A DNA stretch of 64,000 nucleotides from an uncultured Methanomassiliicoccus sp. (GTDB taxonomy: Archaea; Thermoplasmatota; Thermoplasmata; Methanomassiliicoccales; Methanomassiliicoccaceae), in the NCBI GenBank assembly GCA_944319735.1, contig CALUEU010000002.1:124001-188000 (forward strand), written 5' to 3'. How positions within the stretch are numbered: position 1 is the first letter of the stretch; every line of letters starts with the position of its first letter. This document shows positions 1-64,000 of this stretch, piece by piece. A program made the position numbers and the translations under genes. The notes beneath the pieces were generated by a model. The model had not been told where the DNA came from. It ran no database searches and saw only the letters and a program-made list of their open reading frames with translations.

Positions 1-38
1 TTTTAAAGCCAGGGACTTTCAGTCCCGGCGGGCTGAAT

Positions 39-47
39 CTATAAATA
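39..47 (+). promoter_or_regulatory. TATA box of the riboflavin kinase gene
   Basis: The stretch CTATAAATA is a good archaeal TATA box. Transcription would begin about 25 nt downstream, near position 66-70. That lies after the first possible ATG (59) and before the ATG at 89, so the site decides the start of the following gene. Confidence 0.55.
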
Positions 48-88
48 ATCTATAGCGAATGTTACTGCAAATCTTTCAGAGGTTCTTT

Positions 89-748
89 ATGAATGAGAAA
101 TTCTCGATTGCTCTTAGGCGCATAGCTGTGATGGGCGGTATGACTGATTATGTTTCCATGTCCTCCAGGGAGTTTGGAAAAGATCTTGGCATAAGTCAGC
201 AGTCTGCTTCAAAGAGGATTTTGGAGCTGCTTGAGGAAAACCTCATTGAAAGGGATCTTGGGGCTAGAAAGCAGAGGATCAAAATTACTCCGCTGGGAAT
301 AGAAGCCTTAAGACAGGAATACTCTGAGTATCAGATGATCTTTGATTCTAAGAACAGTATCACAATTACCGGAACTCTTGTAACCGGCATGGGGGAAGGC
401 CAGTATTATGTCAATCAGCCTGGATACCGCAGCCAGTTTGAAGAAAAATTAGGTTATGTGCCTTTTGATGGAACCCTGAACTTAAAGATAGGACAGAAAG
501 ATCTTCCCAAAATAGAAATAATGCGCAGAAGCAGGAGCGTCGTTGTTGAGGGATTCCAGCATGAAGGCAGGACATTTGGAGATGTAAAGTGCTACCCTGC
601 AACCATCAGGAACCTTGAATGTGCTGTTACGATTCCATCACGTTCTCATTATACAGATACGCTGGAAATCTTATGCAAATATAATCTGAGACATACGCTG
701 GGGATATCCGACGGAGATCAAGTGGATATCCACATCAGCGTAGAATGA
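89..748 (+). CDS. ribK: CTP-dependent riboflavin kinase with N-terminal HTH
   Basis: Archaeal riboflavin kinase makes FMN from riboflavin using CTP rather than ATP. From this start the protein is 219 aa. Residues about 1-85 form a winged-helix domain (SQQSASKRILELLEE recognition region) and the rest is the RibK barrel (DUF120) with the motif GTLVTGMGEGQYY and the PFDGTLN segment. An ATG at 59 is also in frame, but it lies before the expected transcript start, while ATG 89 has an AGAGGT Shine-Dalgarno 8 nt upstream. The gene is convergent with purQ, with only 5 nt between the stops. Fusions of an HTH to RibK are known in archaea and may make it a self- or flavin-sensing regulator; that role is inference. 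Confidence 0.9.
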   Translation: MNEKFSIALRRIAVMGGMTDYVSMSSREFGKDLGISQQSASKRILELLEENLIERDLGARKQRIKITPLGIEALRQEYSEYQMIFDSKNSITITGTLVTGMGEGQYYVNQPGYRSQFEEKLGYVPFDGTLNLKIGQKDLPKIEIMRRSRSVVVEGFQHEGRTFGDVKCYPATIRNLECAVTIPSRSHYTDTLEILCKYNLRHTLGISDGDQVDIHISVE

Positions 749-753
749 AAAGT

Positions 754-1590
754 TTAGAAGGATTTTTTCACATTGTCTAGGACAGACTGGAAGATTGCTC
801 TGCCGTCTCCTGCTCCATCTGGACATTCTTTTGATCTTGTCCAGTCAGGATGCTGGAGCCTGAACATTACCCGCTCAGGATGAGGCATCAGGCCGAGCAC
901 GTTTCCTCCCTCGTTGCATATGCCTGCAATCTGTGAGATTGAACCGTTCGGACACCAGGGGTATGAGATTTCATCTTCATTTGGATTGACGTATCTGAAC
1001 ACAATCTGATCGTTTTCTTCCAGCTTCTCCAGGTATTTATTCTGCAGATCTGACGGGAACTTCAGATTGCCTTCTGCGTGTGCAGAGGGAATCATCAGCA
1101 CCTTTCCAAAGGGAACCTGAGAAGTGAAGAGACATTTTCCTTTGTTGTCATGTCTCAGAAATGTTGGACGGCACTCAAATCTGGCAGAATCATTGGTGTA
1201 TAGCGCAGATTGCGGAAACTCGCTCATTGTCTGCCCCATAGCCGGCAGAAGCCCCAGTTCAACTAAAATCTGGAATCCGTTGCAGATTCCCAATACAGGT
1301 TTTCCGGCTTCCACGAACTTTTTAAGATCTCCTGCCAACGCAGACTTCATCCTTGCTGCAAAGATCGCTCCGGCTCTGACATAATCTCCGGCAGAGAAGC
1401 CTCCTGGAAACGCCAAGACATGATAGTCTTCAAGCTTGCGCCTCATCGCCGGCGAGACGTCTGATGTGAGCTGCTTGAGATGGATCGTTTCTGCAGATGC
1501 GCCCAGCATTCTGAAGGCCTCATTGGTTTCATCTTCGCAGTTGGTGCCTTCTATTCTCAGTACGCAGACTTTGATGTCTTTTGTATCCAT
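754..1590 (-). CDS. purQ: Phosphoribosylformylglycinamidine synthase, glutaminase subunit
   Basis: PurQ hydrolyses glutamine and passes ammonia to PurL for the FGAR to FGAM step of purine synthesis. It is a class I glutamine amidotransferase with the nucleophile elbow GICNGFQ and the C-terminal catalytic PHPERV. A longer reading frame starts at 1614, inside purL. I prefer ATG 1590, 5 nt after the purL stop, because the GGGGTGA at the purL end forms its Shine-Dalgarno. It is the last gene of the purS-purL-purQ run, and its stop faces ribK. At 278 aa it is on the long side for PurQ, as expected for the form that works with small PurL plus PurS. Confidence 0.93.
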   Translation of the reverse strand: MDTKDIKVCVLRIEGTNCEDETNEAFRMLGASAETIHLKQLTSDVSPAMRRKLEDYHVLAFPGGFSAGDYVRAGAIFAARMKSALAGDLKKFVEAGKPVLGICNGFQILVELGLLPAMGQTMSEFPQSALYTNDSARFECRPTFLRHDNKGKCLFTSQVPFGKVLMIPSAHAEGNLKFPSDLQNKYLEKLEENDQIVFRYVNPNEDEISYPWCPNGSISQIAGICNEGGNVLGLMPHPERVMFRLQHPDWTRSKECPDGAGDGRAIFQSVLDNVKKSF

Positions 1591-1595
1591 CTTAA

Positions 1596-3920
1596 TCACC
1601 CCATTATGTCCCATAAAGGTTTAGACCAGGCATCCCTGGCACTTTCCACAGAGATACTGATTTCCTTACCGAATGTGATCTTATCACCTTTGAGCTCTCC
1701 TATTTTTTGTGCTCTGCTTCCGGCAAGCTCTTTCCACTTTGATTCCTGATTCGCATCTATTTCAAGAATGAACCTTGAGTTTGATTCAGAGAATAAGGAA
1801 ACTTCAGCAGGCAGATTCTCAGGCAGTGTTCCTTCAAATCCCACATTGCCGCCGATGCACATTTCTGACACAGCCACTGCAACTCCTCCGTCTGAGCAGT
1901 CGTGGCAGCTCTTTACGATTCCTTCACTGATTGCTTTCAGCACAATGTCTGAATTCGCCGACAGCTCTTGCGGGTCAGAGTCAGGAACATCGCCGCCTTC
2001 TCCCCCGAACTTGCGCCAGAGAAGAGAGGCACCCATCTCATCTTTTGTCTGTCCAACCAGATAAACTGGATTGCCTTCCTCTTTGAAGTCTGTAGTCACA
2101 CACTTCCTGATGTCTTCCACAATGCCTACGCCGAGAATAGTCGGTGCCGGCAGCACAGAGCCGTATGTGGTTTCGTTATAGAATGAAACATTTCCTGAAG
2201 GAACAGCCAGATCCAGAGCTTTTGCCATGTCGCCTATGCCTTTGAGAGCTTCACGGAACTCATAGAGCTTTTCCGGCTTTTCTGGATTTCCGAAATTAAG
2301 GCAGTCTGTGAGGGCATGAGGCCTTCCTCCTACCGCTACAATGTTACGGAATGTTTCATCTATGGAGGATTTGCCGCCTTTGAGCGGGTCGAGGCCGGTG
2401 AACCAGGGATTGACGCCGATCGCTATTGCCAGTCCGCGGCAGCTTCCGGGCAATGGTCTGATAACAGTCGCATCTGCCGGTCCCGGGTGGGATACGTCTC
2501 CCTGCAGAGGCTTGATGACTGTATTTCCCCTTACTTCATGATCATACTGTCTGATAACCCAGTCTTTAGAAGCAATGTTAGGGTCAGACAGTAAAGAGAG
2601 AAGCACGCTGCCCAGGTCTCCGGGAATCTGCGGCTTCTTTACCGCCGTTTTTGGAATGTCCTCAGCTTCTGCACATGGGCGGCAGTATTCAGGACCCTTA
2701 GTGAGAAAGTCTAGATCTAATTCGTAAATAATTTCATTTTTGTAATAAAGTGTGACCTTCTGCTCATCAACTACTTCACCGATTACTACAGCCGGAACGT
2801 CCCACATTTTGAAGATGTCCAAGATGGCATCCACATTTTCTTTTGGAGCGGCTAACATCATACGCTCCTGAGACTCTGAGACCCAGATTTCCCAGGGAGC
2901 CAGTCCTTCTTCCTTAAGATGCACTGCATCTACCTGCACAACTGCTCCGCATCCTCCTGCCAAGGCGATCTCTCCTACCACGCAGGAAAGTCCTCCCCCG
3001 CCGAGATCTTTTATTCCTGAAAGCAGGCCTTTGTCATTGGCTTCCAGGCAGGCGTGGATCGTGGGCTCTTTCATAATCGGGTCACCGAGCTGCACTGCAC
3101 CTCTGGATTCATCTTCCGACCTCTCATGAAGTTCTGCCGAAGCGAAGTTAACTCCATGAATTCCGTCGCGTCCGGTCTTTCCGCCGACCAGGATAAGTAC
3201 GTCTCCCACTCCTTTGACTGAGTTATTCAGCAGCTTGTCTTTTCTCAGGAAACCGATACATCCCACATTAACAAGGCAGTTTCCTGTGTATGACTTATCA
3301 AAGAACAGTCCCCCTGCCACTGTGGGAATGCCGATCCTGTTGCCGTAATCCCTTATTCCTCCTACAACTCCTTTAATCAGATACTTGGGGAGCTTTGTTC
3401 CTGCGGGAACTTCTTTTAAGTCAGGTTCTCCGAAGAACAGCGGATCTACAAGGGCAATCGGCTGGGCACCCATGGCCAGAACATCTCTGACGATACCGCC
3501 TATGCCGGTGGCTGCGCCTCCATATGGTTCAATTGCAGACGGATGATTGTGGCTCTCTATCCTCAGACAGTAAGCATAATCATCATCAAAATCCATTACT
3601 CCAGCATCTCCTTTTGAAAGAACGCCGGTAGTAGGTGTGTTAAAAATATTCTCGCGCAGAAATACTTTTGAAGATTTATAACAACAGTGTTCGCTCCAGG
3701 CCTGTGCGATGGACTGGATCTCAACATCTGTCGGCATTCTATTTTTAGACTGGAAGTAATCTCTGACATCCTTCATCTCCTGCAGGCTCAGGTTGAGTCC
3801 CAGTTTTGATGAGATTTCTTTCAGTTCTTCGTCTGATGCTGAGAATATATCAATATCGTAAAGCGAGAAGGGAACATCCCGTTTCTTTGCCAATTTCAAA
3901 TCGAGCATTGAATCCCTCAT
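1596..3920 (-). CDS. purL: Phosphoribosylformylglycinamidine synthase, large subunit
   Basis: Small-type PurL (774 aa) is the ATP-dependent synthetase part of the PurSLQ complex. The early segment around SEHCCYKSS and the HNHPSAIEPYGGAATG motif carry the family's catalytic histidine and ATP-binding signatures. Later glycine-rich blocks (KDLGGGGLS, DCSDGGVAV) are the metal and ATP sites of the two AIRS-like halves. Its ATG overlaps the purS stop as ATGA, which points to coupled translation, and purQ follows 5 nt later. Nothing is missing relative to the family. Confidence 0.95.
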   Translation of the reverse strand: MRDSMLDLKLAKKRDVPFSLYDIDIFSASDEELKEISSKLGLNLSLQEMKDVRDYFQSKNRMPTDVEIQSIAQAWSEHCCYKSSKVFLRENIFNTPTTGVLSKGDAGVMDFDDDYAYCLRIESHNHPSAIEPYGGAATGIGGIVRDVLAMGAQPIALVDPLFFGEPDLKEVPAGTKLPKYLIKGVVGGIRDYGNRIGIPTVAGGLFFDKSYTGNCLVNVGCIGFLRKDKLLNNSVKGVGDVLILVGGKTGRDGIHGVNFASAELHERSEDESRGAVQLGDPIMKEPTIHACLEANDKGLLSGIKDLGGGGLSCVVGEIALAGGCGAVVQVDAVHLKEEGLAPWEIWVSESQERMMLAAPKENVDAILDIFKMWDVPAVVIGEVVDEQKVTLYYKNEIIYELDLDFLTKGPEYCRPCAEAEDIPKTAVKKPQIPGDLGSVLLSLLSDPNIASKDWVIRQYDHEVRGNTVIKPLQGDVSHPGPADATVIRPLPGSCRGLAIAIGVNPWFTGLDPLKGGKSSIDETFRNIVAVGGRPHALTDCLNFGNPEKPEKLYEFREALKGIGDMAKALDLAVPSGNVSFYNETTYGSVLPAPTILGVGIVEDIRKCVTTDFKEEGNPVYLVGQTKDEMGASLLWRKFGGEGGDVPDSDPQELSANSDIVLKAISEGIVKSCHDCSDGGVAVAVSEMCIGGNVGFEGTLPENLPAEVSLFSESNSRFILEIDANQESKWKELAGSRAQKIGELKGDKITFGKEISISVESARDAWSKPLWDIMG

Positions 3921-4156
3921 TTGAGCTCAATCTTGTATGATTGGATCACAGGGTTGGCAAGGAGCTTTCTAGACATCTCCTCGCAGGCTGCAAGGGCCTC
4001 TTCGGCACCCATATCCAGCTCTATAGAGAACATTTTGACCGTTTTAACTCCCAGGATGCCTTTGAATCCCAGAAGCTCTAACGCTTTCTTGGTGTTGGCT
4101 CCTTCCGGATCGGCTACCCCTTTTTTCAATTCGATTCTGATCTCTGCATTAACCAT
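3917..4156 (-). CDS. purS: PurS subunit of FGAM synthase
   Basis: PurS is the small dimeric scaffold that bridges PurL and PurQ. The 79-aa protein has the expected pattern: an opening beta strand (AEIRIELKKGVADPEG), the segment ALELLGFKGILGVKTVKMF, and a final KLLANPVIQSYKIEL. Upstream in-frame codons exist (a TTG at 4177), but ATG 4156 gives the usual family N-terminus. The stop overlaps purL by four bases. The gene opens the purine operon; trmI lies 47 nt upstream on the same strand. Confidence 0.92.
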   Translation of the reverse strand: MVNAEIRIELKKGVADPEGANTKKALELLGFKGILGVKTVKMFSIELDMGAEEALAACEEMSRKLLANPVIQSYKIELK

Positions 4157-4202
4157 GATTAGTACCGTGGGAGGCAACGCACTCCATGTAATTTAACTTG
4201 CT

Positions 4203-4967
4203 CTAATCTCTCGATGGTTTTCTTGCAAAAATCAAGTATCCTGTGTGTCCGAGATTCTCAAAAGACGGCCTTACTCCTCCGGGATGTACTTCCATTCTTC
4301 TTTGAATGTTTTCCAGTGCATCAATTTCGATGTAGTTTCTGTCCTGAAGGCCGTGAACGACATCTGCCAGCTGGTTTGTGTTCGGTACATAGGCGGAAAT
4401 TCTTCCTCCAGGCCTCAGGAACGTTTCGATGTTATCCAGAGCCAGCTGCGGATCCGGCATATCCAGTGATACTGCATCTGCTTCCACACCGGGATTGTCC
4501 TTTCTGATGTCTCCGATCTTAACATCCCAGTAATCCTGCAGCCCTGCCCTCTTGATGTTCTTCTCTGCTCCTCTGGCAAACTCTTCCCTGAATTCCATGG
4601 AGACTACTTTTCCAGTCGGCATTACTGAATTAATTAAAGCCATTGTCAATGCTCCGGAACCTACGCCTGCCTCTACAACTGTCTCTCCTGCCCTCAATCC
4701 TAAACGGAAAACTATCGTAGCAGCATCCTTCGGAGTTATGATCTGCGGACCTCTTTCCAATGACTGCATGAGGTCTGCAATCATGGGCTTGAGGGCGGTG
4801 AAAGTCTTGCCGGCAATCGACAGGGCATAGCCGTCCTCTTTACCGATGATTTTTGATGAATCGACTACACCTAATCCCTGGACGCGCACCATGCCGTTGC
4901 CCAGAGTCAGCCAATGACGGTAACCTTTCGAGTCTAACAGATAAATTAAATCCCCTTCAAGGAGCAT
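4203..4967 (-). CDS. trmI: tRNA (adenine-N1)-methyltransferase, TrmI family
   Basis: TrmI methylates N1 of adenine 57/58 in the tRNA T-loop using S-adenosylmethionine. The 254-aa protein has an N-terminal beta domain (about 1-75), then a Rossmann methyltransferase with the SAM motif VVEAGVGSGALTMALI and the DMPDP catalytic motif. The C-terminal EVHPGGVRPSFENLGHTGYL is typical of the family. A TATA-like GTTAAAATAC just upstream suggests a nearly leaderless transcript. The gene ends in TAG; reading through would add only about 17 residues before a TAA. It may be cotranscribed with purSLQ. Confidence 0.93.
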   Translation of the reverse strand: MLLEGDLIYLLDSKGYRHWLTLGNGMVRVQGLGVVDSSKIIGKEDGYALSIAGKTFTALKPMIADLMQSLERGPQIITPKDAATIVFRLGLRAGETVVEAGVGSGALTMALINSVMPTGKVVSMEFREEFARGAEKNIKRAGLQDYWDVKIGDIRKDNPGVEADAVSLDMPDPQLALDNIETFLRPGGRISAYVPNTNQLADVVHGLQDRNYIEIDALENIQRRMEVHPGGVRPSFENLGHTGYLIFARKPSRD

Positions 4968-5143
4968 AGTGCAGAATAAGAATGCAGTATTTTAACTATT
5001 GATGTTAAGAAGTTGAGATTTCTCTGTTTTCAGCTCCTGCATCTAATTAGCTGCATCAGACATTCTGCCACCATTACTAAGCTCCCAATTTTTCAAAAAC
5101 CGCATAATAAATGTTTAATAGGTCTGCGTTATTGGACATTAAG

Positions 5144-5359
5144 ATGGCAGATTCAGACTTTCCTCACAAAGCCATAAGGATATTCTCCTTCATACTGATA
5201 ATATTGGCACTGGCCATATACATCGGCTGGGGAGTTGCCTATGGAAGCTGGAATATATTCAGTGCAGAGTACATTCCAATCTATTCAATGATGATCATTT
5301 TAATCCTGCTCGGAATTTGCGGACTTCTTCTCACAAAGAACAAATCTGCATCCGAATGA
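5144..5359 (+). CDS. Small two-helix membrane protein
   Basis: Not recognised. From ATG 5144 the product is 71 aa with two hydrophobic helices: IFSFILIILALAIYIGWGVAY (about 13-33) and YSMMIILILLGICGLLLT (about 45-62). It has a charged N-terminus (MADSDFPHKA) and a short polar tail (KNKSASE). A longer frame begins at 5111, but the TATA-like sequence near 5104-5112 would put the transcript start close to 5130, which favours 5144. It stands alone, divergent from trmI. No function can be assigned. Confidence 0.6.
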   Translation: MADSDFPHKAIRIFSFILIILALAIYIGWGVAYGSWNIFSAEYIPIYSMMIILILLGICGLLLTKNKSASE

Positions 5360-5484
5360 ATTACTTAGTTTATCCATCTGGATAAACATTTTTTTATAAT
5401 TTTTCTGTTTATGTAAATATTCTTTTACAATATACTCCAGACTAATAATTGTATACAATAAATACAATCAAAAAATGCCCGATT

Positions 5485-5735
5485 GGAGAAGCCAAGCTCA
5501 ATGAAGGTAGTTTGGCAGATCTCTCATTGGGCTTGGATCCGTGTTGGGTAGAGGGTGAAAGGGCTGATTTCAGCCAAATTAACTCGTTTCCCGCGTGGAT
5601 TCAGAGTTGAAATAACAATAGGCAAATTGTCTATTGTTATCGACTGGTCGTAAGACCAGTAGTGTGGTTCACTTTACGAACCCCGTCCTATTACGAGGGC
5701 GGTCACCTTTACCTTAGCTTCCTTATCGCTTTCTG
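5485..5735 (+). ncRNA. Candidate structured non-coding RNA
   Basis: This stretch has no convincing ORF but holds a run of hairpins: a 13-bp stem 5492-5504/5524-5536, GGCTG/CAGCC at 5562-5575, a 10-bp stem 5612-5621/5631-5640, a 7-bp stem with a GTAA tetraloop at 5643-5660, and GGTTC/GAACC at 5666-5682. The 3' GCTTCC (5717-5722) can pair back to the 5' GGAGAAGC. A TATA-like ATAAATAC at about 5457-5464 would start a transcript near 5485. I could not match RNase P, SRP or tRNA signatures. The strand is set by the TATA-like box only. Confidence 0.45.
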
Positions 5736-5867
5736 TGTTTATAAGATTTAGTTAGAAAAGTACTCTGTTGCATAACTGGATAGCTTCTCAATCACATTTT
5801 CATTTTAAATAATTGTTACTCTTTGAATTTTTATATGGATTTACATTTTGTACTATGGTGATATTAA

Positions 5868-6857
5868 ATGACGCATGTAGATCTCATTGCAACTGACTTT
5901 TCTCTGCCGACCAAAGTTACTTTGGTCGATCCAGAGATCAACAACGGTGAACCGTTTGAATATCGCACAGATAACTCCAGATACGGTTTCAATGCATATC
6001 TGGTTGAAGAAGGAGAATGTTTAGAGTTCGATGCCCTTTCAAATCTGCCGCCGATTCTTCCTAAAAACATCTACGTATTTGAGGGACCTAGCGGCCATTT
6101 TCATGAGGAGTATGATTCGAAAGAATATGTTGAAAAAGCCAGACTGGAGCTGAAAAAACTCAGAGCATTCCTCAGGCATGTTGTTAATACCATGGGTGAA
6201 GTGTGCATCGTTTGTCAGTCTTTATCTGCCAGTTTACTCTGCGCTGAAAACATTGACTCGGTAACGATGTGCGCAGATGATTTAGATTTTGATGGAGAGT
6301 CGTTCAGTCTTAGAGATATAACTCTCCATCGTTTTGTCAAGCGGGAAGACGCGCCGGTGCCGGTATTCAAAGGCAATGTAAACAGAAGAAGCTGTGCCAA
6401 CTGCATAACGCTTTTAGCATGTCCTCAGCAACTTCCTGAAGGATATGCAGAAGATCATGACATGGGACGATGGGATTATCATGGCCAGACTGAATTGGAT
6501 TTGAATAAAGAAAATTTTGGTTTAGACGAAGATATTGAATATTTTGCCCCCGGTCTGTCTGATCTGGATAAGATTCTTCCGCCGCACATTTACATTTCAG
6601 GATCCAATCCCTCAATCTATCCGTGGGGAGATCCGGTAAGCAGGCAGTATAAGAGAAAGCATGTAGAAAAACTGATAGACTATCTGCAGTCAATCGTCGA
6701 TGATCAGGGAGAAGTCTGGTATATCAGACACTGGATGCCAGACAATCTCGCAAAAGCAGATTCAGTAGAAATAAGAACAATGAAAGTCAGTGATTTAGAT
6801 CTCAGCGGCGAAGTGTTTGAGTTTGAACTCGGTGTGCTCTATCATTTTGTGAGATAA
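5868..6857 (+). CDS. Unknown protein with internal duplication
   Basis: Not recognised. The 329-aa, acidic, soluble-looking protein contains two related halves, about residues 40-155 and 225-329. Both show ILPKNIYV / ILPPHIYI, then KEYVEKARLELKKL / KHVEKLIDYLQSI, then MGEVCIV / QGEVWYI, then DLDFDGESFSL / DLDLSGEVFEF, and end in HRFVK / YHFVR. A short linker holds a CANCITLLAC cluster. The start has GGTGATATTAA just upstream. It is monocistronic and followed by a hairpin terminator. The repeated structure suggests a fused dimer of a small domain; the function is unknown. Confidence 0.75.
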   Translation: MTHVDLIATDFSLPTKVTLVDPEINNGEPFEYRTDNSRYGFNAYLVEEGECLEFDALSNLPPILPKNIYVFEGPSGHFHEEYDSKEYVEKARLELKKLRAFLRHVVNTMGEVCIVCQSLSASLLCAENIDSVTMCADDLDFDGESFSLRDITLHRFVKREDAPVPVFKGNVNRRSCANCITLLACPQQLPEGYAEDHDMGRWDYHGQTELDLNKENFGLDEDIEYFAPGLSDLDKILPPHIYISGSNPSIYPWGDPVSRQYKRKHVEKLIDYLQSIVDDQGEVWYIRHWMPDNLAKADSVEIRTMKVSDLDLSGEVFEFELGVLYHFVR

Positions 6858-6875
6858 GTATAATAAGAGCAAAAC

Positions 6876-6921
6876 GGCGTTTGTTACTAGAAGATTGGCA
6901 GCAAACGTCTTAATTTTTTTA
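6876..6921 (+). terminator. Hairpin followed by a T-rich run
   Basis: GGCGTTTG at 6876-6883 pairs with CAAACGTC at 6902-6909 (one G-U), and TTAATTTTTTT follows at once. It sits about 20 nt after the stop of the 329-aa gene and would end its transcript. The rest of the 6922-7087 gap shows no gene. Confidence 0.5.
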
Positions 6922-7087
6922 AATCTGATGAGTATAGCCAAACTGCCCCACTGGCACATTAGTTTCCTTGTGTGTGGATGCTTTTCAACAAGAGGGTATT
7001 GTCAACTCACATCGTAAGGCATAATCAAAAACAATTGAAACAAGTTGATGAGATGTTCTGAAAGAAAAAAGAGGTTTGGGAAATGTT

Positions 7088-8494
7088 TTACATCGCCCTT
7101 GCAGAGTAGACCACGATGTCAGTGTCCTTGCCACAGCCAGCGCACTTACCGTGATATTCTTCATGAATATACGGAGTACCGAGAATCTTCAATCCGGTCT
7201 TTTCTTCGATGGCTTTTCCGCAGTTTTCATCACCGCACCAGCCGAAGCGCAGGATCATTTCCGGAGGATTTTCCAAATCGTCTACAGAGATAACGGATTC
7301 CTTCATTTTCTCCCAGGCTTTGGCATCCATCTCCTCAGCGATTTTATCTAATTCGCCTTTGACTAAGCCTACTACCTCAGAACGCTGGAAAGAACCCTTT
7401 TGACCGTCAAAGCGTCTGGCAAATGCCACCACGCCGTTTTTGATGTCCCTTTCGCCGAGTTCAAGACGCAGCGGAACTCCCTTAAGCTCCCATTTGAAGA
7501 ACTTGTTGCCGGGACGTTCGTCGCCGTCATCCAGCTCTACCCTGATTCCTGCAGCCTTGAGTTCATCGCGCAGAATGCAGGCCTGTTTCTCCACTTCCTC
7601 TACATTCCCTTTAGCCAATATGGGGATGATGACTACCTGGAACGGTGCAATTGCAGGCGGAAGAACCAAACCTTTGTCGTCTCCGTGAACTCCGATTACT
7701 GCACCCAACAGACGTTCAGACATTCCATATGTGGTCTGGTGGACATGCTTCAGCTCACCGTTCAGATCTTCATACTTGATGTCAAACGGCCTGGAGAAGT
7801 TCTCGTGATAATGGTGTATGGAACCAAGCTGCAGGGAGCGGCCTTTGATGAGAGTTGTGTCGATGCCTACAGTATAGTAAGCACCTGGGAACTTGTCCCA
7901 CTCTGTCCTTTTCAGAAGCATGTAAGGCATGCACAGTTTCTTAGCAAGTTTAGAAAGAATCTGAATGTCTTCTTCGATCTGCCTCTGCGCATCTTCCTCA
8001 TCTACATGGCAGGTATGCGACTCAAAGAAATGGATTTCCCTTACACGCATAAACGCCCTTGTCTGCTTTGTTTCATATCTGAAAGTATTCACCAGCTGGT
8101 AGATCTTCAGCGGCAGGTCTGAATGAGACCGGATCCACAGGGAAAACATCGGATACATGGCAGTCTCAGAGGTAGGACGCAGCACCAGCGGAATGTCTAA
8201 TTCGTTGTCTCCTGCCTTAGTGACCCAGTATACCTCGGCGTCAAATCCTTTGATATGCTCCTTTTCCTTCTGAAATTCAGTCTGAGGAATTAATAGAGGA
8301 AAACAGACTTCATCATGATTGGTAGCGTCCAGCTCTTCACGGATGAAAGAGTCGATATATCTCATGATCTTCCAGCCATATGCGGGCCAGACATTCATTC
8401 CCTTGATAGGATAACGTTTGTCAGTAAGACCTGCTTCCTCGACTATCTCGTTATACCATTCGCTGAAATTCTCATCCTTTTTGATGCTTGACAA
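7088..8494 (-). CDS. proS: Prolyl-tRNA synthetase, archaeal/eukaryotic type
   Basis: A class II synthetase that charges tRNA-Pro, 468 aa, without the bacterial editing insertion. The core has LVLRPTSETAMYPMF and FRYETKQTRAFMRVREIHFFE. The C-terminal extra domain carries a zinc site with CGDENCG and CAGCGKD. The start is TTG at 8494, not ATG; GAGG lies 8 nt upstream, inside the end of prs, and no better start is in frame. Two nucleotides separate it from the prs stop, so the pair is an operon. It ends in an A-M dipeptide, which is slightly unusual for a family that often ends in Tyr. Confidence 0.95.
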   Translation of the reverse strand: MSSIKKDENFSEWYNEIVEEAGLTDKRYPIKGMNVWPAYGWKIMRYIDSFIREELDATNHDEVCFPLLIPQTEFQKEKEHIKGFDAEVYWVTKAGDNELDIPLVLRPTSETAMYPMFSLWIRSHSDLPLKIYQLVNTFRYETKQTRAFMRVREIHFFESHTCHVDEEDAQRQIEEDIQILSKLAKKLCMPYMLLKRTEWDKFPGAYYTVGIDTTLIKGRSLQLGSIHHYHENFSRPFDIKYEDLNGELKHVHQTTYGMSERLLGAVIGVHGDDKGLVLPPAIAPFQVVIIPILAKGNVEEVEKQACILRDELKAAGIRVELDDGDERPGNKFFKWELKGVPLRLELGERDIKNGVVAFARRFDGQKGSFQRSEVVGLVKGELDKIAEEMDAKAWEKMKESVISVDDLENPPEMILRFGWCGDENCGKAIEEKTGLKILGTPYIHEEYHGKCAGCGKDTDIVVYSARAM

Positions 8495-8496
8495 AC

Positions 8497-9348
8497 TTAA
8501 TCCCTCAATAATTTAGCAATCTGCGGAGCTACAGAGATCACAGACACTTCATTCTCAATTGTATTGGTGGAGTAAACGGCATTGCAGCACTTGCGAAGCC
8601 TGTCTAATGCACCTTTGGCAAACAATCCATGTGTACAGACGGCGATGACGCTTTTAGCGCCTAGCATCTTGAGTTGATTTGCTGCCGCCTCAATTGTTCC
8701 TCCGGTGGAGATGATGTCGTCGACAATCAGTACGCTCTTGTCTTTGGCGTCTACATTCTTAGGAGCCATGCGCACAACTTCTCCGGACAGCCTCGTCTTT
8801 TCAAGGTTGTCAAATTCTGCATTAATTGCCTCTGCCACAGCTGCAGCGCGGTCCAAGGCACCTTCATCCGGTGCCAGGACAAGGTCGATGCCGCTGTCCT
8901 TGAAGAACTCCCCGATACAGTGTGCCGCTGAGATGTTATATGTCTTACCTTTAAACCAGTCAAGGACCACAGGCTTGTGGACATCTACTGAAGCAAGTCT
9001 TGTGGAAGTGAGACCCATAATGTCAATCATGACCTTGGCGCTCAATGCTTCCCCTTTGTTGAAACGCTCATCCTGCCTTGAATATCCAAAGTAAGGAACA
9101 ATGCTGGTAATGCTTTTTGCACCGAGGCCGAGAGCGGCATCCTGAATCAGAAGCATTTCCACCAGGTTGTCATCAGGATGAGTATTCTGAACGACTATGA
9201 CATCGTCATCGAGATTGTCTTCCTCGATACGGACGTAGCACTCGCCGTCTGGAAACCTTGAAACTTGTGCCTGAACATATTTTGAATCTAATTCTTTAGC
9301 CAGATCCTGCGCCAGCTTTTTAGAGGATGTACCACCGATGACTATCAT
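8497..9348 (-). CDS. prs: Ribose-phosphate pyrophosphokinase
   Basis: Makes PRPP from ribose-5-phosphate and ATP, feeding purine, pyrimidine and cofactor synthesis. The 283-aa length is that of short archaeal enzymes rather than the roughly 315-aa bacterial form. The ATP loop region (VPYFGYSRQDERF), the histidine-bearing SVDVHKP and the PRPP-binding loop VLIVDDIISTGGT are all present. It is cotranscribed with proS. The divergent 127-nt gap to herA must hold both promoters. Confidence 0.95.
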   Translation of the reverse strand: MIVIGGTSSKKLAQDLAKELDSKYVQAQVSRFPDGECYVRIEEDNLDDDVIVVQNTHPDDNLVEMLLIQDAALGLGAKSITSIVPYFGYSRQDERFNKGEALSAKVMIDIMGLTSTRLASVDVHKPVVLDWFKGKTYNISAAHCIGEFFKDSGIDLVLAPDEGALDRAAAVAEAINAEFDNLEKTRLSGEVVRMAPKNVDAKDKSVLIVDDIISTGGTIEAAANQLKMLGAKSVIAVCTHGLFAKGALDRLRKCCNAVYSTNTIENEVSVISVAPQIAKLLRD

Positions 9349-9430
9349 TGCTTAGGCAACAAGAATGTAAGTATTATAATTTTCCAGTTGAGGACTGGAA
9401 TGCCTGCTGCTGCAGCCTCTCCTGAGTCGT

Positions 9431-9440
9431 TATTTATAAA
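9431..9440 (+). promoter_or_regulatory. TATA-like box before herA
   Basis: ATTTATAAAT lies about 40 nt before the herA ATG and would start a transcript near 9463, giving a leader of about a dozen bases. Confidence 0.4.
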
Positions 9441-9475
9441 TCTTCTATGCCGGATTAAGAGGCGGGATGCGCTAA

Positions 9476-10936
9476 ATGTTTTCTGAAGAGGCTGCCGGTA
9501 TCATCTACGGCGATGTGGGAACCGCTGTGCTAAACATCAGCGTTCTTTCTAAACTGCAGAAGCTGGAGTATGTGCAGATTGAACATGAGGAAGCCGGTTG
9601 GGTGATCGGGCAGGTTGCTGATATTCAGCGCAAGACCGACCTGTCTTTAGAAAAGGCAAGAATGATCGGCCAGGGTCAGGATGTAGACATTCATGAAAAG
9701 ACCACAGCCAAGATAGAAATCATCGGCTACCGCGATGAAAGAGGTTTATTACAGACTCCGAGGACGCCGTTCAGAGCCGGGCAGTACGTCTATCATGCTG
9801 AAGATGAAGTCATCAAGAAATCCCTCGGCCTCAAGGAGCATACAAAAACAGGCGCATATATCGGTCTGCTGTACGGGCATGACATCCGCGTTGAACTGGA
9901 TATTAATTCTTTGGTGCAGAAACATGTCAGCATCCTTGCCAAAACCGGCGGGGGAAAATCTTTTCTCTGCGGCGATCTACTTGAAGAACTGATTAAGCAT
10001 AATGTCACGGTTTTAGTCTTAGACCCTCACGGCGAATACGGTTCGATGAAAGAAGCCGGCACGATCCTTGAGACTGCCAGGGATTTTCACGTTTCGCCTC
10101 AAGGGTATGCTGATAAAATTATTGAGTTCGCCACTGATCCAGTTTCCAATCCTGACGCCCTGCCTTTGAAATTCACCCTTTCCAATTTAGAAGCCAACGA
10201 TCTGCTTTCTCTGACGAACATCAAAAACAGCAAGATGCATCTCAGCTATCTCAAAAAGGCAATCGATGCCTTGAGGAATGCAAGACAGGATTATTCCCTC
10301 AGAGATGTGATCAATGTGCTGGAAAGAGAGGAAGATATGAACAATTACGCCCTGATCTGCGAACTGCAGTATCTTGACGATGCCAAAATCTTCGCTACCT
10401 CCGGCACAAAAATATCCGAGCTCGTCAGAAAGAACATGACGACGATTGTCAATCTTAAAGGCACTCCCCCTGAACTCTCAGAATTAATTGTCAACAGGAT
10501 CTGCACTGCACTTTTTGAGTTGAGAAAGGTGAATGCAGTACCGCCGATGATGCTTGTTGTCGAGGAGGCTCATAACTTCTGTCCACAGCAGGGAACTGTC
10601 GCTTCCTCCAAGATCTTCAGGACCATTGCCGCTGAAGGCAGAAAGTTTGGTCTCGGTTTGGCAATAATAAGCCAGAGAGCCGCTAAAATAGATAAGAATG
10701 TCCTGAGCCAGTGCAACACACAGATTATTCTGAAAGTTACCAACCCGAATGATCTTAAAGCCATTTCCGGCTCTGTCGAGGGTCTGACAACCAGCATGGC
10801 CGACGAGATTCAGAGACTTCCGATTGGTGTTGCCATGTGTGTCGGCGGCGGAATCCAGATGCCTTTGATTGTTGAAGTCAGACCTCGCGAGAGCAGACAC
10901 GGAGGAGAAAGTGTTACGGTGATACCAGATGAATGA
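9476..10936 (+). CDS. herA: HerA-like DNA translocase / helicase
   Basis: HerA is a hexameric FtsK-like ATPase that works with the nuclease NurA and Mre11-Rad50 in end resection. The 486-aa protein has the N-terminal barrel (GIIYGDVGTAVLNI, residues 8-90), Walker A AKTGGGKSF near residue 160, Walker B VLVLDPHGEYG, a second acidic motif MLVVEEAHNF, and the arginine and sensor region LAIISQRAAKID. nurA, mre11 and rad50 are not adjacent here, which is unlike many archaea, so the partner must be elsewhere. The gene overlaps the following DUF357 gene by 8 nt. Confidence 0.9.
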   Translation: MFSEEAAGIIYGDVGTAVLNISVLSKLQKLEYVQIEHEEAGWVIGQVADIQRKTDLSLEKARMIGQGQDVDIHEKTTAKIEIIGYRDERGLLQTPRTPFRAGQYVYHAEDEVIKKSLGLKEHTKTGAYIGLLYGHDIRVELDINSLVQKHVSILAKTGGGKSFLCGDLLEELIKHNVTVLVLDPHGEYGSMKEAGTILETARDFHVSPQGYADKIIEFATDPVSNPDALPLKFTLSNLEANDLLSLTNIKNSKMHLSYLKKAIDALRNARQDYSLRDVINVLEREEDMNNYALICELQYLDDAKIFATSGTKISELVRKNMTTIVNLKGTPPELSELIVNRICTALFELRKVNAVPPMMLVVEEAHNFCPQQGTVASSKIFRTIAAEGRKFGLGLAIISQRAAKIDKNVLSQCNTQIILKVTNPNDLKAISGSVEGLTTSMADEIQRLPIGVAMCVGGGIQMPLIVEVRPRESRHGGESVTVIPDE

Positions 10937-11222
10937 TACAATTACTGAAGAAAAAATCACCAGGTACCTTGACATTACAAAGCGTGCCTTGGATAAAATA
11001 AAAATTGCCGCTCCTGAAAAATCCTTCGGGAGAAGAATGGCTGAAGACTTTGAGAATATGGCCCGCTCCTACTACAGCGACGCCCTGCATTTCAAAGAGA
11101 CGGGTGATTACGTCAACGCCTTTGCCAGCGTCAACTATGCTCACGGATGGCTGGACTGCGGCGCCCGCATAGGCCTGTTCGATGTTGACGGAGATACTGT
11201 TCTGTTTACTCTGTACGAGTGA
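10929..11222 (+). CDS. DUF357 family protein
   Basis: A 97-aa helical archaeal protein of the DUF357 type. The features are KITRYLDITKRALDKI at the start and the later SYYSDALHFKETGDYVNAFASVNYAHGWLD, whose pattern of evenly spaced aromatic and alanine residues resembles a TPR-like helical hairpin (first 20 residues or fewer of each run are typical). The biochemical function is not known. It starts within the last codons of herA (8-nt overlap), so it is translated from the herA transcript and may be connected to DNA processing. It is convergent with the pantoate kinase gene and overlaps its end by 17 nt. Confidence 0.8.
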   Translation: MNDTITEEKITRYLDITKRALDKIKIAAPEKSFGRRMAEDFENMARSYYSDALHFKETGDYVNAFASVNYAHGWLDCGARIGLFDVDGDTVLFTLYE

Positions 11223-12054
11223 GAATTCTCGGCCCGGCTACGTCTGTTTCCAGAACAAACGTTTCTCCGAATTCTTTCAGTGTCTCTTCCACGCCTAATG
11301 CAAAAACTGAGTTACCTAACATAATCATTGAAGCCTGTCTGCCGCCTAACGCTTTCAAAGCTTCTCTGACTTCTTCTGAGGCCAGTCCGCTCTCTTCTGT
11401 AAATTTTCTGCTTAATGTGAATAAATTATCCATGGTGGGGTTGAGTTTCATTTCCTCAATGCACTTTTCTCCTGCCTTTGAGATTATTTTATTTTTTTCT
11501 TCATTTGTTAAAATATCTGCCGTGCTGAGAGGATTCTTGAACACGCAGGCGGTGATCGTCGGAGTGGAGTCTATCCTTTCCACTATGCCGTAGGGTTTCA
11601 CCCCTTCCTTCACTCTGTATGTTACTCCGCATCTGGAAATTGCCACTACGTCTCCCAGGCCAGTATTGTGTTTTATTTCCGCTACATGCGCCGCCCTGAT
11701 TGCTTCTTCAGTAGTTAGTGAAAGTGCAGAACACAATGCTACCGCTGCCGAAATTGTTCCTGCTGCGCTTGTCCCGAATCCCGCACTGCAGGGAAGCTGC
11801 AGTTTTGTTTCTGATTTTATTATTAAGTCTCTATTTCCTAAAAGCAGGTCTAACGCTGTTTCTGTTACGGGTGCTTCTTTTCCATCTGCGACTGCCTTTA
11901 TGCTTCTGCTGCCTTCTTCTATAGTAAGAGTTGTCACAGCACCTTTGTTGATGCATATTCCTGCTCCCAGTGATCCCGATCTTAAAGGGTCTGAATGCTT
12001 CTTGGGTGCAAAGAAACCTGTTATGTGGCCTGGACAGAATGCTGTGATTTTCAT
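11206..12054 (-). CDS. Pantoate kinase (GHMP family)
   Basis: Archaeal pantoate kinase phosphorylates pantoate, which archaea do before joining beta-alanine, unlike the bacterial pantothenate route. The 282-aa protein has the GHMP ATP loop PCSAGFGTSAAGTISAA (near residue 85-101) and the opening CPGHITGFF, typical of the archaeal CoA-pathway group. Its ATG overlaps the stop of coaBC as ATGA, linking it to CoA synthesis. Its end overlaps the convergent DUF357 gene. Confidence 0.9.
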   Translation of the reverse strand: MKITAFCPGHITGFFAPKKHSDPLRSGSLGAGICINKGAVTTLTIEEGSRSIKAVADGKEAPVTETALDLLLGNRDLIIKSETKLQLPCSAGFGTSAAGTISAAVALCSALSLTTEEAIRAAHVAEIKHNTGLGDVVAISRCGVTYRVKEGVKPYGIVERIDSTPTITACVFKNPLSTADILTNEEKNKIISKAGEKCIEEMKLNPTMDNLFTLSRKFTEESGLASEEVREALKALGGRQASMIMLGNSVFALGVEETLKEFGETFVLETDVAGPRILTRTE

Positions 12055-13247
12055 TCAACATGCTCCGCGATTCTTTCAATAATCTTTCCTGCCAGTTCCG
12101 CTTTGCTTCCTGCGAAAGTTTCTATTTTGTCTTTAAATATTATTGCTGACTTTGTCTTTCCTTCTGAAACATCGTGAATGTTGTTCGCTATAATCATGTC
12201 TAAGGAGTTTTCACTCATTCTTGTTTCTGCTTTTTTGATTAATTCTTCTCCGCCTGTGCTTTCAGCTTTGAATCCTGCGAGGAACTTCGCTGTTTTTCTC
12301 AGTTTGGGAAGAACTTTGGGAAGTTTTGTCAGTGTTATCGTTATCTCTTCTTCATCCGATGAGATCTTTCCTTCCTGTCTTAAAGGTGCATAATCGGAAA
12401 GAGCGGCTGGTACGAGAATTACATCATATGCTTGTCCTTCTGGAATCATTTTGATTAATTCATTTACTGAACTGAATTTCTTTGAATTTATGAATGAAGG
12501 AACGTTTACTGCCATAGATGCATGCCAGAGCTCTGTCTCTGCTCCCTGCCTCTTTGCGGCTAATGCTAATTCCAACGCTGTCTCTCCTGACGAGATGTTT
12601 GAGATCACTCTCACATCATCAATCATCTCTCTTGCAGCTCCGCCTATGACGAGTACTTTCTTGCCTGACAGTCTGTTTTTTCCCAGTTTTGTTATGACTG
12701 CTTCTACAATTTCCTTAGAGTCTGCATTCTTTGCTTTCTTCCCTGAAATCTTCGGTCCGACAAATGTTACTCCTGCATCCTTTAAAAATTCAACATTCTT
12801 CTGCACTGCTGGATTCTCGTACATTGCAAGATTCATGGCTGGAACTATCATTACCGGCACTTCTGTTCCCAAGGCTACACAGGCCATTGTTGTCACTGAA
12901 GTATCACATATTCCTGCTGCGATTTTTGAGATAGTGTTAGAAGTACATGGTGAGATCAATAACAGATCTGCATGGCCTTCGTATTCTCCTAAAAATGATA
13001 CATGCTGCGTTCTGCCGTCTATTTCTGTTGTAACTTCATTCCCTGTTGCAAAATGCATTGATGTCGGTGTTATGAACTTCTCTGCATCGTGAGTCATCAC
13101 TACATGAACATCTGCACCGTGCCGCATGAGCTCTCTGGATAATTCAAAGGACTGTACTGCTGCAATGCTTCCTGTTATGCCGAGGACTATCTTCTTTCCT
13201 TCTAGAATCCTGCTTTTGGTGTATTGGATTCCCTTGGATGGATGCAT
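12051..13247 (-). CDS. coaBC: Bifunctional phosphopantothenoylcysteine decarboxylase/synthetase
   Basis: CoaBC joins cysteine to phosphopantothenate and decarboxylates the product, two steps of CoA synthesis. The N-terminal flavoprotein half has GITGSIAAVQ, the catalytic His within RTQHVSFL, and PAMNLAMYENP. The C-terminal synthetase half has KKVLVIGGAAREMIDDVR and NISSG. An ORF runs upstream to 13337, but a CTATAAAG box near 13290 puts the transcript start around 13265, so I start at ATG 13247 (398 aa). It forms a two-gene CoA operon with pantoate kinase. Confidence 0.93.
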   Translation of the reverse strand: MHPSKGIQYTKSRILEGKKIVLGITGSIAAVQSFELSRELMRHGADVHVVMTHDAEKFITPTSMHFATGNEVTTEIDGRTQHVSFLGEYEGHADLLLISPCTSNTISKIAAGICDTSVTTMACVALGTEVPVMIVPAMNLAMYENPAVQKNVEFLKDAGVTFVGPKISGKKAKNADSKEIVEAVITKLGKNRLSGKKVLVIGGAAREMIDDVRVISNISSGETALELALAAKRQGAETELWHASMAVNVPSFINSKKFSSVNELIKMIPEGQAYDVILVPAALSDYAPLRQEGKISSDEEEITITLTKLPKVLPKLRKTAKFLAGFKAESTGGEELIKKAETRMSENSLDMIIANNIHDVSEGKTKSAIIFKDKIETFAGSKAELAGKIIERIAEHVE

Positions 13248-13376
13248 ATTGTTGCATTGAGTTATGTTGTTTAACCTTTTTGCTTTATAGCAGAAAGAAG
13301 AAAGAAGTTTCTGGAAGTCAATGCTTCCAGTGAGCATAGACTTTCATGCTCTGAGTTATTTCAGTATCTTCTGTTA

Positions 13377-13559
13377 TTAACTCTCCTGATTCTGAGTACC
13401 AGCATTCGAAGATGCCGGACACTGCCAGAAACTCATCTCAAAGCCTCCTTTATTCTTACTTCTTTCCACTTCTTCTACTTCTTTTGTTTCATACTTTTTC
13501 CATTTCAAATCGTTTGCAGCAAGTTTGTTTTCTGTTGCGATTTGCGATGTTATTTTCAT
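13377..13559 (-). CDS. Small hypothetical protein (60 aa)
   Basis: Not recognised. The ORF has a strong Shine-Dalgarno, GAGGTGAAG, directly before its ATG, which is the reason to keep it. The product is Lys/Glu-rich (KWKKYETKEVEEVERSKNK) with one cysteine in SFWQCPAS near the C-terminus and no membrane segment. About 100 nt upstream on the same strand, GGAGGTGAAA precedes a four-codon ORF and then a 20-codon ORF (MKNEMESKKGMIKSL...), so this may be a small leader-peptide-like cluster. It could also be spurious. Confidence 0.4.
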   Translation of the reverse strand: MKITSQIATENKLAANDLKWKKYETKEVEEVERSKNKGGFEMSFWQCPASSNAGTQNQES

Positions 13560-14154
13560 ATCTTCACCTCTTTTTGTATTTGATTCATATTCACTTTCGA
13601 TCGTTTGTTAGACTTTTAATCATCCCTTTTTTGCTCTCCATTTCATTTTTCATATCTTCTTCATTTTCACCTCCTTTAACCTTACAATTTCAATTTACTG
13701 CACATGTTAAGCAAGCAGAACATCACTCTGCGACTGCATATTTATAAATTCGAGAGGGGGGTCTGTGAAGTACCTCGGCTTGTTTTTAGAAGTATTTGTA
13801 ATTGAGATTTAAGATATCAGTATTGAAAAGAATAAAGAAAAAAATCATCAAAAATTTACAGTAAACTAGGTGAAAGTACCTGACAAGAACAAACAAGAAT
13901 TAACAGTGAAAATGAGTGAGATTACTGAAGAAATCAAGTCGGATAAATTGAGACTTTAATCATCGTAGACATAAGAGATTCTAGTAAAAATCAATCAGAT
14001 TTAGTTCAATTTTAATTAGTGTTAATATTGAATTATATCATCAATTAAAAATGCAATAGAATGAAATTATATCGTGAAAAATTACGAATAAATTTAAATA
14101 TCAAAAAACTTGGAATTTTAAAAAATATGAGTTTTCGTATTTTAATGAGTGATC

Positions 14155-14204
14155 GTTTTCGTTATACTCACGCGCGCCCGTGAGCGCGCAATAATCCCTG
14201 CCCG
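14155..14204. repeat. 50-bp direct repeat, copy 1
   Basis: Perfect match over 50 bp to 14648-14697. The core contains CTCACG...CGTGAG and, overlapping it, GCGCGC...GCGCGC, so two mutually exclusive hairpins can form. It is very GC-rich compared with the flanking sequence. Confidence 0.9.
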
Positions 14205-14647
14205 TCATTTTTTCCAAGTTTGCTTCATTTCCACTGGAACTGTTTTTTTGAAGATTTTTCGATTTTTTGATCAATTTTTCACTACGCTCTTTTTGAGTTT
14301 TAGTCTAAAATGCGCTTACGTTGCAATGCTCAACATTTTAAGAATGTTTGAAGTAATTGCCTCTTCTAACTTCGTGCAAATACGTAAGTTATCGAAAATG
14401 AAAAAGAAGCAGAGCTAAGTGTGCTTACGCTTTGCATAATAGTTTTCGATTCAATTTTTCTACACTTCTAAAACGGCATTTTCTTTGCAATTTTTCTTGT
14501 TAAAAAACGACTGCAGAAATGCCTATTTTATCAAACAATCAAAATGTAAAAATGTGAAATTATATCCTGCAAAATTACAGACAAGCTTAAATAATTAAAA
14601 ATGTAGCTCTCAGATATATCTTCGTATACAGATATATCTACATGGGT

Positions 14648-14697
14648 GTTTTCGTTATACTCACGCGCGCCCGTGAGCGCGCAATAATCCCTGCCCG
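14648..14697. repeat. 50-bp direct repeat, copy 2
   Basis: Second perfect copy, 493 bp after the first, with the same overlapping hairpins. The flanks of the two copies are similar but diverged, so the 50-bp core is conserved more strongly than its surroundings. Confidence 0.9.
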
Positions 14698-15561
14698 CGA
14701 TTTTTGCGACATGCCTGAAAATTTACTCGAATGTCTTTTTGAAAAATTTCGATGATTTTTTGATGAATTTTTCATTATGCCCTTCTTGAATTTTGAGCTA
14801 AAATATGACACCACTTTGCAACACTATAAACGCCCCTAAATTACCGTCTAAATGTCTCTTCGATTTCCCGTGCGCACGTAAGCTCTTAACAACGAAAAAA
14901 CAAGCAAATAAGCAGCAAAAATGACTAATCTAGATTGGCGATGCTTCAAAAGAGGTTAAAAAACAACCGCTGTAAGAGTCACGGCAAAATGGAATGAAGT
15001 GAAATTCATCGTAACTCACACTGCTGCCTGATGACTCTGCATTGTTTTCATAAGAACGCATAATTAGAAGTGTGCAGCCATCAGCAAGTTTGCTCAATCT
15101 TGGAGATACAAATAAGTTGTTCAGGAAAAGAGTGCGTGATACGTCTGAAAAAATCAGGTCTGGTGAAGTAAGCCAGAGGGCAGAATGAAGATAACTAGCA
15201 AACAATGTACAAATGTTGTTTGCATAGAGATACATTATGCTGTTACTTCATCACATGAAAGTTTCTTTTATTTTTTCCCCTATTAAAACTATCGAAAAGC
15301 CAGATTTTTATATTGAGTGATTCGAAAAAAATATTGAAATACTCTTGTTAGATACGGTAATCAAGAACGATTAAAATGAAAAGTCAAAATGAGGTGATTA
15401 AAAATGAAAATAACGTTAAACACACACGCAAAGTTGTAAAATAGATCATCTAGTCAAAAAAACTCTTAAAATATGCTGCAGAAACAGTATTGTAATTGAT
15501 ACAGAGCTGGTCAAAGTCTGCAAATAAGAACTTGATAAACATGAATTACAGGAGGTATTTT

Positions 15562-15936
15562 ATGAACTCTTTTAAAATTGGAGATACAGAATTTGGAATT
15601 GGTGATGTCAATCTTTCTATTAAGGATGGCTAGATAGATCTTGAGATCACCGCAGATGAAGATATTTTTGATGAATTAACAGAAAATGATGATTGTGAAT
15701 GGGACTGGGTTTTATATCCCCCTAAGATTTATTTTCGAAATGTACCTTACGATGGTAAGGACATAACAGTGGATGAAGAATTTCTTAAAGAGTATGATGT
15801 TGCACTTTATATGATGGAACATAATGACTTTACAGGAACATTAAAAATAACAGATAAAAACATCCACATCTGTGGACAGGTTAACATGATGGGAGAAATA
15901 TTGGCAGTTTCAATTGATGCTGAAAAACAGCTGTGA
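15562..15936 (+). CDS. Unknown small acidic protein interrupted by in-frame TAG (readthrough or pseudogene)
   Basis: A good Shine-Dalgarno (AGGAGGT, 15550-15556) precedes the ATG. Codon 24 is TAG (15631-15633). The frame then stays open for 100 further codons of protein-like sequence (DLEITADEDIFDELTEN, CEWDWVLYPPKIYFRNVPYDG) to a TGA. No later ATG, GTG or TTG could make a comparable product. If TAG is read as pyrrolysine or suppressed, the product is 124 aa; if not, this is a nonsense-mutated gene (for example Lys AAG or Trp TGG to TAG). The protein is not recognised. Its neighbour is a DUF4261 gene 67 nt downstream, so the pair may have been acquired together. Confidence 0.6.
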
Positions 15937-16003
15937 CTACCGATTTATCAGACTGATTATGATAATGCCTACCAAATTAAGCCAGACTAAAAAGGTGTGA
16001 CTG

Positions 16004-17059
16004 ATGAATTCAAATCAAATGAAAGCGGCACAGGAATCCATGATTGAGTGGCTCTCTCACCCGCAGGAACTAGGAAAGGCGCCTGTGAAAATAGAGTGTA
16101 CTGGGAATATTGAGCTGCATGGAATGACCTATTATCTTTTCAAATACAAGAAAAACTCACTCGGCAAGTGGCTGCTTGGAGTTTGTGGCGGCTATGAGGA
16201 GAATGAACTGGAAAACTGCGGTCATGTGTTCAGTGAAATGGAAGAATATGATGAAGCAACTGCGGCAGAACAGGCTACCGCTATGGTAGAGATGCTCCGC
16301 ACTTACTTGATGGAACAGGCAAAACAGTCAGAGGCGCAAAGGGAAAACGTTGGTCAGTTTGCAGGCTTTGTTCTCTTGTCTGACGTCAATTGGGATAAGG
16401 CACAGCTCATCCATGACCTGAAAGAGAAATGGGATATTACAGCAGAAGAGGATGAAGATCAAAGCGATGATGCGTTGGTTTTTTCCGTTGGTGATGTATT
16501 CGCTGCGATTAGTCTGATGCAGGCTCCTATCCCTGATGGCGAAGCCGAAGAAAATGCAAAAAACAACTACATGTGGCCAGAGGCCGTTGATGTGGCAAAG
16601 GCGCATAAGGCCCACCTCATAGTTGCCGTATTGGGTGAAGAGGAAGATTTGTTGGAGAAGGGCAAGCTCTACACTAAACTGGTAGCAGCTTGTTGCCGCC
16701 AGAAATATGCTACTGGTGTCTACACCAGCGGCGTGGTGTTCGAGCCCCGGTTTTACGAGGGCTTTGCGGATATGATGAAAAATGACGAGCTCCCGATCTT
16801 CAACTGGATTTGGTTTGGCTTTTATCGTCAGCCCGGCGGCATGTGCGGTTATACTTACGGCATGGAGGAGTTTGGAAAGGACGAGATGGAAGTGCTGGAC
16901 ACCGATGCAGACCCCAATGATCTGCGGGATTTCCTGGCTAGCCTTGCAACCTATGTACTAGAAAACAATGTAGAGCTTCACGACGGCGAAACAATCGGCT
17001 TTTCAGAAAATGATAAACATGCCATTACCAGAAGTGCCGGGATCTCCCTGCCGGAATGA
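16004..17059 (+). CDS. DUF4261 domain protein
   Basis: The 351-aa protein matches the DUF4261 pattern: an opening FAGFVLLSDVNWDKAQLI-like segment (here about residue 121), then VGDVFAAISLMQAPIPDGEAE, MWPEAVDVAKAHKAHLIVAVLG, and the C-terminal DLRDFLASLATYVLENNVELHDGETIGF (fewer than 20 residues of each are diagnostic). The family is common in gut Firmicutes, often near polymorphic-toxin or immunity-like genes, with no established activity. The base composition is clearly richer in GC than the preceding 2 kb. AGGTG lies 8 nt before the ATG. It was probably acquired from a bacterium; that is inference from family distribution and composition. Confidence 0.8.
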   Translation: MNSNQMKAAQESMIEWLSHPQELGKAPVKIECTGNIELHGMTYYLFKYKKNSLGKWLLGVCGGYEENELENCGHVFSEMEEYDEATAAEQATAMVEMLRTYLMEQAKQSEAQRENVGQFAGFVLLSDVNWDKAQLIHDLKEKWDITAEEDEDQSDDALVFSVGDVFAAISLMQAPIPDGEAEENAKNNYMWPEAVDVAKAHKAHLIVAVLGEEEDLLEKGKLYTKLVAACCRQKYATGVYTSGVVFEPRFYEGFADMMKNDELPIFNWIWFGFYRQPGGMCGYTYGMEEFGKDEMEVLDTDADPNDLRDFLASLATYVLENNVELHDGETIGFSENDKHAITRSAGISLPE

Positions 17060-17089
17060 CTTTGAAAATCACATATTGAAGTAAGCCGT

Positions 17090-17695
17090 TTAAAGCTCAG
17101 ACAGCTTGTTGAGAACGTATGCAAAAACGTCATCACGGCTCATAGAGGCATCAACAACTATGTATGAATGGTCTTCTGAAGCGGCAAGATCGTAATTGTC
17201 ACTTACCTTCTTCAGGAAGTTGAGCTTCTCAAACCTGCCCGGAACACTTGCCCTGAGATTCAAACGGTTCATTGCTTCCTCGGGAGAAATCTTCAGCAGA
17301 AAGGTAACGTCGGGAGAGATCGCTGCCGGCCTGTTGATTTCCTTCAGCCAGTTCCAGGAATTCTCCACCTTGTCAGAGAGAAGTGCGCCCTGATATGCAA
17401 GCGTACTTCCAACATACCTGTCGCAGAGCACCCATTTGCCGGCATTCAGCCACTTTTTGATTTGGGAAGTATGCTCGGCGCGGTCGGCAACATAAAAGAG
17501 GGTGTTGGCAATAGGCCCGGTAGTTTTAGACTCGGTTCTCAGGACGTCTCCGATCCAGGAGTCTGAAGGCTCTGCAGTAAGAACTGCATCAATTCCTTCA
17601 GAAACAAGATGCTCTGTCACTCTGCGCGACAGTTCGCTCTTGCCGGAACCATCTATTCCTTCGAATACAATAAAACGCCCTTTGGATGAGTTCAT
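17090..17695 (-). CDS. tmk: Thymidylate kinase
   Basis: Phosphorylates dTMP to dTDP. The 201-aa protein has the P-loop FEGIDGSGKSELSRR, the DRYVGSTLAYQGA motif and a short lid with NLRASVPGRFEKL. The length is normal. It heads, or stands just before, a minus-strand group with the TOPRIM and DUF167 genes. The 27-nt gap between tmk and the upstream TOPRIM stop suggests one transcript. Confidence 0.94.
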   Translation of the reverse strand: MNSSKGRFIVFEGIDGSGKSELSRRVTEHLVSEGIDAVLTAEPSDSWIGDVLRTESKTTGPIANTLFYVADRAEHTSQIKKWLNAGKWVLCDRYVGSTLAYQGALLSDKVENSWNWLKEINRPAAISPDVTFLLKISPEEAMNRLNLRASVPGRFEKLNFLKKVSDNYDLAASEDHSYIVVDASMSRDDVFAYVLNKLSEL

Positions 17696-17722
17696 CTAAG
17701 GGAGATATCCAGCTAGGTATAT

Positions 17723-18130
17723 TTATTGCCCGTAGATGCGGGACTTCAGAAGAGCAAGGTAGGAAGGCAGAGATTCAACATCCTTAATTTCCGACTTGCA
17801 GAGCTTGGAAAGCTCTGTTCTCACGTTGTCGTTGTAAGGAATGTCGTTTGCTTTCAGAGCATTTCTGAGTAAAGAAGCGAGCTGACCGCCCTTTCTGTCC
17901 CAGTCAGTCAATATATAAACTTCCTTATTCTGCGCTGCCAGATCCTCAACGGCAGCAAAGACGCTTTTGCGGGAGTCTTGAATCTTAATAATCTCGCCTA
18001 CGATGTCTAAGCTGTGAAGCGCCTCCACATCCTTTCTTCCCTCAACGATGATGACGGCGTTTTCAGGTCTTACCCTCAGCTCATAGAGGATTTTCTCAAC
18101 CCTTTCCAGAACGTCTGTTAAGTCTTTCAT
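17723..18130 (-). CDS. Small TOPRIM-domain protein
   Basis: A 135-aa stand-alone TOPRIM protein of the archaeal UPF0292 / small primase-like group. The catalytic glutamate is in VIIVEGRKDVEAL and the DxD metal motif is LTDWDRKGGQL. Relatives are M5-type nucleases and primase-like proteins, but the archaeal group has no proven activity. The first 35 nt overlap the end of the DUF167 gene in another frame. No internal Met could replace the start. Confidence 0.8.
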   Translation of the reverse strand: MKDLTDVLERVEKILYELRVRPENAVIIVEGRKDVEALHSLDIVGEIIKIQDSRKSVFAAVEDLAAQNKEVYILTDWDRKGGQLASLLRNALKANDIPYNDNVRTELSKLCKSEIKDVESLPSYLALLKSRIYGQ

Positions 18131-18428
18131 TTTCCACCAAAAGCGCAGCTACGCCTTCGATACCCTGATGGACGAGTACAGTCTTATGCCTATCTGTATG
18201 ACCTTTGAGAATCTCAACTGGAACTCCAAAGAAGTTTTTTAAAAGAATTTCAACAGCATTGTTGGCTTTTCCTTCAAGCGGCAGATCCTGCACTTTGACA
18301 ATCAACCTCTTTCTCCAGGGGTCAACCGAACCCACAGAAGCCGTCTTAGCATTGGGAGTGACCATTATGTCAATTTCAGTTGCATTATCGCCTACTGAAC
18401 GCATGGCCGCGAAGAAATCCGCAGTCAT
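18096..18428 (-). CDS. DUF167 / YggU family protein
   Basis: The 110-aa protein has the family pattern IDIMVTPNAKTASVG, the segment RLIVKVQDLPLEGKANNAVEILLKNFFGVP and KGHTDRHKTV (each well under its full length is enough to recognise it). Its molecular role is unknown. It overlaps the TOPRIM gene by 35 nt, so both proteins use the same bases in different frames. It starts 10 nt after the end of the citrate synthase gene on the same strand, suggesting cotranscription. Confidence 0.85.
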   Translation of the reverse strand: MTADFFAAMRSVGDNATEIDIMVTPNAKTASVGSVDPWRKRLIVKVQDLPLEGKANNAVEILLKNFFGVPVEILKGHTDRHKTVLVHQGIEGVAALLVENERLNRRSGKG

Positions 18429-18437
18429 ATAACAGCG

Positions 18438-19595
18438 TCACCGCTTGGAGAGATCAACGTATTCCCTGATTTCCTCTCCAACATAGATGCTGGAAGGCCT
18501 GTACAGAACAGGCTTTACCGGAGGATTGGGGAACTTTTCTTCGATCACATGTGCGGCCCAGCCTGCAGCCCTTGCCATGGCAAAAACCGGCGGGAAGAAA
18601 TCATGGTGGATTCCCATCGCATGATAAATCGAAGCGCTGTAAAGATCAACATTTGGATAGATGGCTTTACCCTTCTTCTCGTAAAACAATTTCTGAGTTA
18701 CCTCAGCCATCTTTTCAGTCATCTCATACCACTGAAATTCAGGATGGTCCTTGAGCAGATCATAAGCCATCTCCTGCAGGATAGTAGCTCTCGGATCGGT
18801 AGTACGGTAAACGGCATGGCCGATTCCAGCGACACGCTTGCCACGCTCAAACTGCTTGGTAACCCATGCTTCCACTTTGTCAGGGTCATTCATGTCAATG
18901 AGGTTTCTCATAACCTGAGCATTGGCACCGCCGTGCAGAGGTCCGGAAAGTGCGCCCACACCGGCAGAAACGGCTGCATACATGTTAGCACCGGTAGATG
19001 CCACCACTCTGGCAGCAAATGTAGAAGCATTGAAAGTATGATCAGCGTGTAAAATCATGGCGATGTCCATAAAGCGGGCGAGGTTGTCATCGGGGACTTC
19101 GCCGTTGAACATGTAGAGAAAATTAGCAGCGGTTGAGAGCTCTTCTTTAGGCTTCAGCGGCTCTTCTCCACACTTTATTCTCTTCCAGCCTGCAATTATA
19201 GCAGGCATTGAGGAAATGATGTGAATTGCCTTTTTCATGTTACAGTCTTTTGTTTCTCCGTGGGCAGGAGAGTGGGCAGAAAGTGCTGGTATGCTGGCCT
19301 GCAGCACACACATCGGATCCGTATCGGGGGACAGAGCCGTTAAGGAACTTCCTAAATCCTCTGGAAGTTTTCTATATTCCCTTACAGCTTCAGAGAATTG
19401 TTCAAGCTGCTCTTTATTTGGTAAGTACCCATAAAGAAGTAGATAAGCAGTCTCTTCAAAGGTAGACTTTCTTGCTAGTTCTTCTATGCGATACCCTCGG
19501 TAGAGCAGGATGCCGTTTTGCCCATCAACTTTACTGATTCTAGTTGTGGCAGCCTTGACTCCCCGAAGTCCGGTGTCCTCAACAAAAAGTGTCAT
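18438..19595 (-). CDS. gltA: Citrate synthase
   Basis: Condenses oxaloacetate with acetyl-CoA. The 385-aa protein is the short type II form. Active-site histidines lie in SGPLHGGANAQ and GIGHAVYRTTDPRA, and the catalytic Asp in the IHHDFFPPVFAMA region. GGGGG lies close before the ATG. The promoter region 19596-19729 contains a TATA-like CTATTTAAAT and a small hairpin GGGTTT/AAACCC. In a methanogen the enzyme serves an incomplete TCA route for 2-oxoglutarate and glutamate. Confidence 0.94.
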   Translation of the reverse strand: MTLFVEDTGLRGVKAATTRISKVDGQNGILLYRGYRIEELARKSTFEETAYLLLYGYLPNKEQLEQFSEAVREYRKLPEDLGSSLTALSPDTDPMCVLQASIPALSAHSPAHGETKDCNMKKAIHIISSMPAIIAGWKRIKCGEEPLKPKEELSTAANFLYMFNGEVPDDNLARFMDIAMILHADHTFNASTFAARVVASTGANMYAAVSAGVGALSGPLHGGANAQVMRNLIDMNDPDKVEAWVTKQFERGKRVAGIGHAVYRTTDPRATILQEMAYDLLKDHPEFQWYEMTEKMAEVTQKLFYEKKGKAIYPNVDLYSASIYHAMGIHHDFFPPVFAMARAAGWAAHVIEEKFPNPPVKPVLYRPSSIYVGEEIREYVDLSKR

Positions 19596-19729
19596 TCATT
19601 TTCCCCCACGGTGTAACATATGTGGCATAACACATGGGTTTGAGTAAACCCAACCCGCATTAATTAAACCATTTAAATAGTGTTCGTTCCCGGAATACAG
19701 TTGTAGATAAATAAATATCCATATGTTTT

Positions 19730-21481
19730 TTACATTCCCCAGAACTTATCATTCTTTCTTTTTATTTCTTTGAGTTCTTCGATTACCATACGGTCGTCTT
19801 CATTGATGTCCATCTTCTCCATTTCCTTGAGAGATGTTTCTCTGAGATCTACGTATAGAATGTCTTCCTCGTTGATCTGCCTTCCAACTGTCGGACCGTC
19901 TATGGCAACAGCTTTTTCATCGCCTTGGATAGCTTCCTTGACGCTTTCTTCCCCGTCCCTGATGGAACGGATTTTTCCTACAGTATTGCCGCCGATGTCA
20001 ATGAGAGACTGTCCGGGACGGATTCTTCCCCCCAGAACCCTGACTCCGACGATGGCGGGCTTGGAAGCTCTGAAAATGCAGTTTGGCAGCAGGCGGATTT
20101 TTCCCGGGAAGGCGAATTCTGATCTTTTTTCTTCATCCAGGCGCCTCTTTTCCTCTTCCATCCACTCCGTGTACTCTTCAATCAGGCGGTACACGACATC
20201 ACTGGTGAAGACTTTGAGGTTGGGATAGCTGATCTGTGCATCCTTGGCGTCAGGCAGCAGACCCACATTGAAACCCATGATGACACGGTGGACCGATTCA
20301 CCGTACGCAGAAGCATCTATCAGATCTTTTCTCGAGATCGAGCCTGTATCATACTTACGGATGGGAATACCGGCGTTATTACATTCATATGCCAAGGCCT
20401 CCAGGGATCCCAAGGCATCGGCCTTGATGTAAATACCGTCGTCATGGAGTTCGATGTTGACTTTGGTTTCGTTAGAGACTTCATCCCTGGCTTCGTCAGG
20501 ATTTGCCCCTGCGGCTCTCAGAGGTCCGCCGGAAACTACGCCGTCAAGGCTCTGGCACATCAGCTTCACACCGATGGCCGCGCTGACTTCTTTTACAGAA
20601 TCAAAACGATCTTTCGGATCTCTGATTTCATCAAGAGGCTTCGGCTTCAGGATTGCTTTTACCTTGGTCACCAGCGGCCTGCCTTTGGTACCTAAGATAA
20701 CAGTATCTCCTTTTTTGAGAGTACCTGCATAAATGATTACGTCAACCGTCTGTCCCAGCCCGCGCTCTTCCTTTACTTCAAGAATTACGCCTTTGGCCGG
20801 GCCTTCTTCCTTTTCCAGAGTGTCTTCCAGGAATCTCTGTGCCAGTCCAATCAACATTAAAAGCAGGTCTGGCAGCCCGATGCCGTTTTTGGCTGATATC
20901 GGTACAATCGCAATTGATTTGGTGAAATCTTCTATTTTGTCATAACGGTCTGCTGTATAGCCGTGCTCATACAGGTCGCCGATTATTTTGTAAAACTTAT
21001 CATCAAAACTGGCAGCTGCTTTATCAGACTGCTTCCTTATATTCAAAGCAAATGGTTCATCCTTGTTAACAGTCCAGTCTTCAATCAGGTCGACTTTGTT
21101 AACAGCAATGATGAACGGGGTCTTGAAACGCTTCAAAATAGAAATAGATTCGAGAGTCTGAGGCATTATACCTTCATTAATATCAATGACCAGAACTGCT
21201 AAGTCTGCTAAGGAACCCCCTCTTGCTCTCAAAGATGTAAAAGACTGATGCCCTGGAGTATCAATAAAAAGAAGACCTGGCATGTCAAACTTCTTGCTGC
21301 CTATCATTTGTTTGCAGACAGCGTATATGTGTTCTATCGGGACTTCAGTGGCACCGATATGCTGAGTTATAGCCCCGGCTTCTTTTTTAACCACAGCAGT
21401 ACCTCTGATCTGGTCCAACAATGTGGTCTTGCCATGGTCAACATGACCAAGAACGCTTACAATAGGCTGTCTGGTGGGCAT
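19730..21481 (-). CDS. infB: Translation initiation factor aIF5B
   Basis: The GTPase that joins the ribosomal subunits and handles initiator tRNA, 583 aa. All GTPase motifs are present: GHVDHGKTT, AGAITQHIG, DTPGHQSF, NKVDL and SAKNGIG. Domains II-IV follow with no inserted intein, which some archaeal aIF5B genes carry. It reads toward gltA with a 134-nt gap and has no close operon partner. Confidence 0.95.
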   Translation of the reverse strand: MPTRQPIVSVLGHVDHGKTTLLDQIRGTAVVKKEAGAITQHIGATEVPIEHIYAVCKQMIGSKKFDMPGLLFIDTPGHQSFTSLRARGGSLADLAVLVIDINEGIMPQTLESISILKRFKTPFIIAVNKVDLIEDWTVNKDEPFALNIRKQSDKAAASFDDKFYKIIGDLYEHGYTADRYDKIEDFTKSIAIVPISAKNGIGLPDLLLMLIGLAQRFLEDTLEKEEGPAKGVILEVKEERGLGQTVDVIIYAGTLKKGDTVILGTKGRPLVTKVKAILKPKPLDEIRDPKDRFDSVKEVSAAIGVKLMCQSLDGVVSGGPLRAAGANPDEARDEVSNETKVNIELHDDGIYIKADALGSLEALAYECNNAGIPIRKYDTGSISRKDLIDASAYGESVHRVIMGFNVGLLPDAKDAQISYPNLKVFTSDVVYRLIEEYTEWMEEEKRRLDEEKRSEFAFPGKIRLLPNCIFRASKPAIVGVRVLGGRIRPGQSLIDIGGNTVGKIRSIRDGEESVKEAIQGDEKAVAIDGPTVGRQINEEDILYVDLRETSLKEMEKMDINEDDRMVIEELKEIKRKNDKFWGM

Positions 21482-22039
21482 ACTGGTTGATACTTTCTAT
21501 AGATATTTGTAGTTTTTCAGAAAATGAATATTTCTGCTTATGATCTGTCAGGGCATCATGAATGTAATAAAAAGCCTGAGAACGTTTCTTATTGTGTCGA
21601 TAAGCAGGCATTTCTGAAGTAGTGGAAATATTGCAAGAGAAACTTTAAAAGTAGTTTGCATGGTGACGTTTTGAAAAATGGGCTTTGTTTTTTAGTCTGA
21701 AAATCACAGTTTCTAAGAAATCAGTAATAATGTAAATCATGAAATATGACTTATATAGAACGTGTCTGATCGACCTAAAGAACAGGAATCCTAATATAGA
21801 AACAATTTTGACTTCTGTATAAAACATGTCATGTAGAATACTTAATTCAATGAGTTTTGTAAATGAGTTAGAAACAGACTAGGAAAGACCTACTCAATAA
21901 CTGAATCTTTAATGAGTGAAGAATTTACAAAAGAAGTTGTTTGTGTGAGATGCTGATTAGTGAATCATTAAGATACTTCAGATTATGAGAAATGACTCAA
22001 ATGCAAAATACTAAATCATTATATTGTGATCTAGAAATA
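21482..22039. other. Intergenic region upstream of the membrane-protein island
   Basis: About 560 bp of AT-rich sequence separating aIF5B from the first family-A gene. It holds only short ORFs without ribosome sites. I see no clear repeat, RNA or gene remnant in it. The aIF5B promoter must lie at its left end. Confidence 0.5.
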
Positions 22040-22405
22040 ATGTCTTTTGAATCCAATCTTCCATCATTTGAGTGTTCACTTGCAATAAAGCAAAGAAATA
22101 TTGCATTTGCATTATTTGGGATAATAACTGTAGTCGCCATTATATGTGCATCATATCTGGAAGTTAATTATGAGATGACATTCGAAATGTGGATGATAGC
22201 GATAATTGGATTGTTGTCTGGCATTGTTACAGCAATTTTTGTAATGATAAATGCATATAAGATTGAAAAAGCATTTAGATTCTCTAAAGATGGTGGTGAA
22301 TTTAAGTTAATATATGAGAATGGAAGAGCATATGGAAACGGTCTGCTTGTTATGTCATTGATAATTGTGTTTACTGTGACATTTTATTATTTTCCAGTAT
22401 CTTGA
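22040..22405 (+). CDS. Family A small three-helix membrane protein (A1)
   Basis: Not recognised outside this window. From ATG 22040 (121 aa) it aligns from the first residue with the paralogue at 24416: SFESNLPSFECSLAIKQRNI against GRFDSNLPQFKYPLATKQRN. Hydrophobic segments lie at about 20-42, 50-70 and 99-118. The family signature is a polar Y-L-E-V-x-Y-E after helix 1 and NAYKIEKA after helix 2. An in-frame ATG at 21992 is less likely because the homology begins at 22040. It is followed by the decayed ATPase copy on the other strand, the same order as A2 with the intact ATPase. Confidence 0.7.
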   Translation: MSFESNLPSFECSLAIKQRNIAFALFGIITVVAIICASYLEVNYEMTFEMWMIAIIGLLSGIVTAIFVMINAYKIEKAFRFSKDGGEFKLIYENGRAYGNGLLVMSLIIVFTVTFYYFPVS

Positions 22406-22430
22406 TGATGAAAAATAACAACACTTATTA

Positions 22431-22673
22431 AATTGATTCATTGAGCAACTCTTGCATGCATTGGTGAAATGTCAATACCCAACATAGCTAATTGCGTTGG
22501 AAAGCGATTTTAAAGTCTGTTCTGCACCGTACCAAAGGATGTAAAAATATTGTTTTTTGTCTTTGCATTCATTAATTAATATTGTTTTGCAACTTGGCGG
22601 TGTTACAGATGCTTCCAATTTCTGATTTAATGTGTTTTGTTTAGTTTTTTGTTCCTACTCCGTCCATGAATAT
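22431..22673 (-). pseudogene. Decayed, internally deleted copy of the AAA ATPase at 24797-26185
   Basis: Base-level similarity to the intact ATPase is clear. AGCTAATTGCRTTRGAAAGCGATT, the TTGTCTTTGCA segment and TTTTGTTTAGTTTTTT recur in the same order and spacing. The piece next to A1 (AAATTGATTCATTGAGCA) instead matches the gene's 3' end near 24908, so about 1 kb has been lost between residues of roughly 75 and 415. Several stops and frameshifts interrupt it, and the start codon position has changed from CAT to TAT on the plus strand. The upstream operator is kept. Confidence 0.8.
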
Positions 22674-22709
22674 GTTTGCCTTCGGCTTAGTGTGTATAGT
22701 TTGATATAT

Positions 22710-22728
22710 TACGATATACTATATCATA
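22710..22728. promoter_or_regulatory. Operator palindrome, decayed ATPase copy
   Basis: TACGATATACTATATCATA differs at one base from the perfect 19-bp palindrome before the intact ATPase. Similarity to that promoter continues to about 22760 (a shared CACATAAT). Confidence 0.65.
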
Positions 22729-22882
22729 ATTCAGCATTTATGCTGTATTTTTAAGTCACATAATTAATTAAATCATAGACAATTTAAGAATTAAATATTA
22801 ATAAACTGGAGTTAAATGTCCCATGTTTGATTAAAGTTTCAAGTGAGCCATGGATGGAGTAGGTCGGATCGGAGTTGAAAGG

Positions 22883-23491
22883 ATGAATGATAACACAAAA
22901 GACTGTATTATAATACTGCTGGCAGTGATTGTCGGTACAAGTGTAGCAGTTTTTGATTATTTAGACATTTATCAGTTTGCCACAATTGTATATCTGCTAA
23001 TCATTTCAATTGGTTGGGCTGCTCTATTGCATGTAGTTCTCTTCTGGATAATTATGTTGCCATACAAAAAGCCAAAAATAAATTACAGAGTTAAAATAAC
23101 AGATGCTGCTAATGTTTCAATATCATGTTCTAAATATGAATTTGGAAAATCAATTCATGTGGATATTGATGAGGATATTAAAATTGAGATGTACAAAGGA
23201 CAATTGATTACAGTAAAGGTTCCTTATGGTGAAAGATCATTTTCTGTTTATCAACACTCAAATATGAAAACATACAAAAAGATCTGCATAAAAAATGATA
23301 CTAAGCTGCATGTCTGGTCTGAAACTTCTACAGATAAAACTCCGTTTCATATAGGGATTTCCAATGGTGACGATAGCTGTTATGATGAGTTAGCAAGAAA
23401 TACATACATATCATCGATAAGGATTATTTCATTAGTGGTGCTGATCTATCTGGTAATTACTGTGGGAGGCTTTATCACAATGCTGTCATGA
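22883..23491 (+). CDS. Family B membrane protein with a soluble beta-rich domain (B1)
   Basis: Not recognised. The protein is 202 aa from ATG 22883, chosen because GGAG lies 8 nt upstream; a frame from 22850 is also open. Two N-terminal helices (about 8-55) are followed by a roughly 110-aa polar domain rich in alternating beta pattern (ITDAANVSISCSKYEF, IKIEMYKGQLITVKV, KLHVWSE) and a C-terminal helix. The paralogue at 29895 shares the order LTDG, IECSEFY, ATLFRGSKITLNL and RLYVWIE. The middle domain resembles PEGA-like beta sandwiches only in general pattern. Confidence 0.7.
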   Translation: MNDNTKDCIIILLAVIVGTSVAVFDYLDIYQFATIVYLLIISIGWAALLHVVLFWIIMLPYKKPKINYRVKITDAANVSISCSKYEFGKSIHVDIDEDIKIEMYKGQLITVKVPYGERSFSVYQHSNMKTYKKICIKNDTKLHVWSETSTDKTPFHIGISNGDDSCYDELARNTYISSIRIISLVVLIYLVITVGGFITMLS

Positions 23492-23519
23492 ATGAAGTTA
23501 TCACGCATCGGATAATCAT

Positions 23520-24224
23520 TCAATTTTTCAACCATTGTAAATATCGCCTATTTTTAACTCCAACATATGCGAGTATGGGACCACCTCCAATCATTGTAAG
23601 TGCTGCCCCAAATGCTGGTGGAGTATTATATAGAACAATTCCCAAATAGAATATCAATAAACCTAATGGAATTGCAAATGTTCCTGCTATGATGCTGCAA
23701 TTGGCTTTCAACATAGTCATGTTCCCATACATCTCAGAGACATGTGAAAACATAACGAATAAACGAAACCCATGCTCGATTCCTTCAGTAATAGACTGTT
23801 TGGGTGCATAACCAAGATTTTTTGCATAATCCATCTGGGTTTGTTTATCAACTGTTTCATTGATGAGAATAGCCGCTGCGTTATCCGCATTATAATTATA
23901 GTCTGAAATCATTGTATTTCTAAAGTTGTTGATTTGATCAGATAGGGATTCCATATCAAACTTTTTTGCATATGGCATAGGAATATCAATGACCAATATT
24001 GATTCTTTAACCAAAGAAGGATTAGAATCGCAGAACTGCACGAATTGTTTATTGATTGAATTCAATGGATGTTGATATACCAACACTATCTGATCGTAAT
24101 TTTCAAGATTTTTGTTATTGTGGATTTTAATAAAATCATAAAGCATACCTGAAGTTTGTTTAGATATCAGAGCTATTGAGTGTGTTTCTAAAGGGCGGTT
24201 TGAGTATAATATTAAAGTCTTCAT
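23520..24224 (-). CDS. Flavodoxin-like protein with C-terminal membrane helices
   Basis: The 234-aa protein begins like a flavodoxin-fold domain (KTLILYSNRPLETHSIALI, then YDQIVLVYQHPLNS), but the family is not certain. The last third has two hydrophobic helices (about 175-200 and 203-222) and ends in a basic tail. AGGAG lies slightly far upstream of the ATG. It is convergent with B1 (28 nt) and divergent from A2. Its place inside the A/B/C island, on the opposite strand, suggests it belongs to the same accessory unit. The function is unknown. Confidence 0.65.
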   Translation of the reverse strand: MKTLILYSNRPLETHSIALISKQTSGMLYDFIKIHNNKNLENYDQIVLVYQHPLNSINKQFVQFCDSNPSLVKESILVIDIPMPYAKKFDMESLSDQINNFRNTMISDYNYNADNAAAILINETVDKQTQMDYAKNLGYAPKQSITEGIEHGFRLFVMFSHVSEMYGNMTMLKANCSIIAGTFAIPLGLLIFYLGIVLYNTPPAFGAALTMIGGGPILAYVGVKNRRYLQWLKN

Positions 24225-24415
24225 CCATTCTCATTCTCCTTTAAAATTTTTTAAATATTAATATTAGTATGTCTACAATAGAGTCCGTTGGACTGCAAAT
24301 ATTGTAAACGGTTACAACAATCAGAAAAATATACAAATTTCACACATAACTTCAGAATGGAAGTGGGAGATGCAGATATTCAACCAAATACTGGCAAATA
24401 AGCGTTGGTGTTAAT

Positions 24416-24784
24416 ATGGGCAGATTTGATTCCAATCTTCCACAATTCAAGTATCCATTAGCAACAAAGCAAAGAAACATTGCATTTACGTTATATGGTA
24501 TAATAGCCGTAGTCACCATTGTATGTGCAGTATACCTAGAAGTTATGTATGAAAAGACTTTCGAATTGTGGATGGTAACGATAGCTGGATGGCTATCTGG
24601 CATTGTGACCGGAACGATTGTAGGTATAAATGCATATGATATCGAAAAAGCACTTGATGATAATAAATCTGAATCTGAGACTATGAAGATATGTAAGAAA
24701 GGAAAAGTATATGGAATTGGTTTACTCGCGCTATCATTAGTTATTGTGCTTACAATGACGTATTATTATCTTCCAATATCATGA
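24416..24784 (+). CDS. Family A small three-helix membrane protein (A2)
   Basis: The best preserved family member, 122 aa. Helices are at about 20-42 (IAFTLYGIIAVVTIVCAVYL), 50-70 and 99-119. The polar signatures are PLATKQRNI before helix 1, YLEVMYEKTFELW between helices 1 and 2, and NAYDIEKAL after helix 2. GGTG precedes the ATG by a few bases. It is convergent with the AAA ATPase, 12 nt apart, and the same A-ATPase arrangement is found at 22040-22673. No signal peptide or catalytic motif is visible. Confidence 0.75.
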   Translation: MGRFDSNLPQFKYPLATKQRNIAFTLYGIIAVVTIVCAVYLEVMYEKTFELWMVTIAGWLSGIVTGTIVGINAYDIEKALDDNKSESETMKICKKGKVYGIGLLALSLVIVLTMTYYYLPIS

Positions 24785-24796
24785 TGATTAAAGTGA

Positions 24797-26185
24797 TTAT
24801 TTTAAGTATAGATCACTGAGAGTTATTAGTCTCACGTCAGACTGGTGATGTTTCTTTAGAGATGAAGTAAAGCCAGATTTTGAGAATAGATAATAGTAAT
24901 ATCTATCAAATCGATTCATCACTTGAGCATACTCCTGCATTAGCCTCAGTTCATCTTCGCCGATTAGCTTATTGCAGTATTTGCAGGAACCTATTACTCC
25001 TTCCTGCTTATCGATTGAAGCGGCTACAATATCTATCTGCACCTGTTTTTTTGTTTTGGAGTCTGCTCCCCACCATTGTCCTATTTCCCCTATGATGAAT
25101 GGAAGATTCTCATCATGGAACAGCATGAAGTCTTTACACATCTTTTCAAAGACTAAACCCATATAATCAGAAAGCCTGCTTTCTATTGATGTTTTATAAG
25201 CCTGCCCGATTCTACCTGACAAGATTGCAGCCATATTGTTTGGAATAAATGTGTACCAGAAACGGAAGAAAAAGTCTTCAATCAGATATATGGGACGCTT
25301 ACTGTTCGAGTCAGTCACAGGAGTTTCTTTTTTCAAAATACCGAGTGATATTAAATTTGTAATGTATTTAGAACATAATCCGGTTTCTAGTCCCACTGTC
25401 GAAGATATTTCAGACAGCTTTGTTTTTCCAGATGCTATGGCAGTGATTATTGCATTGTATGTGGCAGGTTCCCTGAGCTCTTGTTTCAGAAGATTTGACG
25501 GTTCCTCAAAAAGCATAGCATTCTTGTCAAATATGCAGTCCAGTAAATTTTCTTTCACATTCTTCTCAGGCGAGAACTGCTCGAGGTACATGGGTATACC
25601 ACCGGTAATGCCATACATTATCGCTTTGTCTTCATATGAGTACTTGGGAAACCATTTCCCAGTGTCAAAGTAATCAAACGGCAGAATTTTGAATTGAGCT
25701 GTGCGACGACCATAAAGAGGACTTTGATACCCAAGTACCTGATTTTCCATGAAACTCATTGAAGAACCGCAGAGGATAAGAAACAGCTTTGTATTTTTGA
25801 ACTGATGATCGAGATAGTTCTGAAGGAGAGAAGAAATGCTAATCTCTGCCTGAGCTAAATATGGGAATTCATCAATCACAAAGATCAGGCGGTCTGAAGA
25901 TGCCATTTCTCTGATTTTATCAAAAGCATCAGAGAAACTTTTGTATATGGCATTGGATGAAATGCCGGCATCAGCGTAGCTAATTGCATTAGAAAGCGAT
26001 TCTAAATTCTGTTCTGCACTGCTCTCCAAGGATGCGAAGAATATTGTTTTCTTGTCTTTGCAGAACTCATTAATCAGTGTTGTTTTTCCAACTCGGCGGC
26101 GACCATAGATTACTGCTACTTCCAGCTTGCTGCTTTGATACATTTTGTTTAGTTTTTTCAGTTCCTGCTCTCTACCTATGAACAT
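24797..26185 (-). CDS. AAA ATPase with C-terminal DUF234 (archaeal ATPase_2 family)
   Basis: The 462-aa protein has Walker A GRRRVGKTTL (residues 28-37), Walker B LIFVIDEFPYL, a sensor region LILCGSSMSFM, a winged-helix part (about 245-290, KLSEISSTVGLETG) and a C-terminal DUF234 domain, which has a PD-(D/E)XK-like fold in this family. These ATPases are abundant in archaea and of unknown function, possibly mobile or defence-related. GAGG is placed before the ATG, and a perfect palindrome sits in the promoter, so self-repression through its own wHTH is plausible. A decayed copy lies 2 kb away. Confidence 0.85.
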   Translation of the reverse strand: MFIGREQELKKLNKMYQSSKLEVAVIYGRRRVGKTTLINEFCKDKKTIFFASLESSAEQNLESLSNAISYADAGISSNAIYKSFSDAFDKIREMASSDRLIFVIDEFPYLAQAEISISSLLQNYLDHQFKNTKLFLILCGSSMSFMENQVLGYQSPLYGRRTAQFKILPFDYFDTGKWFPKYSYEDKAIMYGITGGIPMYLEQFSPEKNVKENLLDCIFDKNAMLFEEPSNLLKQELREPATYNAIITAIASGKTKLSEISSTVGLETGLCSKYITNLISLGILKKETPVTDSNSKRPIYLIEDFFFRFWYTFIPNNMAAILSGRIGQAYKTSIESRLSDYMGLVFEKMCKDFMLFHDENLPFIIGEIGQWWGADSKTKKQVQIDIVAASIDKQEGVIGSCKYCNKLIGEDELRLMQEYAQVMNRFDRYYYYLFSKSGFTSSLKKHHQSDVRLITLSDLYLK

Positions 26186-26207
26186 ATTTGTCCTCAGTTT
26201 AGTATAT

Positions 26208-26226
26208 TACGATATACTATATCGTA
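26208..26226. promoter_or_regulatory. Perfect 19-bp palindrome in the ATPase promoter
   Basis: TACGATATA-C-TATATCGTA is a perfect inverted repeat 22 nt before the ATG of the ATPase, overlapping the likely TATA element. One base differs in the copy at 22710-22728. It is probably the binding site of a dimeric repressor, possibly the ATPase itself. The remaining 26227-26504 sequence shows no gene. Confidence 0.65.
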
Positions 26227-26504
26227 GTTTAGTATTTATGACTATGTTCTAATTCACATAATAGATTAGTATGGCGATTGTCAAATAGTAAAAACTAACA
26301 GATATACTAATATAAAGTTGCAACAATCTAATTTATGAAATTTACAGCATCAAACAATCTTATGTTGTACAGGAGGTAGGAGAGTAATAAACAAAAATTA
26401 AAAAATTTGACATTCTTGAGAATGTCCAGTAAAATTAGATGAGCATTGAAAGATGATCCGGAATTATGAGGTCGCCACTTTTCTGAAAACGAGGAGGGCT
26501 TAAC

Positions 26505-26891
26505 ATGCAAAAAAGCATAAAATCAATGATTATGCCAGAACCAGTGTTTCCACGAGGAAACATTCCCTTAGCAAATAAGCAAATGAGCTATGGCGAAAAA
26601 ATACTAATTATATTTTTTTCTGTTATTTGCATAGGAGTAATATACCTCATAATAGTAGAAGAGAAAGATATAGAAGGAACTATCTTTGGCATAATTTCAA
26701 CTATTGTATTGGTAGTTATTGGTTTGACTTGGGGATTAACCGCTGTCAAAATAGAAAAGATCTCAGAATCAAAGAGAGAAGCTGAAGCTGAACATTTTTA
26801 CTATAAAGCAAGAATGTACGGAGCAATTACTACTACATTAGGCATGCTAATGATTGTAGGATTATTTCTTTCATTAGTAGGGATCGTTTAA
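26505..26891 (+). CDS. Family A small membrane protein (A3)
   Basis: A diverged member of 128 aa with a strong Shine-Dalgarno (GAGGAGG). The entry IPLANKQMSYGEK corresponds to PLATKQRN of A2. The helices at about 30-50, 59-80 and 103-125 and the TAVKIEKISESK segment correspond to NAYDIEKAL. A family C gene follows 160 nt downstream on the same strand, giving an A-C pair. The function is unknown. Confidence 0.7.
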   Translation: MQKSIKSMIMPEPVFPRGNIPLANKQMSYGEKILIIFFSVICIGVIYLIIVEEKDIEGTIFGIISTIVLVVIGLTWGLTAVKIEKISESKREAEAEHFYYKARMYGAITTTLGMLMIVGLFLSLVGIV

Positions 26892-27053
26892 AAAAGGACC
26901 TGATGGCATCCATAAGGCTTAAATACAGTTAAAATTACAGAAAAAGTTGCCAACGCTACAAGAGGCATGTATGGCCTAGCAGTACGAACTGTTAAAGGGT
27001 CATTTGCACATGGATTCGGGTGATGGTCATTTAATATTTATAATGTGATATAT

Positions 27054-27761
27054 ATGAATAAAGATACGGCTAAAGCGTGCACTGTAGCGGGGATAATGCT
27101 AATCGTCTTACTATCGCTAGCGATTCCATATGTAAATGGTGTATATGTTATAATATTAATTTCAAATATTATCTGTTTTGCAATACCATTTATAGTCATA
27201 GGAATAGCTGGGTTGTATGAAAATAAAGATAATAAAAACAACGAAAAACACGTAAAGGAACGTGCTGCGGCAACTATGTTTTCAGTAATACCAGGTCTTG
27301 GTCATGTATACTTGAAACGATATGTAAAAGGTATTTTTTATATGGTTTTATTTCTAATATTTGTAGCAATATTTACAATAGGAATTATTTTGTATTCAGA
27401 CGATTACTATTATGAATATACCAATGCCGCAACAGTATCTTACACATATGGATTGATCATGGCATTTTTTATCTGGATATGGTCATACATAGATATTGCT
27501 AGCATCTGCAATGATAATGCCTTGCCTTATATAGAAGAAAGTTTAGAAATAAGATGCAAAAGAACAGATTTAGCCACATCCATCTTATTTATGATTACAT
27601 CAGTATTGTTGATTGCTGCTTCTGTGATTATGATGAATTTTGATGTTACAATTAGTAATTTACTCAACATTATTGTGATAGTGTTATCAATAATACTATT
27701 GATTCCCATATCCTATAAATATCTGAAAGATGCTAAATTAAAAAATGATCTCATGAAATGA
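27054..27761 (+). CDS. Family C multi-helix membrane protein with PGLGH motif (C1)
   Basis: The 235-aa protein starts at ATG 27054, chosen because all three family C proteins then begin M-x-(K/R)-(D/T)-x-AK. Two helices (about 8-28 and 33-55), a charged stretch (ENKDNKNNEKHVKERAA), then VIPGLGHVYLKRYVKGI leading into further helices. The G-L-G-H-x-Y-x-x-x-x-x-K-G-I pattern resembles the P-G-x-G-x-x-Y-x-G turn of TM2-type proteins. The later WIWSYIDIASICND is shared by the family. It pairs with A3. The function is unknown. Confidence 0.7.
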   Translation: MNKDTAKACTVAGIMLIVLLSLAIPYVNGVYVIILISNIICFAIPFIVIGIAGLYENKDNKNNEKHVKERAAATMFSVIPGLGHVYLKRYVKGIFYMVLFLIFVAIFTIGIILYSDDYYYEYTNAATVSYTYGLIMAFFIWIWSYIDIASICNDNALPYIEESLEIRCKRTDLATSILFMITSVLLIAASVIMMNFDVTISNLLNIIVIVLSIILLIPISYKYLKDAKLKNDLMK

Positions 27762-27847
27762 CAAATATTTGATATAATTAACTACTAGTTTCTGGTTGGA
27801 CCTGCACAGAATGGACATTATACAAACAACAGGGCCCTTCAGATTCT

Positions 27848-28190
27848 ATGCTTCCACAATTCAAATACCCACTAACGACAAAGCAAAGAAATATCGGGGT
27901 TGCATTGATTGCAGCAATAGGCACAATCACTGTTGTATGTGTAGCATATCTGGAAGTTATGTATGAGATGACGCTCGAATTGTATATCACCACAATAATT
28001 AGTGGGCTATGCAGCATTGTAACAGGAATTATCGTACTGATGAATGCATATGATATCGAAAAAGCACTTGATAACAATAAATCTGAATTTGAGACCATAG
28101 CAACATATAGAAAGGAAGAATATGTGGAAATGGCCTATTTGCGTTATCATTGATATTATAATTACAGTGGCACACTACATCTTCCACTGA
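27848..28190 (+). pseudogene. Frameshifted family A member (A4)
   Basis: Residues 1-80 match A2 closely (LPQFKYPLTTKQRNI, YLEVMYEMTLELY, NAYDIEKALDNNKSE). Helix 3 survives only across two frame changes: C-G-N-G-L-F-A-L-S-L in one frame and I-I-T-V-A-H-Y in another, against YGIGLLALSLVIVLTMTYYY of A2. The shift near 28120 truncates the ORF at 101 aa (stop 28153). No Shine-Dalgarno is seen, and coding similarity extends upstream of the ATG (G-P-S-D-S). Probably a recent pseudogene. Confidence 0.65.
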
Positions 28191-28256
28191 ACTAAATTAG
28201 ATGATAGAGAAAAGTCTTCAAGAAATATGTTTGATTAATAAGAGGTACATTAATAC

Positions 28257-28927
28257 ATGTCCAGAACTACAGCAAAACTATACTTATATTTTGGATTGAT
28301 ATTCTCCATCATCTGTGCAATATCTATCGTATTTTTTCATAAAGAATATTCAGTAATTGTACCTGTAGTTTTTCTAATCTGCGTCTCAATGCCGTTAACA
28401 TTTGCTGGATATTTTGGGATGAAAAAAGACGGTTGTGATGAGGAGACAAAAAAGAAAGAGACGCTGCTATGATTTTATCATTTATACCTGGACTAGGCCA
28501 TAAATATATGGACGAGTCCAAAAAAGGTATCCCACATTTTATATTATTTATACTATCAATAATTCTAATGGTATTATTTGCAATGATGGTTATTGGCATA
28601 ATAGAAAAAACACCAGAAGAAGCATCTGTCTACCTCCTTTATGGATTGATATTGTTATTATTCGCATGGATGTGGTCTGCAATAGATGTAAATGACTTAT
28701 GCAATAAATCTGATTTACCGTATGAGAATGGATTTTTTGAGATGAAGTTAAGTAATTCTAACATTGGAATGTTAGTCACATCCATTGTGTTTTACATTAT
28801 TGGATTAATAACCTCATTATTTATGTTAAGTGAAGGATGGATTGGCATTGAAGTCTTTTCAATAGTAGTTGTTGTATCCATGTTAGCTCCATTGTATTCA
28901 ATTTATAGATATATCATAAAAAAATAG
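28257..28927 (+). CDS. Family C membrane protein split at an A-AAA-AAG slippery site (C2)
   Basis: Frame 1 (28257-28472, 71 aa) matches the N-terminus of C1 and C3. The rest of the protein is in the -1 frame and ends in TAG-TGA at 28925-28930. The join is at A AAA AAG, 28448-28454, in the phase required for a -1 shift. After slippage the protein reads KKERDAAMILSFIPGLGHKY, matching KEKEREAAMALSLLPGLGHKY of C3. The full product is about 223 aa, against 227-235 for its paralogues. The alternatives are a one-base deletion in the A run, or reinitiation at the ATG (28469) that overlaps the frame-1 stop as ATGA. GAGG precedes the first ATG. Confidence 0.65.
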
Positions 28928-29010
28928 TGATTTCCAATAAAACTGTGACGTCATCTCAAAAGTTATAAAATTTACAAACACCCTATAGAAAATGTGTGGA
29001 GGAATGCAAT

Positions 29011-29352
29011 ATGTTAAATGACGGGATTCTAACAGATCCTTATGCAATAAAAACAAAGCATTTGTATGATTTTGCTTTGTGGGTAGTAGGCATTTCTGCT
29101 GCAATAATTTGTGTAATTTTAATGTATTGTGAAAGAGGCGATATAGGCATAATAGTATTTTTCATAATGGTGGTGCTTGCACTAATTATCGGCGCAGTTG
29201 GAATAAAAAAAGCATTGAAGATGCAGTATAAAGCAGAGGAGATTTCTAAACCGGTTCTTAGTGAAAAAAGTAAGAAAAGGAATAAATTCCTTTACGGGTT
29301 AGTATTGATTTACATAGTAACTCTGATATGTATGGCGGTATACATGTTGTAA
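29011..29352 (+). CDS. Family A small membrane protein (A5)
   Basis: 113 aa from ATG 29011, with GGAGG 8 nt upstream; an in-frame GTG at 28996 lies within that site. It has the three-helix plan (about 21-40, 47-65 and 92-112), DPYAIKTKHLYDF before helix 1 and GIKKALKMQYKAEEI after helix 2, so it is the most diverged family A copy. It lies 84 nt after C2 and 137 nt before A6. The function is unknown. Confidence 0.65.
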   Translation: MLNDGILTDPYAIKTKHLYDFALWVVGISAAIICVILMYCERGDIGIIVFFIMVVLALIIGAVGIKKALKMQYKAEEISKPVLSEKSKKRNKFLYGLVLIYIVTLICMAVYML

Positions 29353-29488
29353 TATAATGATATAAATCTTATTTTAAAATAAGTGTATGTGAACATTCAA
29401 TGAGAGTGTAAGTTATATTAATTGTGTAAATTTTTATATGGGCATGTCTGATTGTGTTAGATGTTGAAAAAGAAGTAGTGAGGAAGCT

Positions 29489-29842
29489 ATGATAGATATT
29501 CCAGGCTATACTGAATATGACAATTTGGTGGCAAAAAAACAAGGATTTTTTTCATTTTGCATCATGACTGTCATATTTGTAACACTCATCTGTTGCATTA
29601 TCTATCTTGCAGTAGTTAAAGAAAAAGAATTGGAATTGTATCTTGTAGGGATAATCGCATTGATTTGCATGATCATTACAGGATATGTTAGTTTATCTAA
29701 TGCAAGTAAGATACAAAAATTATCTGAGGCTGGTAAAAATTCTAATGAATTGATACATGTTGAGCGTGAAAGTCGCAGAAATGGATATATTATGACCATA
29801 ATATCGATTGTGATTGTATTAACAATCACATACACAATATAA
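29489..29842 (+). CDS. Family A small membrane protein (A6)
   Basis: 117 aa with GAGG before the ATG. It aligns with A2 throughout: DNLVAKKQGFFSF for PLATKQRNIAF, IYLAVVKEKELELYLVGI for VYLEVMYEKTFELWMVTI, and LSNASKIQKLSEAG for GINAYDIEKALDDN. Helix 3 is at about 96-115. It is followed after 52 nt by B2 on the same strand, the same A-then-B order as A1 and B1. Confidence 0.7.
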   Translation: MIDIPGYTEYDNLVAKKQGFFSFCIMTVIFVTLICCIIYLAVVKEKELELYLVGIIALICMIITGYVSLSNASKIQKLSEAGKNSNELIHVERESRRNGYIMTIISIVIVLTITYTI

Positions 29843-29894
29843 TTAAGTGTAACAATCTATCAATATCACTTTTTTCTTTTAGGGATGAGCTGTC

Positions 29895-30494
29895 TTGATT
29901 TCAGATCTAGATAAAATATGGATCAAACTTACCATTCCGATAACTGTTATTGTAGCAGTATCATATCTAGTGTACGATGAAGAAGGAATGCTTATTGCAG
30001 CTGCTGTGCTTTTATCAATATTTGTTGGCATCTCAGCATATTTCTTAGTTGAAACATTTATCCCACCAAGAAAGGCTATCATAAAATTGACTGATGGAAA
30101 CTGTAAAGTTCATATTGAGTGTTCAGAATTTTATATAAATCGTAAACCCCTATTGGTAACTATTAATGAAAAAGAGATTATTGCTACGTTATTTAGGGGA
30201 TCAAAAATAACATTAAATCTATCACACAATGACAGAGTATGTTTTCTATACAATAACAATGTGAGATCATCATCCTATGATGTGGAAAATGACATGAGAT
30301 TGTATGTTTGGATAGAGCCATTGGCTACAGTTCAAATACAAGTTGAAAAATTTTATACCACCCCATCAAAAAACTCAGCATACAATATTTACAAAAAAAC
30401 AAATCAGTTTGTTAGAAAAATCACAATTCCAATAATAATTTTTGGAATAGTAGCAATTACTATGATGTTATGGCATGCAAATATATTCCAGTAG
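29895..30494 (+). CDS. Family B membrane protein with a soluble beta-rich domain (B2)
   Basis: A 199-aa paralogue of B1 with the same plan: two N-terminal helices (about 10-27 and 34-54), a polar domain of about 110 aa, and a C-terminal helix (about 172-195). The start is TTG; AGGGATGAG lies 8-14 nt upstream. It ends in TAG, and reading through would add about 18 residues before a TAA. A long hairpin follows directly. The function is unknown. Confidence 0.65.
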   Translation: MISDLDKIWIKLTIPITVIVAVSYLVYDEEGMLIAAAVLLSIFVGISAYFLVETFIPPRKAIIKLTDGNCKVHIECSEFYINRKPLLVTINEKEIIATLFRGSKITLNLSHNDRVCFLYNNNVRSSSYDVENDMRLYVWIEPLATVQIQVEKFYTTPSKNSAYNIYKKTNQFVRKITIPIIIFGIVAITMMLWHANIFQ

Positions 30495-30547
30495 TTTGAA
30501 ATGAGAATAAGTTACACTTTACATGTGATAAAAATCTCATGTTTCAA
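30492..30547 (+). terminator. Long hairpin after B2
   Basis: GTTTGAAATGAGA (30492-30504) pairs with TCTCATGTTTCAAAC (30533-30547) with a two-base bulge. It begins at the stop codon of B2 and may be a terminator or an mRNA-end stabiliser. No strong T run follows. From 30548 to 31032, nearly 500 bp, I see only AT-rich sequence without a gene. Confidence 0.45.
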
Positions 30548-31032
30548 ACCTCATTTTTAAGATAACGAATCCAAAAAAAGTTAGAATAAAGCACATATGT
30601 GGCATTCTACCCATATAAATGAAAGAATCAATCGATTGAAATCTGTTTGATGATATTGAGCCTTATTTTTTTACAATCTTGTCATCGCTTACAACAATAG
30701 TGTGCAAAGTTAGATCGATGTAAATTTTTAAAGAATTTTATTGGTAAAAAATAGCAGAAAAAATATATGTTAAGGATCCCATATAAGAGCAGATACTAAG
30801 CATGAAGAGTTGACGAGTACAGAAATGGTAAACAATTGCGTTTGGTAGACATCTTCTGTTGCTCTTAGTTATTCGTTGATGTTGCATCTAACAAATAGTT
30901 AAAACTGCACAAGAGTCACTAAAACATGGCTGTAGATGTGTAGTAGCATCCAAGGGGCCATAAGATTAGTAATAAAATAAGATCGTCCAAGCGATGTGAT
31001 CAAAAAAAGGATTAGAAGCATTTGTGATGGAT

Positions 31033-31716
31033 ATGGGCAAAGATTCGGCCAAATCATATGCAGTAATTGGGGCAATAATGCTCACATTATGTTGTATTGC
31101 TTTAATTTTCTTTAGTGAGTTACCAGGAGTTAAATTATCCGTAGGAAGCTTCGCTTTTGCCTCACTTGTAATATGTGGTGTAGGAATATACAATCTTAAA
31201 AACATAAACATCTATGAAGATGAAGAGAAGAATAAAGAAAAAGAACGTGAAGCCGCTATGGCTTTATCTCTATTACCTGGATTAGGTCACAAATATCTTA
31301 CTGGGAAACTTAAGATAATTCATACTATCGTGTTTACTATCAGCCTTATACTTATAATAGCTGGAATACTAATAATATCTGAGATCATAAATATTGAAGA
31401 GGGTGTGGGATGGATTTTACTTGTATATGGACTAGTTATTTTCTTTTTTTCATGGTCATGGTCTGCACTAGAAGTAAATGACATATGTAATAATATGAAT
31501 CTCCAAAACATTAATGGAATATTCTCAATGAGCTGGAATAAAACGGAATCGGGCTTAAGTATTTTATTCATTGTAACATTTATAATACTTGCAGGAATGT
31601 CAATCGCATGGGGTTATTTCTACCCACAATATTTCTATGCAGCGGCGATTGCGACACTAGCATCAGCTCTACTTCTAGTATGGTTAATTATCAATAAAAT
31701 AAGAAAAAATAAATAG
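31033..31716 (+). CDS. Family C multi-helix membrane protein with PGLGH motif (C3)
   Basis: 227 aa from ATG 31033, the position matching C1 (MGKDSAKSYAVIG). Layout: two helices, a charged linker EDEEKNKEKEREAAMA, then LLPGLGHKYLTGKLKII, further helices with WSWSALEVNDICNNMN, and a basic tail (KIRKNK). It ends in TAG. It is intact, and it is the best reference for the frame of C2. It is the last gene of the island before the convergent urease cluster. Confidence 0.7.
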   Translation: MGKDSAKSYAVIGAIMLTLCCIALIFFSELPGVKLSVGSFAFASLVICGVGIYNLKNINIYEDEEKNKEKEREAAMALSLLPGLGHKYLTGKLKIIHTIVFTISLILIIAGILIISEIINIEEGVGWILLVYGLVIFFFSWSWSALEVNDICNNMNLQNINGIFSMSWNKTESGLSILFIVTFIILAGMSIAWGYFYPQYFYAAAIATLASALLLVWLIINKIRKNK

Positions 31717-31961
31717 CATTGTGTTAAACTTTGATGAAATATACTGTATGGAAATGAGCCTAATTTTTAAAAAATTAAACTTTCATCCTACTTTTTAATG
31801 ACGATGTGCCGACCATGCATCATCTTACCTACCTACACGTAGTAAGTGTATCTTTTTTGCACGTAACAAAAGATCAACATGAGTGTTCACTCTTGCGCCT
31901 CTTCCACTGCTACTAATCTTGAATCATTGATATTAGAAAAATGTCTAAAAAGTTTACAGCA

Positions 31962-32852
31962 TCAGAATCTAAACCGACCATACTGCATTCTTAAGTTCGG
32001 AGTTTCCTGGCCAGTTTCAGCTTTTCTGAATGCATTCCACAAACTCAGCTGGAAATCTTTCAGATCATCGATGTCATCAGAAAGAGCCTTAGCAATCAGT
32101 CCACACCCATAAGGAAGTTCACTGATGCCTCCATGTACGCAGCAGAAATCCAGATTGTCTTTAGAGTCCAGTATTGATGTTGAAATAATATATGCAGTAA
32201 GATAGTAATTCATGCTACCGAATAAAGTTTCAGAACGTTCTTTATCTTCAGATGTCCACAGCAGATTGTCAATGGCTACAGTTTTTCCATCCTGTATGAT
32301 CTTTGTACGGGAAGAGTATGCATCAAAATCCCATGATTCTCCTCTGGCGATCCTTCCGGGACAGAATATTTCAGAATAAAACAACGCTGCATCGCCTTCC
32401 AGATTAAATGTCACATCCTGATGCCATCTTGACCTGGCAAACGCAATATTCTCTTTAGGAATGTATTCTAAACGGCTTCCACTGCCTAAAGAGATATTTG
32501 TTATCCTGCTGCCATAGTTGCTGTCCATCCTGTAAATTTTAGTTGCCGCGTTGTCTGTAATGAAAGCTTCAGCACCCTCATCCAGCCTGATATCATATGT
32601 GTATCTGTCTCCTTCAATTATACCGGCTGTAGGATTAACAAATATCACGTAAGGCATGCCGGGGCGCAGTTCATCGTAGTATAACGCATGAAGTACCTTT
32701 GCAGGAGTGACGTTGTAGTTTCTAGACAGATATGTCTTTTCACCGCTTTTTGTAAAACAGAGATCTGCTACGGCATTTTTGCCGGCAGATCCTACTGGAA
32801 GTACGCATTCTTCAAGAGCATATGAATCAAAGCATTGCGGAAGATCGTTCAA
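31962..32852 (-). CDS. ureD: Urease accessory protein UreD
   Basis: UreD (UreH) binds apo-urease and, with UreF and UreG, forms the activation complex that delivers nickel. The 296-aa protein has the family pattern: PYVIFVNPTAGIIEGDRYTYDI, ATKIYRMD, EYIPKENIAFARSRWHQ and EIFCPGRIARGE (short parts of each suffice). The start is TTG, overlapping the ureG stop as TTGA, with AAGGGG shortly upstream. It is the last gene of the operon, so the order is ureA-B-C-E-F-G-D. Confidence 0.9.
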   Translation of the reverse strand: MNDLPQCFDSYALEECVLPVGSAGKNAVADLCFTKSGEKTYLSRNYNVTPAKVLHALYYDELRPGMPYVIFVNPTAGIIEGDRYTYDIRLDEGAEAFITDNAATKIYRMDSNYGSRITNISLGSGSRLEYIPKENIAFARSRWHQDVTFNLEGDAALFYSEIFCPGRIARGESWDFDAYSSRTKIIQDGKTVAIDNLLWTSEDKERSETLFGSMNYYLTAYIISTSILDSKDNLDFCCVHGGISELPYGCGLIAKALSDDIDDLKDFQLSLWNAFRKAETGQETPNLRMQYGRFRF

Positions 32853-33490
32853 ATGTACAACCCCTTCTCTTTGATGTATGAAACAATCTCGTCAATGCCG
32901 TTGTCTTCTTTCAGAGAAACGAAAACTGTCGGTTTGTCAGGTCTGATCTTTGCGGCATCTTCTTTCATAATCTGCAGGTTGGCAGTGCTTATTTCTGATT
33001 CGGGGATAGTAGTTTCAACGTATGGGGACAGATCAATCTTATTAATCAAAAGAAGATCAGATTTTAAAATTCCCAGACCGCCTTTTCTTACAGTTTTGTC
33101 ACCGCTTGCCACATCAATCATATAGATAAACATGTCAGCCAGTTTGTTGCTGAACGTCAGGGTAACATTATCGCCTCCAGATTCTATGAGTATGACGTCA
33201 AGATCATTTTCATTCTCCAGCCTGTTTACTGCTTCCAAATTCATAGAAGGATCGTCTCTCACTGCGGTATGAGGACAGAGGCCGGTTTCTATGCCAATAA
33301 TCTCATCTGGAGAAATGACACCGTCAAGTTTGATAGACATACGTCTGGCGTCTTCCTTTGAATAAATATCATTTGTTACAATTCCAACATTTAATCCTTC
33401 ATTTTTAAGCCTGGGTGCCAGTTTTTCAATAAGTTCTGTTTTTCCGCACCCGATCGGACCCCCGATTCCCACTCTAAGCGTTCTAGACAT
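32849..33490 (-). CDS. ureG: Urease accessory GTPase UreG
   Basis: A SIMIBI GTPase that carries nickel to urease. P-loop GIGGPIGCGKTELIEKL, the metal-binding C-P-H motif within GLCPHTAVRDDPS, Walker B LIESGGDN, and the nucleotide-specificity NKID are all seen. The 213-aa length is normal. GGTGAAAAT precedes the ATG. It overlaps ureD by four bases. Confidence 0.95.
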   Translation of the reverse strand: MSRTLRVGIGGPIGCGKTELIEKLAPRLKNEGLNVGIVTNDIYSKEDARRMSIKLDGVISPDEIIGIETGLCPHTAVRDDPSMNLEAVNRLENENDLDVILIESGGDNVTLTFSNKLADMFIYMIDVASGDKTVRKGGLGILKSDLLLINKIDLSPYVETTIPESEISTANLQIMKEDAAKIRPDKPTVFVSLKEDNGIDEIVSYIKEKGLYI

Positions 33491-33500
33491 TAATTTTCAC

Positions 33501-34163
33501 CTAACTCATAAACATCCTGTTGTTGCTGCACTCATGTCTCATAGACTCGATGTCAGCTAATGGAAATGATTGATACTCTTCACCAAAAGGTGGCGGAGTC
33601 GGTACACTGCCAATAACACTCTGGACTGCATCCTGTGCTGCCAGATAGTCAATCTCGCCCATTCTGACCATCGCAGCAGCTATTTCCATTAAATTCACAT
33701 ACAATAATGAAATTTCACCTGAGGCACCTATTTCCAGCTCATTTGATAAAACTGCTAACACAACTGGGTATGTACCAGGAGACTTGTGATCTCCGACATA
33801 ATTGCGGAATTTAGAGCCAATTTCAGAACTGCCGGTCATTTTCAGCAGATTGTTTCCTATCTTCACTGAAGACTCTCTGCTTTCCTTAGCAAGCTTCGAT
33901 ACATAACATACATGATCTGCATTCACCAGCCTTTCAAAATCGTCAGACTCAACAGCCTCCAGAGATTCCCTGAATACAGGCACTTCCAGAGACGACCATA
34001 TATTATTTACATAGGCTTCCAGAACAGATACTAAATTTTCATTGTTAACAAGCCGATCAGCAACAAACTGCTCTATTCCCTGAGACGTCGTGAAGGACCC
34101 GATAGGAAAAAATGAGTCTGATATGCGCATCAGATTCATCAGAGACTCAGTGCGAATGTTCAT
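33501..34163 (-). CDS. ureF: Urease accessory protein UreF
   Basis: UreF is the helical adaptor between UreG and UreD-urease. The 220-aa protein begins with LMRISDSFFPIGSFTTSQGIE, as in the family (SDSxxPxGxFxxSxGLE). GAGGAGAAGAAC directly before the ATG supports this start, which overlaps the ureE end by 17 nt. It stops with TAG. The six codons after it include a second TAG in frame, so readthrough would not yield a meaningful extension. Confidence 0.9.
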   Translation of the reverse strand: MNIRTESLMNLMRISDSFFPIGSFTTSQGIEQFVADRLVNNENLVSVLEAYVNNIWSSLEVPVFRESLEAVESDDFERLVNADHVCYVSKLAKESRESSVKIGNNLLKMTGSSEIGSKFRNYVGDHKSPGTYPVVLAVLSNELEIGASGEISLLYVNLMEIAAAMVRMGEIDYLAAQDAVQSVIGSVPTPPPFGEEYQSFPLADIESMRHECSNNRMFMS

Positions 34164-34602
34164 GTTCTTCTCCTCTGAAGTATCCAGAACCTGATGTTAT
34201 CGACTTCTGGATAATCTGTGTCTCAACATTCAGACCAGTGTGTTCAATGAAATGTTCCAGTTTGGTTCTTGGAAGATCCAGCGGTATGTAGGCTTCATCT
34301 CCGTCAATCAAGACTTCCATATGCCTTCCGCCCATCATATACCCCAGGCGCAGTGCGCTTCCCAGATCTTTTGAGTCTCCGATAAGGCTTATTTTCAGAA
34401 CGTCTTCAGGATTAATTTCAATTTTGTAGTATTTACCGTCAGACGAGGGGCCGAAAACATCTCCGCTTTTGATTTCCTCACCGCGTGGAAGATCAATTAC
34501 AATATCACCTTCTCTTACTCTCCCCTTTGATGCATCGGACCTGTTTATCTTTAAAACTTCAGTATTTCCATTGAATTCAGATTTTGATTCAAATTTTTCC
34601 AT
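34147..34602 (-). CDS. ureE: Urease accessory nickel chaperone UreE
   Basis: UreE binds nickel and hands it to UreG. The 151-aa protein has the N-terminal beta domain (EGDIVIDLPRGEEIKSGDVF), the C-terminal ferredoxin-like domain with the metal histidine in YMMGGRHMEVL, and a very short histidine tail, EHEHSH. I start at ATG 34602, directly preceded by GGTGGGG. A GTG at 34611 is also in frame. It overlaps ureF. Confidence 0.9.
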   Translation of the reverse strand: MEKFESKSEFNGNTEVLKINRSDASKGRVREGDIVIDLPRGEEIKSGDVFGPSSDGKYYKIEINPEDVLKISLIGDSKDLGSALRLGYMMGGRHMEVLIDGDEAYIPLDLPRTKLEHFIEHTGLNVETQIIQKSITSGSGYFRGEEHEHSH

Positions 34603-34647
34603 ATTCCCCACCTTTTTTGAAGTTTGGGGGTGGTTGAAAACTTCTCT

Positions 34648-36369
34648 TCAGAAGAGATAGTATCTCTGAGTGAGAGGAAGTTCTTTTGACGGTTCTGTTG
34701 TAATTAATTCTCCATCGAGGTAAACCTTGTGTGTTTCTGGATCAATCTTGATATCGCCCATACGATCGTTGTAAAGCATCTGCTGCTTTCCAAGAGATCT
34801 TGTTTTCTTGACGGGTTTAAGCATTGTTTTCAATCCATATTTGTCTCTGATGTTTACATCCATTGCAGCTTTGGAAACGAAGATTGCAGATGTGTTTGTC
34901 ATCGCTGCTCCGTAGCTTCCAAACATAGGTCTCCAGTAAACCGGCTCGGGTGTTGGAATAGATGCGTTCGGATCACCCATCGCTGAATATGCAATGAAAC
35001 CTGCTTTGTAAACACGTTTTGGTTTGGCGGCAAAGAACTGAGGATCCCATAGAACTGCATCAGCCATCTTTCCCTCTTCTAAAGATCCGACATAGTCGGC
35101 AATACCGCAGGTAATAGCCGTATTGATTGAGATCTTTGCCAGATATCTCTTCACACGGAAGTTATCATTATCTGGTGAATCTTCAGGCAGCTTTCCGCGC
35201 ACTTCCTTTCCCTTGTGGGCATTCTGGAAACATCTTGCAGCCGTTTCTCCCACTCTTCCCATAGCCTGGCTGTCTGCACCGATCATTGATAATAAGCCTA
35301 AATCATGGAATACATCCTCTGCAGCAATAGTCTCTGCACGAATTCTTGATTCGGCAAATGCTACATCCTCAGGAATCTGAGAATTCAAGTGATGAGTGGT
35401 CATGATCATGTCGAATGTCTCATCGATGGTGTTGATGGTAAACGGCCTCGTAGGATTTGTGGATGACGGCAGCACGTTAGGCTCTCCGGCGATTTTCATT
35501 AAATCTGGAGCATGTCCTCCGCCTGCACCTTCTGTGTGATATGTATGCACTGTACGTCCGTTGATTGCACTGATCGAATCATCCACATAGAGACCTTCAT
35601 TCAGAGTATCTGTGTGAATGGCAAGCTGTACATCATATTCATCACAGACATCCAGAGCGGTGTCTAAGGCAGCTGCGGTAGCACCAAAATCTTCATGGAG
35701 CTTGAATCCGCCGGCACCAGCTTCAAGCTGCTCTACTAAAGTATCAGGTTTGCTGTCGTTGGCCTTTCCATTGAAACACCAGTTGATCGGAATCTCCTCA
35801 GAAGCTTCCAGCATTCTGCGCATGTTTAAGGGACCTGAGGTAGCTGTGACTCCTGCGGTTCCTTCTGCAGGTCCTGCTCCTCCGCCGATGAATGTTGTAG
35901 TTCCATTTCCTAATGCCTCGTAAGCCTGCTGCGGACAGATCATATGGATATGGCAGTCCAAGAATCCAGGTGTCAATATGCAGCCTTCTCCAGAGGATAC
36001 TTCTGTAGACGCACTTACCACCAGATTTTCATCAACGTTGTCCATGACTCCCGGATTTCCAGCCTTTCCTACTCCTGCAACTTTACCATTTCTGAATCCT
36101 ACATCTCCTTTTACTATCCCTAATACAGGATCCATTACCACTACGTTTGTAATGACATGATCAAGAGCTCCGTCGGCCTGTGTAGCTCCAGGACACATTC
36201 CCATGCCCTGCCTGACAGTCTTTCCACCGCCATAACAGAGTTCATCGCCATATGCGGCATAGTCATGTTCAACTTCGATGAATAAATTGGTATCTCCAAG
36301 CTGCAGTTTATCATTTACAGTAGGACCGAACAAATCTGCATACTGTTTCTTCGAAATCTGCAAGTTCAT
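34648..36369 (-). CDS. ureC: Urease alpha subunit
   Basis: The catalytic nickel subunit that hydrolyses urea to ammonia and carbamate, 573 aa. Nickel ligands are visible: His140 and His142 in DCHIHMI, the carbamylated Lys223 in GFKLHEDFG, His252 in AIHTDTLNE, His278 in [10 protein letters not shown] and Asp366 in ADSQAMG. The mobile flap carries the catalytic His327 or its neighbour, but the usual flap cysteine (V-C-H-H-L) is Thr325 (T-T-H-H-L). The ATG overlaps the ureB stop as ATGA. A 45-nt gap separates ureC from ureE. Confidence 0.97.
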
Positions 36370-36803
36370 ACCCCCTTAAATCCCAGTAGCTTGGCTTTTG
36401 CCATTGCTGTGGTCTTAGTGTCTCTCGCTCTGGTGCTTCCATTGGTAAGCATGTTGAATCCATGAACGTATCTTTTGCCACCGATCTCTACCAGACCTAT
36501 ATCTCTGCTTTGACCTGGTTCAAACCTTACGGACAATCCAGCTGCAATGTCAAGTTTCATGCCAAAGGCCGCTTCACGATCAAACTCTAAGGCCCTGTTT
36601 GCTTCAAAGAAATGAAAGTGTGAACCTACTTGTATCGGCCTGTCGCCGGTATTTGTGACTTTAAGAGTTATATGTTTCCTGTTTGGAAATAATTCAATGC
36701 TCCCTTCTCCAGGAATGAGCGCTCCCACAGTTATCTCTTTATTAGACATTCCCTGCTTGAGACTATTTTTCTGTACGCTTTCCTGCATAGTTGTCGTGCT
36801 CAT
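36366..36803 (-). CDS. ureB: Urease beta subunit
   Basis: Structural subunit of urease, 145 aa, encoded as a separate gene as in most bacteria. The core [36 protein letters not shown] and [18 protein letters not shown] is typical. The N-terminus is about 25 residues longer than common UreB ([19 protein letters not shown]). The ATG overlaps the ureA stop by four bases, and the stop overlaps ureC. Confidence 0.95.
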
Positions 36804-37123
36804 TTCATTCCCCCATTTGCAGGTTGAATCGGGTTGTGAATGCTTACAAGCTTAGTTCCATCTGGAAATGTTCCTTCAACTGCTACTACTGGAATCATTT
36901 CTGGAACACCTGGCATAACATCATCTGTGGTCAGAACATGCCTTCCATCCTCCATGATCTTGGCAACAGAGTCTCCACGGCGTATTCTTTCAAATGCAAA
37001 ATCAGCAATCAAAGCTACTGATTCTGGATAATTTAACTTTACACCGTCCTTCATACGTCTTTCTGCTATCCTAGCTACAGTAAAAACTTGTAATTTATCT
37101 ACATCTCTTGGCGATAACCTCAT
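36800..37123 (-). CDS. ureA: Urease gamma subunit
   Basis: Small structural subunit, first gene of the operon, 107 aa. It has [27 protein letters not shown], and the [15 protein letters not shown] motif. GAGGTGA precedes the ATG. The 115-nt upstream gap has a TATA-like GGTTAAATAC near 37183. No NikR-type operator or riboswitch was seen. Confidence 0.95.
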
Positions 37124-37238
37124 CCATTCACCTCTGGCAATTCAAGCACGTTGCTCAATTTGATTCTACTCGAGATGAGCGTATTTAACCGTTCTCCGAT
37201 ATTACAACGAAAAAAATAAAAAATTAAAAAGAAATAAA

Positions 37239-37619
37239 TTAATTTGCAGACTTATTCATGCTGCCAAGTTTAAGACCAGTCAGTACCAGAATCAGACCTA
37301 CAATCATGGAGATGATTAGATATGCCAAAGCGGTAAAATCTAATGATTCGATCAGCAGTTGATCAGTGCCGTGCATGAATGTACTGAAAGTCGACATTCC
37401 TCCCATGATGCCTGTTGAAAAGAATAAATTTCCTCTTGTGCCTAAACTGCCTCTTGTAACAAGTCCTGCAGCCAAACCTATCAAAAATGCTGCAACAACA
37501 TTGGCAAAGAATATTGAAAACGGAAATCCGCCTATTGTCTTCACCGACAACATTAACGCTTCTCGTACAATTGCACCTATTCCTCCTCCGACGAATACCA
37601 GCAAGATATCATTTTTCAT
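37239..37619 (-). CDS. crcB: Fluoride channel FluC/CrcB (pair 1, downstream member)
   Basis: CrcB/Fluc proteins export fluoride as dual-topology dimers. The 126-aa protein has four helices with GGGIGAIVREAL near the start and the conserved GGMSTFSTF. Its ATG overlaps the stop of the second crcB as ATGA. Two different adjacent homologues usually form a heterodimer. It follows ureA's promoter region on the same strand but is not part of the urease pathway. Confidence 0.92.
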   Translation of the reverse strand: MKNDILLVFVGGGIGAIVREALMLSVKTIGGFPFSIFFANVVAAFLIGLAAGLVTRGSLGTRGNLFFSTGIMGGMSTFSTFMHGTDQLLIESLDFTALAYLIISMIVGLILVLTGLKLGSMNKSAN

Positions 37620-38011
37620 CGGATCACCCCTGCAAGGAATATACCTACCGCTGCAGCAATCAAACCTGCTGCGACAGACCCTATCCAGTATGTTGCGGCT
37701 AATCCCATTTTCTTCTTTCCAATTAATTTTCCAGTATCGAGTTCATAACTGCTGAATGTTGTATATCCACCCAGTATTCCTGTGATTACCAACGCTATCA
37801 AGAAACTTCCGTACCTGTTGTCCCAGTCAATCAAGAACAAAGTTGCCAGAAATCCTATCAGAAATGAACCGGATATGTTGACTGCAAAATTACCCCATGG
37901 GAAACTGCCATGGTATCTTTTTCCAACTGCTTTGCCTACACCCCATCTGAGCGAAGATCCTATTCCTCCGCCCAAAAATACCAGGATGATCGTGGCTAGC
38001 ATTTCAATCAT
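37616..38011 (-). CDS. crcB: Fluoride channel FluC/CrcB (pair 1, upstream member)
   Basis: 131-aa partner of the previous gene. It has GGGIGSSLRWGVGKAV, the NISGSFLIGF segment with its pore-lining Asn, and GGYTTFSSYELDT. It is translationally coupled to its partner. A TATA-like AATATTTAATAC lies upstream, and two CACGTG hexamers occur at about 38031 and 38101. I see no fluoride riboswitch. Confidence 0.92.
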   Translation of the reverse strand: MIEMLATIILVFLGGGIGSSLRWGVGKAVGKRYHGSFPWGNFAVNISGSFLIGFLATLFLIDWDNRYGSFLIALVITGILGGYTTFSSYELDTGKLIGKKKMGLAATYWIGSVAAGLIAAAVGIFLAGVIR

Positions 38012-38155
38012 AATTATACCTCAGAGGTTGTCACGTGCCAAGCTAAGGTATTAAATATTTATTGGCTAAAAATCCTATTAATCTTCAATAAATTTTAATT
38101 ACACGTGATGAAAGCGATTCGCTCAATCTCAAGAAAATTAAATATTAAGATAGAG

Positions 38156-39367
38156 TCAGTAATTTTTGATAATTTCTTCTTTTGTGTCAAGAAGCCAGTC
38201 TATAATGTTGATATGACGTATGCCGCCTTCAAAGTCTGCTTTAAGCCTGTCTGCTGAGATCACTATTTTTGGATAATTGTCATCTATTTTGTTAAGTGAT
38301 CTGAGTTCTCTGCTTCTAACAGAACTGTCCATCATCGAATATGTCACTTGATAGTAGACCTTTCCTTTGTCAGTCTTGACAGAAAAATCAACCTCTTTAT
38401 CTCCATATCTCTCAACCCTTACTGAATGACCGCGTCTTTTTAACTCAATATATACGATGTTTTCCATCAGCCTGCCGTAGTCTTCAGTAGTGTATTCTAG
38501 AGGCATATTTCTGAGCCCTGTATCAACCGCATAATATTTTGGAATAGGATTTAACGCTGTTTTGCTGATATCGTACCGGTCGGCCCTGTAAAACACATAT
38601 GATTCTTCAAGCATCATCATATAACGTTCTACCGTTTTCCTGTTTACTCCTAAACTTTCAGATATCTTATTGAATGAAATAGGATTGCCTATATTATACA
38701 TCATGAATCTTACAAGCTTGTCTAAGTCTCCAGAATCTCTGATGTTTCCCCTCGAGATCACATCCCTATAGATTATCGAAGAATAAAGATCTAAGAGTCT
38801 GATGTTAATTTTTCTAGGTGTTTCGAAAGGATCAATGCTTGGAAATGCCCCAAATGTCAGATATTTTTCAAACATCTCATACTTGTCCTCATTTTCTCCA
38901 TTGAGCTCTAAAAATTCAGTAAATGAAAGCGGAAACATCTCTATTGATACATACCTGCCCGTAAGGTAAGTAGACAGCTCGGATGACAATAGATATGCGT
39001 TGGATCCAGTTATGTAAATGTCCGAATCTGTATCCACCCTCAGAGAATTTATTGCAATTTCCCATCCGGGAGCATTTTGTATCTCATCAATCAAAACATA
39101 ATTTCTTCCAGTTCCAAGATGACTTTTTATTAGAGAAAGTAGTTTTTTTCCATCACAAGCATCAAAGAACTCTGAAGATTCCAGATTTATGTAGATTATA
39201 TTGGAATCATCAACCCCTGAATTTTTCAAAAGGTCAATGTACTGAAGCATCAAGGTAGATTTTCCGCATCTCCTTACTCCACGAATTACTTTGATTACTT
39301 CTGTGTTATCACGAAATTCAGAAAGCAGATCAAGTGAGTCCTTCCGAATAACGCTCTTTTTTCTCAT
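38156..39367 (-). CDS. AAA_14 ATPase with DUF4143 domain
   Basis: The 403-aa protein has Walker A GVRRCGKSTLM (near residue 29-39), Walker B YVLIDEIQNAPGWE, sensor IYITGSNAYLLS, a winged-helix region (ISESLGVNRKTVERYM) and the C-terminal DUF4143 nuclease-like domain with DKEVDFSV. Many copies occur per genome in archaea and gut bacteria; the role is unproven, with antitoxin-like or defence suggestions. Two palindromes overlap the promoter. It has no partner gene on the same strand. Confidence 0.88.
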   Translation of the reverse strand: MRKKSVIRKDSLDLLSEFRDNTEVIKVIRGVRRCGKSTLMLQYIDLLKNSGVDDSNIIYINLESSEFFDACDGKKLLSLIKSHLGTGRNYVLIDEIQNAPGWEIAINSLRVDTDSDIYITGSNAYLLSSELSTYLTGRYVSIEMFPLSFTEFLELNGENEDKYEMFEKYLTFGAFPSIDPFETPRKINIRLLDLYSSIIYRDVISRGNIRDSGDLDKLVRFMMYNIGNPISFNKISESLGVNRKTVERYMMMLEESYVFYRADRYDISKTALNPIPKYYAVDTGLRNMPLEYTTEDYGRLMENIVYIELKRRGHSVRVERYGDKEVDFSVKTDKGKVYYQVTYSMMDSSVRSRELRSLNKIDDNYPKIVISADRLKADFEGGIRHINIIDWLLDTKEEIIKNY

Positions 39368-39395
39368 GGTTTCATCAATGCTTTCTTGGTATTTA

Positions 39396-39454
39396 TTGGT
39401 ATCATAGTACCAACTATCAATAGTTTAGAGCAATACTTGATACTATAGTACCAA
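39396..39454. promoter_or_regulatory. Two 18-bp operator-like palindromes before the DUF4143 ATPase
   Basis: TTGGTATCATAGTACCAA at 39396-39413 and TTGATACTATAGTACCAA at 39437-39454 are inverted repeats of one design (TTGRTA-N6-TACCAA), 41 nt apart centre to centre. A further half site TTGTACCAA is near 39506-39514, beside the cdc6 end. They overlap the likely promoter of the ATPase gene, so autoregulation by its winged helix is a fair guess. Confidence 0.6.
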
Positions 39455-39515
39455 TTATTTGATGAAATTTTAGACAATGTGTTGAAAAATCATTGGTTTG
39501 AATGATTGTACCAAA

Positions 39516-40697
39516 TTACGGCGTTAGATTAAATTCCTTTTCGATGAGGTATCTTAACTCTCCAATCGGAAAGTCGGAAATGTAGATGCATGTGGTTCTT
39601 CCACCTGAACCGTTAGGGTCGGTAACCACTCTCTGTTCAATCCAGCCGTCTTTGGCTAAATCTTTAAGATACTTCCAGAAACTCGTGGTTCCTCTGGCTA
39701 CAGTGTTGCATTCTTCAGATGCTATCTTATAAGCATTCTCGGTAGCAACGGAGGTTGTGTAAGCGTTCCTGCCTATTGATCTGCAGATCGAAAGCAGAAC
39801 CAGCTTGTGATTAAAGTCCATTTTAGAAAGTTTTGTTTCGTAGCTTCCATCGCTGCAGGTCATATTTTTAGCTTCACGGACGCATTCGGGAGTGACTTCC
39901 GACAGTCTATTCTCTTCAGCGATGAGAGCTGAAGTCTCTAACAACTCTATTGCAAATCTGGCATCTCCCCAGTCTGCAGAAGATTCAGCAATCAAATCGA
40001 TGCATTCGTCTTCCACAGTTCCTGGATAAAATGCCAGTTCAATCCTTGAGAGTACAATATCACGCAGTTCTGCTGCATCATATCGTTCAAAGTTCACAAT
40101 GTTTGCTTTACAGAATGTCGACAGTGCAGACTTGTCTAATTGATCTAACAAGTATCTCTGCGAAATCAGAATCAAGGATAATGAGTAGTCTTGACGAAAT
40201 TCTTCATTAAATCTTGTCAGGACATAGATTAAATCGTCTGCACCTCTGCGTAAAATTTCATCTGCTTCATCCAGCACAACGATCATATGCAGTTTTCTGG
40301 TTTCCAGATTCCTCCGGATAGAGCGGAGAAATTCTTCAGCAGACAAACCTCTGTCCGGACATCCCGGATCAAAAAAACAATTTATAGCATGGAGAATGGC
40401 ATGTTCGCTGCGCTTCTCCCTGCAGTTTATCAAAATAGAAGTTACGTTGAGTCCGGCGAGAGCTCCCTCGCTGGCAATATCCTGGCAGAAGCGCTTAGCC
40501 GTTACAGTCTTACCGGTACCGACGCTGCCGAGCAGCAGTGCACTTCTTCTGACCCCGTGAAGGACGGGTTTGAAGATTGTCTGCAGGCGCTGCAGCTGTG
40601 CTTCTCTGTGGACGAGAACATCAGGGACATAATCAAAGGATAGCTTTCCGTAATCCTTGATGATCTTTTCGCCCTGATATTTTGGACCGTTAGCCAT
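39516..40697 (-). CDS. cdc6: Cdc6/Orc1 replication initiator
   Basis: Archaeal origin-recognition ATPase that loads MCM. The 393-aa protein has Walker A GSVGTGKTVTAKRF, Walker B IVVLDEADEIL, the sensor LILISQRYLLDQL and a C-terminal winged-helix domain (about 300-390). GAGGTAAAT precedes the ATG. It starts 20 nt after gyrA on the same strand and so appears to be the third gene of a gyrB-gyrA-cdc6 operon. Whether a replication origin lies nearby cannot be settled here; the 148-nt gap after it holds only the ATPase operators. Confidence 0.92.
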   Translation of the reverse strand: MANGPKYQGEKIIKDYGKLSFDYVPDVLVHREAQLQRLQTIFKPVLHGVRRSALLLGSVGTGKTVTAKRFCQDIASEGALAGLNVTSILINCREKRSEHAILHAINCFFDPGCPDRGLSAEEFLRSIRRNLETRKLHMIVVLDEADEILRRGADDLIYVLTRFNEEFRQDYSLSLILISQRYLLDQLDKSALSTFCKANIVNFERYDAAELRDIVLSRIELAFYPGTVEDECIDLIAESSADWGDARFAIELLETSALIAEENRLSEVTPECVREAKNMTCSDGSYETKLSKMDFNHKLVLLSICRSIGRNAYTTSVATENAYKIASEECNTVARGTTSFWKYLKDLAKDGWIEQRVVTDPNGSGGRTTCIYISDFPIGELRYLIEKEFNLTP

Positions 40698-40716
40698 TGA
40701 TTTACCTCATAGGAGC

Positions 40717-43245
40717 TCATTCTTCATCAGAATTGTCCACAGGAATGAAGCTCAAGTCCTCATGAGATTCAATCTCTGCTACCAGAGCCTCATCTTCTGT
40801 CCCTATCAACCTGGCGGCTGCAGTGACTTTGTCGTTTTCGTTCAGGTTCATGATTTTTACTCCTTGTGTGGAGCGTCCCATGGTGCGGATTTCTGAAGCT
40901 GGCACACGGATAACCATACCCTGCTGTGTTGTAATGATGAGCTGGTTATCATCAGAGATCGGTTTGGCTGATACGACATGTCCGTTACGTTCTGTCATCT
41001 TTATCGTGACCACTCCTTTGCTGCCACGGTGTGTTTTACGGTAATCCCTGACCATGGAGATCTTTCCGAAACCGTTCTCGGTGATGCTCAGCAACTTATC
41101 AGTAGGTGTTACTACAGCCATGCTGACAACTTCATCTCCTGGATTCAGAGTTATTCCTTTAACGCCGATTGCCTGCCTTCCGACAGTCCTCACTTCAGAA
41201 ATATCAAATCTTGAAGCCTGTCCGTCACGCGTAGCCAGAATGATCTCAGATCCCTGCTTACCAAGTTTAGTATCAACTAGAGAATCTCCCTCTTCAAGAC
41301 TGATGGCGATTATACCATTGGATCTGATGTTGCGGTAGTTCTCCAGCTTAGTTCTCTTGATGAGACCTTTTTTGGTGGCAAAGATGAGATCGTAGTCATC
41401 ATCGAAATTGTCAAGCGGCAGGTTGTCTTCGATTTTTTCTCCTTCTTCCAGCTTCGGCAGGAGGTTGACAATGGCTTTTCCTTTTGAGTGCCTTCCAGCA
41501 ATCGGAATGCGGTAAGCTTTTAGAACATAAACTCTGCCTCTGTCTGTAAAGAACAGAATGTAGCTGTGAGTCATTGTCACAAATAAGTCTACAACAGCAT
41601 CTTCTTCTTTAGTTTCCATGCCCATAAGGCCTTGTCCACCACGGTGTTGCTGCTTATATGTGCTCAATGGAAGCCTCTTGATGTAGCCGTCGTTTGAGAT
41701 CATGATGACTACTTCCTCATTGGGAATCAAGTCTTCAATGTCAAGGTCTCCGCTGTCAGCTACAATATGGGTTTTACGTTCGTCACCATACTGTTCTTTC
41801 ATCTCTAAGATTTCTGATTTAATTATATCAAAAATCATATGTTCATCGCCGAGGATAGCTTCCAGATCTTTGATTTTAATCTGCAGGGCATCAAACTCTG
41901 CCTTTAAGTCATCTATTTCCAGGCCAGTAAGAGATCTCAGCCTCATATCCAAGATAGCTTTGGCTTGAATATCATCAATCTCAAAGCGTGCTATGAGGCC
42001 CTGTTTTGCACTTTCTCCGTCCTCTGCTTCTCTGATGATTGCGATAGCTTCATCAATTGCATCTACAGCCTTTATCAAAGCCTGCAGTATGTGATCCCTT
42101 GCCAGCGCTTGCTTCAAATCATACTGGGTTCTCTTTGTGACAATATCCTTGCGGTGCTCAAGATATACAGAAAGCATATCTTTCAGTGACAGAATCTTAG
42201 GCTCGTTATTTACCAATGCTAAATTAATTATCCCAAATGTCACTTCCATTTGTGTATGAGTAAATAATTGATTGATAATTATTTCTTCCATTACGTCTTT
42301 TCTAAGTTCAATTACGATACGCATTCCATCCCTGTCACTTTCGTCTCTCAGGTCTGTTATCCCTTCGATTTTTTTATCTTTTACGAGGTCTGCGATATTC
42401 TCAATCAGATTGGACTTGTTGACCTGGTAGGGAATTTCTGAAACGATGATGCGTTTCTTACCGCCTTCCATTTCTTCAATGGAAGTATTCGCTCTGACTT
42501 TTATGCGGCCTTTTCCAGTAGAATACGCTTCGATGATTCCATTTGTGCCATAGACAGTTCCTCCCGTAGGAAAGTCTGGTCCAGGAATGTATGTCATCAA
42601 GTCAATTGTGTCTGCAGAAGGATTGTCAATCAAGTACACCAATGCGTCGCATACTTCCCTTAAGTTGTGAGGTGGAATGTTTGTAGCCATCCCTACAGCA
42701 ATACCAGATGATCCATTGACCAGAAGGTTGGGAATCTTAGACGGCAGCACTGCAGGCTCTTTCAGAGATGCATCGAAATTATCAACAAACTCAACTGTGT
42801 CTTTATCGATGTCGTGGAGCATCTCTTCTGCAATCTTGTTGAGGCGGCATTCCGTATAACGCATGGCAGCTGCAGAGTCTCCGTCAACGCTACCAAAGTT
42901 ACCATGGCCTTCAATCATCGGGTATCTGAGAGAGAAGTCCTGTGCCATACGTACGAGAGAGTCATACACGGCAAAATCACCATGCGGGTGATATTTACCA
43001 AGACAATCTCCCACAATTCTGGCGCATTTCTTGTGAGGTTTGTTGGAAGATACCCCCATGTCATGCATTGAATAGATGATCCTTCTGTGCACAGGTTTCA
43101 ATCCGTCTCTGGCATCAGGAAGAGCTCTTCCTACAATGACACTCATAGCATAGTCGATATAGGATTTTTTCATCTCTGCTTCAATGGGACACTTGAATTC
43201 TTTGGAAGCATTTTCTGTGTTGTTGTTTTCTATTTCATCAGACAT
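40717..43245 (-). CDS. gyrA: DNA gyrase subunit A
   Basis: The breakage-reunion subunit of a bacterial-type gyrase, 842 aa. The catalytic tyrosine is Y130 in AAAMRYTECR. A GyrA-box QHRGGQGLMG begins the C-terminal wrapping domain, which separates gyrase from Topo IV. At the quinolone-binding site the protein reads HPHGDFAVYD, with Phe91 where E. coli has Ser83; the Asp87 equivalent (Asp95) is kept. GGAGG lies within the 12-nt gap after gyrB. Bacterial gyrase is an old acquisition in several euryarchaeal groups. Confidence 0.97.
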   Translation of the reverse strand: MSDEIENNNTENASKEFKCPIEAEMKKSYIDYAMSVIVGRALPDARDGLKPVHRRIIYSMHDMGVSSNKPHKKCARIVGDCLGKYHPHGDFAVYDSLVRMAQDFSLRYPMIEGHGNFGSVDGDSAAAMRYTECRLNKIAEEMLHDIDKDTVEFVDNFDASLKEPAVLPSKIPNLLVNGSSGIAVGMATNIPPHNLREVCDALVYLIDNPSADTIDLMTYIPGPDFPTGGTVYGTNGIIEAYSTGKGRIKVRANTSIEEMEGGKKRIIVSEIPYQVNKSNLIENIADLVKDKKIEGITDLRDESDRDGMRIVIELRKDVMEEIIINQLFTHTQMEVTFGIINLALVNNEPKILSLKDMLSVYLEHRKDIVTKRTQYDLKQALARDHILQALIKAVDAIDEAIAIIREAEDGESAKQGLIARFEIDDIQAKAILDMRLRSLTGLEIDDLKAEFDALQIKIKDLEAILGDEHMIFDIIKSEILEMKEQYGDERKTHIVADSGDLDIEDLIPNEEVVIMISNDGYIKRLPLSTYKQQHRGGQGLMGMETKEEDAVVDLFVTMTHSYILFFTDRGRVYVLKAYRIPIAGRHSKGKAIVNLLPKLEEGEKIEDNLPLDNFDDDYDLIFATKKGLIKRTKLENYRNIRSNGIIAISLEEGDSLVDTKLGKQGSEIILATRDGQASRFDISEVRTVGRQAIGVKGITLNPGDEVVSMAVVTPTDKLLSITENGFGKISMVRDYRKTHRGSKGVVTIKMTERNGHVVSAKPISDDNQLIITTQQGMVIRVPASEIRTMGRSTQGVKIMNLNENDKVTAAARLIGTEDEALVAEIESHEDLSFIPVDNSDEE

Positions 43246-43257
43246 TTACAGGCCTCC

Positions 43258-45204
<1,947 letters not shown>

Positions 45205-45384
45205 TTAGCAGAATTATGCATCCCTGCCACTATTCTGACCTCTTTCCTAATAGCTTCCTAATACTAATACGTATCTCAAAATTACATACTGGATATGCCA
45301 TTTTACGATATTTTATAATCGAAAATTAAGGACTTTTTTGAACATCCCAAAACCTCATTTAGCTGAGTGTGTTTTCATACTGCT

Positions 45385-46659
45385 ATGGGCTCCATGGTTG
45401 GACTGAAGAATAGGCTTGAACCCGAGATAAAAAGTGTTGCACAGGCTGAGGGTGTCACAGAAGAATTTGTGGCACGAGGCGTAGAAGCCGGTAGGATAGT
45501 AATCCCACGCAATCCAATCCACTCACCAAAAGCATGCGGAATCGGAGAAGGACTTTCAGTAAAGGTAAATGTTAATGTAGGCACGTCCAGAGACCGCGTT
45601 GAAGTAGAGGAAGAAATGGAAAAAGTCCAGATTTCCTTAAAATATGGAGCCGACGCCTTGATGGACCTCAGTACTGGTGGCGATATCGACAGCATCAGAA
45701 AAAGAATAATGTCTGAATGCACCATTCCAGTAGGGACCGTTCCGATATACCAGACCGGAATTAGACTGGCAAGAAAAGGAGCCGTCGTCGACATGACTGA
45801 AGACGACATCTTTAACGGCATAATCCAGCATGCAAAAGACGGGGTGGACTTCATGACTGTCCACTGCGGAATAACCAAGGAGCTTGTAGACCGTCTTAAG
45901 CGTTCTCCAAGAGTTACAGGGGTAGTTTCCAGAGGAGGATCATTCTTAGTTGCCTGGATACTTCACAATGAAATGGAGAATCCTCTCTACAAAAATTTTG
46001 ATTACCTTCTAGAACTGGCAAAGGAGTATGAGTTTACATTGTCACTGGGAGACGGAATCAGACCAGGATCTACTAACGATGCTACAGACGGCCCTCAGAT
46101 TAATGAGCTGATTAACCTCGGAGAACTTGTTCACCGCTGCAGAGACGCCGGCGTACAGGCAATGGTAGAGGGTCCAGGACATGTTCCTATGAACCAGATT
46201 GAAGCCAACGTAAGGCTTGAAAAGAAGATATGTGACAATGCTCCCTTCTATGTACTTGGACCATTGGTTACAGACATTGCTCCAGGCTACGACCATATTG
46301 TAGGTGCAATCGGAGGAGCCTATGCTGCTTGGAAAGGAGCAGATTTCCTATGCTATGTGACTCCGGCAGAGCATCTTTCTCTTCCTACCCCTGAAGATGT
46401 GAAAGAAGGCCTAATAGCAAGCAAGATTGCAGCTCATGCAGCAGATCTAGCATTAGGCAGGGGAGGAGACCGCGATCTTAGAATGTCACAGGCCAGGAAA
46501 GAGCTTAACTGGGAAGCTATGTACAAAGAGGCCATAGATGAAGATAAAGCAAGGGCATACCGTTCCAGAGGGATTACCGATGAGAATGAAGGCTGCTCCA
46601 TGTGCGGCGACATCTGTGCAATAAAGATTGTGAATGAGTATCTAAAGAACAGATCTTGA
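45385..46659 (+). CDS. thiC: Phosphomethylpyrimidine synthase ThiC
   Basis: A radical-SAM enzyme that turns the purine intermediate AIR into HMP phosphate for thiamine. The 424-aa protein has the substrate-binding blocks DALMDLSTGGDI and EGPGHVPMNQIEAN, and the C-terminal CSMCGDICAI iron-sulfur motif. A GTG at 45367 is also in frame. I prefer ATG 45385, downstream of the TATA-like TTTTATAAT near 45310. The leader is too short for a TPP riboswitch. The 3' end overlaps the convergent crcB gene by 18 nt. Confidence 0.95.
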   Translation: MGSMVGLKNRLEPEIKSVAQAEGVTEEFVARGVEAGRIVIPRNPIHSPKACGIGEGLSVKVNVNVGTSRDRVEVEEEMEKVQISLKYGADALMDLSTGGDIDSIRKRIMSECTIPVGTVPIYQTGIRLARKGAVVDMTEDDIFNGIIQHAKDGVDFMTVHCGITKELVDRLKRSPRVTGVVSRGGSFLVAWILHNEMENPLYKNFDYLLELAKEYEFTLSLGDGIRPGSTNDATDGPQINELINLGELVHRCRDAGVQAMVEGPGHVPMNQIEANVRLEKKICDNAPFYVLGPLVTDIAPGYDHIVGAIGGAYAAWKGADFLCYVTPAEHLSLPTPEDVKEGLIASKIAAHAADLALGRGGDRDLRMSQARKELNWEAMYKEAIDEDKARAYRSRGITDENEGCSMCGDICAIKIVNEYLKNRS

Positions 46660-47022
46660 TTTGTAAGATCCAACTTTGAGACCAAAAATAACAAACATAA
46701 GACCAACAGCCAGTGTTAGAAATATATACGCAATCAGCACTGCGTCTATGGTCTTTATTTGTTGGACTATTTCATAAATAAATGTACTAAATGTCGAAAG
46801 ACCGCCCATTAAACCTACTGATAAAAATGCACTCTGACTGCTCGTAATTTTACTATTGGCTATCAAGCCAGCTAAAATTCCAACAGAGAAAGAAGCTACC
46901 ATGTTGGCAATAAATACTGGCAGGGAAAGAATACTTTCAGAAGGTATGAGCATGATAAACAGTTCTCTGATCACTGCACCAAATCCTCCGCCTAAGAAAA
47001 CTAGGAGAATATCGTATCTCAA
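46642..47022 (-). CDS. crcB: Fluoride channel FluC/CrcB (pair 2, downstream member)
   Basis: 126 aa. It opens RYDILLVFLGGGFGAVIREL and has GGLSTFSTFIYEI, closely like the first member of pair 1. The start is TTG overlapping the stop of its partner as TTGA, rather than the far-upstream ATG of the long open frame. It ends in TAG and overlaps the convergent end of thiC by 18 nt. Confidence 0.9.
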   Translation of the reverse strand: MRYDILLVFLGGGFGAVIRELFIMLIPSESILSLPVFIANMVASFSVGILAGLIANSKITSSQSAFLSVGLMGGLSTFSTFIYEIVQQIKTIDAVLIAYIFLTLAVGLMFVIFGLKVGSYKSRSVL

Positions 47023-47405
47023 GCAAATCCCCCTGCTAAAAGTATTCCTGCACATGCTGCGATTATGCCGACAGCAACTGAGCCGATCCAGTATATGATA
47101 GCGGTACATTTACTCTTCTTAAAAATCTGGGCTGTCTCCAGCTCATAAGTGCTGAAAGTTGTATAACCGCCAAGAAGTCCTGTTATCAAAAATAAATTTA
47201 ATAATTGATAATTATCATATAATATCAATGTGGCAATGAGGCCGATAAGGAACGATCCTGATATATTTATGATAAAAGTTCCAATTGGAAAAATATTATG
47301 AAATTTTTTTAAGACCGCTGTAGAAATGGACCATCTTAAAACTGCACCTATGCCTCCTCCGATAAAAACAATGAGGAGAGGTATCAGGTTGTCCAATTGG
47401 GTCAT
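47019..47405 (-). CDS. crcB: Fluoride channel FluC/CrcB (pair 2, upstream member)
   Basis: 128-aa partner with GGGIGAVLRWSISTAV, NISGSFLIGLIATL and GGYTTFSTYELET. The overlapping two-gene arrangement repeats that of pair 1, 9 kb away, so the pair has been duplicated or acquired twice. A small hairpin GAGAG/CTCTC lies near 47440, but no fluoride riboswitch was recognised. Confidence 0.9.
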   Translation of the reverse strand: MTQLDNLIPLLIVFIGGGIGAVLRWSISTAVLKKFHNIFPIGTFIINISGSFLIGLIATLILYDNYQLLNLFLITGLLGGYTTFSTYELETAQIFKKSKCTAIIYWIGSVAVGIIAACAGILLAGGFA

Positions 47406-47910
47406 TGGGAATGCATTATGAATCAGCTATAATAAGTTTCAGAGAGCACCTCTCGGAATAAATTCTGCAAATGAGATGGTATAGTAATGAGATATTTCTG
47501 AGACTTTAATGCATTGAATATGGATCATATTAGTCTCAACTGTAACAACAGATTAGTCTCAACTGTAACAACAGATTAGTCTCAACTGTAACAACAGATT
47601 AGTCTCAACTGTAACAACAAGTATGTATCCAGATATATCGTTCATAAATCGGTGAAATCTTACCTAGATTAGCAGACAAAGAGCTCAAAAGGAGCTTGAT
47701 TCTTTTGAGGCTGTGCTAATTGAAGATCCAAAATGACATAGTAAAATCATCACTGTAGAGCAGGTGGCAAAAGTATTCTCCATCTGCATGATAACGATTT
47801 GATAGAACAGCACGAGCAGATAATTCATGTCAAGGACAGAGAAAAACTTACACAACAATATAAACTCGTCTAAAACACTAGCGATATTACAACTGGATAA
47901 GTAATAGTAA
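47406..47910. other. Intergenic region with tandem repeats
   Basis: Apart from the 23-bp repeat array, the region contains an 8-bp inverted repeat (CTCAAAAG...CTTTTGAG, near 47682-47708). Past it lies a stretch that resembles broken coding sequence, with stops in every frame. No gene is supported. Confidence 0.5.
47530..47619. repeat. Tandem 23-bp repeat, 3.9 copies
   Basis: Units at 47530-47552, 47553-47575, 47576-47598 and 47599-47619 (last unit partial) are identical: TTAGTCTCAACTGTAACAAC plus AGA. There are no spacers, so it is not a CRISPR array. It looks like a recent minisatellite-type expansion or a multi-site binding region. Confidence 0.95.
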
Positions 47911-48008
47911 TGGAGCCACTGAAGGGGTTCGAACCCTCGGCCTGCGGTTTACGAAACCGCCGCTCCTTAACGGTCTTTTCTAAAAGACTACCGCTGAGCT
48001 ACAGTGGC
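47911..48008 (-). tRNA. tRNA-Thr (CGU) with an insertion in the D-loop
   Basis: Reading the minus strand from 48008: acceptor GCCACTG, TA, D-stem GCTC...GAGC, anticodon stem GCGGT with loop TTCGTAA (anticodon CGT) and ACCGC, T-arm GAGGG-TTCGAAC-CCCTT, acceptor CAGTGGC, discriminator T, and an encoded CCA (47913-47911). The D-loop is about 20 nt too long (47970-47989), and the extra bases form GTCTTTT/AAAAGAC. Removing them restores a normal AGCGGTTAAG D-loop. It may be a non-canonical intron. Thr identity fits the anticodon and U73. Confidence 0.93.
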
Positions 48009-48125
48009 ACTAAAAAAGGCAAGGCTCCATTGGTTTATATCTTTTTGGGGAGCCATTTGCATAATATACATCTACCGTAAACCGCAGGCACTTATGATTA
48101 ATACTTGCAAAATAACTTAGGGTTT

Positions 48126-48917
48126 ATGAAAGCAGATGTGAATATTGAGTACACTCTCAACAATGGTCAGGCCTTTCGATGGAAAAAGATAGGTGATGAA
48201 TGGAGAGGGGTATGCAGGGACAAAATAATCCACATCTGCCAGCATGAGAATGATGTTTCATTCAGAGGAGCATCGGAAGAGTTCATTCACAGCTATCTAA
48301 GGCTTGATGATGACCTGAACAAAATCTATGAAAGCATATGCAAAGATGAGCAGGTAGCAGCTGCCGTGGAAAGGTTCAGAGGCATGCGGCTTTTAAGACA
48401 AGATCTATGGGAGTGCTCTGCCTCATACATGCTTGCAACCAATGCCACAGTGCCGAGAATAAAATCAATGATTGAAACGGTCTGCCGCAAGTGCGGACAG
48501 AAACTTGATGAAGAATTGTTTGCATTTCCTCTGCCTGAAGAGATTGCTTCTCAGGATTTGTCAAAATGTGGACTCGGTTTCAGGGCTGAAAGACTGAAGA
48601 AATATGCTGAAAGCGTCTATTCTGGAGAGTTTGTTCTGGAAGAACTGAAAAGTATGAGTTATGAAGAATCTGTCCAGAAACTGATGACTGTATATGGGAT
48701 AGGTCCAAAGGTTGCAGACTGTATCGCACTGTTTTCACTGGGACATCTGCAGGCATGCCCTATTGATGCGAGAATAAGTCATGTCATGGAAGAGATGTAT
48801 GGAGTTAAAGGAAGCTACGCGAAGGTCGGTTCCTATGCGAGAGATCATTTCGGCCCGTATGCCGGCTATGCTCAGGAATACTTCTACATCGGCATGAGCC
48901 CAGAATACAAGATTTAG
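48126..48917 (+). CDS. ogg: 8-oxoguanine DNA glycosylase (OGG1 family)
   Basis: Removes oxidised guanine from DNA. The 263-aa protein has an N-terminal beta domain (NGQAFRWKKIGDEWRGV), a helix-hairpin-helix LMTVYGIGPKVADCIALF with the catalytic lysine, and the catalytic Asp in PIDARISHVM. ATG 48126 has AGGG close upstream; a TTG at 48105 is less likely. It ends in TAG, and its last bases overlap the convergent HTH gene. Its neighbour on the far side is the Lhr helicase, giving a repair cluster. Confidence 0.88.
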   Translation: MKADVNIEYTLNNGQAFRWKKIGDEWRGVCRDKIIHICQHENDVSFRGASEEFIHSYLRLDDDLNKIYESICKDEQVAAAVERFRGMRLLRQDLWECSASYMLATNATVPRIKSMIETVCRKCGQKLDEELFAFPLPEEIASQDLSKCGLGFRAERLKKYAESVYSGEFVLEELKSMSYEESVQKLMTVYGIGPKVADCIALFSLGHLQACPIDARISHVMEEMYGVKGSYAKVGSYARDHFGPYAGYAQEYFYIGMSPEYKI

Positions 48918-49300
48918 TCGTCGATGCGACAGAAATCTGGACATACGCAGTCAGGCGCTTTGAGGCCTGTATGCACTTCGTAGATTGATACCAGCATTCC
49001 GCTCCTTTTGATTATTTCGCAGATTCTGCATGTTTCAGTAACTATATCTGAACCGTCTATGATTCTTTGAGCAGATACGGAAATTTCGTTTTTGAATTCG
49101 TCGTATCTCCCACTGGCTTCAAGTTCTTTGTTGCTGCCCCTTTTTGATTTGAGATATTGTGAAACTGCTGCGTCAGTAACGCCGAACTTACGAGCTACCT
49201 CTGCCTGGATCAGGCCATGCTTCTCAACCAATTCTCGAGCTAATTCTCTTCGTATGGCAGGAAGCACATACCAAACAATTAGTTCGCATGGGATTTTCAT
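48914..49300 (-). CDS. HTH transcriptional regulator with C-terminal cysteines
   Basis: A 128-aa archaeal regulator of the COG2522 type. The N-terminal helix-turn-helix reads LIQAEVARKFGVTDAAVSQYL. The C-terminus has CRICEII and a C-x-C-x3-C cluster (APDCVCPDFC), which probably binds a metal or Fe-S cluster, so it may sense redox state or metal. The target is unknown. It lies 52 nt from the end of lhr on the same strand and overlaps the end of ogg, so regulation of repair is possible but not shown. Confidence 0.8.
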   Translation of the reverse strand: MKIPCELIVWYVLPAIRRELARELVEKHGLIQAEVARKFGVTDAAVSQYLKSKRGSNKELEASGRYDEFKNEISVSAQRIIDGSDIVTETCRICEIIKRSGMLVSIYEVHTGLKAPDCVCPDFCRIDD

Positions 49301-49351
49301 GAACCTGAAGCTGATTTAACGATATTAAACGTTTCGTAGGGATGTATATTC

Positions 49352-52300
49352 TCATACAGTCCCTGGATTCGTTTTCTCATAGAATGAAAGAATATCCCAG
49401 TCGTCTTCAGAATCAGTAGAGCGTTTGCACACTATTCCGTTGGATCTGGCATACTTTTCCATTATTTGTTCTGCTTCGTGAGAGCCGATGAAGTCTTCAA
49501 CGGACATTTCATCTTTAGAATTGACTCTGCCGCGGAAAGAGCCCACCAGGTTGGTGCCGTCCATGATTATGGAATAAGTGGAACCTCCCCTCAGCTTCCT
49601 AATCCAATCCGAAAGATAGGTATGCAGGTTATCATCAGGAGTTATGACTATCTCACCTTTGAAAGTGACAGTTTCGTAATTTTTCAGCTCAGATCTCATA
49701 ATCCAGTACATTGTGTCTGTACCGTCCACTAAGAACCCTTTGGCAAGGAAGCCTTCTTCCTCTAGTTCAGCTAAGATCTGGCGGATGTCCCTCATCGGCA
49801 TGCGGAATTTCAGAAATCGAGAGAGATTTTCTGCACTGAATAGTCCATAATTTTCAAAGAAATGAACAATCACGGCTTTTCTTGCTTCGTGTGCATCCAT
49901 GCCAGAATCAGGAACAACTCTGAAACGTTTATTCTGATCAGTGTATATAATCGATCCTGAGGTCAGAGATCTTAGAGCCTCCTGAGTGGCGTCTTTACTG
50001 AGAGGAGAATTGTTGATGACTGTGCCTTTAAACATGGGCTTTCCACTTTCGATCATTTTCAGGATTGTTTTCATATCAGGAGTAATCTCACGGTTCTTTG
50101 CAGCCCTGCAGAGGCTGGCAAATTCAAGAGATGTGTATGTGATGTAATCAGGAATTGCCTGAACCTTGATGACAAAACCCATGTCAAACATGCTTTTCAA
50201 TGGAATTCTATTACGGCACCTGATAGAAGTTGAAGCGTCTGAACGCAGGCCTCCCTGGACCTTGATGGCATCCGCCACGTTCTGGAAGCGTTTGCCGATT
50301 CCTTGTTTTGTGAATATCAAGGAAAGAGCTGCATTGAAAGGACAGCGTGTAGAGATCAAGTTTCCTCTTGCAAACATATCGCCGACTTCAATCCACCCTT
50401 TTGATGAGAATATGTCTCTGATTTCCTGCGGAGAGTTAGAAGGTGTGTTGCCCATGACTTCCCTGACTCTGATAACATCGTATCCTTCCATTCTATGATA
50501 CTGCATGAGCACATCTAAGGCATCAAGAACCTGCGGAATATTTTCCACAGAATCTACATCCAATTCACGGATTTCAATGACTCCGCTCATGTTCCATTTT
50601 TCTGCCCCACCGATTAGAACACCGTCACAAATGATGGGATATATCCACCGGTCTCCAAATCTAGAGGCGACTGCTGCCCAGATCGATTGTACACTGGGAT
50701 CGTAGAGAGAGACTATCTTACAACCCTGAGGCTGGGTGCTTGCTTTTCCCAGATTCTCAAGTTCGTCACGGAAGACGAACATTTCCTCACGCCCTTCCCC
50801 AACTGAAACAGACTCTACATCCAGATCTTTTATGACGCTCGTTATCTGTTCATTTGTAAATTGAGTAGCAGTTGAGATCATGTATACGGAAATAGGCCCG
50901 TATGATCTGATGTAATGTTCAACGATGCTTTTGACAGGATCACCATCAAATTCCGGTGCATCATAACGGATGTATATATTCTCAGATGCACGCTCTTCTC
51001 TTTCTTCAAACCGACGCACAATGTGCATGTTGCGGTCTAAGTGGTCAATAGATTCCTTGATCTCTTCTTTACTCCTGTCAGGCATGAGTGCGGCAATTTG
51101 TCTCAAAGAGGCTCCATCTCCTAATGTAGATGATATAATCTCCAAAACTCTAGTGTCCAGAGCATTCAGTTTATCTCTGCGGTATGCCGCTACGTACGGC
51201 GGAGCGTCTTCTGCAAGTATGTATCTTACACGGCCCCGAACAAACCGGCCAAGGAGAATTCTCCCAGATTTTCTCAGTTCTTCCCAGTCCTTCATGTCGA
51301 AATTGTTGACACGGTAGAATGCATCTAAGGGAGAACCTAATGTAATATTGGCTTTGAATAATTCTTCAATCGTATCAAATGGCCCGTCCTGCTTGTTCCT
51401 GCGGTGTGCTTCTACGTTTGAGTAGTCATATGCCTCCAGATTGTCTGTTTTTAATCTCAGGTAATCTTTCTTAAGCATATATTGATTATTTTCAGAAACT
51501 AAATATTTACCCTCTCTTACCAGCTCCCTGTGCATCATGCCCTTCAAAGCAGTTTGCACTTCCTTTGAAGACAGGCTTAATGCAAATGCAATATCTTCCA
51601 GATCAGCTGGAGCATAGCAGTTGAGGTAGTTTAAGATAACGCGATCGATTGATTCTTCTCTTGAGGGCAGGGAAAGGCCTTCCTGCTTGAGATATGTCCA
51701 TTTTCCATTTTGGTAAGCTGTACGCTTCACCAGGCCACATACCTCTAACTTCCTCAGAGACTGGGCAATCTTTTCTCTAGGGACTTCCAGTGATGAAACT
51801 AAATCAGGAATCATGCACTCTTCATCAAGAGACTCAAGAACTTTATTGTCAAGTTCATTCAAAGTTCTCTTTGAAGACAGAGCAGACAGATAAACAGGAA
51901 GATCTTTAGAATTGACGAAATAAACATCATCGAGGAATACTGTAGAAATCTTTCCTTCTTCCAGCAGCTCCTTGGCCCATTCATCAATGTCCTCTCTGTT
52001 AGCTGTGCAGAATGGGTATACATTCCTGCCTTTTTCCTTGAAAACTCTTACAGGCTGGATCCTGGAGATCAGACTGAGCAGTTCCTGCTTAGTAGAAGCT
52101 GTGCCTGTTTTCTGTCTGAAGTAAGGCACCACCTGTTCTTCTTTGAATTCAAATTCCGATATGTCTACTCCAAGAACTTTAGTCAACACTTTACGGTGCA
52201 GTTCTCTTAAAAGAGCTCCGCGGTCTTCCATCAGAACCATGTCCGAAATTCCTGCTAGCACAGCATTATGAGCAAATGGTGATGGAGAAGAATTGTAGTC

Positions 52301-54727
52301 GATTGTATGAACTTTCATTTCCCCGCTTTCAATATTATGGAGAATCAGCTTAGCGTTGTTTATGTCCATTACATCTTCTATTATTTCCCTATAAGTTTCA
52401 TCAATTACTGGAACCCCTTCAATGCTGCGCAGAGCGTCCAAAAGATATGAAGAACGAATCTGCTGTCTTCCCACAGAAACTTCTTTTCCTTTATAATTAC
52501 GAAGAATCATAAAACTACGGGATGCTGTGTGTCTGAACCTCTGTTTAAACAGTTCAGAATCCTTGATAGCACGCATAAGGGTGTCTTCCAGAGCGCTCTC
52601 CTTTAACAGATCTTTGACTGCTGCAAGGTTGATGCGTTCCGGAGATGAAATCATAAATGTATCATCAGTAACCGAAACTGAAACGTTGCAGTTCATCTCT
52701 CTTGTTATAACAAATGCATAAGCTCTGGAAAGAGCATCATTCACCCTTCTCCCGAAAGGAAAATGGAAGACCATGCTGTATTTTCCAGAGGGATCAACGT
52801 AACCCTCAATGATCAAATCTTTATCATCAGGAATATATCCGCAGCTGCCTTTTTGTTCATTAAAGTATGAAATGATAGACTGAGCAGACCCGGCATCCAC
52901 TCCGAATGACATTAACCATTCCATATTGTCATCCCTGTCAATCCGTTCAGCCATCTCTCTGCGGAATTTAGCAACGCCCATTGAAAGATCAAATGAACGG
53001 GGAAGCATCTCTCCACTCCATGAGGGAACAGTGGGTTTGCGACCTCCAGCATCTCTGACAAAGACTTTCATTCCCTTTGAACGTACATACTCATACGGCT
53101 TTCCGCCAAGAACGAAAACATCACCTGATGAAAGTCTCTCTACAAACTTTTCTGAAAGGTCTCCGATCATGCCGCCCTTTTCTGTAAATACCTTGTAATT
53201 TGCCTCTTCAGGAATCGTACCTAAATTAAGGAAGTAAATCATCCGTGAGCCGGATCTCCTGCCGAAGACGTTTTCTTCTTCATCATACCAGATTTTAGGG
53301 TATACTCCTTCAAAGGCATCCTTGCTGCCCAGATAGCGGAGTACTTCCAGAAAATTTTCCTTTGTGAGGTTTCTAAAGCAGTATGATCTGCGGACCAGCT
53401 CCAATGCCTCGTCGACTTCCCATCTTTTCTCAAGGGACATTCCAACAACGCTCTGAGATAATACATCTAAACAATTCTCTGAGATCGAGACTCTGTCGAT
53501 ATGTTTGTCATGAGCTGCGCGGCAGAGAACAGCGCATTCCACAAGGTCATCTTTCTCAAAGACCAGTATCCTTCCCTTAGAAGTGAGCCCGTGTCCGTGT
53601 CCGCTCCTTCCGATACGCTGCAGTCCTTTAGCCACCGACTTGGGAGATCCTATCTGTACAACCAAATCGACAAACCCGATATCAATTCCTAGCTCCAGAG
53701 AAGTTGAAGAAACGACACACTTCAGATCTCCATTCTTCAAGCGTTCTTCGACATCAAGTCTTGTTTCTTTAGCCAGTGAACCATGGTGGGCTTCAACGCT
53801 CTCTAGGCCGCGTTCCCTCAGCTTATAAACAATATTCTCTGTACCAGAACGAGTGTTGGTGAAGACGATTGTGGTTCTGTGCTCATTAATCATTTCACAC
53901 AGGCGGTCATACATCTTGGCATTGACCACTTCATAAGGTAAAGCGGTCATATCCTCTGTCGGACATATGACCTGTATATCCAGATCCCTCTGCCTCATGA
54001 TCTCCACGATATTGAAGTCTCTGGGAGCACCGTTTTCGTAACCGCAGAGGTACTCAGCCACCTCATTAATCGGTGCCAGCGTGGCTGATAGTCCCACTCT
54101 TACAAACGGTTTGCTGCAGATGTCCTGAAGCCTTTCTAATGTAAGTGATAAAAAGACACCGCGCTTGGAATCGCATACCTCATGGATTTCATCCAAGATT
54201 ACATATTCTACACCGGAAAGTTTCTCCCTGAACTTTGGAGCCGCCAAAATTAAAGCAAGACTTTCTGGAGTAGTTATCAAAATATGCGGCGGCTTCCTCA
54301 GCATCTTTTGTCTTTCAGACTGAGAAGTGTCTCCGGTTCTTACTCCAACACGGATGTTGGGAAACTCGACTCCGAGTCTTTCAGCGGTTTCTCTCATTTC
54401 CCTCAAAGGCTCTTCAAGATTCTTATCAATGTCATTTGCCAGAGCTTTTAATGGCGAGATATAAACCGCATAGACCCTATCTTCCAGTTTGCCTTCTTTG
54501 GAGTATTTAAAAAGCTCATTGATGATAGACGTGAAAGCAGTAAGAGTCTTGCCAGATCCAGTTGGTGAAGACACTAACACATTTTTACGTTGGTGAATTA
54601 AAGGTACAGCGTAAGACTGGGGTTCTGTAAAGTCTTCAAACCTGTTGGTAAACCACTCTGCAATCAGAGGATCTAACATGGACAGTATCTGCTTTTTGGA
54701 ATAACGTTTGACTGTTTTACTTTTCAT
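49352..54727 (-). CDS. lhr: Giant Lhr-family helicase with long C-terminal extension
   Basis: A DNA repair helicase of about 1791 aa from ATG 54727 (GGAG just upstream); an open frame continues to 54802. Helicase motifs: SSPTGSGKTLTAF, the DEIHEV box, GLSATLAP, and QRIGRSGHG, followed by the Lhr winged-helix and beta-sheet core to about residue 870. Archaeal Lhr is usually 850-950 aa. Here another roughly 900 residues follow with repeated winged-helix segments and, near 1360-1460, a part like the HTH_42/AlkZ domain (VEHYIRSYGPISVYMI, RWIYPIICDGVLIGGAEKW) known from bacterial Lhr C-terminal regions. It is next to OGG1. Confidence 0.9.
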   Translation of the reverse strand: MKSKTVKRYSKKQILSMLDPLIAEWFTNRFEDFTEPQSYAVPLIHQRKNVLVSSPTGSGKTLTAFTSIINELFKYSKEGKLEDRVYAVYISPLKALANDIDKNLEEPLREMRETAERLGVEFPNIRVGVRTGDTSQSERQKMLRKPPHILITTPESLALILAAPKFREKLSGVEYVILDEIHEVCDSKRGVFLSLTLERLQDICSKPFVRVGLSATLAPINEVAEYLCGYENGAPRDFNIVEIMRQRDLDIQVICPTEDMTALPYEVVNAKMYDRLCEMINEHRTTIVFTNTRSGTENIVYKLRERGLESVEAHHGSLAKETRLDVEERLKNGDLKCVVSSTSLELGIDIGFVDLVVQIGSPKSVAKGLQRIGRSGHGHGLTSKGRILVFEKDDLVECAVLCRAAHDKHIDRVSISENCLDVLSQSVVGMSLEKRWEVDEALELVRRSYCFRNLTKENFLEVLRYLGSKDAFEGVYPKIWYDEEENVFGRRSGSRMIYFLNLGTIPEEANYKVFTEKGGMIGDLSEKFVERLSSGDVFVLGGKPYEYVRSKGMKVFVRDAGGRKPTVPSWSGEMLPRSFDLSMGVAKFRREMAERIDRDDNMEWLMSFGVDAGSAQSIISYFNEQKGSCGYIPDDKDLIIEGYVDPSGKYSMVFHFPFGRRVNDALSRAYAFVITREMNCNVSVSVTDDTFMISSPERINLAAVKDLLKESALEDTLMRAIKDSELFKQRFRHTASRSFMILRNYKGKEVSVGRQQIRSSYLLDALRSIEGVPVIDETYREIIEDVMDINNAKLILHNIESGEMKVHTIDYNSSPSPFAHNAVLAGISDMVLMEDRGALLRELHRKVLTKVLGVDISEFEFKEEQVVPYFRQKTGTASTKQELLSLISRIQPVRVFKEKGRNVYPFCTANREDIDEWAKELLEEGKISTVFLDDVYFVNSKDLPVYLSALSSKRTLNELDNKVLESLDEECMIPDLVSSLEVPREKIAQSLRKLEVCGLVKRTAYQNGKWTYLKQEGLSLPSREESIDRVILNYLNCYAPADLEDIAFALSLSSKEVQTALKGMMHRELVREGKYLVSENNQYMLKKDYLRLKTDNLEAYDYSNVEAHRRNKQDGPFDTIEELFKANITLGSPLDAFYRVNNFDMKDWEELRKSGRILLGRFVRGRVRYILAEDAPPYVAAYRRDKLNALDTRVLEIISSTLGDGASLRQIAALMPDRSKEEIKESIDHLDRNMHIVRRFEEREERASENIYIRYDAPEFDGDPVKSIVEHYIRSYGPISVYMISTATQFTNEQITSVIKDLDVESVSVGEGREEMFVFRDELENLGKASTQPQGCKIVSLYDPSVQSIWAAVASRFGDRWIYPIICDGVLIGGAEKWNMSGVIEIRELDVDSVENIPQVLDALDVLMQYHRMEGYDVIRVREVMGNTPSNSPQEIRDIFSSKGWIEVGDMFARGNLISTRCPFNAALSLIFTKQGIGKRFQNVADAIKVQGGLRSDASTSIRCRNRIPLKSMFDMGFVIKVQAIPDYITYTSLEFASLCRAAKNREITPDMKTILKMIESGKPMFKGTVINNSPLSKDATQEALRSLTSGSIIYTDQNKRFRVVPDSGMDAHEARKAVIVHFFENYGLFSAENLSRFLKFRMPMRDIRQILAELEEEGFLAKGFLVDGTDTMYWIMRSELKNYETVTFKGEIVITPDDNLHTYLSDWIRKLRGGSTYSIIMDGTNLVGSFRGRVNSKDEMSVEDFIGSHEAEQIMEKYARSNGIVCKRSTDSEDDWDILSFYEKTNPGTV

Positions 54728-55087
54728 ATATTGGCTCCAATGAGACACGAATCGTGGCCCATTTTCTTTTTGTGTATTATAACGTTTTGTACTAGTTTTC
54801 AAAATCTATACTGTTCAAAAGTAATTGTAAAATGCCTAAAAATAAAAATTATAAGATATGACATGTTCAATGTTCTAGAATCTGGAACACTAAAATTTTA
54901 CATCAGTTATTAATTAATATCAGATGTCGTATTGGTCGTGATCTAAATGAGCAAGATCACCTCGTACTGCAATGAAGATAATGAAGTTACAGAGAGAAAA
55001 TGGAATCCAGAAATTACATTCCACAACTACATATAGCATTTAAGAAACAGTGGGCTTTCTGAACCGGTTGTTCAGAAAAGAAAATGC
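54728..55087. other. Divergent intergenic region with inverted repeat
   Basis: The region contains the TATA-like element of lhr (TTATAATA, near 54780) and, just before the recombinase gene, the inverted repeat TCTGAAC-CGGTT-GTTCAGA at 55058-55076, possibly an operator or a recombination site. Nothing else is recognised. Confidence 0.5.
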
Positions 55088-55954
55088 ATGATTTCATGGA
55101 TATGCACAAAACTCGTTGAGAACAGTATGAGTCCTTCACCTCAGGAATGGGATGAGGAAACGGTCATCTACATCCGAGATACATTGTTGAAAGGCTCTCC
55201 GGCTAATGTATGCAAAGAATACTATTCTGCCATTTCAAAATATTCATTATTTAATAAAAACAAAATATTTGAATCAATGGCTGAATCTAAGCCTTCTGCG
55301 AAACCTGATGATAATGACAGACTCACAAACGAAGAAGTCTACAAAATACTGGATAAGGCAGAAGGTGTTGAACGTCTCATATTTCATATGGCAGTACAAC
55401 TGGACTTGCGTTATACAGAAATGCTCAATCTGCGTTTAAATGACATATATAATGATCATCTCTGCGTCCTTAGAAAAGACAGATATGGTGCAAGACTGAA
55501 GACAATAGTATTTCATCCAAATACCAAGAAGGAGCTGGAAATGTATGAGCATATCAGAAATGCCGAGATTGATTGGGCAATGCGGATTGACAAAGACGTT
55601 GAGGTTTCTGATTACTTATTCATTCATCAGGAAAGAGGAAAACTGCCAGTATACACAGTCCCAGCCGTACACTACATGATGAAAAAGCTATCAGAACGCA
55701 GTGGAACAAAGTTCACAATAAAAACACTAAGAAAAACCAACAAAAAGATTTCTCCTACAATTAAAGACAGATGGGATCTTGTACATGGTACACAGGAAGT
55801 CCTCGATACCTACAGCGAACCGGATATGATTGAGGAAAATATTTCCGCAGCGGTAAACGGCGATGAGTTCCTGTCTTCAGTATTGTCTTCATGGCATAAT
55901 ACCCCCAGAGGACAAGAATGGAGTGAGAAACAAAAAATGCAATCAAAAAGTTAA
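55088..55954 (+). CDS. Tyrosine recombinase-like protein
   Basis: The 288-aa protein resembles phage-type integrases. The first catalytic Arg is in LDLRYTEMLNLRLNDI, a lysine follows in the beta turn (RYGARLKTIVF), and the last box has the His and nucleophile Tyr in VHGTQEVLDTYSEPD. Box II reads TIKTLRKTNKK, so the usual H-x-x-R has Lys in place of His. It could be an active, diverged recombinase or a decaying one. An alternative start is ATG 55127. No attachment site was found, apart from the inverted repeat before it. The 3' end overlaps the TatD-like gene by 4 nt. Confidence 0.7.
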   Translation: MISWICTKLVENSMSPSPQEWDEETVIYIRDTLLKGSPANVCKEYYSAISKYSLFNKNKIFESMAESKPSAKPDDNDRLTNEEVYKILDKAEGVERLIFHMAVQLDLRYTEMLNLRLNDIYNDHLCVLRKDRYGARLKTIVFHPNTKKELEMYEHIRNAEIDWAMRIDKDVEVSDYLFIHQERGKLPVYTVPAVHYMMKKLSERSGTKFTIKTLRKTNKKISPTIKDRWDLVHGTQEVLDTYSEPDMIEENISAAVNGDEFLSSVLSSWHNTPRGQEWSEKQKMQSKS

Positions 55955-56790
55955 AAATTTAAACTAATTCCGTAGAGCTTCTCTGGATTATCCTTGTGGA
56001 TTATCCAGGCCTGCTCTTCGGTCATCATTTTGGAATTTATGTATCCCATAGTACGCTTAGGCACCGTCTTTATATCTAAGACAGCCCCAGGCCTTGAAGG
56101 CTCATCCATATAATCTGTCTCCATCACAAATCTGGTTCCTTTTTCAAGAGCTTCGGAAATTGCAGGGCGTGTTGACAGAACTGAAGGAAACAGTCCAAAA
56201 TTCTCTTCCTCTAGGATCAAAGGGGGAGAATAATGCTTGACCACGTGGGATCTGGGAAGGCCTGCACCATCTGCTATTCTGGCAAGATCTTTCATGCTTT
56301 CAGGCGTACCTGTTTCTGTATGAAGAATAACTGGGCACCCTGCTTCTTTAGCAAGTGACATGCCGTATGCCATAATCTCATTAGAAGCTTCAAGGATTTC
56401 AGCGCTGACTTCGAAATGCGGCCTTCCGATCTCTCCGATAGCTACAGATTTGCGCTCCAGCACCAGTTTCTGAGCGGATTCCATTCCTTCTTTCATAATC
56501 TCTACAGCCTTTTTTATGCCGTGTTTTTCAGCAAGTCCTATGAGAAGCACTGGATAAGGCCCTACAGCAGTAAAAATCTTAACCGGAGTTTCAGAGTTGC
56601 ATTTTTCAGCCATTTTGAGTGTTATGTCATATGACTCCTGAAAACTCCTTCCTGAAGTAATCTGCATTTCAGAATAAGGCATGTGGCACAAGATAGCATG
56701 CGTGCCACCGTATTTATGAAAAATATTGATCGCCTCCACACCTTTTCCTGAGGTTTGGAGGTGCATGTGGTTATCAAAAATAGGAATCAG
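55951..56790 (-). CDS. TatD-like metal-dependent hydrolase (COG1831)
   Basis: The 279-aa protein belongs to the urease/TatD amidohydrolase superfamily: GEIGRPHFEV, CPVILHTETGTPE and the metal Asp in FVMETDYMDEP. Homologues begin M-I-P-I-F-D-N-H-M-H-L, and the HxH metal motif needs those residues. Here the same reading is present with CTG in place of ATG (56790), overlapping the tbp stop as CTGA. Starting at the first ATG would destroy the HxH site, so I choose CTG. GCGGGG lies upstream. The substrate is unknown. Confidence 0.8.
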   Translation of the reverse strand: MIPIFDNHMHLQTSGKGVEAINIFHKYGGTHAILCHMPYSEMQITSGRSFQESYDITLKMAEKCNSETPVKIFTAVGPYPVLLIGLAEKHGIKKAVEIMKEGMESAQKLVLERKSVAIGEIGRPHFEVSAEILEASNEIMAYGMSLAKEAGCPVILHTETGTPESMKDLARIADGAGLPRSHVVKHYSPPLILEEENFGLFPSVLSTRPAISEALEKGTRFVMETDYMDEPSRPGAVLDIKTVPKRTMGYINSKMMTEEQAWIIHKDNPEKLYGISLNF

Positions 56791-57335
56791 CGCAGAAGCC
56801 CCGCTGAGCGTAATTCCTCTGTGATTTTACACACAGCTTCTTCTACATCAGAAGGCTGCCTGGCACCGGTGCATACAAGTTTTCCGGATCCAAATAGAAG
56901 AACTACAACCTTAGGTTCGTCGAGTCTGTAAACAAGACCTGGGAACTGTTCAGGCTCGTACTCAACTCTCTCAAGTCCAAGAGAGATAGCAATAGCATTT
57001 AGGTTGATTTCCTGACACAGATCTGATGAAGCAACAATGTTTTGGACAACAACGTCAGGTTCGATCTGTACGCTGATTCCGGCTTTCTCAATCTGCTTGG
57101 CGACCTTTGTGATGGCTACCTTGACGTTTTCAAGGCTCTTTGCTCCGGTACATACGACTTTTCCGCTTCGGAACAAAAGAGTAGCTGTTTTAGGTTCCTT
57201 AAGCCTGTAAATAAGTCCCGGAAATTGCTCTGGCTCATATTCCGCACCTTCCAAGGCAAGAGCAATCGCTTGCAAATCAAGCTCCTCACCAAGTGATGTG
57301 GAAGCCACTACATTCTCAATTTTTATTCTGGCCAA
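56787..57335 (-). CDS. tbp: TATA-box binding protein
   Basis: Archaeal TBP, the general initiation factor, 182 aa made of two direct repeats, each with EYEPEQFPGL(I/V)YRL, SGK(V/L)VCTGA and an opening NVVAS / NIVAS. The start is TTG at 57335; GGTGA lies 8 nt upstream, and no in-frame ATG is available. A TATA-like TTTATAAAGG and TATATAAA lie just before the gene. It is coupled to the TatD-like gene. Confidence 0.96.
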   Translation of the reverse strand: MARIKIENVVASTSLGEELDLQAIALALEGAEYEPEQFPGLIYRLKEPKTATLLFRSGKVVCTGAKSLENVKVAITKVAKQIEKAGISVQIEPDVVVQNIVASSDLCQEINLNAIAISLGLERVEYEPEQFPGLVYRLDEPKVVVLLFGSGKLVCTGARQPSDVEEAVCKITEELRSAGLLR

Positions 57336-57567
57336 TTAGGTCACCATTCATGGAATTTATATACCTTTATAAAGCATTTGTGCTTGAATGAGGTTAAAAA
57401 CTGCTTTTTTCTTTAAATAAACACTACCTTAAAAAAATTAAAATATGACTTCTTAAAGAAAAGTGGAGATTTTGGCAGACGCTAACGATTATATACCCAA
57501 TCTTCCATATGACATATGTCTGACATTAATGCATGTTTTGTCTGACAATAAAGACGAGGTAGTAAGT

Positions 57568-57879
57568 ATGGCGGACACTGAAAGAATCACCGTGAGACTC
57601 CAGAATGATAGAGCTAAAGCACTGGAAAAACTTGTGGAAATTGGTAGGTTTCCTACAGTGTCAGATGCTATCAGGGCAGCGGTAGATGAGTTTGTGGAAG
57701 CAAACTTCACTCCCGAGTACATAGAGCGGATTACCATTGATCTCCCTAAAGGAAACGTAGTAGAACTGGAATGCCTTGTCAAAGACGGAGACTCTGTTTC
57801 GATAGACGATGCTATCAGAAATGCAGTCAGAGAATACACCAGAAAGCGTATTCCCAAAGCCATGGAAGATCAGTTGTGA
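57568..57879 (+). CDS. Tandem ribbon-helix-helix DNA-binding protein
   Basis: 103 aa with two consecutive RHH units: ERITVRLQNDRAKALEKLV...VSDAIRAAVDEFVE and ERITIDLPKGNVVELECLV...IDDAIRNAVREYTR. RHH repressors normally dimerise through one such unit per chain, so this is a single-chain pseudo-dimer. GAGGTAGTAAGT precedes ATG 57568. An open frame from 57463 is not needed, because the TATA-like TTATATACC at about 57489 puts the transcript start near 57515. It is convergent with the TrmJ-like gene. Confidence 0.82.
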   Translation: MADTERITVRLQNDRAKALEKLVEIGRFPTVSDAIRAAVDEFVEANFTPEYIERITIDLPKGNVVELECLVKDGDSVSIDDAIRNAVREYTRKRIPKAMEDQL

Positions 57880-57884
57880 GAGGA

Positions 57885-58601
57885 TCAGGGAGGCAGAGGC
57901 TTCTTCCCCTCGATTATCCTGTGAGCGTCAGCAATCACTCCCACCAGAGTACAGAATTCCCATTTTGTCAAAACCGCTCTGCCGATTATTCTGCGAAACA
58001 TTGTGGCTGTTTTCTCTTTTCTGAATTCTGGATAGTTGACTGAGTCAAGCAGTAAATTGAAAAATTCAAACAGGCGCTCCTTGTCTTCATCAGTAGCTTC
58101 AGGAAGATTGTGCTCAAAGTTACCTGCTAAAAATATTTCATATGCAACGATGGAGACTGCATGAGAAAGGTTCAGTACAGGATAACCGTCGCTTGAGGGG
58201 ATATGTACAAGAATGTCACAACGTTCTAAATCATGCTGAGATAGTCCGTCATCTTCAGGTCCAAAGACTAGAGCCACTTTGCCTGTGTAACTTTTCATTT
58301 TATCAGCAAAACCTCTGGCGCTTTCGGGTATTCTCGTGAAATTTTTCTGACCGCCGGTGACTATTCCAGAAGTACCTACAATCAAATCGCAGCCGGCAAT
58401 CGCAGATTCAAAATCAGAAACAATGTCAGCGTTTTCTAAGATATACTGGGCATGCTTGGCCCGCCTGAAGGCTTCGTCTGTAAGTTCACACGGATTTACC
58501 ATGACCAGCTCAGAAAGCCCGAAGTTTGCCATGGCACGTGCAATTGCTCCAACATTTCCATCATATAGCGGAGAAACGAGAACGACACGATATGCAGCCA
58601 T
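57885..58601 (-). CDS. trmJ: SPOUT RNA 2'-O-methyltransferase, TrmJ family
   Basis: A SAM-dependent methyltransferase that modifies position 32 of tRNA in characterised members. The 238-aa protein starts at ATG 58601 with YRVVLVSPLYDGNVGAIARAM, has the knot signature VALVFGPEDDGLS and PVLNLSHAVSIVAYEIF, and a C-terminal helical part. The frame extends upstream to 58673, but the TATA-like ATATAACTTAAG near 58630-58640 makes 58601 more likely. It is divergent from truA. Confidence 0.88.
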   Translation of the reverse strand: MAAYRVVLVSPLYDGNVGAIARAMANFGLSELVMVNPCELTDEAFRRAKHAQYILENADIVSDFESAIAGCDLIVGTSGIVTGGQKNFTRIPESARGFADKMKSYTGKVALVFGPEDDGLSQHDLERCDILVHIPSSDGYPVLNLSHAVSIVAYEIFLAGNFEHNLPEATDEDKERLFEFFNLLLDSVNYPEFRKEKTATMFRRIIGRAVLTKWEFCTLVGVIADAHRIIEGKKPLPP

Positions 58602-58642
58602 AATAACGGGGGGCATTAATACTGGGTCGATACTTAAGTTAT

Positions 58643-59443
58643 ATGCATTGGAGAGCTGCAGTAAAGATCGCATACGATGGCAGGAACTTTATGGGGTCAC
58701 AGAGACAGCCAGACCTACCAACCGTAGAATCTGAAGTAATTTCTGCACTAACGCGAATAGGTGCCATCACCTCTCCTGATGAATCAAGATTCGGATTTGC
58801 AAGCAGAACTGACAAGGGCGTAAGCGCACTTGGGAATGTAGTAGCTTTTGACACTGAGTTCCGTAAAGAATACCTTCTCCAGGCATTGAATGCGACATCA
58901 GAAAATGTGCACTATCATGCCCTGGCCGAAGTTCCTGAAACGTTCTATCCGAGATATGCAAAAAAGCGCTGGTACAGGTATGTGCTCCCAGAACGAAATA
59001 AAGACGAAGAACTGTTGAGAGCCTGTGCCCACCTGTTTGAAGGAACTCATGATTTTACAAGATTCTGCAGACCGGACGGAAAAAATGCAGTCAAGAATGT
59101 AGAGAAAATTGAGATTGAACACAGAAACGGAGCATATATCATCGATATTTATTCTCGAGAGTTTCTCAGAAATATGATCAGAAGAATGATCGCTGCGATT
59201 GAAGATGTATCTCTGGGACATACTGACATAGGAGATGTCAAACAAGCTTTAGAAGGAAAAGACAAAACATTTGGACTTGCCCCTCCAGAACCCCTCACTC
59301 TCATGGATGTAATATATGATTTTGAGTTTCAGAAAGAAGATCCTGATTCCCTTGTAAAAAAATTAAACAGTTGTCAAGACGATGTTTTGTGCCGAGTGGA
59401 ATTTTTAGATTCTTTGCTAAATAGGGAAAACTATATTCGGTAA
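58643..59443 (+). CDS. truA: tRNA pseudouridine synthase TruA
   Basis: Makes pseudouridine at tRNA positions 38-40. The 266-aa protein has the catalytic Asp in ASRTDKGVSALGN, the N-terminal VKIAYDGRNFMGSQRQP and the C-terminal FLRNMIRRMIAAIEDV. The TATA-like ATTAATAC, about 25 nt before the ATG, implies a leaderless transcript. The 205-nt gap that follows shows no gene. Confidence 0.93.
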   Translation: MHWRAAVKIAYDGRNFMGSQRQPDLPTVESEVISALTRIGAITSPDESRFGFASRTDKGVSALGNVVAFDTEFRKEYLLQALNATSENVHYHALAEVPETFYPRYAKKRWYRYVLPERNKDEELLRACAHLFEGTHDFTRFCRPDGKNAVKNVEKIEIEHRNGAYIIDIYSREFLRNMIRRMIAAIEDVSLGHTDIGDVKQALEGKDKTFGLAPPEPLTLMDVIYDFEFQKEDPDSLVKKLNSCQDDVLCRVEFLDSLLNRENYIR

Positions 59444-59648
59444 TTCAAAAGCCTTTATGAGTACTAAGAAACATGGGGAAAGGTATTCCGTGGTTAAATG
59501 AGAGAATAAATGACAAAATAAACTTCACAATAGTAGAACTTTAATCGGTTTATCAAAAAGCCTAGTAATTGGGATTAAACGATACAGTTCTGAGGACTTT
59601 TTATTGTAAATTATGAATTACAATGTCGGGAATGTATAACTAAGTGAG

Positions 59649-60191
59649 ATGCATTGCGCAATTGTGATAATCTCACTCACAGGCACACCCGGTACTGGTA
59701 AAACCACCGTCGGAAATTTACTGCAGCAGAAAGGGATGAAAATTATAGAGCTTGGAGATCTTGTAAAGGAGAAGAGGCTGTATGATTCATTTGATTCAGA
59801 AAGAGACAGCTATGATGTCGATCCTGATGTTTTAGATGATGCCATTTCAGCAATGAATATCTCTGAAGACTGTGTGCTAATAGGTCATATGGCTCACTGT
59901 GTATCATGCGACAAGATAATCGTACTGAGATGCAATCCTTCGGTTTTAGCAGATCGTTTAAAATCAAGAGGGTGGAAAGAATCCAAGGTTAAAGAAAACA
60001 TAGAAGCTGAAGCCTTGGATGTTATTCTGGTTGAAGCTACTGAAACTGAAACAGAAGTTTCAGAAATCAATACAACTGAGATGTCCGCCGAAGAAGTGTG
60101 CGATGCAATCTTGAGAATTAAAGCAGGAGATGTCGGTGATTATGCCCCTGGCAGCATTGACTGGAGCGAAGAGGTATTGAAATGGTACTAG
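59649..60191 (+). CDS. Adenylate kinase / Fap7-like nucleoside monophosphate kinase
   Basis: The 180-aa P-loop kinase of COG1936 has SLTGTPGTGKTTVGNLLQ, the ELGDLVKEKRLYD segment and the LKSRGWKESKVKEN arginine region. It matches the archaeal Fap7/AK6 group, which acts as an adenylate kinase and in small-subunit rRNA maturation. An in-frame GTG at 59664 would give VIISLTG as the start. The TAG stop lies inside the next gene, a 10-nt overlap, so the two are coupled. Confidence 0.85.
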   Translation: MHCAIVIISLTGTPGTGKTTVGNLLQQKGMKIIELGDLVKEKRLYDSFDSERDSYDVDPDVLDDAISAMNISEDCVLIGHMAHCVSCDKIIVLRCNPSVLADRLKSRGWKESKVKENIEAEALDVILVEATETETEVSEINTTEMSAEEVCDAILRIKAGDVGDYAPGSIDWSEEVLKWY

Positions 60192-60820
60192 ATTCTAAAA
60201 GGGACAGTGTCGAATTTATACTGGATCCCCTTTCAAAAGCATTATCGAGGTTTCATCCTAACACACTGTCTTGGATAGCCTTTATATTGGCCATTGTAGC
60301 AGGCTTGTTAATCTATTTCAGCTACGGAGATTATTGGTACATCCTATTGCCGTTAGCAGCAATTGTCGTAATTTTAAGCGGATTTTTTGATGCAATCGAC
60401 GGAAAAGTTGCAAGAATGACATTTAAGTCATCGAAGCGCGGAGATCTGTTGGATCATGTATTGGACAGGTATGCAGATGTGATCATGATCGGCTCTGTAG
60501 CTGTCAGCGCATGGTGCAGTCCATATATCGGCATTTTAGCAATAATCGGTGTACTGCTTACAAGCTACATGGGAACACAGTGTCAGGCCATCGGTGCAGG
60601 AAGGCTTTACAGCGGACTTCTCGGAAGGGCAGACCGTGTTGTCTTATTAACACTGGCTCCGATTGTGCAGGTAATCTATATGGCGATTACAGACAGCGCA
60701 TGGATCACAATAGGAGATTACTCAGTAACCATCTTCGGCATTGTTATGCTCTGGTTTGCAATCATAGGAAACTTAACTGCAGTGCAGAGGGCAATCAAGA
60801 TTTGGAAGATGCTGGGGTGA
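60182..60820 (+). CDS. CDP-alcohol phosphatidyltransferase (archaetidylinositol phosphate synthase-like)
   Basis: Integral membrane enzyme that attaches an inositol-type head group to CDP-archaeol. The 212-aa protein has the full catalytic motif D-G-x2-A-R-x8-G-x3-D-x3-D (IDGKVARMTFKSSKRGDLLD followed by HVLDRYAD) and about six helices. The first ATG is in the end of the kinase gene. Its 3' end overlaps the convergent priL by 26 nt. The exact head group is inferred from family membership in archaea. Confidence 0.85.
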   Translation: MVLDSKRDSVEFILDPLSKALSRFHPNTLSWIAFILAIVAGLLIYFSYGDYWYILLPLAAIVVILSGFFDAIDGKVARMTFKSSKRGDLLDHVLDRYADVIMIGSVAVSAWCSPYIGILAIIGVLLTSYMGTQCQAIGAGRLYSGLLGRADRVVLLTLAPIVQVIYMAITDSAWITIGDYSVTIFGIVMLWFAIIGNLTAVQRAIKIWKMLG

Positions 60821-61853
60821 CCGGTTTCTGAGGCCTTGGGTTGTTCTTTATCCTATAGTAAATCAAAGGATGGGCAACCTTGGCCTTGGGATTGTTGCAA
60901 AGCTTGTCGGGTTCAAAACACACACCATAACTTTTCATGGTAGAGCATTCAGGAGGGACATACTCAGTACCGGAGATTTCTCCTGTAATGTGCTCTATCT
61001 GATATTTTGATTTAGAAATATCAAAGTCCGGTGATGATCCGAAAAGTGCCAGAATCTCATCAACTGAAAGTCCTATGTGATGCAGGAAAGTTGTTAGAGC
61101 AAACCTTCCAGAATGTGGCAGATTCTCACCTGCCTGCGCCATAGCGATTAAGTGTTTCATACAGGGAGGGAAATTCTCGACTGTAACTTTTCCAAAGTTC
61201 TGGGCAGTCATCTGACTTCTTCTGATGTCTGTACGGCCTTTCAGATCAGAAATATCCGAGGACAGGGTTTTTCTGATAGAATCCGGTACATTCATTGGAA
61301 GTTCCTGTTCTATTTTATCCTGAAGCGCCTGCTGCATCAGTCTGGCAAATTTAATCTGATTCAGCGACACTTCTCCTTTTTCAATTTCAATATTGATTAG
61401 TTTCCACTCTTTGCTTCTCATTCTTGATGCCAATCGCAGATAATCTGAAAAATGGATGGAAAGCATATCTTCTTCAGGCGTGTGGGTTGAAATTCCTAAC
61501 TGATATGCCACATCTTCTACGACTTCAAGTTCCTCATGTTCAAGTCTCTCTGCTAGTGTGACTCCCTCAGCAAGTGCATACCTCTTTATGAGGAATTTAT
61601 CTCCGACGCATGAGACCAGGATTCTTGCAACAGCATATGATAAAATTTCTTCCAGACACTCTTCATCATTGCTCATTGAACGGAAGGAAATTTCTCCGTA
61701 TTCCAAAGCATCAATGACTCGGCTTTTGGCCCGTTTTCTCGCTGGAACGTACAATTCATGAGTTAAAACATCATCTAGTGATACTTCGCGCTCCTCAATA
61801 TATTCAACAGCGTCTTTTATAAATGGGTATTTGGCGAAGTGTAAAACTTCCAT
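60795..61853 (-). CDS. priL: DNA primase large subunit
   Basis: PriL binds PriS and regulates primer synthesis through a C-terminal 4Fe-4S domain. The 352-aa protein has cysteines at NFPPCMKHL, YVPPECSTMKSYGVC and LCNNPKAKVAHP, a complete set for the cluster, and the RFALTTFLHHIG segment typical of the domain. I take ATG 61853; the open frame begins at 61871. priS is not in the window. Confidence 0.92.
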   Translation of the reverse strand: MEVLHFAKYPFIKDAVEYIEEREVSLDDVLTHELYVPARKRAKSRVIDALEYGEISFRSMSNDEECLEEILSYAVARILVSCVGDKFLIKRYALAEGVTLAERLEHEELEVVEDVAYQLGISTHTPEEDMLSIHFSDYLRLASRMRSKEWKLINIEIEKGEVSLNQIKFARLMQQALQDKIEQELPMNVPDSIRKTLSSDISDLKGRTDIRRSQMTAQNFGKVTVENFPPCMKHLIAMAQAGENLPHSGRFALTTFLHHIGLSVDEILALFGSSPDFDISKSKYQIEHITGEISGTEYVPPECSTMKSYGVCFEPDKLCNNPKAKVAHPLIYYRIKNNPRPQKPVTPASSKS

Positions 61854-61917
61854 CAGTCCACTACAGTACATCTGGATTAAAAAAAGTTAGTGATGCGGCT
61901 GTTGCCGCATTGTGTAT

Positions 61918-62454
61918 TTAGAGTACGTCTTTTGGAATGTCGTCTGGTGTGGCGGTTGGGGGTAAATCAGTTCCTGCAGTGTATTGCTTATACACCAATG
62001 AAATATACTGGGGGTTATCTGATGAGACTATTTGATCTAAAGTCAGAGAAGAATATGCAAATGACTTCATTTCTTCATCCCATACATATGTTGCCCAGTA
62101 CTGATAGACACCTTCTGGAGTAGTGATTCCATCTATTCCAAACAGAGAGCTCATGTATACACCAGTACTGTCTCCGCCCATGTCTGTGACAGCAACTTTC
62201 CAGTCTTTGTTTTTACAGAGGTTCTGTAAAGCATCGTTAGCATTGTCACCGCTAGCTTTTATCCAAAAGCCTTCTTGCATGACATTGGATTCATAAGGCA
62301 ATCCTTCAGAATCGTATCCAGTTTCCATTTGAATAAAGAAGTAATACGTATCATTGTCAGCTTTGGAATCGTCAGTCAGCAATATGTATGCACCACATGC
62401 TGCAACAATTACGACCAAAACAACGATGATACCAGCTATGATCTTTTTTTCCAT
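61918..62454 (-). CDS. Secreted or lipid-anchored protein, possibly DUF4430-like
   Basis: The 178-aa protein has a signal-like helix at residues 5-27 (IIAGIIVVLVVIVAACGAYI) with a possible lipobox cysteine (V-A-A-C). The mature part is acidic, with GVYMSSLFGIDG, GVYQYWATYVW and QYISLVYKQY, a pattern that recalls the DUF4430 / transcobalamin-like C-terminal domain found in many surface proteins of this order. That link is tentative. It is monocistronic. Confidence 0.65.
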   Translation of the reverse strand: MEKKIIAGIIVVLVVIVAACGAYILLTDDSKADNDTYYFFIQMETGYDSEGLPYESNVMQEGFWIKASGDNANDALQNLCKNKDWKVAVTDMGGDSTGVYMSSLFGIDGITTPEGVYQYWATYVWDEEMKSFAYSSLTLDQIVSSDNPQYISLVYKQYTAGTDLPPTATPDDIPKDVL

Positions 62455-62576
62455 CGTTACACCTCTAGGAGATTTAAGTTGAACCTATAATCCTACTTAA
62501 ATATTTAAAGGCAGTTTCGGCCAAATACCAAATGAGAATGCACGGGATGTAGCTGATACTGTCAAAAGATAGCTTT

Positions 62577-63086
62577 TCACTTGTTTGAGTATTTCCCTTT
62601 GAGTGTATATTCAGCTAATATGTGTCCTTCCATTTTCCACCATAATTCATTGAGCATAAAGCCTGGCTTGATCTCCAAAAGTGTGTCTAAAGCAAATACA
62701 TGCAGCTCATAGGTGTGCATTCCGTTGGGGGGAGACATTCCGCCATAGAAGCTTGATTCCTCAGCACTCTGATTTCCACCCTGAACACTCATCCAGCTGT
62801 TTACACCTTGAATGAAATCCTTAGCGGTCTGGCTCTCATTTTCTTTCAGTTCATCACGTTGAATGTTTGCAGCCGTCCAGTGAATCCATGAAAATCCTTT
62901 GGTGACTGGAAATGCATCCTTGTCTTCAAGAATTATTGCAAATGACTTTGTGTTTTCTGGTTTGTCATCAATTTTGAAAGGCAGAGAGTATGTCGGCATC
63001 TCATTCCTATTGAATTGTGTGCCTTTGCATCCGTATTTATCCTCAATCACTCCATCGATAATACCGCTGCTTGTAACGATCATCAT
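62577..63086 (-). CDS. PEBP family protein (YbhB/YbcL type)
   Basis: The 169-aa protein matches the phosphatidylethanolamine-binding family. It has KSFAIILEDKDAFPVTKGFSWIHWTAANI, where the D-x-D-A and HW residues line the anion pocket, YGGMSPPNGMHTYELHVFALD, and a closing AEYTLKGKY (short parts shown are the diagnostic ones). The ligand and role in archaea are unknown. It is divergent from the corrinoid activator gene, with an 86-nt gap. Confidence 0.88.
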   Translation of the reverse strand: MMIVTSSGIIDGVIEDKYGCKGTQFNRNEMPTYSLPFKIDDKPENTKSFAIILEDKDAFPVTKGFSWIHWTAANIQRDELKENESQTAKDFIQGVNSWMSVQGGNQSAEESSFYGGMSPPNGMHTYELHVFALDTLLEIKPGFMLNELWWKMEGHILAEYTLKGKYSNK

Positions 63087-63172
63087 TATGCCTCTGTCAG
63101 ATTTCAGTTTGCGTAGGCTGAGATACTGCGTGAAGGGAAGCAGATTAATATCATAGCCCAGATTTCTATAGT

Positions 63173-64000
63173 GTGAAACACACAGTTACATTTTTCCCAG
63201 GAAACAAAACAGTTGAGGTAGAAGACGGGACCACAGTCTTCAAGGCTGCTGTAGAAGCAGGAATAGAAACTGGAGGAAACTGTGGCGGAACTGGATGCTG
63301 CGGAAAATGTAAAGTTATCATAGAAGGAAAGTGCAGCGGAGAGAAGAATCCTCACATTTCTGATGAGGAATATGCAGAAGGATACAGATTAAGCTGCACA
63401 ACAGAAATAAGGGGAGATCTGACAGTTCTTACCTCAGTAAGCGGAGGAAGTAAAAAAATCGCTTCTTTTTACGATGAAGTAGATGTTTCTGATATTTCTC
63501 CACTAGTGTCTGTAGAAAAAGCAGATGTTCAAAAACCTAGCCTGGATAATTCAGAGGCTGACTTTGAAAGATTAAAGAGGGCGTTAGAAGTAGAAGACCT
63601 GCAGAGTCTGCCGGCGGCTCTTAAAAAGCTGCCAGGAATACTGAGGAGCAATGACTGGAGCATTAAAGTGGCACTCTGTGATAATTCACTGATTGATGTC
63701 ATTCCTAAAAATAAATCAATTTACGGTTTAGCGATAGATATAGGAACTACAACCGTTGCGTTAGAACTTGTTGATCTGCAGACTGGAAAAACAATCGAAG
63801 CGGCATCAGATTACAATCATCAGATAGTCTGCGGGGAAGATGTTGTCTCAAGAATGATCTATGAAGAAGAAAACGGACAAAAAAGGCTGACTGAACTCAT
63901 TCTTGATACAATCAACAGTCTCATCGAACCGTTTAAAAATGAGATTCATGCAGTGTGCATCGGTGGCAATACAACGATGATCCATATGCTTTTAGGATTA
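63173..64000 (+). CDS. RamA-like corrinoid protein reductive activator (partial, runs off window)
   Basis: ATP-dependent iron-sulfur proteins of this kind reduce inactive Co(II) corrinoid proteins so methyl groups can enter methanogenesis. A plant-type 2Fe-2S domain with Cys37, Cys43, Cys46 and Cys75 is followed by a linker and the start of the ASKHA ATPase/DUF4445 region (GLAIDIGTTTVALELVD, then the VCIGGNTTM motif). The start is GTG at 63173; an upstream in-frame stop lies at 63146-63148, and no ATG is available. At least 276 codons are present. No methyltransferase gene is adjacent within the window. Confidence 0.88.
   Translation, partial: MKHTVTFFPGNKTVEVEDGTTVFKAAVEAGIETGGNCGGTGCCGKCKVIIEGKCSGEKNPHISDEEYAEGYRLSCTTEIRGDLTVLTSVSGGSKKIASFYDEVDVSDISPLVSVEKADVQKPSLDNSEADFERLKRALEVEDLQSLPAALKKLPGILRSNDWSIKVALCDNSLIDVIPKNKSIYGLAIDIGTTTVALELVDLQTGKTIEAASDYNHQIVCGEDVVSRMIYEEENGQKRLTELILDTINSLIEPFKNEIHAVCIGGNTTMIHMLLGL

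Follow-up and report, generated by a model that had tools for sequence, protein, structure and literature searches.

An open reading frame of 124 codons in the genome of an uncultured Methanomassiliicoccus sp. carries TAG as its codon 24, and the question is whether this codon is a pyrrolysine (Pyl) site maintained by selection or an accidental lesion in an otherwise intact gene. The gene lies at 15562-15936 on the forward strand of the window, by which we mean the whole stretch of 64,000 nucleotides analysed. A Shine-Dalgarno motif (AGGAGG, 15550-15555, same strand) stands 6 nt 5′ of the ATG at 15562, and the frame runs through the TAG (15631-15633) and 100 further codons to a TGA at 15934-15936, with no other in-frame stop. 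This is the frame given in the preliminary description, which had also claimed that no alternative start could produce the part beyond the TAG. Indeed, the earliest in-frame ATG, GTG or TTG downstream of codon 24 lies at codon 70, too late for an ordinary restart to yield residues 25-69.

A hexamer model, for which 516 long genes of this genome served as the training set (mean 0.17, sd 0.03), scored the small gene at 0.19 nats per codon before the TAG and 0.21 after it, and the five remaining frames at 15562-15936 had negative coding scores. The coding signal is host-like on either side of the TAG and well above chance. Third-position GC content (GC3) of the gene is 0.27, low compared with the host (0.40, sd 0.08) and inside the range of the presumed donors (0.22-0.50); we considered composition as a clock for the time of transfer and found it uninformative. 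The roughly 2 kb of the window 5′ of the gene (13560-15560) hold no clear genes and are possibly remnants of transferred DNA.

A homologue scan over 84,980 bacterial and archaeal species, one genome each, returned 11 matching loci, each assigned to Lachnospiraceae from its record title or from the company it keeps. Eight of them are full-length and intact, the others being damaged at the 5′ end (L033), frameshifted (L034) or truncated (L035). Identity between the eight intact homologues and the window protein is 53-64% (E 2e-52 to 1e-43). Residues 1-123 of the latter align with the Lachnospiraceae proteins from the initial Met right to the end; the alignment is gap-free until the last residues, similarity begins with MN(S/T)F, and the start Met is common to all intact homologues and the window gene. 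AGGAGG likewise sits directly 5′ of the ATG in homologue L027. A family profile matched the window gene with E 1e-65 and "1 TAG" inside the match. On the strength of this homology the small gene is a real gene of a Lachnospiraceae small-protein family, and the earlier view that the 100 codons after the TAG are protein-like is borne out by the full-length match together with the coding score.

When 147 genomes of the archaeon's order were searched with the same profile, only the window matched and the 146 others did not; a Lachnospiraceae sample gave 6 copies in 397 genomes, and the family is therefore sparse within Lachnospiraceae too. Searches of the small protein against Pfam, PHROGs, NCBIfam and PDB sequences gave no useful matches, and the gene was not found among phages, plasmids or IMG/VR contigs.

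Every homologue that covers position 24 has a sense codon where the window gene has an in-frame stop. The residue is Leu in four, Val in three and Ile in one of the eight intact proteins (codons TTA, CTG, CTG, GTG, TTG, ATT, GTG and GTG), and Leu again in the 5′-damaged L033; neither TAG nor Lys occurs there in any homologue covering the site. Apart from the TAG, no further disabling lesion was found in the gene. Thirty-eight alignment columns are invariant in the eight bacterial proteins, and the window protein keeps 36 and changes 2 of them. The same test applied to each intact homologue in leave-one-out fashion gave 0-6 changes, a range that includes the 2 of the window, and relaxed constraint is not seen by this measure. 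Since the TAG alone is broken and only 2 of 38 invariant positions are changed, either the stop arose recently or production of the protein continues. Undiminished conservation past the TAG and the lack of a second lesion would also be compatible with a full-length protein that is still produced and used.

An AlphaFold model built with a nine-sequence alignment presents residues 1-124 as a single domain with two helices and many strands (mean pLDDT 93). Residue 24 opens a predicted strand (24-31) that follows a hairpin turn at 22-23. If side chains alternate along this strand, residues 25, 27 and 29 would make up its hydrophobic face, the better conserved one, and 24, 26 and 28 the opposite face, where there may be room for a bulky residue at 24. 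A fold search with the model gave no PDB match at E <= 0.001, and weak beta-barrel matches, none of which reached that threshold, were set aside. Our guess is that this is a small accessory protein working with the product of the adjacent DUF4261 gene.

That neighbour is intact, lies at 16004-17059 on the same strand, and matches along its length the neighbour of the homologue in a Lachnospiraceae genome (locus L030). There, 66 bases separate the homologue from the DUF4261 gene behind it, compared with 67 bases in the window; identity between the two loci is 56% for the small protein and 51% over the length of the DUF4261 protein. Because L030 carries the same two-gene unit as the window, the pair was most likely transferred as one unit. 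In the remaining Lachnospiraceae loci, some of them short, a DUF4261 neighbour was not seen in the available flanking DNA. Judging from the distribution of the family, transfer would have gone from bacterium to archaeon. The C-terminal two thirds of the window DUF4261 protein are also 60-64% identical to parts of long frames (1344-1904 aa) in two genomes from another family of the archaeon's order, which suggests repeated exchange of this domain.

The lineage had been suspected of using pyrrolysine, and the genome agrees. A single contig (locus L024, G000:C9:1-16000) carries pylT, pylS, pylB, pylC and pylD, then ramA, a corrinoid protein gene and mtmB; further mtmB and corrinoid protein genes, one of each, lie upstream on the opposite strand. 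All NCBIfam scores exceed their cut-offs (PylB 442 bits, PylS C-terminal domain 279, PylC 362, PylD 181), and the host pylS product has 275 aa, without the N-terminal domain. Neither ARAGORN nor Rfam called pylT as tRNA-Pyl; we identified it by eye at about 2465-2532 of L024, with anticodon CTA. Its D-loop of 3 bases, the single base separating acceptor and D-stem, the CAG variable loop and the C after the anticodon agree with what has been reported of 'Ca. M. intestinalis' and of one M. luminyensis tRNA (PMC3941956). Each of the two mtmB genes contains a single in-frame TAG and, with this codon read through, matches the MtmB profile (782 and 811 bits). The mtbB and mttB families, sought in the assembly as further positive controls, were not found, and for this reason methylamine use by the host is perhaps limited to monomethylamine. 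By gene content, the host has every part needed to decode TAG as pyrrolysine. Insertion of this residue needs no context signal and depends on competition with the release factor (reviewed in PMC8211752), so that UAG codons in general should be read through to some extent once tRNA-Pyl is charged.

How the host uses TAG elsewhere bears on the same question. TAG terminates 89 of 1631 predicted genes (~5.5%), and 71 of the 1279 with at least 150 aa, a share that resembles the 4-5% of Methanosarcina and falls inside the span set by two members of the order, 1.6% and 11.3% (PMC4153887). Another in-frame stop follows within 10 codons in 59% of TAG-ended, 55% of TGA-ended and 48% of TAA-ended genes; back-up stops past TAG are only slightly nearer than past the other two, and a strong sign of this kind is absent. 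A genome-wide screen for interrupting stops by coding score, which is blind to stops early in a gene and was taken as evidence for neither side, returned mostly adjacent genes sharing a frame. After inspection the convincing TAG cases were the two mtmB genes, the small gene and an integrase; there was one TGA case, confirmed by homology, and no TAA case. Outside the methyltransferases this leaves two TAG against one TGA and no TAA, which at such small numbers is no significant excess over the TAG share of 29-36% expected from codon composition.

The integrase-like gene (54947-55954, forward strand, PF00589 just above cut-off) is a second TAG-interrupted accessory gene within the same window. 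Its lone TAG is codon 30 (55034-55036), a position occupied by Gln, Ala and Ser in the three relatives that could be aligned. The TGA-interrupted gene lies outside the window, at C5:17773-18651 of the same genome (L165, G000), and is by homology a Lachnospiraceae-type DUF4261 gene. Like the small gene it is an accessory gene of that type in which a single stop interrupts a frame that is intact elsewhere; unlike it, the stop is a TGA, located exactly where all six intact homologues examined (43-60% identical) have Trp, and no means of reading TGA is known in the host. A TGA at an invariant Trp implies that borrowed genes pick up nonsense codons in this host, including of a kind that pyrrolysine cannot suppress.

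Taken together, the codon is very probably an accidental and recent nonsense substitution in a transferred gene that is otherwise intact, possibly suppressed in part by pyrrolysine, rather than a conserved Pyl site. The small gene and its DUF4261 neighbour would have entered a Pyl-decoding methanogen of the Methanomassiliicoccales from a Lachnospiraceae-type gut bacterium, and a codon 24 for a hydrophobic residue (Leu, Val or Ile, as in the homologues) would later have become TAG; from TTG a single substitution would suffice. We infer the direction of this change from bacterial homologues that are at most 64% identical. The majority of ribosomes probably terminate after 23 residues. With tRNA-Pyl charged, as during growth on methylamine, some would be expected to insert pyrrolysine and complete the 124 residues, and such partial decoding may occur, since the pyl genes are present. 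The order of events, the degree of suppression and whether the product works are likewise what we infer from these data. If the codon is indeed a nonsense mutation, we lean towards a functionally silenced gene; that Pyl read-through suffices to keep some function is an outcome we take seriously while leaning the other way. Somewhat more doubtful is the broader proposition that the gene is still functional, its protein made with pyrrolysine at position 24, and that code expansion buffers acquired genes against amber mutations.

A selected role, in which pyrrolysine at 24 is itself functional or Pyl-dependent read-through ties the level of the protein to growth on methylamine, draws on the complete Pyl system of the host, on a TAG that is the sole lesion in a gene under unrelaxed constraint, and on the integrase as a second accessory gene of the window with a lone in-frame TAG. 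We nevertheless consider it very unlikely. The homologues place Leu, Val or Ile at a site that is not a conserved polar or catalytic one, and a borrowed gene of the same class has been broken by TGA elsewhere in the genome. Moreover, known functional pyrrolysines belong to the active sites of methylamine methyltransferases (PMC8211752), to which the small protein is unrelated. The same residues, with neither TAG nor Lys among them, and the same TGA-broken gene also leave unsupported the suggestion of the preliminary description that this could be a new class of TAG-containing protein, and favour the recent nonsense mutation that it had offered as the plain alternative. It had held that an ordinary residue in close relatives combined with a lack of pyl genes would tell against pyrrolysine; the ordinary residue is there, in bacteria rather than in close archaeal relatives, and the pyl genes are not lacking.

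An error of sequencing or assembly, the true codon being TTG, TGG, CAG or another one-base neighbour, is improbable. The assembly is a draft in 21 contigs and the call rests on a single base, but isolated substitution errors are uncommon in assemblies, this one is 99.55% complete with 0.75% contamination, and the remainder of the gene is clean. For two products by design, a functional 23-residue peptide and a separately re-initiated protein, no supporting point was found, and we give this hardly any credence: the homologues are single proteins spanning position 24, the confident one-domain model has residue 24 opening a strand inside it, and there is no in-frame start ahead of codon 70.

This probably accidental nonsense substitution is one more data point on how frequently Pyl-decoding archaea tolerate a TAG that arose by chance. 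The small gene, the TAG-bearing integrase and the TGA-broken gene of the same origin as the small gene offer a natural comparison within one genome. Should Pyl suppression protect genes, copies interrupted by TAG would be expected to remain free of further damage for longer than those interrupted by TGA or TAA.

Similar cases are known from the order. For 'Ca. M. alvus', Borrel et al. (2014, PMC4153887) predicted 16 Pyl proteins other than methyltransferases, against a single one for 'Ca. M. intestinalis' and none for M. luminyensis. TAG-free homologues of half of these 16 occur in the latter two species, and the authors proposed that amber mutations stabilise in a Pyl-suppressing cell. Our gene resembles those cases: its product is not a methyltransferase, a lone TAG interrupts the frame, the host belongs to the order and decodes Pyl, similarity extends to either side of the TAG, and homologues elsewhere are TAG-free. 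It differs from them in being missing from the rest of the order, shared with Lachnospiraceae and paired with a DUF4261 gene, and its host ends 5.5% of genes with TAG, compared with 1.6% in 'Ca. M. alvus' (PMC4153887). The two host copies of MtmB (PF05369) resemble it in having an in-frame TAG whose read-through is expected in the same cell; their TAG, however, encodes a conserved active-site pyrrolysine, whereas the site in the small gene is hydrophobic in homologues, and the sequences are unrelated. In Methanosarcina, a Pyl-containing tRNA-His guanylyltransferase is reported to have arisen by neutral evolution (Heinemann, 2009, cited in PMC4153887). There too, a TAG reportedly appeared at a site that is not essential and was tolerated by inserting pyrrolysine; read-through was reportedly the subject of experiments in that case, whereas our gene is known from sequence alone. 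Later work argues that in some archaea TAG serves as a sense codon throughout. With little that is novel in kind, the small gene fits the known picture of accidental TAG codons, the twist being that this one arose in a transferred bacterial gene pair.

Follow-up and report, generated by a model that had tools for sequence, protein, structure and literature searches.

A membrane-protein gene broken by one base at an A_AAA_AAG heptamer in a tandem family of an uncultured Methanomassiliicoccus sp.

The window, a stretch of 64,000 nucleotides from an uncultured Methanomassiliicoccus sp. (assembly GCA_944319735.1, contig CALUEU010000002.1), belongs to a 1.77-Mb genome that is rated 99.55% complete and encodes methyl-coenzyme M reductase and pyrrolysyl-tRNA synthetase, a pair of genes suggestive of Methanomassiliicoccales. 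Between about 22 and 32 kb (22000-32000), the GC content is 31-36%, versus mostly 40-49% elsewhere, and this low-GC stretch carries four tandem families of small membrane proteins, A, B, C, and D. Judged by their sequences, its flanks read as an aIF5B-like gene on one side and urease-like genes on the other, and the stretch looks like a variable island. Family C comprises three neighboring copies, with no more genome-wide at the threshold used. One of them, C2, is broken in two by a one-base frame break inside an A run (Table 1).

Table 1. Features of the C2 locus and its paralogs (window positions)
Feature	Position	Strand	Remarks
B1	21992-22405		Family B copy, reference for B3
B2	24416-24784		Family B copy, reference for B3
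C1, intact paralog	27045..27761	+	Start probably ATG 27054; DUF6677 above cut-off
B3, decayed paralog of B1/B2	27833..28190	+	Ends about 70 nt before C2
C2 N-terminal half	28257..28472	+	0 frame, 71 aa, stop TGA 28470-28472
GAGGAG, SD-like	28440..28445	+	2 nt before heptamer
C2 C-terminal half	28442..28927	+	-1 frame, open window, PGLGHKY motif
A_AAA_AAG heptamer	28448..28454	+	0-frame phase; presumed indel site; A run 28448-28453
ATGA, C-half start over N-half stop	28469..28472	+	Possible reinitiation, weak SD
Predicted hairpin	28484..28530	+	Begins 29 nt after heptamer
C3, intact paralog	31024..31716	+	Start probably ATG 31033

On re-reading of the sequence, the coordinates of C2, its division between the 0 and -1 frames, and the ATGA overlap were all as the original prediction had described them. 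The open -1 frame starts at 28442, a limit set by TGA codons at 28436 and 28439, and overlaps the 0 frame over 31 nt (28442-28472). Within this overlap, A_AAA_AAG (codon context ACA AAA AAG AAA) is the only in-phase X_XXY_YYZ heptamer. It had been proposed as the sole place where the halves can join; it is indeed the only canonical slip site, but a shift is possible anywhere in the 31 nt. The N-terminal half, preceded by the SD-like motif AGAGGT, is hydrophobic and, to judge from C3, has about two membrane helices, and the C-terminal half, read from its ATG, is an ORF of 152 aa (28469-28927). At ∼31% GC, a frame would be very unlikely to stay open for ∼160 codons had it not been coding until recently, which puts the split beyond chance. 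The C-terminal half ends in AAA AAA TAG TGA (28915-28930), and in this genome, with its pyrrolysyl-tRNA synthetase, translation might pass the TAG and end at the following stop.

As predicted, the alignment of the joined C2 product with C1 and C3 continues over the junction, spanning the block KERxAAM..PGLGHKY. Both halves are supported by tblastn, with E values against the two paralogs of 3e-28 and 4e-22 for the C-terminal half and of about 2e-5 and 6e-5 for the N-terminal half. C1 and C3 are both unsplit, and their junctions contain neither a slip site nor a long A tract. The PGLGHxY motif is held in common with DUF6677/TM2-like small membrane proteins: C1 scores 29.6 bits against Pfam DUF6677 (cut-off, 24.3), the C-terminal half of C2 reaches 15.6 bits, below the cut-off, and no match was reported for C3. 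The predicted structure of C3 has a mean pLDDT of 56 and is thus too poor for a fold search.

A profile built from the three family C copies was run against 147 genomes of the order and matched in 33. Among the relatives' ORFs examined, 19, from other genera, cross the junction in one frame. Neither the split nor the frameshift site is conserved, C1, C3, and these 19 relatives all being unsplit. The junction linker is Lys-rich in several relatives, and four unsplit ones (L076, L077, L086, and L095) have in-phase A-rich heptamers at the junction; L077 carries A_AAA_AAG itself (CAA AAA AAG in QKKSRPDAM). Genomes of the same family gave only short matches in the PGLGH region, to distinct proteins, and no family C relative was found in the genome contig collection searched. 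Viral contigs yielded one weak local match (L009) and none to the DNA of the C2 site. From relatives in other genera, we infer that the ancestral C2 was one uninterrupted frame.

Genome statistics were obtained from a 464-kb sample (the window plus L010 to L029), about 85% of which is covered by long ORFs. When one-base deletions were placed in its ORFs by simulation, an in-phase A_AAA_AAG appeared in the overlap in about 1% of trials with random deletions and in 52% of trials with deletions in an A7G run. Thus, one indel at such a run accounts for the heptamer and the frame break together, and the heptamer is weaker evidence than the split itself. The motif is cited as markedly underrepresented and highly shift-prone in E. 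coli (PMC4066793). Here, it is found in phase in 45 of 409 ORFs and is not avoided, with 40 occurrences against 39.3 expected from synonymous-codon shuffles of ORFs of at least 150 aa. A7 is depleted in all three coding frames of the sample (z, -6 to -9), as would be the case were such runs hazardous. In-phase U_UUU_UUC is depleted in the sample too (1 seen versus 13.2 expected; z, -3.9), whereas its other frames show no depletion. C2 is the only candidate in the 464 kb that combines the heptamer with two halves recognizable as one gene; the other heptamer/overlap candidates were judged by eye to be spurious ORFs or neighboring distinct genes. On the minus strand of L022, at about 4327, a carbohydrate-kinase-like ORF runs into the next one, which lies in the -1 frame, and the shared segment contains A_AAA_AAC; by eye, the pair reads as two genes.

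Programmed or usefully tolerated -1 frameshifting at A_AAA_AAG would produce the 71-aa protein and a fusion of ∼223 aa that matches the paralogs. We consider it unlikely, even though the heptamer is canonical, in phase, and alone in the overlap: the family conserves neither split nor site, and ordinary genes here tolerate the motif. The usual spacing of a stimulatory structure is 5-9 nt downstream of the heptamer, and pseudoknot-free folding gave no stem there; the 46 nt that directly follow the heptamer have a folding energy of only -2.4 kcal/mol (z, +1.4). A search for downstream structure, suggested by the original prediction, placed the first stable stem 29 nt past the heptamer, too distant for a usual stimulator. 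This hairpin, whose region has a z-score of -3.0 in one folding window, was rejected as a stimulator since it starts too far downstream and such scores are not rare here (-2.5 or lower in 8 of 162 folding windows of the stretch). Nor is there an upstream SD, an optional feature, at a stimulating distance: GAGGAG is badly spaced, just 2 nt before the heptamer, whereas PMC4066793 searched 6-17 nt upstream for stimulatory SDs.

The tRNA complement also argues against such frameshifting. ARAGORN finds tRNA-Lys(CUU), and a tRNA-Lys(UUU)-like gene was read by eye at 246.6 kb of the contig labeled C2 (L072, 1400-1530, minus strand). The D and T regions of the latter appear to be interrupted by insertions, possibly noncanonical tRNA introns, and it was called neither by ARAGORN nor by the tRNA searches. 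E. coli dnaX has the same heptamer in the same phase as C2, accompanied by a properly spaced upstream SD and a stem-loop close by, and E. coli has only one tRNA-Lys, which reads both AAA and AAG. The arrangement is opposite to that of C2: in dnaX, the full-length protein is read in the 0 frame, and shifting yields the truncated one. The early emphasis on a dnaX-like signal is therefore not supported here, where tRNA-Lys(CUU) is joined, apparently, by tRNA-Lys(UUU); a review links the tendency of A_AAA_AAG to shift in E. coli to the sole tRNA-Lys of that species (PMC5009743).

There are archaeal precedents. Purifying selection acts on A_AAA_AAR in magnesium chelatase genes, among them the genes of Methanocaldococcus and Methanococcus (PMC5009743), and the split alpha-L-fucosidase gene fucA1 of Saccharolobus solfataricus shows about 10% -1 slippage in vitro at A_AAA_AAT (PMC8211752); a 2021 review counts a single reported archaeal case of cellular -1 frameshifting (PMC8211752). 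Like C2, fucA1 is an archaeal gene split between the 0 and -1 frames at an A-run heptamer with a short overlap (40 nt in fucA1), and most of its close relatives are full length. For fucA1, tandem rare codons and experimental evidence of -1 frameshifting are on record, along with a putative stem-loop (PMC8211752), whereas no suitably placed stem was found for C2. That C2 functions by -1 frameshifting without a nearby stimulator, in a methanogen with two tRNA-Lys species, and so yields two forms of a membrane protein, one short and one long, is doubtful and a little less probable than frameshifting in the broader sense. If true, it would be one of the rare archaeal examples in a cellular gene.

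A sequencing or assembly error at the homopolymer, with the actual gene intact, is improbable. A runs are classic error sites, but that of C2 has only six A's, the genome is nearly complete, long ORFs span most of the sample, and no other recognizable gene there is split at this heptamer. Moreover, B3 carries three one-base deletions relative to B1 and B2, in its last third and outside long A runs. Real decay thus seems to exist nearby, and small-deletion decay is probably under way beside C2. Six A's are likewise short for phase variation in A-run length or transcriptional slippage, by which the frame would be restored in part of the population. The depletion of A7 in coding sequence is consistent with hazardous runs, and family C encodes membrane proteins, but the C1 and C3 junctions lack a long A tract, and we regard such restoration as very improbable.

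The two halves could instead be made as separate proteins by termination-reinitiation at the ATGA, the products of a fissioned gene that may associate in the membrane. Archaea have been shown to reinitiate at such stop-start overlaps (PMC6728339), and the ATG of the overlap is the conserved Met of the paralog block. However, only a weak SD precedes 28469, no relative is fissioned in this manner, and the frameshift 15 nt upstream appears to have created the ATGA overlap as a side effect; we give this explanation little credence.

We therefore favor, with moderate confidence, the explanation that C2 is a recently frameshifted copy in a redundant, tandemly duplicated membrane-protein family. The A run of its Lys-rich linker would have lost one base, and the same loss would have broken the frame and left A_AAA_AAG. 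A single indel at a mutable A run suffices, and the homologs are intact through the break. Slippage, one-base deletion, and reinitiation had been put forward as competitors; deletion is now preferred because the heptamer follows from mutation, relatives are unsplit, B3 has decayed, the usual stimulators are absent, and ordinary genes of this genome do not avoid the motif; the other two keep lower confidence. We infer the direction and recency of the indel and the loss of C2 function. Unlike in B3, no further disabling changes were seen in either half of C2, which would also fit continued use and counts against the favored reading, as does the precedent of fucA1, expressed by -1 slippage although its relatives are full length.

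As a recently frameshifted copy, C2 is probably a young pseudogene or yields mainly the 71-aa N-terminal fragment. Traces of the full-length protein by slippage, or of the C-terminal half by reinitiation at the ATGA, may still be made and need not be selected; the parallel with fucA1 and archaeal stop-start reinitiation make low-level expression of the fusion or of the C-terminal half possible. C2 resembles the singleton frameshifted genes, or hypothetical pseudogenes, of GeneTack (PMC3711429) in its single occurrence, homology support, and unconserved site; there is no clear difference, C2 belonging to a lineage-specific multicopy family. The loss of one base in an A run can by itself yield a textbook slippery heptamer, and since the heptamer can arise automatically, its presence at a frame break is not in itself evidence of programming where genomes are rich in A. 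Slippage at C2, were it demonstrated, would extend the record beyond the one archaeal case of cellular -1 frameshifting counted by the 2021 review (PMC8211752).
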